Virus record (IMG/VR): IMGVR_UViG_3300024518_000300
Location: 1 to 32,271 of that record
Source: a virus
DNA: 32,271 nucleotides
Direction: 5' to 3' (one strand)
A program made the position numbers and the translations under genes. This document shows, piece by piece, positions 1 through 32,271 of this stretch. How positions within the stretch are numbered: the stretch's first letter is position 1; each line of letters starts with the position of its first letter. The notes under the pieces are model-generated. The model was not told where the DNA came from, did not search any database, and saw nothing but the letters and a program-made list of their open reading frames with translations.

Positions 1-110
1 AGACCGTCTTCGTAATCGTAATCAGAATCCCATTCTTGTAAAGAAACTGCATTTACGTTAAAGTTGTCTTTAAGGCTCTTAATCATTTGGTTTACATTTA
101 CTTTTTTCAT
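1..110 (-). CDS. Partial hypothetical protein (N-terminal 36 codons)
   Basis: The gene starts at an ATG on the minus strand (108-110) and runs off the left edge, so only about 36 residues are visible, beginning MKKVNVNQMIKSLKDNFNVN and then turning acidic (WDSDYDYEDG). A clear GGAGAAA ribosome site precedes the ATG in a leader nearly identical to those before two other minus-strand genes (starts at 2851 and 3530). It has its own candidate promoter at 142-169, so it is probably expressed with the early leftward genes. No family is recognised from this fragment. Confidence 0.7.
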   Translation of the reverse strand, partial: MKKVNVNQMIKSLKDNFNVNAVSLQEWDSDYDYEDG

Positions 111-141
111 TTTGTTTCTCCGTTTTGTTTAAAGTGAGTCT

Positions 142-169
142 ATTATAACACCAAAACAGAGAATGTAAA
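142..169 (-). promoter_or_regulatory. Leftward promoter, cassette copy 1
   Basis: On the minus strand, TTTACA (164-169) lies 16 bp from TATAAT (142-147). The predicted start near 135 leaves a leader of about 25 nt with ACTCACTTTAAAC and GGAGAAA before the ATG at 110. The same -10 to start-codon sequence recurs upstream of the gene starting at 2851. The motif is visible; activity is inferred. Confidence 0.6.
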
Positions 170-189
170 GTTATTTTTACACTAAATAA

Positions 190-609
190 CTAAAAAGGTA
201 TGTCGTCCTCAAAGGGTTGGGCAGTATTTTGCTCTGTAGGCTGTGCTGTACCTGTGTTTGCATCACGCTTATCAAGCATCTGTAGTGTTCCATTAAATCC
301 ACTAACAACCACCTCAGTCGTGTACTTTTCTACCCCGTTAGAGTCTGTCCACTTGCGAGTCTGCATCTTTCCTTCAACATAGACCTTAGACCCTTTGTCT
401 AGGTATTTCCCTGCAATCTCAGCAAGTTTTTCAAAAAGACATACCTTGTGCCACTCAGTCTTCTCTTTCTTTTGGCCAGTAGTTTTGTCTGTCCATGATT
501 CCGAAGTTGCTATTGACAGGTTACATACTGCCTTACCATTGCTACTGTATTTAAGTTCGGGTTTTTGTCCGATGTTGCCTACTAATATTACTTTATTTAT
601 TCCACTCAT
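190..609 (-). CDS. ssb: Single-stranded DNA-binding protein (SSB)
   Basis: 139 residues starting [20 protein letters not shown], the standard bacterial/phage SSB opening, followed by a single OB-fold (about 1-110) with [20 protein letters not shown] and [17 protein letters not shown]. The Thr/Gln-rich linker ends in the acidic tip DDIPF, which in cellular SSBs recruits replication and repair partners. It coats single-stranded DNA during replication and recombination. I place the start at 609, not at an upstream GTG at 657, because GGAGAAAG sits just upstream of 609 and family homology begins there. It lies downstream of the annealing-protein gene, the usual phage recombination pairing, and is separated from it by a 148-nt structured leader. 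Confidence 0.95.
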
Positions 610-638
610 TTTCTTTCTCCTATTATTATGATTAAAAG

Positions 639-655
639 GGTTGCTTACGGCAACC
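639..655 (-). promoter_or_regulatory. Hairpin in ssb leader
   Basis: GGTTGC (639-644) and GCAACC (650-655) form a 6-bp perfect stem with a 5-nt loop, about 30 nt upstream of the ssb start codon on the transcribed strand. There is no T-tract, so it is unlikely to be an intrinsic terminator. It may stabilise or tune the ssb mRNA. Confidence 0.4.
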
Positions 656-757
656 ACTCGGTGACTATTCTTCTTTAACTAACGAGGCGAGAGAAGGGTT
701 GAATAGACCCTGAGACCCCGATTGCGAACCGTTAGCCACAACGCACACAATTCTTTA
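656..757 (-). promoter_or_regulatory. GC-rich structured leader of ssb, with a possible 27-codon GTG ORF
   Basis: This 100-nt gap between the annealing-protein stop and the ssb leader hairpin is visibly richer in G and C than its surroundings. Complementary arms CTAACG (679-684) and CGTTAG (730-735) enclose an inner stem AGGGT (695-699)/ACCCT (707-711), suggesting a folded RNA. The same stretch can be read as a minus-strand ORF from GTG at 748 to TAG, including the peptide [15 protein letters not shown], but it has no good ribosome site. Whether it is RNA, peptide or both cannot be decided here. Confidence 0.35.
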
Positions 758-1369
758 TTATTTCTCTTTAGTATCAAAATCTCGACAAGCGTCTTTAATT
801 ATAATGTGTTCTTGATTATCAAAGGCTTTCCAAATATCAGTAACCTGTCTTTTAGTTAACTCTCTCCATAACTGTTTGACATTCTCGTAATCTGTTTCGC
901 CTTTTTTCCCTACAATACTTTTTTTAATTTCAGCCTCATAAGTATCACGTTCCCCATCTTTCCAAATAGGAATGTCGGGCAAGTCTTCGCCTGCATAGAT
1001 GTAAAGTCCAAGGCCATGTCTAGCAATTGCCTTAGTTGTTGAACGCTGAATAGATGTGTTTACCTGCATAGATGTAAGTTTATCGAGAGGTATTGCTTGG
1101 TTTCTGTTATCTATTACAGGCAAATACTCAATATGTTCTAAACCATCTATTGTTACCCCTGTCTTGACCCAAGCAGTTCGCCCATCTGTATGATAGTTCC
1201 ACCCATCCACATTCTCATACACACATGAGGTTGCATCAGGGTAGGCTTTTTTCAGTTCAGTCCACGCCCATGCCCAACTAAGGTATGTAAGTTTAACTCC
1301 TTTAGAAGTTGTGATAGATTCTGTATTTTCGTTTACATTTATTTTGTTTAGTGTTTTAAAAGTATTCAT
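758..1369 (-). CDS. DUF1071-type single-strand annealing protein (Sak3-like recombinase)
   Basis: 203 residues. The segment YLSWAWAWTELKKAYPDA (about 29-46) followed by WVKTGVTIDG, and later STTKAIARHGLGLYIYAGEDLP, match the pattern I know from DUF1071 phage proteins. These belong to the annealing recombinases (Sak3/RecT-Redbeta-like function) that anneal complementary single strands during phage recombination. It is probably a ring-forming cytosolic protein that works with the SSB encoded immediately downstream. The start has a good GGGAGA ribosome site. No exonuclease partner is visible beside it; the VRR-NUC protein at 5202 is on the other strand. Confidence 0.8.
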   Translation of the reverse strand: MNTFKTLNKINVNENTESITTSKGVKLTYLSWAWAWTELKKAYPDATSCVYENVDGWNYHTDGRTAWVKTGVTIDGLEHIEYLPVIDNRNQAIPLDKLTSMQVNTSIQRSTTKAIARHGLGLYIYAGEDLPDIPIWKDGERDTYEAEIKKSIVGKKGETDYENVKQLWRELTKRQVTDIWKAFDNQEHIIIKDACRDFDTKEK

Positions 1370-1370
1370 T

Positions 1371-1451
1371 TTAATCTCCCAATAGTATTAATATCAACCA
1401 TGCCCAAAAGAGCATGGTGCTTATAAAAAGAATTTCAAATAGTGTTTCCAT
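1371..1451 (-). CDS. Micro-ORF: 26-residue predicted membrane peptide
   Basis: Reading the minus strand from ATG at 1451 gives METLFEILFISTMLFWAWLI then LILLGD, a peptide that is almost all transmembrane-like hydrophobic. Its start overlaps the stop of the preceding gene (TAATG) and its last codons contain the ribosome site of the next gene, exactly the coupling style used elsewhere in this window. It fills what would otherwise be an empty 81-nt gap. No independent Shine-Dalgarno is seen, so expression would rely on coupling. Function unknown. Confidence 0.45.
   Translation of the reverse strand: METLFEILFISTMLFWAWLILILLGD
1397..1418 (-). promoter_or_regulatory. Intercistronic hairpin
   Basis: ACCATGC (1397-1403) pairs with GCATGGT (1412-1418) across an 8-nt loop, a perfect 7-bp stem about 28 nt upstream of the annealing-protein start. 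It lies inside the 26-codon micro-ORF. There is no T-tract, so a processing or stabilising element is more likely than a terminator. Confidence 0.35.
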
Positions 1452-1939
1452 TAGTGTAAAAAATCCTGTAGTGTTTCGTACACAAAATCCCTATCGTCAT
1501 TCACAGCGTCTATTTCTTCGTCAGTAAGGGTAACGCCTGTATCCTTCCACTCTGCCTCAACGACAAAAGAATCTTCATATTCGGGGTACTGGCTTTGCAG
1601 ATAATCCATATCCACTACCTGTATATTGTTAAAATCAATCTTGTTTTGAGCCTCAATATTTGAAGGTAATGTCCAAGTATGTGTTTTTTTACCGTATCTC
1701 CCCATTCTAAAACTGTTAGTTTTAATTAGTAAACCTTTACTTGTTAAGTCGGTTAAGGCTCTGCGGATGCTTGTTATAGGGTAACTATAATGTTGATTAC
1801 ATATATCAAGAATCTCATCGGGAGATAAAAGACTCCCTGTATTGAATAAACTTAGAATTAATTCCTCTTGATTTTGTGCTTTGTATTCAGAGTTAAATAA
1901 TTCTCTACCTCTTTCTTTATTAGTGTTGTAATAACTCAT
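1451..1939 (-). CDS. Winged-helix DNA-binding protein, function unknown
   Basis: 162 residues. The N-terminal half contains a probable winged helix-turn-helix: ELILSLFNTGSLLSPDEIL, then PITSIRRALTDLTSKGLLI, then a wing-like TNSFRMGRYGKKTHTWTLP. This resembles the DprA/replication-type wHTH and MarR-like folds used to bind DNA. The C-terminal half (about 95-162) is acidic with no recognised domain (DSFVVEAEWKDTGVTLTDEE). The start overlaps the upstream stop as TAATG, and GGAGAG precedes it. It could regulate the leftward operon or take part in replication; the sequence does not decide between these. Confidence 0.6.
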   Translation of the reverse strand: MSYYNTNKERGRELFNSEYKAQNQEELILSLFNTGSLLSPDEILDICNQHYSYPITSIRRALTDLTSKGLLIKTNSFRMGRYGKKTHTWTLPSNIEAQNKIDFNNIQVVDMDYLQSQYPEYEDSFVVEAEWKDTGVTLTDEEIDAVNDDRDFVYETLQDFLH

Positions 1940-2142
1940 TAGAACTCTCCTTTGTTTTTAAATGTCTGCCATTCCTTGGCAAACTTCTCGGTCTTCATAT
2001 ACTCTGAGGCGAAGGCTAAGGTACTCTCTAGCGTTCTTTCTACCTTGGGTTGTGGGTTGGCTTGGCAATACTCCTCAAACTGTCCATAATCCTCGTTTTG
2101 AGCCTCATTGATTTCATCAAAATATTCATTTTTAAGTGTCAT
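1939..2142 (-). CDS. Small acidic hypothetical protein (67 aa)
   Basis: The start is set at 2142 (MTLKNEYFDEINEAQ) because a GGAGAT ribosome site lies just upstream and the ATG overlaps the preceding stop as ATGA. A longer reading from 2163 would place the start inside the previous gene without a ribosome site. The protein is acidic and likely helical (ENEAQNEDYGQFEEYCQ region). No family recognised. Its place between two coupled genes marks it as a normal operon member. Confidence 0.65.
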   Translation of the reverse strand: MTLKNEYFDEINEAQNEDYGQFEEYCQANPQPKVERTLESTLAFASEYMKTEKFAKEWQTFKNKGEF

Positions 2143-2495
2143 AATATCTCCTCTAATATCCATCCATACCTGTCCTCTACATCTTTCGCAACCTCATGTG
2201 TGAAGTCATACTCAATGTAGGCGTTGTAGTTATCGTCATCGTGGTAGTAGCGTTGATTAGATGCTAACTCTTTTAGCATACCCACACATCTAATTATCTT
2301 TTCAAATACCTGTAAAGGAACATCACACATTGGGTCATCATTTAAATGATATTCAAATTGTTGGTATATAGTTTCAGCCGACTTGTTAAAGGCTAGTAAC
2401 GCCTCATCGTAGTGGCGTTCATATTGAGAGTAGGTGGGGCTACAACGCTCCATCAATGCCTTCTCTTCACTTATACTCATGCCGTCATTTGTCAT
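2139..2495 (-). CDS. Acidic hypothetical protein (118 aa)
   Basis: Starts MTNDGMSISEEKALMERCSP with GGAGAAAC upstream, and its ATG overlaps the preceding stop (ATGA). The sequence is rich in Asp, Glu and Tyr and predicted largely helical (ETIYQQFEYHLNDD, VFEKIIRCVGMLKELASN, EVAKDVEDRYGWILEEIL). No domain recognised. Small acidic early phage proteins sometimes act as host-protein inhibitors or DNA mimics, but nothing here shows that for this gene. Confidence 0.65.
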   Translation of the reverse strand: MTNDGMSISEEKALMERCSPTYSQYERHYDEALLAFNKSAETIYQQFEYHLNDDPMCDVPLQVFEKIIRCVGMLKELASNQRYYHDDDNYNAYIEYDFTHEVAKDVEDRYGWILEEIL

Positions 2496-2851
2496 TTTGT
2501 TTCTCCTTTGATTTTAATCTGCTCACGTTCCTCAGTAGACCATCTGTGACTGAAGTTAGCACCTAAAGACTCAGCCTCTTCGATGAAACTATTTAGTACG
2601 TTGTTCTTACGTCTATTGAACCAATGCTTAGGAAACATATTATCAATAGATTCACGTCTTGTGCCATTCCATGTTGTGTGAAATAATGCGTGGTTAATCT
2701 GTATCTTCGTCTTTGCATCATCCAGTAGGTTGACCTTGGCTATAGCAAGTAACAGGTTATTACTGTCATTATTCTTAAAGACCTCAGCACCAAGTTTAGC
2801 CTCTTTGAACTTAGCAACATTTTCTATTAGTTTTTTATTCCAATTTTTCAT
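2492..2851 (-). CDS. Hypothetical basic protein (119 aa)
   Basis: The start is placed at 2851 (MKNWNKKLIENVAKFKEAKL) because GGAGAAAAC precedes it in the conserved leader. The alternative ATG at 2905 would lie upstream of the candidate promoter's -10 element. The protein has a lysine-rich helical N-terminus and a middle section TKIQINHALFHTTWNGTRRE, then PKHWFNRRKNNVLNSF. No family recognised. It is the first gene of a promoter-led run that continues to ssb. Confidence 0.65.
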   Translation of the reverse strand: MKNWNKKLIENVAKFKEAKLGAEVFKNNDSNNLLLAIAKVNLLDDAKTKIQINHALFHTTWNGTRRESIDNMFPKHWFNRRKNNVLNSFIEEAESLGANFSHRWSTEEREQIKIKGETK

Positions 2852-2884
2852 TTTGTTTTCTCCGTTTGTGTTTAAAGTGAGTTT

Positions 2885-2913
2885 ATTATAACAGATGTCA
2901 AGCATTTTTTACA
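2885..2913 (-). promoter_or_regulatory. Leftward promoter, cassette copy 2
   Basis: On the minus strand, TGTAAA (2908-2913) lies 17 bp from TATAAT (2885-2890). A TTGACA (2896-2901) is also present but only 5 bp from that -10, so it is not usable with it. The following ACTCACTTTAAAC leader matches copy 1. The sequence around -35, TGTAAAAAATGCTTGACA, is shared exactly with copy 3. Confidence 0.5.
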
Positions 2914-2934
2914 CTTTAATTATAAATATATATT

Positions 2935-3189
2935 TTAATCCCATTCACCATTAGGTAAATAAACCACATCCCCAACTAATGTTTTACCAAAGAGTCTCGA
3001 TGCTTTGGTGTTAACTGGAAGGTCTTCAAGAAGGCCTTCTTCGTTAGCATAGGCAATACCATCGCTATCTTGGTGGACAAGTTCGATATAACCACCTACC
3101 CAGTCTTGCAGTTGCGATAACTCCCAAGGTGTGTCGTGTTTAGGTGTAACCACTAACTCATTCCCGTTTGCTTGTAATATTGTTGCCAT
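2935..3189 (-). CDS. DUF3846-family protein
   Basis: 84 residues. The pattern ELSQLQDWVGGYIELVHQD, then YANEEGLLEDLPVNTKAS, then LVGDVVYLPNGEW, is the LQ-VGG-IE / NEEG / P-N-A / GD-V arrangement I associate with DUF3846, a small domain common in phages and mobile elements with no established function. The ribosome site GGAGAGGAAAC directly precedes the ATG. A GC-rich hairpin (3206-3223) sits 16 nt upstream of the start. The gene ends just before promoter copy 2, so it belongs to the operon driven from the promoter at 3585-3614. Confidence 0.75.
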   Translation of the reverse strand: MATILQANGNELVVTPKHDTPWELSQLQDWVGGYIELVHQDSDGIAYANEEGLLEDLPVNTKASRLFGKTLVGDVVYLPNGEWD

Positions 3190-3205
3190 GTTTCCTCTCC
3201 GTTGT

Positions 3206-3223
3206 GGGGAGGTTACCCTCCCC
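3206..3223 (-). promoter_or_regulatory. GC-rich intercistronic hairpin
   Basis: GGGGAGG (3206-3212) pairs with CCTCCCC (3217-3223) across a 4-nt loop. The hairpin begins 7 nt after the preceding minus-strand stop and ends 16 nt before the next start codon. No T-tract follows. It resembles the hairpins at 3701-3725 and 26377-26398 in sequence and position. Confidence 0.5.
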
Positions 3224-3230
3224 TGTTAAA

Positions 3231-3530
3231 TTAAAGTGTGAATCCGTTAGATTGAAGAACTGCTATTACTTCGTTCTTCTCAAAAACACTAAAGTATTTA
3301 GGAAACTTCTTGTCTTCCTTTTTGCCTGTTTTTTTGTTAACTACTTTCTTAACTACAACTCTCATTAAAGTAGCAACTGATTTTGCACCCTTCATTTCTT
3401 TTCCTTGAAGGTTAAAGTGTTTTTTGATTTGACGAAAAGTAGCAAACTCTGATGCATCTGCGAAACCTGCATCTTCTAAAGTTGTAACATTACCACCTGT
3501 GTATTCGTTTCCATTTATAAAGTTTTTCAT
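3231..3530 (-). CDS. Stand-alone ArdC N-terminal-like protein (ssDNA-binding candidate)
   Basis: 99 residues from the ATG at 3530, chosen because GGAGAAAC precedes it; the upstream ATG at 3638 lies beyond the promoter. The order of motifs resembles the ArdC N-terminal domain: NGNEYTGGNVTTL, GFADASEFATFRQIKK, KGAKSVATLMRVVVKK, then KKFPKYFSVFEKNEV. In plasmid ArdC proteins this domain binds single-stranded DNA and is followed by a metallopeptidase, which is absent here. It is the first gene of the leftward early operon, which also encodes SSB and an annealing protein, so a role in DNA protection or recombination is plausible. The family call is by motif memory and is moderate. Confidence 0.55.
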   Translation of the reverse strand: MKNFINGNEYTGGNVTTLEDAGFADASEFATFRQIKKHFNLQGKEMKGAKSVATLMRVVVKKVVNKKTGKKEDKKFPKYFSVFEKNEVIAVLQSNGFTL

Positions 3531-3558
3531 TTGTTTCTCCGTTTTGTTTTTAAAGTAC

Positions 3559-3576
3559 CGAACCATTCCTGATTCG
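3559..3576. promoter_or_regulatory. 18-bp dyad, candidate operator
   Basis: CGAACCA (3559-3565) and TGATTCG (3570-3576) form an inverted repeat with one mismatch and a 4-bp spacer. It lies immediately downstream of the predicted start of the leftward promoter (near 3578), where a bound repressor would block transcription. The binding protein is unknown; the HTH protein at 4978 is a candidate. Confidence 0.4.
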
Positions 3577-3584
3577 ATAAATAC

Positions 3585-3614
3585 ATTATAGAGTGTATAT
3601 TTATAATGTGTCAA
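3585..3614 (-). promoter_or_regulatory. Main leftward early promoter (copy 3), near-consensus sigma70 type
   Basis: On the minus strand a perfect TTGACA (3609-3614) is 18 bp from a perfect TATAAT (3585-3590). It faces the ArdC-N-like gene and would start the whole leftward operon. The -10 is one arm of a perfect inverted repeat CATTATA/TATAATG (3584-3590, 3602-3608). Confidence 0.7.
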
Positions 3615-3644
3615 GCATTTTTTACACTTTATTTTCAAAATAGT

Positions 3645-3674
3645 TTAGCAATTCTTTTTTAAAGAGTCTATAAT
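3645..3674 (+). promoter_or_regulatory. Candidate rightward promoter for replication genes
   Basis: TTAGCA (3645-3650) lies 18 bp from a perfect TATAAT (3669-3674). The predicted start near 3681 coincides with the first of two leader hairpins. The -35 matches the consensus at four of six positions, so it may be weaker than the leftward promoter or need activation. Confidence 0.45.
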
Positions 3675-3679
3675 TGGTC

Positions 3680-3725
3680 TAACCTCCTTTAGGTTATTCA
3701 GGGTGGGGAGGTAATTACCCCACCC
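3680..3725 (+). promoter_or_regulatory. Tandem hairpins in the leader of the initiator gene
   Basis: TAACCT/AGGTTA (3680-3685, 3691-3696) is followed 4 nt later by GGGTGGGG (3701-3708)/CCCCACCC (3718-3725), an 8-bp perfect stem. They occupy the start of the rightward leader, 46 nt before the ATG at 3772. No T-run follows, so mRNA stabilisation or regulation is more likely than termination. The second resembles the hairpin after the capsid gene. Confidence 0.5.
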
Positions 3726-3771
3726 AATCTAAAGAAGGGATTTGAATAATTTAATCAACGAGGAAAAAAAA

Positions 3772-4461
3772 ATGAAAAACAAAATGACTAGGATTAGTGC
3801 CTCCTATACACAGGTATCTAATAGAATAATTAACGATAGGTCTTTATCATTAAAGGCAAAAGGGCTTTACGCATTTATGTACAGCAAGCCCGATGACTGG
3901 AACTTTACGATAAGGTCAATGGCATCACAACTTAAAGAAGGTGTCGATGGTATATCTTCCACATTAAAAGAATTACGAGAGAGTGGATGGGTTGACTATC
4001 GAAAGGCCACGAATGGGTCAGGTGAATATTTTATTGGATATATTGACGAGGAACACCCTACTGCTACACCAAATACGGCTATTCCGAACAAGCCAAATAC
4101 GGATAATCCCAACAAGGGAAAAGCCGTACGCATTAGTAATAAAGATTTAAGTAGTAATAAAGATAATATATATATAGAGAAATTTTCTCCGAATGATACT
4201 ACTTTGAAAGTCATTAATGAGAAGTTTCCTAACATAACTGAAAAGCAATTAGTAACATTGGTAGATACATTCAAGGACAAGGCAAAGAATAGACAGAAGC
4301 CTTTGAAAGACTTAGATTCGGGAATGAGATACTATGTACGAGAAGGATGGGTTAAAGTGCCAACTGGCAAGGTAACGTCATTCAACGCAATAAAGCAACA
4401 GGTTCAGGCAAAGCAAAACCAACATCTGTCAATGCAAGAACTTAAACAACTAGGGGGTTAG
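3772..4461 (+). CDS. Replication initiator with N-terminal winged helix (lambda O-like role)
   Basis: 229 residues from the ATG at 3772, which has GAGGAAAA upstream; an in-frame TTG at 3742 is less likely. The N-terminus (about 1-85) has the phage replication wHTH pattern: LSLKAKGLYAFMYSKPDDW, then TIRSMASQLKEGVDGISSTL, then LRESGWVDYRK. A low-complexity Pro/Asn/Thr linker (PNTAIPNKPNTDNPNK) follows, encoded by two 24-bp DNA repeats. The C-terminal part (about 145-205) contains TLVDTFKDKAKNRQ and YYVREGWVKVP, reminiscent of DnaT/primosome-type domains. By analogy with lambda O it would bind iterons within its own gene and recruit the helicase loader encoded next. It is the first gene of the rightward operon. 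Confidence 0.7.
   Translation: MKNKMTRISASYTQVSNRIINDRSLSLKAKGLYAFMYSKPDDWNFTIRSMASQLKEGVDGISSTLKELRESGWVDYRKATNGSGEYFIGYIDEEHPTATPNTAIPNKPNTDNPNKGKAVRISNKDLSSNKDNIYIEKFSPNDTTLKVINEKFPNITEKQLVTLVDTFKDKAKNRQKPLKDLDSGMRYYVREGWVKVPTGKVTSFNAIKQQVQAKQNQHLSMQELKQLGG
4069..4116 (+). repeat. Two tandem 24-bp iterons
   Basis: 4069-4092 and 4093-4116 are direct, head-to-tail repeats matching at 21 of 24 positions; each begins CCAAATACGG and ends AACAAG. The first contains the dyad CGG-N5-CCG. They encode the octapeptide repeat PNTAIPNK/PNTDNPNK within the initiator gene. Confidence 0.75.
4069..4186. other. Candidate replication origin inside the initiator gene
   Basis: The two 24-bp iterons are followed, within about 20 bp, by a strongly AT-rich stretch (about 4131-4186). 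This contains a 13-bp direct repeat TAGTAATAAAGAT (4134-4146 and 4152-4164) and an alternating AT run. Iterons plus an AT-rich unwinding region inside the initiator gene is the architecture of lambda ori. The pattern is visible; origin function is inferred. Confidence 0.6.
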
Positions 4462-4462
4462 T

Positions 4463-4936
4463 ATGTATCAAGAAATAAAAGAGGTAGACAGAATAGAAAT
4501 AGCAACAGAGATATTCGCTCGTATGGAAATGGAATATAAATATGCTACGAACAAAGAGGTAGATAAAGTAGAGGCAATTAAATTTCTTGCAGAACAATTA
4601 AGTAGTATTAGCGATAATGCATGTCTTGGATGGTATGAGGCACTTAATAGAATTTCAGAACTAGGACGTGAACATCCACCAACTGTACCTGAGATAATGG
4701 CAGAGATGCGTAGAATAGAAATTGCGATGCAACCAAAACTGCCAACTTTAGAATATACGAGAAGTAATTATGCTACCCAATGGGATAGTGCAAAAACAAC
4801 TAGAGAGAAGTTGGCATTTCTGTCAACCGTTTTTTCTAAAAATGAAACACCACCATCGACCAAGTACCACATTCAGAAATGGATGGTTGCCGATGGATGG
4901 GATAGCGTGAGAATAAAAAACACTTTGTATGTATAA
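4463..4936 (+). CDS. Candidate helicase loader (lambda P-like position)
   Basis: 157 residues, starting 1 nt after the initiator stop with a GGGGG ribosome site at the end of that gene. The protein is helical, with EIATEIFARMEMEYKYATN at the N-terminus and LGREHPPTVPEIMAEMRRIE in the middle. The PPT-x-E segment is reminiscent of the PPT-x-EF segment in lambda P-type proteins. The C-terminus ends WMVADGWDSVRIKNTLYV. Its place directly after a wHTH initiator carrying iterons suggests it delivers the host DnaB helicase to the origin. The family match is weak; the role rests mainly on position. Confidence 0.5.
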   Translation: MYQEIKEVDRIEIATEIFARMEMEYKYATNKEVDKVEAIKFLAEQLSSISDNACLGWYEALNRISELGREHPPTVPEIMAEMRRIEIAMQPKLPTLEYTRSNYATQWDSAKTTREKLAFLSTVFSKNETPPSTKYHIQKWMVADGWDSVRIKNTLYV

Positions 4937-4971
4937 ATACCTTTACGGCTATTTTAGCGTTTAGGTATAAT
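4937..4971 (+). promoter_or_regulatory. Dyad operator overlapping the promoter of the HTH gene
   Basis: ATACCTTTACG (4937-4947) is mirrored by CGTTTAGGTAT (4958-4968), matching 9 of 11 positions, and the inner GCTA-TTT-TAGC (4948-4958) extends the dyad. It starts 1 bp after the upstream stop codon. It overlaps a promoter with TTTACG (4942-4947) 18 bp from TATAAT (4966-4971). Transcription would start at about 4978, the A of the start codon. A repressor bound here would shut the promoter; autoregulation by the next gene is the simplest reading. Confidence 0.6.
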
Positions 4972-4977
4972 TATATT

Positions 4978-5205
4978 ATGCAAAAAACAATATATTACAA
5001 CGACATTTCTCACGAAATTAATAGGCTAGGGCTGTCGAAGGCTGAGGTAGCACGCTACTTTGGTATCACACGACAGGCCTTACACTACAGGATTAAACAA
5101 GACCAACCTTACATTCATTGGATGATTTATGGCCTTTCTAATTATCTTGGATATGTTCAGACTAGGTCTAAATGGGCAGAGGTAGCACGCACAGGGTCTA
5201 AATGA
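4978..5205 (+). CDS. Small HTH regulator, probably leaderless (Cro-like)
   Basis: 75 residues. A helix-turn-helix is visible at about 18-38: LSKAEVARYFGITRQALHYR, with the typical A-x-x-x-G-I turn. The sequence around residues 40-58 (PYIHWMIYGLSNYLGYV) may form a dimer helix. No Shine-Dalgarno precedes the ATG, and the candidate -10 ends 7 bp upstream, so the mRNA would begin at the start codon, as with lambda cI from PRM. A 32-bp dyad covers the promoter. The C-terminal codons contain short direct repeats (GAGGTAGCACGC and GGTCTAAATG). It overlaps the next gene (ATGA). It is likely a transcription regulator of the early or rightward genes. Confidence 0.7.
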   Translation: MQKTIYYNDISHEINRLGLSKAEVARYFGITRQALHYRIKQDQPYIHWMIYGLSNYLGYVQTRSKWAEVARTGSK

Positions 5206-5549
5206 ATCAAATAGAACACGAGGTACAAAAGTCTATTAAAGAGTACCTAGACGCACGAGGTTTCTGTTGGTGGGCAGTTCCTAATGGTGGACAGCGCAAT
5301 GTAAAGGTTGCGTCAAAATTACAGGCAGAAGGGGTTAAAAAAGGAGTGCCGGATATAACCCTGATACATGAAGGTATGTTTTATGCCTTGGAAGTAAAAA
5401 AGCCCAAGGGGGCAACCCCAAAAGGTTACTTATCAAAAGCCCAAAAAGCCATGATAAAAAAAATAGAAACTAATGGTGGCCAAGTCAAGGTGGTGTATTC
5501 GGTGGCAGATGTAATAGAGGCATTAATTGATTGGGAGATTAGGACTTGA
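5202..5549 (+). CDS. VRR-NUC domain nuclease
   Basis: 115 residues, a complete single-domain VRR-NUC protein. The hallmarks are in order: EHEVQKSIKEYL (E6 region), VPNGGQRN (27-33), the VRR loop EGVKKGVPDITLI with D51, ALEVKKPKG with E64 and K66, and LSKAQKAMIKKIETNGG with Q81. This PD-(D/E)XK family includes FAN1 and many phage stand-alone enzymes, which cut structured DNA such as Holliday junctions or flaps. It probably resolves recombination or replication intermediates. The start overlaps the regulator stop (ATGA), and its own stop overlaps the next start. Confidence 0.9.
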   Translation: MNQIEHEVQKSIKEYLDARGFCWWAVPNGGQRNVKVASKLQAEGVKKGVPDITLIHEGMFYALEVKKPKGATPKGYLSKAQKAMIKKIETNGGQVKVVYSVADVIEALIDWEIRT

Positions 5550-5836
5550 GTAAGATAACCAAGAGTGCTAAAGGACAAGCCTGTACTGTGCGTCTCCAAG
5601 GATGTAATGGTGGGGTTGAGAATGAGACTGTCGTGTTCGCTCATCTCAATGGTGGTGGAATGGCCTCTAAGAAGGCGGATATATTCGGGGCTTATGCTTG
5701 CCATAATTGTCATGATATTGTGGATGGTAGAAAGTTGACAGACCTAGATAGACAGCACATCCTTCTCACTCACTTAGTGGCAATGCAAAGAACACAACAA
5801 ATCTTAATAGATAAGGAGTTAATAAGATGGGAGTAA
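5546..5836 (+). CDS. DUF1364 protein (zinc/HNH-like nuclease candidate)
   Basis: 96 residues beginning at TTG (5546), which overlaps the previous stop as TTGA with GGGAG 8 nt upstream. The sequence KSAKGQACTVRLQGCNGG, then VVFAHLNGGGMASKKAD, then YACHNCHDIVDGRK, follows the DUF1364 pattern found beside nin-region genes in lambdoid phages. The Cys/His set (C13, C20, H33, C52, C55, H56) suggests one zinc site and an HNH-like fold. Nuclease activity is inferred from the family, not shown. It sits between VRR-NUC and NinB-like genes, a recombination/repair block. Confidence 0.75.
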   Translation: MSKITKSAKGQACTVRLQGCNGGVENETVVFAHLNGGGMASKKADIFGAYACHNCHDIVDGRKLTDLDRQHILLTHLVAMQRTQQILIDKELIRWE

Positions 5837-5970
5837 GTTTAGTAAGAAAATTGTTCGGTGGCTATAGAAAGTATGTGGCAATACCTTGTGAAAGATTAAA
5901 AATATGTGCATTACTGCATAAGATAAATAAAAAGGTAAAAAAACTCTATGAGCGGGCAAAGAATAGTTGA
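5827..5970 (+). CDS. Small basic hypothetical protein (47 aa)
   Basis: The ATG at 5827 lies inside the end of the DUF1364 gene, behind TAAGGAG (5813-5819), a good ribosome site with close spacing. The product starts MGVSLVRKLFGGYRKYVAIP and ends KKVKKLYERAKNS. It is strongly basic and bridges what would otherwise be a 110-nt gap, overlapping the NinB-like gene by 23 nt. No family recognised; a nucleic-acid-binding role would be a guess. Confidence 0.5.
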   Translation: MGVSLVRKLFGGYRKYVAIPCERLKICALLHKINKKVKKLYERAKNS

Positions 5971-6379
5971 AAAACATAAGCCAAAAGAACAAGTTTTTAA
6001 ATCGTTAGTGCAAGATTTTTTCCATGAAAATCCTGACGTAGAAAAGGCAGTAGTAAGCATTAAAAAGCCTGTTGCAACTCGCTCAGAGGCTCAGAATCGT
6101 CTCTACTGGATGTGGATAGATGTGGCATCTCATAACTTAGGGTACAATAAGGACGAAATCGCTGTAATATTTAGAGACCTATTCTTGGGTTACAAGACCT
6201 TCACTACAAAGAAGGGTAAAGAGATAACTGAGTTGCGGTCATCAACTGAATTAAAGGTGGCAGAATTTAAGGACTATTTAGACCAAATAGATATACTTAT
6301 GGCAGAGCAGAATATAACATTACCAAGGTCTGAAGATTTCAAGGAATTGTATGATAAAGCGATGGGATTAAAAGGATGA
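5948..6379 (+). CDS. NinB-like recombination protein
   Basis: 143 residues. RSEAQNRLYWMWIDVASHN (about 46-64) carries the R-S-x-x-Q-N-x-L-Y/M-W pattern typical of NinB and related phage recombination proteins. DEIAVIFRDLFLGYKTFTTK and ELRSSTELKVAEFKDYLDQI follow, ending with a short helix. NinB-family (Orf-like) proteins bind single-stranded DNA or recombination intermediates and assist RecBCD-independent recombination. Position among VRR-NUC and DUF1364 supports a nin-region role. The weak N-terminus (KHKPKEQVFKSLVQ) has no recognised domain. It overlaps the next micro-ORF by ATGA. Confidence 0.6.
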   Translation: MSGQRIVEKHKPKEQVFKSLVQDFFHENPDVEKAVVSIKKPVATRSEAQNRLYWMWIDVASHNLGYNKDEIAVIFRDLFLGYKTFTTKKGKEITELRSSTELKVAEFKDYLDQIDILMAEQNITLPRSEDFKELYDKAMGLKG

Positions 6380-6465
6380 GCATGTTGATGTTGGAAGAAC
6401 TATTGGTAGCAGGAATAATAATATATGGGGCAATAATGCTATGGGTTTTTTGCAAGAAGAAATAG
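6376..6465 (+). CDS. Micro-ORF: 29-residue membrane peptide
   Basis: The product begins MSMLMLEELLVAGIIIYGAI, then MLWVFCKKK: an acidic N-terminus, one transmembrane helix and a basic tail, the charge layout of a small inner-membrane protein. The start overlaps the previous stop (ATGA) behind AAAGGA, and the ORF overlaps the next gene by 25 nt. This is the second tiny hydrophobic ORF in the window (the other is 1371-1451). Function unknown. Confidence 0.5.
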   Translation: MSMLMLEELLVAGIIIYGAIMLWVFCKKK

Positions 6466-6647
6466 TAGGGGCAAATACACTTGACCTGAGTGAGATAGAT
6501 GATGCAGATTTCAAGGAATTGTATGTAGCCTCCCTAATGCTATTAGCAGAAGATTCCTCTGTTGATTTAGCACACTCTGCGGTCATGGCAGTTCTTGACA
6601 CAGTAGAGATAGACTTTACACCAATGACATCGGTGAGGTTACATTAA
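6441..6647 (+). CDS. Small acidic hypothetical protein (68 aa)
   Basis: Starts MGFLQEEIVGANTLDLSEID behind a GGGG ribosome site and ends one base into the TerS start (stop and start overlap as TAATG). It is acidic and probably all-helical (FKELYVASLMLLAEDSSVDL, AHSAVMAVLDTVEID). Its position directly before the small terminase suggests late-operon expression. No family recognised. Confidence 0.6.
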   Translation: MGFLQEEIVGANTLDLSEIDDADFKELYVASLMLLAEDSSVDLAHSAVMAVLDTVEIDFTPMTSVRLH

Positions 6648-7027
6648 TGGCTAGACCAACCAAATATAATGACAAAATACTAGAGAAAGCACAGGACTAT
6701 ATAAAGAACTATACAGCCTATGGCGACCAAATACCCATGATAGATGGATTAGCGTTAGAATTAGGCATTCACAGGGATACAATCAACGATTGGGAGCAAA
6801 AATATCCTGAGTTTTCCGACATCGTAAGGGGTTTAATGACAAAACAAGGCAGAGTTCTTATGAATGGCTCACTGAGTGGCGAGTTCAGAGAGAGGACTGC
6901 AACCCTTGCATTAAGTTCAAATCATGGCTTAGTTACGAAGACAGAAACAGATATAAAATCAAGCGATGGCACAATGAAACCTACTGTGATAGAATTAGTC
7001 GCAAAGTATGAAGACCGAGAAGATTAA
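6647..7027 (+). CDS. terS: Terminase small subunit
   Basis: 126 residues. It opens MARPTKYNDKILEKAQDYI, followed by a helix-turn-helix, IDGLALELGIHRDTINDWE (about 30-48), which in this family recognises the packaging site. TKQGRVLMNGSLSGEFRERT (about 68-87) resembles the oligomerisation core of phage small terminases, and ATLALSSNHGLVTKTETD resembles the following element. It overlaps the large terminase by 20 nt, the usual partner. It would form a ring that loads viral DNA onto the motor. Confidence 0.85.
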   Translation: MARPTKYNDKILEKAQDYIKNYTAYGDQIPMIDGLALELGIHRDTINDWEQKYPEFSDIVRGLMTKQGRVLMNGSLSGEFRERTATLALSSNHGLVTKTETDIKSSDGTMKPTVIELVAKYEDRED

Positions 7028-8300
7028 AGCACAGATAGAGTTGCCCCCAAAGTTAGTACCTATATTTGAAGGGGAGGCAAGATTCCGTTGCAGTTATGGG
7101 TCAAGAGGTTCAGGAAAGACACGTTCCTTTGCTCTAATGACTGCTGTCTATGGTTATAGATGGGGAATGCAAGGCAAAAGCGGTCAAATACTCTGCGCTA
7201 GAGAGTTTATGAACTCATTGGATGACTCATCGCTTGAAGAGATTAAGACAGCAATAAGGTCAGTAGATTGGCTTAATGATTATTATGAAATAGGTGAGAA
7301 GTATATTCGTTCTAAAGATGGGAATATACACTACACATTCTCAGGTCTAAGACGTTCACTAGATGCTATAAAGTCTAAAGCAAGAATTATATTAGCGTGG
7401 GTGGATGAGGCAGAGTCTGTAAGTGAACAGGCCTACCGTAAATTAATACCAACTGTACGAGAGGCTAAATCAGAGGTGTGGGTAACGTGGAATCCTGAGA
7501 GTAAATACTCGGCAACACACGAGAGGTTTAGAAATAACCCACCTAAGAATGCGAAGATAGTTGAACTAAATTACATGGACAACCCTTGGTTTCCTGACGT
7601 TCTCGAACAGACTAGACTGGAAGATAAGAAAAACAGACCTGATATGTACGACCATGTGTGGGGTGGTGGATTCTTAATTTTTACGGACGGGTCATATTAT
7701 GTTAACGAACTACGCAAACTTAAAGATGAGGGTAGGCTAACTAAAGTACCATTAGATAAAAGTATGGGAGTAGTTACGAGTTGGGATTTAGGTATTGGCG
7801 ATTCAACAGCGATAACCTTTGCACAATTTGTGGGCGCAGAAGTAAGGATAATTGACTACTACGAGTCAGCAGGTGTAGGATTAGACCATTATGCCAAGGT
7901 ACTTCAAGATAAGGGGTATGTGTATGACCAACACATTCTGCCTCATGATGTTAGGGTTAGGGAGTTAGGTTCAGGAAAGTCTCGTCTTGAGATTCTAGAC
8001 AACCTTGGGATAAAGAATATAGACATCGCACCAAACCTACGAATAGATGATGGCATTCAAAATGTGAGGTCATTCTTAGACAGGTGTTGGTTTGATGAAA
8101 AAAAGTGTGAACAATTATTTGACGGTCTGTTAAACTATCAGCGTGAATACGATGAGAACGGCAAGACTTGGAGAAGTCGGCCTAAACACGACTGGTCTTC
8201 ACATCCGGCAGATTCGTTTAGGTATCTAGCCGTAGGATATAGACCATTTAACGAAGGGTGGGATAAGCCCATGCGAAGAAACCTTAAAGGAATTGTTTAA
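7008..8300 (+). CDS. terL: Terminase large subunit (packaging ATPase and nuclease)
   Basis: 430 residues, normal length for a PBSX/Terminase_3-type protein. The Walker A motif GSRGSGKT is at 31-38, Walker B RIILAWVDEA with D133/E134, and the coupling motif VWVTWNPES at 157-165. The C-terminal RNase H-like nuclease shows TSWDLGIGDS with D260, the LPHD segment near 311-314, and HPADSFRY with D402 at the end. It powers DNA translocation through the portal and cuts the concatemer. All key residues are present. The next gene starts immediately after its stop. Confidence 0.97.
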   Translation: MKTEKIKAQIELPPKLVPIFEGEARFRCSYGSRGSGKTRSFALMTAVYGYRWGMQGKSGQILCAREFMNSLDDSSLEEIKTAIRSVDWLNDYYEIGEKYIRSKDGNIHYTFSGLRRSLDAIKSKARIILAWVDEAESVSEQAYRKLIPTVREAKSEVWVTWNPESKYSATHERFRNNPPKNAKIVELNYMDNPWFPDVLEQTRLEDKKNRPDMYDHVWGGGFLIFTDGSYYVNELRKLKDEGRLTKVPLDKSMGVVTSWDLGIGDSTAITFAQFVGAEVRIIDYYESAGVGLDHYAKVLQDKGYVYDQHILPHDVRVRELGSGKSRLEILDNLGIKNIDIAPNLRIDDGIQNVRSFLDRCWFDEKKCEQLFDGLLNYQREYDENGKTWRSRPKHDWSSHPADSFRYLAVGYRPFNEGWDKPMRRNLKGIV

Positions 8301-11300
8301 ATGGCGTATAGATACCACGAGCGACTGCATCAAAATTCTGATGGAACTTGGGAAACAATCCGAGAGCCAATCTATTATGAGTCTGAAGAAGAGAAACGTG
8401 AAAGACTACTACGTTCATCACTCGAAAACAATCCACAAATACAGTCAATAGACGGAAACATAAATCCAAACTATCAACCATATGTACCTCCAACTGACGT
8501 TAATAGAGAAGAACAACTGTACGGACAAGGTCTATTAGACACTCCTGTAGCAACTGGAGAGACAACGCAGTATGGAAAAGACGTATACACAGACACATCA
8601 GGACAACAATATTCAGAAAAATCCCAAACAATTAATATAGATGGTAAGTGGGTAAATGTACCAACGGTGTTTGATAATGGTGTAATAATTGATGATGAAC
8701 AGGTATTGAAGTCGGCAGTAGTTAATGGTGTTCTACAGCCAACAAGCGTACATAACACGTTAGATGAGGCATTAGTATCGGCTCAGACAAGAAGTGATGG
8801 AATAGAACCGACACGAAAGTATGTACCACCACTCCCTGAAGATAACTCAGGCACAATAACTAGAGACCCTACCTTTCAAGGTGTAGAAGCACCTGAAGGT
8901 GGAATACTAAACAACATGGCGAAGGTTAAAGAGGAAAGGCTTGGTGCTTTACTTGGTCAGAACCTTGTTGGCTTATTGTCACCAAAGACTCAGGGCAATG
9001 TATACTCAGAACAGGGTATACCATCATTTGATTCAGGTTTTAGTAGACCATACGAAGGCCAAGACTATGTTCCGATGTCAACTGAAAGGCAAGGAATACC
9101 ATCCTATTCAAATCCTACAGTTGATAGTAATTATAATCCATTGCAACAACCATATCCCGTTATGCATGGCGGTGGGGATAATCCATTCCAACAACCGTTC
9201 CAACCAGTAGAGGCTACCTCACAACGAGACTCTATATTAGATATGGTAGAGCAACGTCCTGAATATGGTGATAGCACGAACCCATTAAACTTATTAAATG
9301 TTGAGGATGAGCGTTTAATGGATATGGTAGATAGTGGTATCCTACCATCATCAGACTATATGAACCTCCGAGAAAATGCAGAGCGTTGGAAGGCACAGGA
9401 TGCAGGTGTATTAGCCAACCGAGCAGAACTAACAACCGATGATTTTGGTCAAGTATTACCACAGGCTGATATTTATGGCAACAAACTAACACCTGATGCT
9501 CGTGTTGATTTATATCAAGACCAAACAGACGCAACAAACACATTGTTGAATAGTAGAGAGTTCTCCCTAGACGATGATATAAGTGAGCCTGATGTAGTTG
9601 GAGGTATATTAGACCAACACGCTGACAGCAATGAGGCAGACAACTCATACAGTATTAATCTAAATGAAGTGCCAAGTCTTATAAAAGACAAAATATCGAA
9701 TTGGTACAACAACACCAATTTCGCTAAGTCATTTAAAGGATGGAAGAGTAGTGCGGAATTATTGAAACAAAGTAAAGAGATAAATAGAGGAAAAACTGGT
9801 TTTTGGCATGAGAATAATGTAAACAACCAACAATTAGATGCTATATGGAGTGGTATAAAAGATGCTTATAAAGGCACAATCGCACCATTCGTTACTAAAG
9901 ATTCATTTATAAATGCTCTACACAATCCTGACCACCCAAGACATCAAGAGGCTGTTGACCTACCTAAAAACCTAACAAGAGGAACTGCTCAAGGCTTATT
10001 GTACGAACTACCTCAAGGCACATTAGAATTAGGCGCAGATGTTGTGAACTTTGTTGCTAATAAATTTGGCTTAGAAGATGTTTTAACTGAGGATGATATT
10101 AGTTTTATTCCTGAGATTTATCCTAAAGATAAATACCCTGAGTTATGGGAATCAGGTGCATTTAATTTCGCTAAGGTCTCAGCACAGTTAATGTCAGGTT
10201 ATGGTGCGATTAAGACAGCACTCAAAAAATCGTTATTTAAAAAGGATGGCATAAAAGGCAAGATGGCTACGGAAGTTCTAAGTACAGGTGGAGCAGGTTT
10301 AACGCTAGACCCAACAGATGGTAATCTTTCCACAATGCTTAATAACACAGACTTTAGAAACGCTATTACTGAATATCTAGCATCAGATACAGATAGTAAA
10401 GTAGCAGAGGATAGGTTAAAAGCAAGACTACAGAACTTTGTAGAAGAGGGATTATTTGGTACTGTAGCGAGTGGCTTTTTATTCGCTCAACACCTAAAGA
10501 ACACACCTGATGCCTTAGATGGTTGGGGCGAGGTAATGGATAAGGTCTATGATGTATCTACAATGGGTGCAGGAAAGAAAGAAATGTTCGCAGGTGATAA
10601 AGGACTACTTAATATTGGTGACGATATTAATCCTAACGCCACTACATCTAACAAATCACTTGAAGAAGGTAACTACCCATTCTCCTACAATGAAAGACTA
10701 GATATGGCAAAGGATTTTGAGAGAGGAGGTACTTCCGCTCAAAGTATATGGAAGTCAACTGGATTCAAACGTGCTAAGGATGGTAAATGGAGATTTGAAA
10801 TAGATGACTCAACGGCAATCATAAAAACTGATTGGAAAAAAGATTTGTTAAGGCATCCTGACACAGCAGTTTACTTAGGAGATATACTAGACCATCCAAC
10901 ACTATTTAAAGCATATCCTGAACTAGAGCATCTACCAGTTTTCCCTTTCAACTATGTTAATGAGAAAAGTATCTTTGGGGGTTTTTCAGATAAGGACTTT
11001 AGTATTCTTATGAAAGACCAAGGATTTGATAGTGTTAACAAATGGGCTAAAAACTCAGCAGGTAAATGGGAAAAGGTAGCAAATCCTGATTTGGCTGGCT
11101 TGCCTAGTAGCCAATTACATTTAATGTATAAAGAGCGTCTTCTACATGAAGTACAACATGCAGTCCAATTCATAGAAGATTTTGCACCCGGTGGTAATAC
11201 TGCAAATGAGGCACGAAGGTTATTTGAGGCACACCCTTTTGTAAAAGAACTGAGAGAAGACCTTACTAAAATAGAAGGGGAAAGAGACAAATTAACAGAT

Positions 11301-13154
11301 GCCTATAAGAAAAAATATGGTAAATCATGGGTAGAAGGTGGATTTGATAGTGTCCAACAGGAAAAGGATTGGGATGCTATTGTCAAAAAAAGCCATGACG
11401 TTATAACAGTACAAAAACGCAACAAAAGAGGTATGGAGAATATTGATGACATCCTCAAAAATAAAGCAAAAGAGAACTATAACAACCTTCATGGCGAAAG
11501 AGAGGCATACCAAACCCAATATAGAACATTTCTAACTCCATCAGCACGAAGACATTTGTTCCCTGATATGACAGAAAGTGATGCGTCTATTGTGAGAGAT
11601 AGAGATGGTAATGATATAGCGTCAGGCTTGTTAGATGAAATAAACACAGGCAAGACCAAAGAAATGAGAGATATACATCCACAGTATGCAGGAGACAGGG
11701 TAAACGAACTGGAAAGGTTAAAAGATGTTACGACTCAAACCAGTAATAACATCTTAATAGATATACCTGAGAAATCTATAACTGATTTTGAAGGGAAGCC
11801 ATTCGTAACAACACAATCAGACAGGTCTGAAGCAGGCAAGATATTAACTCATATAAATGATGTTGAGTTAAAAGATGCTGTACCTCTAAGGGGTGGGCAG
11901 AACTACATGCGAAATGCTGAGAATTATTTACAAGGAAATGTTTGGGCATCTGCCCAAGGTGGCACGTCAAGTATTTTAAATATGGCAAATAAACTTAAAA
12001 ATCAAACAGGTGATAACCCATTTATTATGCCTTATAAAATGAAACCTACTGGTATAGATTTCACTCATCAGACGACTGAGGCAATGATTAACTATGCTGA
12101 TACAGTTCTTACAAGAGCAGATAAAACCAAACTGAATAAACTAATAAAGAAAGTTTTACCTACATGGAAAGGTATAGGCTCACCAAATCTACAAGGCATA
12201 CTAAACAAAACGACAGGTGAACAGCGTAAGGCTATTCAGAATATATTAGACGTAAATTTCAGAGATGCAGGAATATCATTACCTGAAGCGAGAGTTGCGG
12301 TTAGTGATGTAACACAATTAAACGCACCTGATGCTACCCTACAAAATGTAGGTCTCTTAGACCTAACAAGAACAAATAAATCAAACCACCCATCTTATAA
12401 CCAAGCATTAAAAGGCGACCCTGTAGGCAGAATTAAAGAAGATATTAGTGCATGGGATATATTAACCTCTGAGGCATTAGGTAGAAATGTAGACCCTAAA
12501 ACGGCTACTGCTACAGATTATAGGTCATTAACAATGAAGCCTAAAGGTGGGATACTAGATGACGAATTACTTAGGTCTTTAGATGACAAAGGACTACTTA
12601 ATAATAATGCTAAATTAGCAATACCCGCAGGTGGTCTATTAAGTGAAGAAAGTGAAAACCTAAATCAACAAGTAAAAACACAAGCACTATCTCAAAAGGT
12701 TGCAGGGTATGTAAATGTAAAAACAAATAACCCCGGTAATATTATGATGTCAGGTAGTCATATTGATTGGGATGGGTTAAAAGATGGTACAGATGTTTAT
12801 TATGATGTTAATGGTGAAAAGTATTATCAGTTTAAAACACCTGAATATGGTGTAAGAGCATTAACAAGAGATTTAAAAACAAAAAGAAATAAAAAAACTC
12901 CTTTAAATACTATTGAAAAAATTATCCCAATATATGCACCTCAAGGTCATGGAAATAACAACCCACCAAACTATATAAAAATAGTATCTCAAAGGTCAGG
13001 CATACCAAAAGATAAAGTGTTAGAAGATAGTGATATGTTTGAACTTATAAAAGCAATAACACACATGGAAGGTTCAGGCTCACTTCAATATTACACAGAT
13101 GCTATAATTAAAAAAGGCATGGAAATGGAAAAAGCGAAAAAGAAAAAGCCCTAG
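8301..13154 (+). CDS. Giant polyvalent internal virion protein: zincin peptidase plus C-terminal muramidase-like domain
   Basis: 1617 residues, the largest gene. The N-terminus (about 100-165) holds a module seen in many phage ejected proteins (YSEKSQTINIDGKWVNVPTV then PTSVHNTLDEALVSA). Residues about 540-740 are amphipathic and Gly/Ala-rich (NLTRGTAQGLLYELPQG, EEGLFGTVASGFLF), suggesting membrane insertion. About 800-1090 resembles the zincin domain of phage polyvalent proteins (LPD23-like): WKSTGFKRAKDGKWRFEID, HEVQH at 949-953, and HGEREAYQTQ at 1064-1073, with E1066 or E1068 as possible third metal ligand. A further virion-type domain begins VPLRGGQNYMR (about 1200). The last 150 residues (NNPGNI at 1476, then YYQFKTPEYGVRALTRDLKT and HMEGSGS) look like a transglycosylase/lysozyme that opens peptidoglycan during entry. 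It is likely packaged and injected. Domain names are recalled, not searched. Confidence 0.75.
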   Translation: MAYRYHERLHQNSDGTWETIREPIYYESEEEKRERLLRSSLENNPQIQSIDGNINPNYQPYVPPTDVNREEQLYGQGLLDTPVATGETTQYGKDVYTDTSGQQYSEKSQTINIDGKWVNVPTVFDNGVIIDDEQVLKSAVVNGVLQPTSVHNTLDEALVSAQTRSDGIEPTRKYVPPLPEDNSGTITRDPTFQGVEAPEGGILNNMAKVKEERLGALLGQNLVGLLSPKTQGNVYSEQGIPSFDSGFSRPYEGQDYVPMSTERQGIPSYSNPTVDSNYNPLQQPYPVMHGGGDNPFQQPFQPVEATSQRDSILDMVEQRPEYGDSTNPLNLLNVEDERLMDMVDSGILPSSDYMNLRENAERWKAQDAGVLANRAELTTDDFGQVLPQADIYGNKLTPDARVDLYQDQTDATNTLLNSREFSLDDDISEPDVVGGILDQHADSNEADNSYSINLNEVPSLIKDKISNWYNNTNFAKSFKGWKSSAELLKQSKEINRGKTGFWHENNVNNQQLDAIWSGIKDAYKGTIAPFVTKDSFINALHNPDHPRHQEAVDLPKNLTRGTAQGLLYELPQGTLELGADVVNFVANKFGLEDVLTEDDISFIPEIYPKDKYPELWESGAFNFAKVSAQLMSGYGAIKTALKKSLFKKDGIKGKMATEVLSTGGAGLTLDPTDGNLSTMLNNTDFRNAITEYLASDTDSKVAEDRLKARLQNFVEEGLFGTVASGFLFAQHLKNTPDALDGWGEVMDKVYDVSTMGAGKKEMFAGDKGLLNIGDDINPNATTSNKSLEEGNYPFSYNERLDMAKDFERGGTSAQSIWKSTGFKRAKDGKWRFEIDDSTAIIKTDWKKDLLRHPDTAVYLGDILDHPTLFKAYPELEHLPVFPFNYVNEKSIFGGFSDKDFSILMKDQGFDSVNKWAKNSAGKWEKVANPDLAGLPSSQLHLMYKERLLHEVQHAVQFIEDFAPGGNTANEARRLFEAHPFVKELREDLTKIEGERDKLTDAYKKKYGKSWVEGGFDSVQQEKDWDAIVKKSHDVITVQKRNKRGMENIDDILKNKAKENYNNLHGEREAYQTQYRTFLTPSARRHLFPDMTESDASIVRDRDGNDIASGLLDEINTGKTKEMRDIHPQYAGDRVNELERLKDVTTQTSNNILIDIPEKSITDFEGKPFVTTQSDRSEAGKILTHINDVELKDAVPLRGGQNYMRNAENYLQGNVWASAQGGTSSILNMANKLKNQTGDNPFIMPYKMKPTGIDFTHQTTEAMINYADTVLTRADKTKLNKLIKKVLPTWKGIGSPNLQGILNKTTGEQRKAIQNILDVNFRDAGISLPEARVAVSDVTQLNAPDATLQNVGLLDLTRTNKSNHPSYNQALKGDPVGRIKEDISAWDILTSEALGRNVDPKTATATDYRSLTMKPKGGILDDELLRSLDDKGLLNNNAKLAIPAGGLLSEESENLNQQVKTQALSQKVAGYVNVKTNNPGNIMMSGSHIDWDGLKDGTDVYYDVNGEKYYQFKTPEYGVRALTRDLKTKRNKKTPLNTIEKIIPIYAPQGHGNNNPPNYIKIVSQRSGIPKDKVLEDSDMFELIKAITHMEGSGSLQYYTDAIIKKGMEMEKAKKKKP

Positions 13155-13186
13155 CGAATCAATTAATTTAAGGATAAAATACTATA

Positions 13187-13816
13187 ATGGCACTTTCAAC
13201 GTACACACAACTAAAAACAAGTCTAGCAGACTTTCTAAACAGAGATGATTTAACAGCAACCATCCCTGACTTTATAACGCTTGCTGAGGCACAAATAAAT
13301 AGAGACCTTAGACATTGGAAGATGGAGACACGCTCTTCAGGCCAACAGAGTCCATCGGACGAGTACATGCAACTCCCCAATGATTGGATAGAGACGATTA
13401 GGTTACACATAACAGACAACGGTACTTCACCACTTAATCTAATGTCAAGAGCATCAATGGCCGACAAACGAGCCTCTAATGAAGATGCAATAGGAGTATC
13501 AACACATTACACACATGCAGATGGGCAGATACAACTGTATCCAACACCATCAGCAACAACGAATTTGGAATTACTTTACTATGCTAAACCAACAGCATTA
13601 AGTGCTAGTAATTCTGATAACTGGCTTTTGTTAGAAGCACCTGATGTATATTTATATGGTTCATTACTACATTCAGCACCGTATCTAGCAGAAGACGAGA
13701 GGATTGCAATTTGGGCGCAGATGTATTCTGCCGCAATTACAAGACTCAACGAAGCATCTGAGGACGCTAAATATAGTGGCTCAGGTTTAACAATGAAAAT
13801 AAGAGGCTTAGGTTAG
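13187..13816 (+). CDS. Head-tail adaptor (P22 gp4 / SU10 adaptor-like)
   Basis: 209 residues. LADFLNRDDLTATIPDFITL, AEAQINRDLRHWKMETRS and the later YMQLPNDWIETIRL match the adaptor family whose ring binds beneath the portal and joins it to the nozzle. The middle YTHADGQIQLYPTPSATTNL and LELLYYAKPTALS, and the helical C-terminus (YLYGSLLHSAPYLAEDERI), are also typical. GGATAAAA lies upstream of the ATG. It is separated from the portal gene by about 9 kb, which is unusual for this family. Confidence 0.85.
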   Translation: MALSTYTQLKTSLADFLNRDDLTATIPDFITLAEAQINRDLRHWKMETRSSGQQSPSDEYMQLPNDWIETIRLHITDNGTSPLNLMSRASMADKRASNEDAIGVSTHYTHADGQIQLYPTPSATTNLELLYYAKPTALSASNSDNWLLLEAPDVYLYGSLLHSAPYLAEDERIAIWAQMYSAAITRLNEASEDAKYSGSGLTMKIRGLG

Positions 13817-13836
13817 CCTTAATTTAGGAGGACATT

Positions 13837-14223
13837 ATGTCTTTTAGTAATTTTTTAGAAACGGAAATACTTGACCATGTGTTTGCAGGTGCGGCTTATA
13901 CTGCCCCCGGTACACATTATCTAGCGTTATACACAGCCGCGCCGGGTGAGACAGGTGGTGGTACAGAGGTATCTGCTTCAGGTACAGCCTATGCTCGTCA
14001 GTCAGTAGCATTTACAACTACTGGTAACACAACATCTAATAGTGCGGCAGTTGAATATCCAACAGCAACAGCCTCATTTGGTACAGTTACTCATGTAGGT
14101 GTGTTTGATGCTTTAACAACAGGTAACTTAATGGCTTATGCCACATTGTCTTCGAGTAAGACGATAGATACTGGTGATGTATTTAGAGTTCCGACTGGTG
14201 ATTTAGATATTACGTTAGACTAA
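13837..14223 (+). CDS. Phage structural protein of the gp80-like beta-sandwich type
   Basis: 128 residues: FLETEILDHVFAGAAYTAPG, HYLALYTAAPGETGGGTEVS, YARQSVAFTTTGN, then GTVTHVGVFDALTTGNLMAY. This pattern occurs in a widespread phage virion family often labelled tail fibre or minor tail protein. It is predicted all-beta. AGGAGG directly precedes the start, giving strong translation and suggesting a virion component made in many copies, perhaps a decoration or tail-surface protein. The exact site in the particle is unknown. Confidence 0.65.
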   Translation: MSFSNFLETEILDHVFAGAAYTAPGTHYLALYTAAPGETGGGTEVSASGTAYARQSVAFTTTGNTTSNSAAVEYPTATASFGTVTHVGVFDALTTGNLMAYATLSSSKTIDTGDVFRVPTGDLDITLD

Positions 14224-14227
14224 GTAA

Positions 14228-15037
14228 ATGTCTGTTTACGGTAGTTTTAAGTATGGTCGGTTAGCATTTAGTACAGGTGCTGTATTAGATAGCACTGCTA
14301 CTGTAAGTGCTAGTTCTACAGTCACTGCTACTGCTACAGTAACATTTAATGCAAGTGCAACTGTATCATCTAGTTCTACAATTACTTGTTCAGCAGGTGA
14401 GGTCTACTTTGGTTCTACTACTGTAAGTGCGAGTAGTTCGATTAGTTGTAATGCAAGAAGAGTACCTGAAGGTTCTGCTCTTGTAAATGGTACATCTACA
14501 ACAAGTGTTAATACTACGGCTAATGGTTCAAGGATTAGGGAATCTAGTGCTACATCAAGCACTACTGCGAGTAATACAATAAGCGTTGAACGAGTTAGAG
14601 AAAGTTCTGCTACCTCTTCAGCCTCAACGACAAGCGCTGCAAATAGCGTCTTCATGGTAAATGGAAGCGCATCTATAACCGCTACATTGTCAACATCGTC
14701 AATAAGCCAAAGAGTTAGAGAAGGCTCAGGAACACCAACAGCAAATGCCACAATAGCAGTTTTAGGATTTGCAACAAGAGGAGGAATTGCATCAACGACA
14801 AGCACAGCCTCCATAACAACAGATTCAGAGAAGATATGGCAAGGTAGTGCTACATCTAGTCCAACAGCAACAAATACTGCAACGTGTAATCGTGTTCAGC
14901 ATTCAAGTGGTATCGTTAGTACAACATCAGGTACATTGGCTGTAGGCAGAGAGAAATGGGAAGTAATAGCAAGTGCATCAACAACATGGAATACAATATC
15001 AGAAACATCAACAACATGGACAAAAATAGCGGCTTAG
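14228..15037 (+). CDS. Ser/Thr-rich structural protein built of about twelve 20-residue repeats
   Basis: 269 residues. After a short N-terminus (MSVYGSFKYGRLAFSTGAVL), almost the whole chain is a tandem repeat with a period of about 20 residues, for example SASSSISCNARRVPEGSALV, SSTTASNTISVERVRESSAT and TATLSTSSISQRVREGSGTP. Each unit has a polar [ST]-x-[ST] strand followed by R-V/I-x-x-G/S-S-A. The end shows a shorter Trp repeat (TTWNTISETSTTWTKIAA). This suggests a beta-solenoid or stalk-like fibre. It lies between the gp80-like and gp10-like genes, so it is probably attached to the tail. No family recognised with certainty. Confidence 0.65.
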   Translation: MSVYGSFKYGRLAFSTGAVLDSTATVSASSTVTATATVTFNASATVSSSSTITCSAGEVYFGSTTVSASSSISCNARRVPEGSALVNGTSTTSVNTTANGSRIRESSATSSTTASNTISVERVRESSATSSASTTSAANSVFMVNGSASITATLSTSSISQRVREGSGTPTANATIAVLGFATRGGIASTTSTASITTDSEKIWQGSATSSPTATNTATCNRVQHSSGIVSTTSGTLAVGREKWEVIASASTTWNTISETSTTWTKIAA

Positions 15038-15044
15038 GATAATT

Positions 15045-16520
15045 ATGTTAATACCACTACAACTACCACCGGGCATTTATAGAAACGGTACAGATTTTGA
15101 GTCATCCAACAGATGGAGAGACTCTAATTTAATTCGTTGGCACGATGGGTCAATGAGGCCAGTAGGTGGTTGGATAACTAAAAAAGCAAGTGCATTTGCC
15201 TCAGCACCAAGAGCATTAATATCTTGGGTAGACAATTCATCAACAACTAATTTAGCATCAGGAACATACAACAAACTATATTATGTGAGCGAGTCTAACG
15301 TAATAGCAGACATTACACCTGTAGGATTAACAACAGGCTCAGAAGATGCAACAACTAATACTTCTTATGGTGGTAACTTTTATGGCACATCATCATACGG
15401 TACTGCACGACCATCTTCAGGTGTATATCAAGAGGCCACAACATGGTCATTAGATACATGGGGGCAAAACCTACTAGCAACCTCTGTAGATGATGGAAAG
15501 ATATATGAGTGGACATTAAACCCTGCATCTGTAGCCACAGCAGTAACTAATGCACCAACAGATAATAAAGGAATAGTAGTAACAGAAGAAAGATTTGTAT
15601 TCGCTCTTGGGGCAGGTGGAAATCCTCGTAAAGTGCAATGGAGTGGGCGAGAAAATAATACGGTTTGGACACCATCTGCTACTAATGAGGCAGGTGATTT
15701 TGAACTCCAAACTACAGGCCAAATAATGTGTGGGTTAAGAATGAGAGGTAGAACGCTTATACTGACCGACAACGATGCTCATATTGCAAGTTACTCAGGC
15801 GCACCTTTTGTATATGGTTTTGAAAGAGTGGGAACGGCCTGTGGAGTGAGTGCAAGAAAAGCCGCAGTTGCAGTTGACGAAGGTGCTTACTGGATGGGTG
15901 CATCAGGATTCTATGTATTTAATGGTAGTGTTGCACAAGAAATAAAGTGTGACGTAGTTGACTATGTGTTTGATGACCTAAATGCTAATCAAATATCTAA
16001 GGTATATGCAGTTCATAATTCACGTCATGCTGAGATTTGGTGGTTTTACCCATCAGGGTCTTCAACAGAAAATGACAGGTATGTAGCATTCGACTATAAA
16101 GAAAATCATTGGTCAGTAGGAACAATAGATAGAACAGCATGTATTGATAGAGGTGTCTTTGATACACCTATATGGGCAGACGCAAGCGGTAATCTGTATA
16201 ATCACGAAATAGGAAATGTTCATGGAAGTTTAACTCCATTTGCAGAGAGTGGCGCAATTAGTTTAGGTAACGGTGATAATATTATGAAGGTTACTAACCT
16301 TATCCCTGATGAACAGACGCAAGGACAAGTAAAGGTAACATTTAAGACACGCTCATATCCTAACGATACAGAAAAAACACATGGAGCGTACAGTTTAACT
16401 AACCCAACATCTGTTAGATTTAGTGGTAGACAAGTAAGAATTAGAGTTGAGGGGAACGGTAATAATAATTGGCGTTCAGGAATAATGAGAATTGATGCAC
16501 GTCCGGGTGGTAAAAGATGA
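15045..16520 (+). CDS. Tail nozzle/plug protein (P22 gp10-like, packaged-DNA stabilisation)
   Basis: 491 residues. The opening LQLPPGIYRNGTDFESSNRW, then NLIRWHDGSMRPVGGW, is characteristic of gp10-type proteins in podoviruses. Repeated beta-propeller-like segments follow: VTEERFVFALGAGGNPRKV, QWSGRENNTVW, RTLILTDNDAHIASYSG, VDEGAYWMGASGFYVFNG and WWFYPSGSSTENDRYVAFDY. It forms the hexameric nozzle below the adaptor ring and retains packaged DNA. The start is preceded by GGATAATT. It ends in ATGA overlap with the next gene. Confidence 0.85.
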   Translation: MLIPLQLPPGIYRNGTDFESSNRWRDSNLIRWHDGSMRPVGGWITKKASAFASAPRALISWVDNSSTTNLASGTYNKLYYVSESNVIADITPVGLTTGSEDATTNTSYGGNFYGTSSYGTARPSSGVYQEATTWSLDTWGQNLLATSVDDGKIYEWTLNPASVATAVTNAPTDNKGIVVTEERFVFALGAGGNPRKVQWSGRENNTVWTPSATNEAGDFELQTTGQIMCGLRMRGRTLILTDNDAHIASYSGAPFVYGFERVGTACGVSARKAAVAVDEGAYWMGASGFYVFNGSVAQEIKCDVVDYVFDDLNANQISKVYAVHNSRHAEIWWFYPSGSSTENDRYVAFDYKENHWSVGTIDRTACIDRGVFDTPIWADASGNLYNHEIGNVHGSLTPFAESGAISLGNGDNIMKVTNLIPDEQTQGQVKVTFKTRSYPNDTEKTHGAYSLTNPTSVRFSGRQVRIRVEGNGNNNWRSGIMRIDARPGGKR

Positions 16521-16732
16521 GTGTACAAACACCACCACCACCGTTAGGTGAAAACTGGAAGTCATGGGGCGAAAGACTGAACAAATTTATAACAACTAAC
16601 AGGGATAAATTACGCCATAAAACTGGAGGCGAGTCGGCAACAGAAGATGGTGTTATGATGTGGGATGATACTCAAGGAACGATTGTAGTATCAAAAAATA
16701 ATGTTTGGGTAAAATTAAAACTAGACCCATGA
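16517..16732 (+). CDS. Small hypothetical virion-region protein (71 aa)
   Basis: Starts MSVQTPPPPLGENWKSWGER with ATGA overlap to the gp10-like gene and ends in ATGA overlap with the next. It has a proline-rich head, a central helix (LNKFITTNRDKLRHKTGGES), and a C-terminal beta hairpin (VMMWDDTQGTIVVSKNNVWV). The tail resembles short capsid-associated sequences with G-x-I-V-V-S-K-N/D-G-x-W, as in fibre tips, but no family is certain. Tight coupling suggests a structural accessory role. Confidence 0.6.
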   Translation: MSVQTPPPPLGENWKSWGERLNKFITTNRDKLRHKTGGESATEDGVMMWDDTQGTIVVSKNNVWVKLKLDP

Positions 16733-17091
16733 TACAGGAAGAGTTATTACGTTGTAGAGAATGGATTGAGAGTGCGTTGAACAAGGGTGGCGATACGCAC
16801 TCTTTTGTAGACATAGTTGATGGGGTATTAAAAGGCACTATGCAACTATGGGCAGGGGAAAAAGGCTGTGCAATTACGGAGATAGTAGTGTATCCTAATA
16901 AAAAAGTTTTACATGTATTTTTAGCAGGTGGAAAACTGGAACAAATAACAGATATGCAAGACGATGCCATCAAATGGGGCAAGACCCAAGGTTGTGAAGG
17001 TATGTCTCTCTCAGGAAGACCGGGTTGGAAGAAGGCACTCAAGCCTACTGGTTGGAAACAGCAATTAATTACATTAGTTAAGGAGTTTTGA
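16729..17091 (+). CDS. Conserved phage protein, possibly GNAT-like fold (120 aa)
   Basis: The start is at 16729 (MIQEELLRCREWIESALNKG), overlapping the previous stop; an upstream TTG at 16705 has no ribosome site. VDGVLKGTMQLWAGEKGCAI, ITEIVVYPNKKVLHVFLAGG and the end SGRPGWKKALKPTGWKQQLI recall a common small protein of podovirus virion regions with an N-acetyltransferase-like beta-sheet. Enzymatic activity is not evident, and T7 gp13-like internal proteins are a loose analogy. Confidence in the role is low; the ORF itself is secure. Confidence 0.6.
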   Translation: MIQEELLRCREWIESALNKGGDTHSFVDIVDGVLKGTMQLWAGEKGCAITEIVVYPNKKVLHVFLAGGKLEQITDMQDDAIKWGKTQGCEGMSLSGRPGWKKALKPTGWKQQLITLVKEF

Positions 17092-17092
17092 T

Positions 17093-17995
17093 ATGAGTGG
17101 TGGTGGAAAAGCAGGTAATACGCAGTCGCAAACAGCGATACCGCAATGGTTAGAGGATGCGGCACGAAAAAATGTTGGCAGAGCAGAAGGAGTACAGCAG
17201 TTAGGGTATATACCCTATTACGGTGCTGACGTAGCGGCATTTAATCCTACACAGGAAGCCGCAATGAAATCAAATATGAGTGCGGCAGAGGCCTTTGGTC
17301 TAGTTCCACAAGGAACAGATGCAATGGCAGGTGTGCCAACCCCTGAGTCGTATGCAAATGGAACAAAAGGCTATTCGGCACAACCTTTGTATGAACAAGC
17401 ATTGGGTGAAATGGCAATCAAAGACCCTCAAAAATATCTTCAATATCAAGCGTTATATAATAACACTCCATACAACAATAACCCATTTACAAAACAAACA
17501 GGCCAACAAGACCTTAATAGAGGAGATGGAACATCAAGACCGGGTGTAGATGACCTTACTGGTCAACCTATTAGAACGTATGGCTCTGTACAACAGGCTT
17601 TAGATGCTAATGACAAACATGCCGCATACCGACTAGCACATAAAGATTGGAGAGAAGGTGAGGGCATGTATACATCTAATCCAATAGGAGATGAAGGTGA
17701 GTATGTAGCACCATTACCACAATATAGTGGTAGTTTGACAGATTTAGGTTTTCCGGGCGGTTCTTACGCTGATTCAAGTGGTAATGTACACACTATCTCG
17801 TCCGATAAGGAAAATGTTGACACATTAGTAGATTTAGTAAAACCCGGTGGATTATTTAACTTTGCTAAAAAGGCATCAGGGATAAACTTTTCTGGTGGTA
17901 CAGGCTACAAATCACCTAGTAAATCTACATCTGCTAAAAAATCAGCACCTAGTAAATCTTCATCCTATGATTATAGTGGTAGTAGAAGGTGGTAA
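17093..17995 (+). CDS. Probable internal virion/ejection protein A (300 aa)
   Basis: Opens MSGGGKAGNTQSQTAIPQWL, then YYGADVAAFNPTQEAAMKSN and AAEAFGL, a pattern frequent in phage proteins placed before ejection-protein genes. The middle (VQQALDANDKHAAYRLAHKD) is helical and the C-terminus is Ser/Lys-rich and disordered (KSTSAKKSAPSKSSSYDYSG). PGGLFNFAKKASG near the end carries the G-L-F-N motif shared with its neighbours. It is predicted to be carried in the capsid or in the tail channel. No enzymatic domain seen. Confidence 0.55.
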   Translation: MSGGGKAGNTQSQTAIPQWLEDAARKNVGRAEGVQQLGYIPYYGADVAAFNPTQEAAMKSNMSAAEAFGLVPQGTDAMAGVPTPESYANGTKGYSAQPLYEQALGEMAIKDPQKYLQYQALYNNTPYNNNPFTKQTGQQDLNRGDGTSRPGVDDLTGQPIRTYGSVQQALDANDKHAAYRLAHKDWREGEGMYTSNPIGDEGEYVAPLPQYSGSLTDLGFPGGSYADSSGNVHTISSDKENVDTLVDLVKPGGLFNFAKKASGINFSGGTGYKSPSKSTSAKKSAPSKSSSYDYSGSRRW

Positions 17996-18026
17996 ATAAT
18001 ATGAATATGATAACGGAGATAATATA

Positions 18027-18770
18027 ATGGCAGGACAAGGACAGGGGCAAGCACAAATCCCAAACATTAATACCTTAGCCTCACAAGGAATTAGAGGTGC
18101 AGGTTATGGCACAGCACAAGAAATGGGATACACGCCACAGCAGGTACAAGCAGGCCAGTTATCGTCAACATCCCTAAGCCCGTATATGAATCCATATACA
18201 ACAGATGTTATAAAGGCTAATGAGGCAGACATCCTACGAGGTGGTCAGATGATGCAAAATAACCTTGGCACTCAAGCAACTGCCGCTAAGGCTTTTGGTG
18301 GCTCTCGTCATGGTATCGCAACAGGTGAATTAGGAAGGAATATGGTGCAACAACTTGCTCAATCTTCAGCAGGATTACGCCAACAAGGATTTCAGAATGC
18401 ACAACAGATGGCTCAACAGGACATACAAGGACGCATGCAAGCCGACCTCGCTAACCAAGGAGCAGGGCTTGCAGGTTCAGGACAGCGTTTAGGTGCATCA
18501 AACCAGTTAGCCAATATATCAAATCTTGGATTTGGAATGGGTCAAACAGTCCAACAAAACTTAGCCAATCAAGGCATGCAACAACAGGCAATGCAACAAG
18601 CATTAATAGATGCGGCAAAACAAAAGTTCGCAGGATACACAACAGCACCTGTAAGTGGATTAGGTTATATGAATGCCGCTCTTGGGGCATCCCCAGTACC
18701 TGAAACATCAACAGAGCAAAAGTCACCGGGTCTATTTGATTATTTAACAATGTATTACGCAAATCGTTAA
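18027..18770 (+). CDS. Probable internal virion/ejection protein B (Gln/Ala/Gly-rich, 247 aa)
   Basis: Starts MAGQGQGQAQIPNINTLASQ behind ACGGAGAT. A repetitive Gln/Ala/Gly-rich helical body follows (NMVQQLAQSSAGLRQQGFQN, AQQMAQQDIQGRMQADLANQ), typical of podovirus ejection proteins such as those around P22 gp7/gp20 in composition. AKAFGGSRHGIATGELGRN is a segment I associate with marine phage virion proteins. The end has PGLFDYLTMYYANR, again the G-L-F-D motif. It is likely ejected with DNA to help form a conduit. Confidence 0.6.
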   Translation: MAGQGQGQAQIPNINTLASQGIRGAGYGTAQEMGYTPQQVQAGQLSSTSLSPYMNPYTTDVIKANEADILRGGQMMQNNLGTQATAAKAFGGSRHGIATGELGRNMVQQLAQSSAGLRQQGFQNAQQMAQQDIQGRMQADLANQGAGLAGSGQRLGASNQLANISNLGFGMGQTVQQNLANQGMQQQAMQQALIDAAKQKFAGYTTAPVSGLGYMNAALGASPVPETSTEQKSPGLFDYLTMYYANR

Positions 18771-18780
18771 GGGGTAAAAG

Positions 18781-20001
18781 ATGAGTCCATTATTAACAGG
18801 ATTACTAGGAGGCATGGCAGGCAACTATTTTGCACCACACCTCTTTGGTCAAAAAGAAGACGAAGAAGGCCTAATTGGGCAACAACAACAACCACAAGGT
18901 TTATTAAAGAGTGGTAGTTTCTTTAACCCAAACACTAGAGAGGGTAATCTTAGACTCGCACAGTCATTTAATTCTATGCGAACAAACTCTGACGCAAATC
19001 TTGCTACGTCAATGGAAAACGAATTATCAACAATAGGTGAGACAGCGACATCCACAGACCAAAGAAATAGAACAATAGAATATTTAAAGGCACAAGGAAA
19101 ACCTGAACTTATTGCTCTTTTGAACGCAGGAATGTCTGTTGAGGATGTGTTAAAACACGCAAAACCTACCTATACAAATGATGTTTCTTCAAAAGCATAC
19201 GAGCCAAGATTTGATAGTAAAGGTAAAGAATATATCCCTGTGTTTAACCCTAACACAAATACAGTAGAAAGAGTTTATACAGGAACTACAGGACTGACAT
19301 TTAAAGAGAAACAAGAAAAAGAATTAGAACAAAAACAAAAAAAGCAAGATATTGAAAATAAACAAGCAGGAATAAACCGAGCAACTAAGGCAGGTCAAAC
19401 AGCATGGGATGCCACCCTACCACTAGAAAACCAAATTTTCTCGCTTGAAAGTGCGAGAGACTTACTAACAAACAATAATGTTGAGACAGGACTTGTTCCA
19501 AAATTCTTAGCAGAGAAGGGAATATTTCTTGATGCAGAAAATTCGGGTTTTATGGGTGAGTTACTTGCACTACAAAACCAGTTAGGTATTGATGTAATAA
19601 ACTCTGCAACATTCGGTGCGTTGAGTGAACGTGAAATGGCTATGGCCATGAGAACAAACTTAAATCTTGCATTACCATCTGCTGAATTAGTAAAAATGAT
19701 AGACCAAAGAATAGCCGCACGAAGAAAACTACTTATAGCATTAAGAAGACAAGCAGAAGGACTTACAACAGGACAGAAAACTTATAATGAATATATACAA
19801 GAACAAGTCGCAATAAAGAAAGAAAGAAATAATTATAGGTTGGGTAATATTAAGGCAAAAGTAGGCGCTGAAATGTACAACCAATTAGAAGACAAAGCAA
19901 AATCAATAATTGACCCATACACAGGTAAGGCATTTGTGAGTTTAAAGGCATGGTGGCAAAGTTTGACGTTTGAACAACAAAAAAGATATGTAACCCTTTA
20001 A
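18781..20001 (+). CDS. Probable ejection/virion protein C (coiled-coil, 406 aa)
   Basis: Begins MSPLLTGLLGGMAGNYFAPH, a glycine-rich hydrophobic stretch that could be membrane-active, then QQQQPQGLLKSGSFFNPNTR. A strongly charged coiled coil lies near residues 178-200 (FKEKQEKELEQKQKKQDIEN), and the rest is mainly helical (FGALSEREMAMAMRTNLNLA, AARRKLLIALRRQAEGL). Composition and position between other Gln/Gly-rich genes and the portal point to an ejected internal protein. No catalytic motif seen. Confidence 0.55.
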   Translation: MSPLLTGLLGGMAGNYFAPHLFGQKEDEEGLIGQQQQPQGLLKSGSFFNPNTREGNLRLAQSFNSMRTNSDANLATSMENELSTIGETATSTDQRNRTIEYLKAQGKPELIALLNAGMSVEDVLKHAKPTYTNDVSSKAYEPRFDSKGKEYIPVFNPNTNTVERVYTGTTGLTFKEKQEKELEQKQKKQDIENKQAGINRATKAGQTAWDATLPLENQIFSLESARDLLTNNNVETGLVPKFLAEKGIFLDAENSGFMGELLALQNQLGIDVINSATFGALSEREMAMAMRTNLNLALPSAELVKMIDQRIAARRKLLIALRRQAEGLTTGQKTYNEYIQEQVAIKKERNNYRLGNIKAKVGAEMYNQLEDKAKSIIDPYTGKAFVSLKAWWQSLTFEQQKRYVTL

Positions 20002-20009
20002 GGATTAGG

Positions 20010-22043
20010 ATGGCCACTATAAACTTTAATGCAATTGACGAAGACAAAAATACCTCCCCTAATAGTGTGGGTACAATAAACTTTGACGCTATATCGCAAG
20101 AAAACAAAGATGCTATTCAATATGTTATTGATAACCCAGTAGATGTAGCACCACCTGCTGAAAGTCAAAACCTTAGAAGTTATGCACAAGGGGCATTACT
20201 TGGTTTTGCAGATGAGTTAGAAGCAGGTCTGATGCAATTAAAGCCGGGGTCAAGGCCTTATGAAGAAATAAGAGACGAAATAAGACAAAAACTCCACGCA
20301 TTTCAAAAAGAAAACCCAAAAATAGCCATTACACAAGAAATACTAGGTGCATTAGCACCTACAGCATTGGCATTTCTAGTTCCGGGTGGTCAGGGTTTTG
20401 CCTCAGCAAGAACTGGCAATATACTACAAAGGGCATGGCCATCCGTAAAATGGGGTATAGGAGAAGGAGGAACAGCCGCATTAGGAACAGGTGAACAAGG
20501 ACTTGCTGATGACTTAACTCGTGTTCCCTTAGGGATGGGTGTTGGTGGTGTTTTTGCAGGAACAACAGGTGTTGTGATGGACGCAGGTGGTGGTCTTATT
20601 TCAAAAGCAATAGAAAAACTTCGAGCAGTTTTTGGAGACGAAACAGCAACCGTAGTTGGAAAAAAGTTTATGGAATTAGTACAAAGCACAGGCTTATCAC
20701 CTGAAGAGGTGATAGAGAAGGTAGCAAACGGTGAGATTGTTGCAGATAACAAGACACTAGAGGGTGCTATGAGGTGGTTGCGTGGTGAGATGGCAGACAA
20801 AGGGCAGATAGACTCCACGTTAGCACGAAGAACAACACAAACAAGAGACATAGCCAAAGAGAAGATGCAAAAGGAAATGACACCTGATATTGGTGATAGG
20901 GAGAATGTGCATAAAGCCTATACAGCAACAGACGAGGCGTTCAAAAAGCAAGAAAGAAAACTATATAAACATGTATGGAAAGATGCAAAAGAATTAACAC
21001 CTGAAATTGTAGAAACATTAACTGAAGCGTTAAATAGGCTACCCGATGCAGGTGAAACCCTAAATAAAATATATAAAGCCAGAGGGAATGTTGTTCCTTT
21101 CTTTGTTTTAGATAAAGATGGCATAATGAAAATAGAAAGAATGCCAACTTTAGAAGACGCAGAAATAATTAGAAGAGCATTATATGAGGACACAAGTACG
21201 GCATTTAGGTCAGGTAAGGGTACTTTAGGTGAGCCACTTGGCGATTTAGAAAAAAGGTTAAAAGGTCAACTAGATATATTTTCGCCATCTCTATCGGCTA
21301 CAAGGGCAAATGCTAGTGTAATTAGAAAAGCAAGAGATGCTTATAAATTAGGAAGAGGCTCATTGAGTAAAAATACAGATGAATTAGAAGTAGAAATGGA
21401 AGCCCTAATTGGGGTGTCTCCAACAATACAGAATAATGCTGTGCTAAAAGCATTTAGGTCAGGAATAATGAATGCGTTGCGAAATAAAATAAGAAAAACC
21501 CCAACGTATTTAAATAAAGTTGCCAAAGAAGGCAGTCAAGAAAATGAACTAATTAGACTTGTATTCCCTGAACAAAGTGTAAACGATATTATTAAAAAAG
21601 CAAGAATAGCAGGACAGTCTCAGCAGGCAGAGAATAGGATAACAATGGGTTCAGGAACAGCCCCACAACAACAAGCAGGGAATGTTGTTGGAAATGTTGT
21701 AAGAGCCACACAGGGAGACCCACAGGCTATGGTTGCATTAACAGGAGTGCTAGTGGACAGCCTTAAACAAGGCCTTTCACCACAGCAAAAACAGGCTTTA
21801 GTACAGTTATTACTATCTGAAAACCCTGATGCAGTTAGAAAAGCACTAACATCAGGTAATATGAAAATAGTACAAGATATGATTAATAAATTTACTGGAG
21901 GTATTTCACGAGCATCTAGCAGGGCTGTAGCATATCAAACAGGTAAAGCAGGAGGAGATGTCGAGTTAGGTATTACAGGTTTGCTATCGTCAATGACGAA
22001 CTCAGGCAATGATGAAAACAATGGGATAACATTATGGAAGTAA
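20010..22043 (+). CDS. Probable ejection/DNA-transfer protein D (677 aa)
   Basis: The N-terminus has two copies of TINF(N/D)AI (3-9, 22-28), then LRSYAQGALLGFADELEAGL, a motif seen in many phage internal virion proteins. Residues about 110-215 are Gly/Ala-rich and hydrophobic (PTALAFLVPGGQGFASA, GMGVGGVFAGTTGVVMDAGG), suggesting membrane insertion. The remainder is a long helical body (TEALNRLPDAGETLNKIYKA, DAYKLGRGSLSKNTDELEVE), ending ITGLLSSMTNSG. It overlaps the portal start by 10 nt. It is most likely released into the host envelope with the genome. Confidence 0.65.
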   Translation: MATINFNAIDEDKNTSPNSVGTINFDAISQENKDAIQYVIDNPVDVAPPAESQNLRSYAQGALLGFADELEAGLMQLKPGSRPYEEIRDEIRQKLHAFQKENPKIAITQEILGALAPTALAFLVPGGQGFASARTGNILQRAWPSVKWGIGEGGTAALGTGEQGLADDLTRVPLGMGVGGVFAGTTGVVMDAGGGLISKAIEKLRAVFGDETATVVGKKFMELVQSTGLSPEEVIEKVANGEIVADNKTLEGAMRWLRGEMADKGQIDSTLARRTTQTRDIAKEKMQKEMTPDIGDRENVHKAYTATDEAFKKQERKLYKHVWKDAKELTPEIVETLTEALNRLPDAGETLNKIYKARGNVVPFFVLDKDGIMKIERMPTLEDAEIIRRALYEDTSTAFRSGKGTLGEPLGDLEKRLKGQLDIFSPSLSATRANASVIRKARDAYKLGRGSLSKNTDELEVEMEALIGVSPTIQNNAVLKAFRSGIMNALRNKIRKTPTYLNKVAKEGSQENELIRLVFPEQSVNDIIKKARIAGQSQQAENRITMGSGTAPQQQAGNVVGNVVRATQGDPQAMVALTGVLVDSLKQGLSPQQKQALVQLLLSENPDAVRKALTSGNMKIVQDMINKFTGGISRASSRAVAYQTGKAGGDVELGITGLLSSMTNSGNDENNGITLWK

Positions 22044-24127
22044 ACGAACAAATGACAGAAGACGAAATCCAAGGAATTGTTAGTGATGCTATTAAAGATG
22101 CTGTGTCCTTTATGGAAAGTGAAATTGTAGAAGACCGAATCAAATCACAACGGTACTTCGAGGGTCAAGTCGATATTGGCGAAGAGGAAGGTAGGTCAAA
22201 AATTGTCGCAACCAAGGTCAGAGACGTGGTTAGAGCAATTAAGCCTAGTTTGATGCGAGTGTTCCTCTCTTCAGAGAACCCTGTAGAGTATGTTCCTACA
22301 AATCAAGAAGATGTAGCGATGGCAGACCAAGCCACTAGATTTGCTCATTACACGTTTAATCAGTTAAATGGATACAGACTGCTTAATGATGCAATACATG
22401 ACGCTCTAGTGAAGAAAACAGGCGTTCTAAAAGCGTATTGGGAAGACTATACCTCTGAAAAAATACACACATATTCAAACCTGACTGACGAAGAATTAAC
22501 CGCTATTGTGCAAGATAAAAACGTCACAGTAATGGAGCAAACAACAGAAGTCTCTATGGAAGTTGATGAGATGGGAATGGAAGTCGAAATGCCACAACAC
22601 TCATTAAAGGTTAGTTATGCTAAAGAGACAGGCAAACTTTGTGTAGAGTCTGTACCTCCTGAAGAGTTTATTGTAGATAGAAACGCCAAATCAGTAGAGG
22701 ACGCACTATTAGTTGCACACCGAACAGAGATGCGAGTTTCAGACCTAGTAGCAATGGGCTTTGAATTTGACCAAGTGTCAGAACTGTCAGGAATGTCATC
22801 TGACGATACCTTTACAGACGCAGAAGTATTTGAACGTAAAGGCTATGACCAAGATGAGAACGAACATACTGCCGACCCTTCTATGAAGAATGTTGTAGTT
22901 ACAGAGGCCTACATGAAGATGGATATTGATGGTACAGGAACTGCGAGAATGTATCGCTTTTTCTTAGGTGGTAATGATGATGAAATGCTAGATTTTGAAC
23001 CTTGGGGAGAAGTACCATTCGCAGTATTTGAGGTTGACCCTGAGCCACACACATTCTTTGGACGCTCTATTGCTGACCTTATATTGAATGACCAAGATTC
23101 CTCAACTGCTATGTTAAGAGGAATGATGGATAATGTTGCCCTTACTAACTCACCAAGAGTAGGCTATATAGGTGGTCAGGTAAATGTAGACGACCTAATG
23201 AACAACGAAATAGGTGGCCTTGTAAGAATGAAATCAAGGGATGCGCTTATAGATATAGCAACACCATTTGTCGCAGGACAGGTATTAACTGCAATGCAGT
23301 ATCTTGACCAAGAGATAGAATCTAAGACAGGTGTTACTAAAGCAAGCATGGGATTAGACCCTGACGCATTACAGAATACAACAGCAACTGCCGCACAACT
23401 AACTGCCCAACAGGGAGCAGGTCAGATAGAGGTGATTGCTAGAAATATTGCAGAAGGAGGTATGAAACGGTTATTCAAATTAATCCTAAACCTTCTTGTT
23501 GAAAATTCGTGCGAAGAGACAATGATGAAATTAAATGGTAACTATGTACCAATCGACCCTCGTACATGGAATGCTGAAATGGATGTGACGGTTAATGTTG
23601 GACTTGGTACTGGACGTGAAGACCAAAGACAAGCCGCCCTTGGGCAAGCATTACAAATGCAAATGCAAATATGGCAAACCTATGGAGCAAACAATGGACT
23701 GGTTGGAATGACGCAAATTAGAAATACGTTAGCAGACATGCTCGCCATATCAGGTGTTAGAAACGCTGACCGATACTTTAATCCAATGACTCCTGAGCAA
23801 GAACAACAGTTACTACAACAGCAACAGCAGATGGCTCAACAACAACAACAGATGACTCCTGAACAGGCATTAGTAGAGGCAGAAACTATGAAGGCTCAGA
23901 CTAAGGCACAGACAGACATGATGAAGATGGAGATTGAGGCACAAAAAGCAATAGCAGAGGATGACCGAAAGCGTGATGAATTAGACCAAAATCTAATTGT
24001 AGATGCCGCTAAGATAGCAGGTCAATACGGTAGTGCAGTAGATGTTGCTAAGGTTAAACAGATGCAAGATAAACCAAGGTATCCACAACAACAGCCATCA
24101 CAAGCAGTAACAGGTGGTAGATACTAA
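22034..24127 (+). CDS. Portal protein (SU10/P22 type)
   Basis: 697 residues. MTEDEIQGIVSDAIKDAVSF, DRIKSQRYFEGQVD, VRDVVRAIKPSLMRVFLSSE and NPVEYVPTNQEDVAMADQAT are the standard N-terminal order of this podovirus portal family. VPPEEFIVDRNAKSVEDALL and LDFEPWGEVPFAVFEVDPEP follow mid-protein, and the crown shows ATAAQLTAQQGAGQIEVIAR. The C-terminal part is Gln-rich and helical (LLQQQQQMAQQQQQMTPEQA), as in the P22 barrel. It forms the dodecameric DNA gate. The gene starts within the end of the previous gene and ends at the next start. Confidence 0.92.
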   Translation: MEVNEQMTEDEIQGIVSDAIKDAVSFMESEIVEDRIKSQRYFEGQVDIGEEEGRSKIVATKVRDVVRAIKPSLMRVFLSSENPVEYVPTNQEDVAMADQATRFAHYTFNQLNGYRLLNDAIHDALVKKTGVLKAYWEDYTSEKIHTYSNLTDEELTAIVQDKNVTVMEQTTEVSMEVDEMGMEVEMPQHSLKVSYAKETGKLCVESVPPEEFIVDRNAKSVEDALLVAHRTEMRVSDLVAMGFEFDQVSELSGMSSDDTFTDAEVFERKGYDQDENEHTADPSMKNVVVTEAYMKMDIDGTGTARMYRFFLGGNDDEMLDFEPWGEVPFAVFEVDPEPHTFFGRSIADLILNDQDSSTAMLRGMMDNVALTNSPRVGYIGGQVNVDDLMNNEIGGLVRMKSRDALIDIATPFVAGQVLTAMQYLDQEIESKTGVTKASMGLDPDALQNTTATAAQLTAQQGAGQIEVIARNIAEGGMKRLFKLILNLLVENSCEETMMKLNGNYVPIDPRTWNAEMDVTVNVGLGTGREDQRQAALGQALQMQMQIWQTYGANNGLVGMTQIRNTLADMLAISGVRNADRYFNPMTPEQEQQLLQQQQQMAQQQQQMTPEQALVEAETMKAQTKAQTDMMKMEIEAQKAIAEDDRKRDELDQNLIVDAAKIAGQYGSAVDVAKVKQMQDKPRYPQQQPSQAVTGGRY

Positions 24128-24366
24128 TGCATATAACATCTAAATCTGCTAAGATGAAAACATTAATGGCCGATGAAACATTTCAGATGGTCATGAAAGA
24201 GATTATGGAACAGCAAGTCGCTGTGTTCATAAACGTAAATTCGACAACGGATGAGCGTGATGATGCACATGATATTATTCGTGTGTTAGGGAAGATTGAA
24301 GACTACTTCGACTCTGTAATAGCAGATGAGGCAATCTACAATCGTAAACAGAAACGTAAAAAATAG
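24127..24366 (+). CDS. Small hypothetical protein between portal and scaffold (79 aa)
   Basis: Its ATG overlaps the portal stop (TAATG). The product is helical and charged (MKTLMADETFQMVMKEIMEQ, DERDDAHDIIRVLGKIEDYF) and ends in a basic tail, RKQKRKK. Proteins of this size and character are commonly found at this place in SU10-like capsid modules and may help assembly, but no function is established. Confidence 0.65.
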   Translation: MHITSKSAKMKTLMADETFQMVMKEIMEQQVAVFINVNSTTDERDDAHDIIRVLGKIEDYFDSVIADEAIYNRKQKRKK

Positions 24367-24380
24367 GAGACAGCACCGTT

Positions 24381-25397
24381 ATGGACACGACTGAAACCAC
24401 AATGGATGGCAGTATAGAAACTGCTGTTGAGAGCATAATTGCTCCAATTGAAGAAGAAAAAGTAGAAACTGTAGAGGCAGAAACTCAGGCAACAGAAGAG
24501 GCTATCGAAGAGGTAGAGGAAACTGCTGAGGTCGAAATAGAGGCTACTGAAGATTCTGATAGTGACAACCCTGAAGACGAAGAGGTTTCTTTGGAAGCAG
24601 GTGAACAGGACGAAGACGATAACACGTTAGAGGATGCCGTTCAAGAAGAGCCTGACCTTATTGCCGTTAAAGTTAATGGTAAATTAGAGCAGGTATCCTT
24701 AGATGAACTCAAGCAAGGCTACAGTGGACAGAAATACGTCCAAGATGGGATGCAAGAAGCCGCTCGGCAACGTAAAGAAGCAGAGCAGGTCTATGAATCC
24801 CTTTTAAGCGAAAGACAACAAATATCTGATATATTTCAGAAACTTAATGATGGCGGTATTGCAAATCCACCTATTGAACCTCCGAAAGAACTGTTGGAGA
24901 GTGACCCTATCGGTTACATGCAAGACAAGTTGAAATACGATGAACAACTAGGTGCTTATAATAATCAAATGGCAGAACTACAACAAGTAGCGATGCAACA
25001 AGGTGAGGCGGAAAAACAAGCCAAACAAGTTTATTTAAAGAATCAAATGCAACGTCTTCAAGAAGTAATTCCTGAATTTGCTGATACAGATAAGGCAGGC
25101 AAACTAAAAGAACGGTTAGTACAAGGTGGCCAAGAGCATTATGGTTACTCTACTCAAGAGATTGGGCAGGTAATGGATGCAAGGGCTATACAAGTGCTAA
25201 ACGATGCTTTAAAGTACCAAGCCATATTGAGTGGTAAGGAAAAAGCGATAGTCAAGGCGAAACGCTCCAAACCATCCCTTAAACCGGGAGCAAAGAAAAT
25301 GTCAGATTCACAGGTTAATATTCGCAAACGCCAACAGGCAAAACTCAAGAAATCAGGTAGCGTTGAAGACGCACTTGGTTTAATTTTAAATACTTAA
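24381..25397 (+). CDS. Capsid scaffolding protein
   Basis: 338 residues with a very acidic N-terminal third (EEAIEEVEETAEVEIEATED, NPEDEEVSLEAGEQDEDD), a VKVNGKLEQVSLDELKQGYS segment typical of phage scaffolds, a helical centre (GAYNNQMAELQQVAMQQGEA), and a basic C-terminus (KAKRSKPSLKPGAKKM, NIRKRQQAKLKKSGS). Acidic body plus basic coat-binding tail is the classic scaffold layout. It sits between the portal and the capsid gene. It would be lost or degraded as the head matures. Confidence 0.85.
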   Translation: MDTTETTMDGSIETAVESIIAPIEEEKVETVEAETQATEEAIEEVEETAEVEIEATEDSDSDNPEDEEVSLEAGEQDEDDNTLEDAVQEEPDLIAVKVNGKLEQVSLDELKQGYSGQKYVQDGMQEAARQRKEAEQVYESLLSERQQISDIFQKLNDGGIANPPIEPPKELLESDPIGYMQDKLKYDEQLGAYNNQMAELQQVAMQQGEAEKQAKQVYLKNQMQRLQEVIPEFADTDKAGKLKERLVQGGQEHYGYSTQEIGQVMDARAIQVLNDALKYQAILSGKEKAIVKAKRSKPSLKPGAKKMSDSQVNIRKRQQAKLKKSGSVEDALGLILNT

Positions 25398-25415
25398 TAT
25401 AATAGGAGAAATATT

Positions 25416-26366
25416 ATGGCACAGCCAACTAATACTTTCGACCACTATGATGCTAACGGTATTCGTGAAGACTTAGCCGATGTTATTTATAACATCTCAC
25501 CTGAAGAAACACCGTTTTATTCATCGTTGAAAAAATCAAAGGCGTCTAACACTTTACATGAGTGGCAGACAGATTCATTAAGAGCAAGTGCGGCTAATGC
25601 CCACATTGAAGGAGATGAGACAACCGCAGAGGCTCGTACAGCAACTACTAGGCAAGGTAACTACACGCAAATCTTTAAGAATGCTGTTACTGTAGCCGAT
25701 ACAGATACTGGACTTTCTAAGGCCGGTAGAGCATCAGAGATGGCGTACATGACGTTAAAAATCGCGAAGGAACAGAAATTAGACATTGAAAAGGCTCTTT
25801 TTTCTAATAACGCTCGTGTAGTAGGTAACGCAACAACTGCTAGGGAACTTGCAGGCGCACCTTCATGGATGACATCTAACATCACTAATACAGGTGTTGG
25901 AGGTGCAGACCCAACTGGTGATGGTACAGATGCTCGTACAAACGGTACACAAACAGCATTCACACAAGCAGACTTCGATTCAGCGATGCAGTCTATTTGG
26001 GAGAATGGTGGTCGTCCTGACTCTGTATATCTTTCAGCATATCAAATGAATATTGCTCTAGGATTTACGGGTAACAACAACCAACGCTCAACTGTTCAGG
26101 CAGGTGATGAAAAGGTTGTTAAAAGTTTGGATGTGTATGTAACACCTTGGGGAACTGTAGAGTTTACCCCAACTCGTGAAAACGCCGGAAGGGATGTTTT
26201 CATTATGCAAAATGACATGTGGTCATGTGGTGTGTTACGTCCAACCAAGAATACTGCTCTTGCTAAGACAGGCGATTCAACAAAGCGTCAGGTGCTAACT
26301 GAGTTAACACTTGTATGTAAAAATGAAGCGGCGTCAGGCATGGTAGTTGATTGTTCAACATCATAA
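25416..26366 (+). CDS. Major capsid protein (DUF5309 / SU10 type)
   Basis: 316 residues. IREDLADVIYNISPEETPFY, SLKKSKASNTLHEWQTDSLR and AHIEGDETTAEARTATTRQG are the N-terminal signature of this HK97-fold family. IFKNAVTVADTDTGLSKAGR and the C-terminal LDVYVTPWGTVEFTPTREN and FIMQNDMWSCGVLRPTKNT are equally typical. AGGAGAAA precedes the ATG. A hairpin lies 10 bp after the stop. No protease cleavage domain is seen; a separate scaffold is encoded upstream. Confidence 0.92.
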   Translation: MAQPTNTFDHYDANGIREDLADVIYNISPEETPFYSSLKKSKASNTLHEWQTDSLRASAANAHIEGDETTAEARTATTRQGNYTQIFKNAVTVADTDTGLSKAGRASEMAYMTLKIAKEQKLDIEKALFSNNARVVGNATTARELAGAPSWMTSNITNTGVGGADPTGDGTDARTNGTQTAFTQADFDSAMQSIWENGGRPDSVYLSAYQMNIALGFTGNNNQRSTVQAGDEKVVKSLDVYVTPWGTVEFTPTRENAGRDVFIMQNDMWSCGVLRPTKNTALAKTGDSTKRQVLTELTLVCKNEAASGMVVDCSTS

Positions 26367-26376
26367 GTTAAATCTT

Positions 26377-26398
26377 TAGGGTGGTTAACCCCACCCTA
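26377..26398 (+). promoter_or_regulatory. GC-rich hairpin after the capsid gene
   Basis: TAGGGTGG (26377-26384) pairs perfectly with CCACCCTA (26391-26398); the loop TTAACC can also pair partly. It starts 10 nt after the capsid stop and ends 21 nt before the next start. Only a short TATT follows, so it may be a weak terminator, a processing site or a 3' stabiliser for capsid mRNA. It shares sequence with 3701-3725. Confidence 0.5.
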
Positions 26399-26419
26399 TT
26401 GACAAAACAAAGGAAAAGG

Positions 26420-26710
26420 ATGAAAATATCTGAGAAGGTACATTTAGACACAAAAGATGATAAAATTATCATTGAAAGCACTTTCAGTAACCAACCATAT
26501 ATTGAACAGGTTAAAAATATCAATCGTCAAGGGTTGGGTACTACTGGAGAAAATAAGTTAATAGGTAGGATACCTGTTCATTTAATTAAAGAGTGGTGTA
26601 ACGAAGCAGGTGTTAAATGGGGCGATTTAGAAGCCCGAAAAGAGGTTATGAAACGAAAGATTTTATCAGGTGACTTCGACAAATTACGAGTGTGGAAAGG
26701 CACTTATTAA
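26420..26710 (+). CDS. Conserved hypothetical protein downstream of capsid (96 aa)
   Basis: The start is at 26420 (MKISEKVHLDTKDDKIIIES), with AGGAAAAGG just upstream. An upstream GTG at 26381 would lie inside the hairpin. FSNQPYIEQVKNINRQGLGT and LIGRIPVHLIKEWCNEAGVK are conserved-looking segments seen after capsid genes in related phages, to my memory, without known function. It is a mixed alpha/beta basic protein, perhaps a head accessory or completion factor. Confidence 0.65.
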   Translation: MKISEKVHLDTKDDKIIIESTFSNQPYIEQVKNINRQGLGTTGENKLIGRIPVHLIKEWCNEAGVKWGDLEARKEVMKRKILSGDFDKLRVWKGTY

Positions 26711-26725
26711 AAAAAGGAAAATATT

Positions 26726-27580
26726 ATGGCAGACACAACTACTACAACGTATAGCCTGACTAAACCCGAAGTAGGTGCGTCAGCAGATACATGGGGTGGA
26801 AAATTGAACACTAATTTAGATACAATAGACAATTTATTTGATGGAACAACTGCCATTGCACCTAACATTTCAGCATTAAAGATAAGTGGAACAACAGTTA
26901 CTGCAACACCTGCTGAACTCAATTATGTAGATGGTGTAACCTCTGCTATACAGACACAGTTAGATGCAGCACTTCCTAAAGCAGGTGGCACTATGACGGG
27001 TGATTTAAATCTTGGTGATAACAATGTTATTCAAGTTGGTGGTGGTAATGACTTACGCATATATCACGATGCTTCAAATTCATATATAGATGATGCTGGA
27101 ACAGGTAATTTACATATTCGTTCTAATGATATATTATTACAAAAATATACAGGTGAAACATTATTACAAGCAACTGCTGATGGTGCAGTTACTTTAAACC
27201 ACGACAATTCTGTAAAAATAGCAACAACTGCTAACGGAATTACAGTAACAGGAACAGCAGTAGCCACTACAAGCACAGACGCTACTAATACAGGTTCAGT
27301 AACATTAGACTTTGCTGCTAATCAAAACTTTGTACTAACACTAACAGGTAATGTAACTCTAGCAAATCCAACTACTGAGCAAGTAGGACAGAGTGGATTT
27401 ATAGCATTTATTCAAGATGGTACAGGTTCAAGAACCGTAGGATTAGGTACAGATTATGAAACAGCAGGAGCAGCAGGTTTAACACTTACTGCAACAGCAA
27501 GTGCCACAGATTTAGTTCCTTATTTGGTCGTAGCATCAGGTAGGATTCTTTTAGGCACTCCACAACTGGCTTTCGCATAA
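26726..27580 (+). CDS. Tail fibre-type protein (284 aa)
   Basis: MADTTTTTYSLTKPEVGASA and DTWGGKLNTNLDTIDNLFDG form the N-terminal fibre module common in marine phages. ALPKAGGTMTGDLNLGDNNV is the classic fibre repeat, followed by GGGNDLRIYHDASNSYIDDA and GNLHIRSNDILLQKYTGETL. The C-terminus (FIAFIQDGTGSRTVGLGTDY, ASGRILLGTPQLAFA) is a distal beta domain. It probably forms a trimeric fibre or a base to which the next, larger receptor-binding protein attaches. GGAAAATATT precedes the start. Confidence 0.8.
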   Translation: MADTTTTTYSLTKPEVGASADTWGGKLNTNLDTIDNLFDGTTAIAPNISALKISGTTVTATPAELNYVDGVTSAIQTQLDAALPKAGGTMTGDLNLGDNNVIQVGGGNDLRIYHDASNSYIDDAGTGNLHIRSNDILLQKYTGETLLQATADGAVTLNHDNSVKIATTANGITVTGTAVATTSTDATNTGSVTLDFAANQNFVLTLTGNVTLANPTTEQVGQSGFIAFIQDGTGSRTVGLGTDYETAGAAGLTLTATASATDLVPYLVVASGRILLGTPQLAFA

Positions 27581-27581
27581 T

Positions 27582-29942
27582 ATGGCAATAGGCTCACCAC
27601 AATGGATGTACTCTTCTGGCTCTGCTTATGAGATAGCAAACTCTCTACGCTTTAATATTAGTGATGGAGCATATTTAAGCAGAGTCCTACCTTCAAGTGA
27701 CAGGCAGAAATTTACCATTTCTACTTGGTTTAAGTTGGGTGCAATATCATCTACTCAAGCCATACTAACAACTGGTGATTATGGTGCGGGTGAGGGATTC
27801 TTAAATGTGTTCCTCAATTCCGCAGGAAGAATGACTATTGACGATTATGTGCAGACAGGGGGTGATTTTTATAATTTAAGATGGAGTACACCTGCAACTG
27901 GTGCTTTATTTCGTGACCCCTCTGCTTGGTATCATTTAATAATTTCTGTAGATACTACACAGGCTACATCATCTAATAGAGTTAAAGTCTATATTAATGG
28001 TTCTGATATATCTAGTGAGTTTACTCAAACCACTACCCCAAGTCAAAACGCAAATATGAACATTAATAATGGTTATGAAGTGTTTATAGGTGGCAGATAT
28101 AATGGTGATTGGGATTGGGATGGCTACCTAGCAGAAGTAAACTTCGTAGACGGTACAGCAGAACTACCTTCAGCCTTCGGAGAAACAGGTGACTACGGTG
28201 AGTGGAAGCCTATAGAATATTCAGGTACTTATGGTACTAATGGTTTCTACCTAGACTTTAAATTATCCGCAGCAACCTCAAGTGGTCTAGGTAATGATGC
28301 CTCTAGTAACTCTAACAACTGGACACCTAGCAACCTAGCCAGTACAGACCAGATGATAGATACGCCTACGAATAACTTTGCTACGTTTAATCCTATCCAA
28401 CCAAGTGAAACTGGTTCAGCAGACTTTTATGAAGGTAATTTAAAAGTAAATGTTGGTGATAATGAAGAAGCATTTGGTACTTTTGGAGTTTCTTCAGGCA
28501 AGTGGTATTTTGAAATGTATTATTCAGGTCCTTCGGGTTCGGGTAATAATAAAATTGCTGTTGGTATTGCTGATGCAGATAATCCAAGCAATAACGAACA
28601 AGTAAATCACGGACACACAGGTACAACTTATACCACCGTTGACATAATAGGTGTTGCTGTAAATGTAGATGGTGAAACCATATCTTTTTATAAGAATAAT
28701 TCAATAATAGAAACAAATACAGATTGGTCAGGTAAAGGGTGGACAACTGTTAAACCTATAGTTTCGTCAGGTAATAGTGGAGGTGAAGAAGTTTGCGTAA
28801 TGAACTTCGGACAAGATTCATCATTCGCTGGTAACAAGACAGCACAAGGCAATCAAGATTCTAATAGCATAGGTGACTTCTACTACACACCACCATCTGG
28901 CTTCTTAGCATTATGCACATCTAACCTTCCAGCAGTAGCGGTTATACCTAGTGAGCATTTTAATACTGTGATTTATACTGGTAATAATTCGACTAATGCT
29001 ATTACTGGTGTGGGTTTCCAACCTGACCTTAACTGGATAAAATGTAGAAGTACAGGTTACAACAACGTTCTTAATGATGTATTAAGAGGCACAGGTGATT
29101 TGTTTTCTGATACTACTGCCGTTGAAGCAGACTATGAGAGTGTATCTTTACAATCTGATGGTTTTACTCTTTCAGGAACTAGCAGAGTTAATGCAAATAC
29201 CGACACTTTCGTTGCTTGGAACTGGAAAGCAAACGGTAGTGGAGCATCTAACACTAGCGGTAGTATCACATCAACAGTAAGTGCTAATGCAGATGCTGGG
29301 TTCAGTATTGTTGGTTATACTGGCGATGGAGGAACTAGTGGACCGACTGTTGGACACGGTTTAAGTAAAGCACCTGAAATGGTCATTATCAAGAGTAGAA
29401 CAGAGTCAGACCGTAACTGGGTTGTGTATCACGAGAGTATCGGTAATACTTACAATCTTTGGCTCAACTTAACTGGTGCTAAAAATACAGATGGTTCTTT
29501 ATTTTGGAACTCTACTTCCCCAACACCAACAGTATTCACAAGTTCTTATGGGCAGATAAACACTAGCGGACAGGACTACATAGCATACTGCTTCCACTCT
29601 GTAGATGGCTACTCGAAGGTAGGCTCATATAGTGGTAATGCTAATGCTGATGGACCATTTATCTATACAGGATTTAGACCCGCTTATGTATTAATTAAAG
29701 CGAGTAACTTAACTGGACAAGGTTCACCTATATTTGACAATGCTAGAGATACATACAACCCAACGGTTAAGAGATTACAGTCCAACTCATCTACTACAGA
29801 ATTAACTACCGATGCTAATATAGATATGCTATCTAATGGATTTAAGGCTGTTAATACAGATGGTTCTCATAACTCAAGTGTAGGTACATATATATACATA
29901 GCCTTCGCAGAGCAACCTTTTAAACATTCTAACGCAAGATAA
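27582..29942 (+). CDS. Receptor-binding fibre/spike with LamG, SPRY-like and three repeated C-terminal domains
   Basis: 786 residues starting 1 nt after the previous stop. A LamG/concanavalin-like domain covers about 30-230 (FTISTWFKLGAISSTQAILT, AWYHLIISVDTT, YEVFIGGRYNGDWDWDGYLA). A SPRY-like sandwich lies at about 285-410 (TFGVSSGKWYFEMYYSG, VDGETISFYKNNSIIE). Three related segments follow (about 460-550, 573-665, 670-782), each with a Y-x-G start, a G-F/L-x-P-x-x-x-x-I-K core, and a late hydrophobic strand such as TFVAWNWKAN, DYIAYCFHS or TYIYIAFAEQ; these resemble DUF7483. The architecture suggests carbohydrate binding on the host surface. Modules are typical of exchange among marine phages. 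Confidence 0.75.
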   Translation: MAIGSPQWMYSSGSAYEIANSLRFNISDGAYLSRVLPSSDRQKFTISTWFKLGAISSTQAILTTGDYGAGEGFLNVFLNSAGRMTIDDYVQTGGDFYNLRWSTPATGALFRDPSAWYHLIISVDTTQATSSNRVKVYINGSDISSEFTQTTTPSQNANMNINNGYEVFIGGRYNGDWDWDGYLAEVNFVDGTAELPSAFGETGDYGEWKPIEYSGTYGTNGFYLDFKLSAATSSGLGNDASSNSNNWTPSNLASTDQMIDTPTNNFATFNPIQPSETGSADFYEGNLKVNVGDNEEAFGTFGVSSGKWYFEMYYSGPSGSGNNKIAVGIADADNPSNNEQVNHGHTGTTYTTVDIIGVAVNVDGETISFYKNNSIIETNTDWSGKGWTTVKPIVSSGNSGGEEVCVMNFGQDSSFAGNKTAQGNQDSNSIGDFYYTPPSGFLALCTSNLPAVAVIPSEHFNTVIYTGNNSTNAITGVGFQPDLNWIKCRSTGYNNVLNDVLRGTGDLFSDTTAVEADYESVSLQSDGFTLSGTSRVNANTDTFVAWNWKANGSGASNTSGSITSTVSANADAGFSIVGYTGDGGTSGPTVGHGLSKAPEMVIIKSRTESDRNWVVYHESIGNTYNLWLNLTGAKNTDGSLFWNSTSPTPTVFTSSYGQINTSGQDYIAYCFHSVDGYSKVGSYSGNANADGPFIYTGFRPAYVLIKASNLTGQGSPIFDNARDTYNPTVKRLQSNSSTTELTTDANIDMLSNGFKAVNTDGSHNSSVGTYIYIAFAEQPFKHSNAR

Positions 29943-29954
29943 CAGGAGCAAACA

Positions 29955-30566
29955 ATGTGGTATTACAACGCAACAATAATAAAGACACCCAAGAGCCTAA
30001 CGGTAGATGGTGTGACATACCCCTCGGCTATCTTTAGAGATGCTGACTTACTCTCCTCGTTAGGTGTTAAACCATATAGTGAGGTTAGGGTAGACCAAAG
30101 ATACTACCATACAGGTCAACTTACAGTAGATGACTCTGGTGATGAGGCTATAGGTACTTATACAACTACTGATAGAGATGTAGATACTCTTAAAGAAGGT
30201 ATGTTAGGTACTATCAACTCTCAAGTATCCAGTATCCAAGGTGGAATAGATTGGTACTGGGCAAGAGCATCTAAAGGTGGTAAGGCTGTACCAGCAGACA
30301 TTCAAACATACGCTGATACTATCTATACAGAACAAGCAACCAAGGAAGCAGAGATAAATGCTTTAGTTACTTTAGATGATGTAATACTGTATGAGAACAC
30401 ACCATTCACAGAGGTAAGAAAGGTTAAACACACTGCCGAAGATGGTACTGAAACTTATGGTGATGAAACAGATACTTCCAACAGAGAGATTAATATGTGT
30501 CTACATTGGACTGCTAATCCAAATGATGAAGTAGACCCAGCATTCGTATCACTAACTAAGGATTAA
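29955..30566 (+). CDS. Tail/fibre-associated hypothetical protein (203 aa)
   Basis: Starts MWYYNATIIKTPKSLTVDGV behind CAGGAGC. PSAIFRDADLLSSLGVKPYS and VRVDQRYYHTGQLTVDDSGD form an N-terminal beta domain seen in small proteins encoded beside phage fibres. A helical linker (KEGMLGTINSQVSSIQGGID, ADTIYTEQATKEAEINALVT) follows, reminiscent of DUF4376-like fibre-assembly proteins. It may be a fibre chaperone or tip protein. Evidence is position and general fold only. Confidence 0.55.
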   Translation: MWYYNATIIKTPKSLTVDGVTYPSAIFRDADLLSSLGVKPYSEVRVDQRYYHTGQLTVDDSGDEAIGTYTTTDRDVDTLKEGMLGTINSQVSSIQGGIDWYWARASKGGKAVPADIQTYADTIYTEQATKEAEINALVTLDDVILYENTPFTEVRKVKHTAEDGTETYGDETDTSNREINMCLHWTANPNDEVDPAFVSLTKD

Positions 30567-30568
30567 AG

Positions 30569-30598
30569 ATGCCACCAGAAACTAAATGGAATACATAA
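30569..30598 (+). CDS. Possible 9-residue leader peptide (MPPETKWNT)
   Basis: An AAGGA ribosome site (30558-30562) lies 6 nt before this ATG. The short reading frame ends in TAATG, whose ATG (30598) is an in-frame start of the next gene, which itself lacks a ribosome site. It may deliver ribosomes to the next gene or be the remnant of a longer gene. Confidence 0.3.
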   Translation: MPPETKWNT

Positions 30599-30831
30599 TG
30601 GAAATGACGCAGGTGTTTTTATGGGGTTTAGGATTATTTGTGATGATGATAGGATATTACCTGTCTCAAGTATCTTCAGATATTAAACAATTAGAAAATA
30701 ATATGACCTCTTGTCAAGCAGAGTTGCCTAGAGTATATGTGTTAAAGGAAGATTACAAAGATGAAATTCAAGAAGTAAAGGCTAGATTAGAAGACATCTA
30801 TGGAATAGTGAGGGAGTTAAGCAAGAAATAG
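30586..30831 (+). CDS. Small TM plus coiled-coil protein, lysis-region (81 aa)
   Basis: Starts at ATG 30586 (MEYIMEMTQVFLWGLGLFVM) or 30598. One transmembrane helix (about 9-26) is followed by a charged coiled coil (VSSDIKQLENNMTSCQAELP) and RVYVLKEDYKDEIQEVKARL, a pattern I have seen next to holin genes in other phages. One N-terminal membrane anchor with a periplasmic or cytoplasmic coiled coil could suit a spanin-like or holin-accessory role. No canonical Rz features are present. Confidence 0.55.
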   Translation: MEYIMEMTQVFLWGLGLFVMMIGYYLSQVSSDIKQLENNMTSCQAELPRVYVLKEDYKDEIQEVKARLEDIYGIVRELSKK

Positions 30832-30846
30832 AAATGAGGGGGGAAT

Positions 30847-30969
30847 ATGTCGTTTAGAAATTCAAAAGGTCAGTACACAAAAGATACACTAATAAACCGA
30901 CTATGCAGTGTTTACTATAAAATATTCGCTAGACTTGATGGTTGGCTAATGCAGAAGAAATCGCAATGA
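30847..30969 (+). CDS. Small basic hypothetical protein (40 aa)
   Basis: Begins MSFRNSKGQYTKDTLINRLC behind an excellent GAGGGGGG ribosome site and ends in ATGA overlap with the holin-like gene. The product is basic and includes YYKIFARLDGWLMQKKSQ. No family is recognised. The strong ribosome site and coupling make it a likely real gene that also sets translation of the membrane protein after it. Confidence 0.55.
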   Translation: MSFRNSKGQYTKDTLINRLCSVYYKIFARLDGWLMQKKSQ

Positions 30970-31394
30970 TAACCTTGCTCACAAGTGTTGCACCTATTAT
31001 TATGGGTTTCTTGATGAAACTCGTAGCGATAAAATCTAAAGCCTCTAGTGATATGCAGAAGTTACAACTTCAAGCCTTAAATGCTAGAGCAGGTGAAATT
31101 GACTCCGCTAGGTCTTTTTCAGAGAAAGAATCTCCTTGGGCAGCCCTTAATAGACGAGTGATTATATTCGTACTCCTTGGCATTATAGTATTTACTCAGG
31201 TAGCACCAGTATTCTTAGATGTTCCCACAGTTATACCAACAATAATAAAAGGAACAAATTTTTTAGGCTTTACAATTTCACCTGACCAAATCGAATATGT
31301 GACAGTCAAGGGAATGTTAAAATTAGATGAAGTATTTGCTTGGACGACCCTAGTCGTTGAGTTTTATTTTGGGTCGCAGTTGGCTAAGTCATAA
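30966..31394 (+). CDS. Holin-like membrane protein (142 aa)
   Basis: I use ATG 30966, which overlaps the previous stop (ATGA); a TTG at 30942 is an alternative. The product has an N-terminal hydrophobic segment (MITLLTSVAPIIMGFLMKLV), a charged helix (ASSDMQKLQLQALNARAGEI), a second strong transmembrane helix (RRVIIFVLLGIIVFTQVAPV), and a third possible one near the end (EVFAWTTLVVEFYFGSQL). Size and topology fit phage holins, and its neighbours are secreted or membrane proteins. No endolysin is next to it in the visible sequence. Holin function is inferred. Confidence 0.55.
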   Translation: MITLLTSVAPIIMGFLMKLVAIKSKASSDMQKLQLQALNARAGEIDSARSFSEKESPWAALNRRVIIFVLLGIIVFTQVAPVFLDVPTVIPTIIKGTNFLGFTISPDQIEYVTVKGMLKLDEVFAWTTLVVEFYFGSQLAKS

Positions 31395-31395
31395 G

Positions 31396-31974
31396 ATGAA
31401 AAAATTACTTGTGCTACTTTTGGTAGCGTTGAACTCTTATTCTGCCGATAATACAACAACAAGTACAGTTACTTCTACTTCTAAATCAACAGTAGAACAC
31501 GCTAATCAAGCCCCACCGGGAGCAAGAGCGCCCAGTATATCTGTATCAAACTCTGACGTTTGTGTCTCGGGCTTTAGCACAGGAGCGCAGACAAGTGTTT
31601 TAGGATTGTCGCTTGGCACTACATTTGTAGATGTTAATTGTGAGCGACTTAAACTTAGCCGAGAACTACGAAAGAGTGGCATGAAGGTAGCAAGTGTTGC
31701 ATTATTATGTCAAGACCCAAGAGTGTTCCAAGCGATGATTATGTCGGGAACGCCTTGCCCAGCAAAAGGACAGATAGGTAAAGAAGCCGCAAAGTTTTGG
31801 AACTCATACCCTGAATTACGTCCTGACTTTAAGGAATACCTAGATAACAAAAGAATACTTATTGACGCAGGTTATATTAACGAAGACGGTACATTAGTTA
31901 CGGAGGTTGAGGATGCTATTGAGAGTAATGATAAGTCTCATGATTCTGAGCATAACTGGAACGAGCCTAGTTAA
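31396..31974 (+). CDS. Secreted cysteine-containing protein with signal peptide (192 aa)
   Basis: Starts MKKLLVLLLVALNSYSADNT, a typical signal peptide with likely cleavage near SYSA; an in-frame TTG at 31357 lies inside the previous gene. After a Ser/Thr-rich linker comes the core SNSDVCVSGFSTGAQTSVLG, VDVNCERLKLSRELRKSGMK, VASVALLCQDPRVFQAMIMS and GTPCP, with four cysteines that could form two disulfides. I have seen this core in other marine phages near lysis genes, without function. It may act in the periplasm during lysis or in the particle. It overlaps the next gene's start out of frame. Confidence 0.65.
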   Translation: MKKLLVLLLVALNSYSADNTTTSTVTSTSKSTVEHANQAPPGARAPSISVSNSDVCVSGFSTGAQTSVLGLSLGTTFVDVNCERLKLSRELRKSGMKVASVALLCQDPRVFQAMIMSGTPCPAKGQIGKEAAKFWNSYPELRPDFKEYLDNKRILIDAGYINEDGTLVTEVEDAIESNDKSHDSEHNWNEPS

Positions 31975-32271
31975 TGCACTCACAACAGATAATCAGTTAG
32001 ACAATAGCACACAAGGTGCGACTGAGTGTGAGTTTAATATTTGTCCGTATCAGTTCCCTGATATTCACATGCATATCTATATAGACAATGACAAGTACAA
32101 CGGTGGTGGCATCATCTATGCGGGTAGTAATGTAGAAGATAATATGGCTAGTGCAACTACAGGAATAGAGGCTATACCTGATGGCTACCAACTAGATGCT
32201 GTTAATTGGTATTTAGACGTAAGTGAAGGTTCTTATGCTCCAAATGGTGGGGTTGGTCAAACAGCAGGGGC
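31913..32271 (+). CDS. Signal-peptide protein, partial (runs off window)
   Basis: Starts at ATG 31913 inside the preceding gene in another frame, behind CGGAGG. The N-terminus MLLRVMISLMILSITGTSLV then NALTTDN is a signal peptide without a lipobox cysteine. The visible mature part contains a Cys pair (TECEFNICPYQFPD) and HMHIYIDNDKYNGGG, YAGSNVEDNM and GYQLDAVNWYLD. At least 119 residues are open to the window edge. No family recognised. The 62-nt overlap resembles nested spanin pairs in arrangement only. Confidence 0.65.
   Translation, partial: MLLRVMISLMILSITGTSLVNALTTDNQLDNSTQGATECEFNICPYQFPDIHMHIYIDNDKYNGGGIIYAGSNVEDNMASATTGIEAIPDGYQLDAVNWYLDVSEGSYAPNGGVGQTAG

Follow-up and report, generated by a model that had tools for sequence, protein, structure and literature searches.

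The window, by which we mean the whole 32,271-base virus record analyzed here (IMG/VR IMGVR_UViG_3300024518_000300), belongs to a lambdoid-like phage of marine source. Its minus strand carries genes for SSB, a Sak annealing protein, and other products, and its plus strand carries an O-like initiator, a 157-aa gene, a helix-turn-helix (HTH) gene, VRR-NUC, YbcO, NinB, terminase, head, and tail genes. The O-like replication initiation gene (3772-4461, plus strand; HTH_36; PHROG 4707) is followed by the 157-aa gene (4463-4936, plus strand), which is of unknown function and no known family and lies directly upstream of the gene that concerns us here, encoding a 75-aa HTH regulator (4978-5205, plus strand) with a start codon that is also its predicted transcript start. 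A VRR-NUC nuclease gene (5202-5549, plus strand) overlaps the regulator stop by 4 nt, a YbcO-type HNH nuclease gene follows (5546-5836, plus strand), and both are presumably co-transcribed with the regulator. The next gene (5948-6379, plus strand) encodes a NinB/Orf-like recombination mediator, an assignment with two bases, one of them weak. Protein searches covering 2.9 million viral contigs returned two close homologues of the HTH protein, in phages L002 (92% identity) and L003 (69-78% identity by alignment), which keep the gene order of the window and, together with it, are referred to from here on as clade 1. Close homologues of the 157-aa gene were found in L002 and L003 only. Named phages showed DNA similarity to the window (65-67% identity) over the terminase gene only, and a tblastn search of annotated phages found no homologue of the HTH protein.

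The original prediction had remarked that no integrase was in view, and this holds more widely, as 10 records yielded neither a tyrosine integrase, a serine resolvase, nor an S24 repressor. End repeats of 15 bp or more are absent from the window record, which may be incomplete. The first 127 bases of a 39,232-bp relative (G001, the record of L022), which also encodes a DNA methylase, recur near its end; G001 is therefore probably complete, and here, too, integrase, resolvase, and S24 repressor were looked for and not found.

Two further elements of the window were noted to the left of the O-like gene. A TATAAT (3669-3674) is directly followed by two perfect hairpins, TAACCTcctttAGGTTA (3680-3696) and GGGTGGGGaggtaattaCCCCACCC (3701-3725), which are identical in L003 and could be a put-like antitermination element or a stabilizing leader of the rightward operon. 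An exact 23-bp repeat, TGTCAAGCATTTTTTACACTTTA, occurs upstream of two minus-strand genes (2896-2918 and 3609-3631), has a related form in L003, and looks like a repeated leftward promoter or control element of another regulator.

The dyad, the promoter, and the start codon

The proposed operator is a 32-bp dyad, ATACCTTTACG-N10-CGTTTAGGTAT (4937-4968), with arms at 4937-4947 and 4958-4968 that match at 9 of 11 positions across a 10-bp gap and that, as had been proposed, begin directly after the TAA of the upstream gene (4934-4936). The inner GCTA (4948-4951) and TAGC (4955-4958) described in the original prediction are there, but a shift of one base places them on a different axis from the outer arms. 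The best promoter match within 4400-5400 consists of TTTACG (4942-4947), an 18-bp spacer, and TATAAT (4966-4971), all on the plus strand, and agrees with the consensus at 10 of 12 positions. We note that the -35 hexamer lies inside the left arm, as expected (it reads TTGACG in L002), but that the dyad reaches no further than the first three bases (TAT) of the -10, which is identical in L002 and L003, and does not cover most of it. Between the end of the -10 and the ATG (4978) lie 6 nt, correcting an earlier value of 7, and a Shine-Dalgarno core (GGAG, AGGA, or GAGG) is absent from the 20 nt upstream of the ATG, in agreement with the original prediction, in a window where most genes have recognizable Shine-Dalgarno pairing.

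Because the gap from TATAAT to ATG is 6, 6, and 7 nt in the three clade-1 phages, a leaderless message is predicted for this clade, probably starting at the ATG or one base before it, and the position of the promoter thus lends support to the claim of leaderlessness. Transcription entering from the upstream genes can, in addition, give a message with a leader. In the more distant clades 2 and 3 (described below), the predicted leaders are 21-23 nt long, have no Shine-Dalgarno sequence, and are U-rich in clade 2. This suggests that translation without a Shine-Dalgarno sequence is general in the gene family and that leaderlessness is a clade-1 trait.

Taken by itself, the dyad has no statistical significance in this AT-rich genome, because dyads with arms of at least 9/11 and gaps of 4-20 bp are common in the window (64, compared with 92-106 in shuffled sequences; four pairs have the exact geometry of the dyad at 4937-4968), and the case for an operator therefore rests on the relatives. 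No further intergenic copy of the dyad site was found in the window. Half-site matches at 396, 8215, 18306, and 22806 fall in coding sequence, score about as well as shuffled sequences or slightly above them, and were discarded, as was an additional half-site suggested at 3559-3576, which does not match the arms and lies in a region without conservation in L003.

Conservation in close relatives and palindromes in distant ones

The original prediction had staked itself on the dyad being kept in close relatives, and it is present in both, as ATACCTTGACG-N10-CGACAAGGTAT in L002 (908-939) and ATACCTTTACA-N10-CGAATAGGTAT in L003 (3995-4026), with position and length as in the window. The pattern ATACCTTKAC...CG...AGGTATAAT is common to L002 and L003 at the equivalent place and with equal length, and in both the right arm is followed by the AAT that completes TATAAT. 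Across the three phages, 22 of 35 bp are identical, including ATACC, CG, and AGG, none of which is required by the promoter hexamers, compared with 9 of 34 fourfold sites unchanged in the neighboring upstream gene. For independent and neutral sites, the chance of keeping all 12 outer-arm positions would be ~1e-7, and that of keeping the 8 positions outside the hexamers ~2e-5; the sites are neither quite independent nor quite neutral, and both values serve as a guide only. A scan of the 2.9 million viral contigs with the operator pattern matched L002 and L003 only. Conservation in these two phages is thus what makes the dyad significant, for a clade of three members and with part of the conservation coming from the promoter hexamers. 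In L002 and L003, an extra AGGTAT half-site (AGGTAT-N9-ATACCT), absent in the window, lies 15 bp before the dyad, within the final codons of the 157-aa gene.

A profile search raised the number of distant contigs, with roughly 40% identity, to ~37, among them clades 2 and 3, in which the HTH gene leads a rightward operon and is followed by VRR-NUC, YbcO, NinB, and terminase genes. In clade 2, a 14-bp palindrome (TACTAATATTGATA or close variants) overlaps the TATAAT of the HTH gene, and in clade 3, TATCCATAATGATA lies on the corresponding -10. The palindrome found in most of the distant phages, TAYYAATATTRRTA, is shorter than the window dyad and of different sequence. These distant palindromes sit on the -10 in the register of the window dyad (GNTA/TATAAT), and the clade-1 and clade-2 sites have only a TAYC/GRTA half in common. 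Nearly all longer clade-2 contigs have a second copy 640-750 bp away, at a divergent leftward promoter; in several, a third copy lies 1.0-2.3 kb further left, just upstream of another leftward gene. In total, the clade-2 palindrome was found at 38 sites in 15 contigs, compared with 0.1 expected from shuffles. The exact 18-bp leftward site occurs in 24 viral contigs, of which 19 encode the HTH protein; the other five have neither a homologue nor synteny in the available DNA, and their sites look like chance matches in coding sequence. The palindromes on the promoter of the gene itself in distant homologues tie the protein to these sites and point to repression as its natural mode.

The 75-aa protein and known regulators

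The window protein exceeded the cut-off of no Pfam family (HTH_8 was best with 20.4 bits against a cut-off of 22, and HTH_3 scored 15.5 against 23), no relative in the 10 records reached the HTH_3 cut-off, and PHROGs gave weak repressor matches only. The AlphaFold model (pLDDT 85.7) has four helices. Foldseek found no significant match for it (E of 0.85 or more), a search of viral predicted structures gave weak matches only, and a sequence search of the PDB returned nothing below E 0.04 and no Aca protein among the matches. Structure comparison, in which XRE-like chains dominate with Z of at most 5.9, ranked Aca1, Aca2, HigA2, and C proteins, which are all small regulators of a similar type, at the top with weak scores (Z 4.7-5.9). 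This resemblance of the modeled fold is best taken as a lead and not as a test of membership. A defence-family scan gave a weak match to mad1 (E 0.001) over 23 HTH residues. The only apparent homologue in cellular genomes (L048, from a Pseudomonas MAG) proved to be a spurious match within a larger, unrelated reading frame. In the alignment of homologues, IYYxSI and IYGLSNYL are nearly invariant, whereas the recognition helix reads ITRQALHYRI in the window clade and LSLSGFTSRI or CSISGLTHRI in the distant clades; recognition helices and operator sequences both differ between clades. We also note that GAGGTAGCACGC occurs twice inside the HTH gene, at 5044-5055 (encoding KAEVAR) and 5179-5190 (encoding WAEVAR), the second copy being in the variable C-terminal tail, and that a small internal duplication is possible.

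The original prediction had likened the gene to lambda cI expressed from PRM. The likeness to lambda CI is that of a leaderless message (that of lambda cI is leaderless; PMC9031893) from a promoter with operators, and it does not reach further, as the window protein has 75 aa and no S24 domain, the peptidase S24 domain is absent from the 10 records, and the proposed operator extends over the promoter core. With neither a CI-type repressor nor an integrase or resolvase found, the part of the prediction that concerned PRM and lysogeny is unsupported. Lambda Cro offers a different parallel, in that the clade-2 and clade-3 genes come first in a rightward operon and clade 2 has the same operator at divergent early promoters; the two features together are seen in clade 2 but not in the window, where the gene comes after the O-like and 157-aa genes, and neither a CI partner nor family-level similarity to Cro was found.

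Aca1 and Aca2, which gave the best, although weak, fold match (Z 5.9, 12% identity), are likewise small phage HTH proteins with an inverted repeat in the promoter of their own operon, and Aca inverted repeats lie within core promoters (PMC9410906), a trait present in the window clade and its relatives. They differ in that acr genes precede aca genes, whereas the window gene heads or sits in a recombination and nuclease operon with no known acr gene identified; the HTH gene is first in its operon in clades 2 and 3, and in clade 1 the 157-aa gene precedes it. C proteins are also small HTH regulators of their own promoter with paired operator sites, and the model matched the folds of C.EcoT38I and C.Kpn2I. 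C.AhdI has a leaderless transcript and places two dimers on one promoter (PMC5333194); in mechanism, it and the Aca proteins are the nearest precedents. No restriction enzyme or methyltransferase lies next to the window regulator, where the neighbors are O-like, unknown, VRR-NUC, YbcO, and NinB genes. C proteins also activate; the site in the window overlaps both hexamers.

Probable autoregulation, its alternatives, and a predicted RNA in the relatives

We consider it likely, judging from sequence comparison, that the 75-aa protein is a small dimeric HTH self-repressor acting on its own promoter, comparable to Aca, C, and Cro proteins and, in clade 1, made from a leaderless message. The proposed autoregulation is supported by the conservation of the dyad in close relatives and by the palindrome of their own that distant homologues have on the -10 of the same gene; as the window holds a single site, autoregulation there depends on that one site. 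The overlap of the candidate operator with both hexamers favors repression over PRM-like activation. A dimer bound to the dyad would block RNA polymerase. Early in infection the promoter would fire, the weakly translated protein would accumulate and then shut its own promoter, and the regulator and the downstream nuclease and recombination genes would be held at a low level. In clade 1, each 11-bp arm (ATACCTNNNCG) may be contacted by one dimer, giving two dimers per 32-bp dyad. This reading, drawn from the spacing and from the C-protein precedent, is weak, because the clade-1 and clade-2 sites share only the TAYC/GRTA half, and it is weakest for L003. In clade 2, a single 14-bp palindrome on the -10 would suffice, and its copies at one or two leftward promoters could bring about a Cro-like shut-off of early transcription.

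It is unlikely that the dyad is instead the operator of another regulator, either a phage repressor encoded outside the window or a host factor, with the HTH gene as one of its targets. Although the window record may be incomplete and other DNA-binding proteins (HTH_39) occur in L003 and G001, HTH_39 is present in only 2 of the 10 records, for which reason it was rejected as a general binder; the 10 records, one of them with terminal repeats, hold no S24 repressor and no HTH_3 protein above the cut-off; and the operator sequence changes between clades alongside the recognition helix of the 75-aa protein. We regard it as very improbable that the dyad arises incidentally from promoter hexamers in AT-rich sequence, with no regulator involved. 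That dyads of its grade are not enriched in the window would fit such an origin, but ATACC, CG, and AGG are kept outside the hexamers in three diverged phages, and distant homologues have palindromes at the equivalent promoter.

The dyad could also act as an RNA hairpin in the upstream transcript, for termination, processing, or control of translation, and both its start right after a stop codon and its predicted folding in the window (-10.1 kcal/mol) and L002 (-8.9 kcal/mol) are compatible with this. However, the arms do not covary but keep an invariant sequence, L003 has lost most of the fold (-3.2 kcal/mol), no T-run follows the dyad, and the site is absent from the terminator scan. As the arms keep their sequence and not their pairing, a DNA operator appears to be the better reading, and we find an RNA element hardly credible here. 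Overall, we conclude that the 75-aa protein most likely shuts off its own gene, as a phage self-repressor of a new though unremarkable kind.

A separate and more interesting lead is a large structured RNA next to the gene in the distant relatives. Immediately ahead of the HTH promoter in clades 2 and 3 lies a conserved non-coding segment of 550-600 nt, closed by TTGGTTTAG...TAAACCAA (4780-5375 in L009, 4360-4920 in L045, and the same place in the other clade-2 and clade-3 loci). Folding of the aligned region gave a consensus with 30 predicted pairs that each show a two-sided change at least once. An Rfam scan of the segment gave nothing at the gathering score and chance matches at a relaxed score, nhmmer found no counterpart in the window, and the 29 viral contigs that contain a core pattern of it had all been found through the HTH protein already. 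The segment takes up the position of the clade-1 O-like gene, and no such gene was found in G001, G005, L009, or L011. Integrase-less mycobacteriophages have RNA-based origins (PMC7157519), which suggests a possible, testable role for it. The clade-2 protein could be a master switch working without integrase or CI, repressing divergent early promoters that flank an RNA-based origin in place of the O-like initiator, and the clade-1 regulator, with the initiator present, could now be a leaderless self-repressor inside the operon; we hold this broader scheme to be decidedly doubtful.

The relatives point to an early region under control of the regulator, together with a large RNA that is so far undescribed. 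The locus itself supplies a compact protein and operator that can be tested as a pair, drawn from uncultured marine phages in which recognition helix and operator alike vary naturally. It also adds to lambda cI and C.AhdI a phage example in which self-repression may accompany a leaderless message, which is relevant to the question of why weak leaderless translation is used by regulators.
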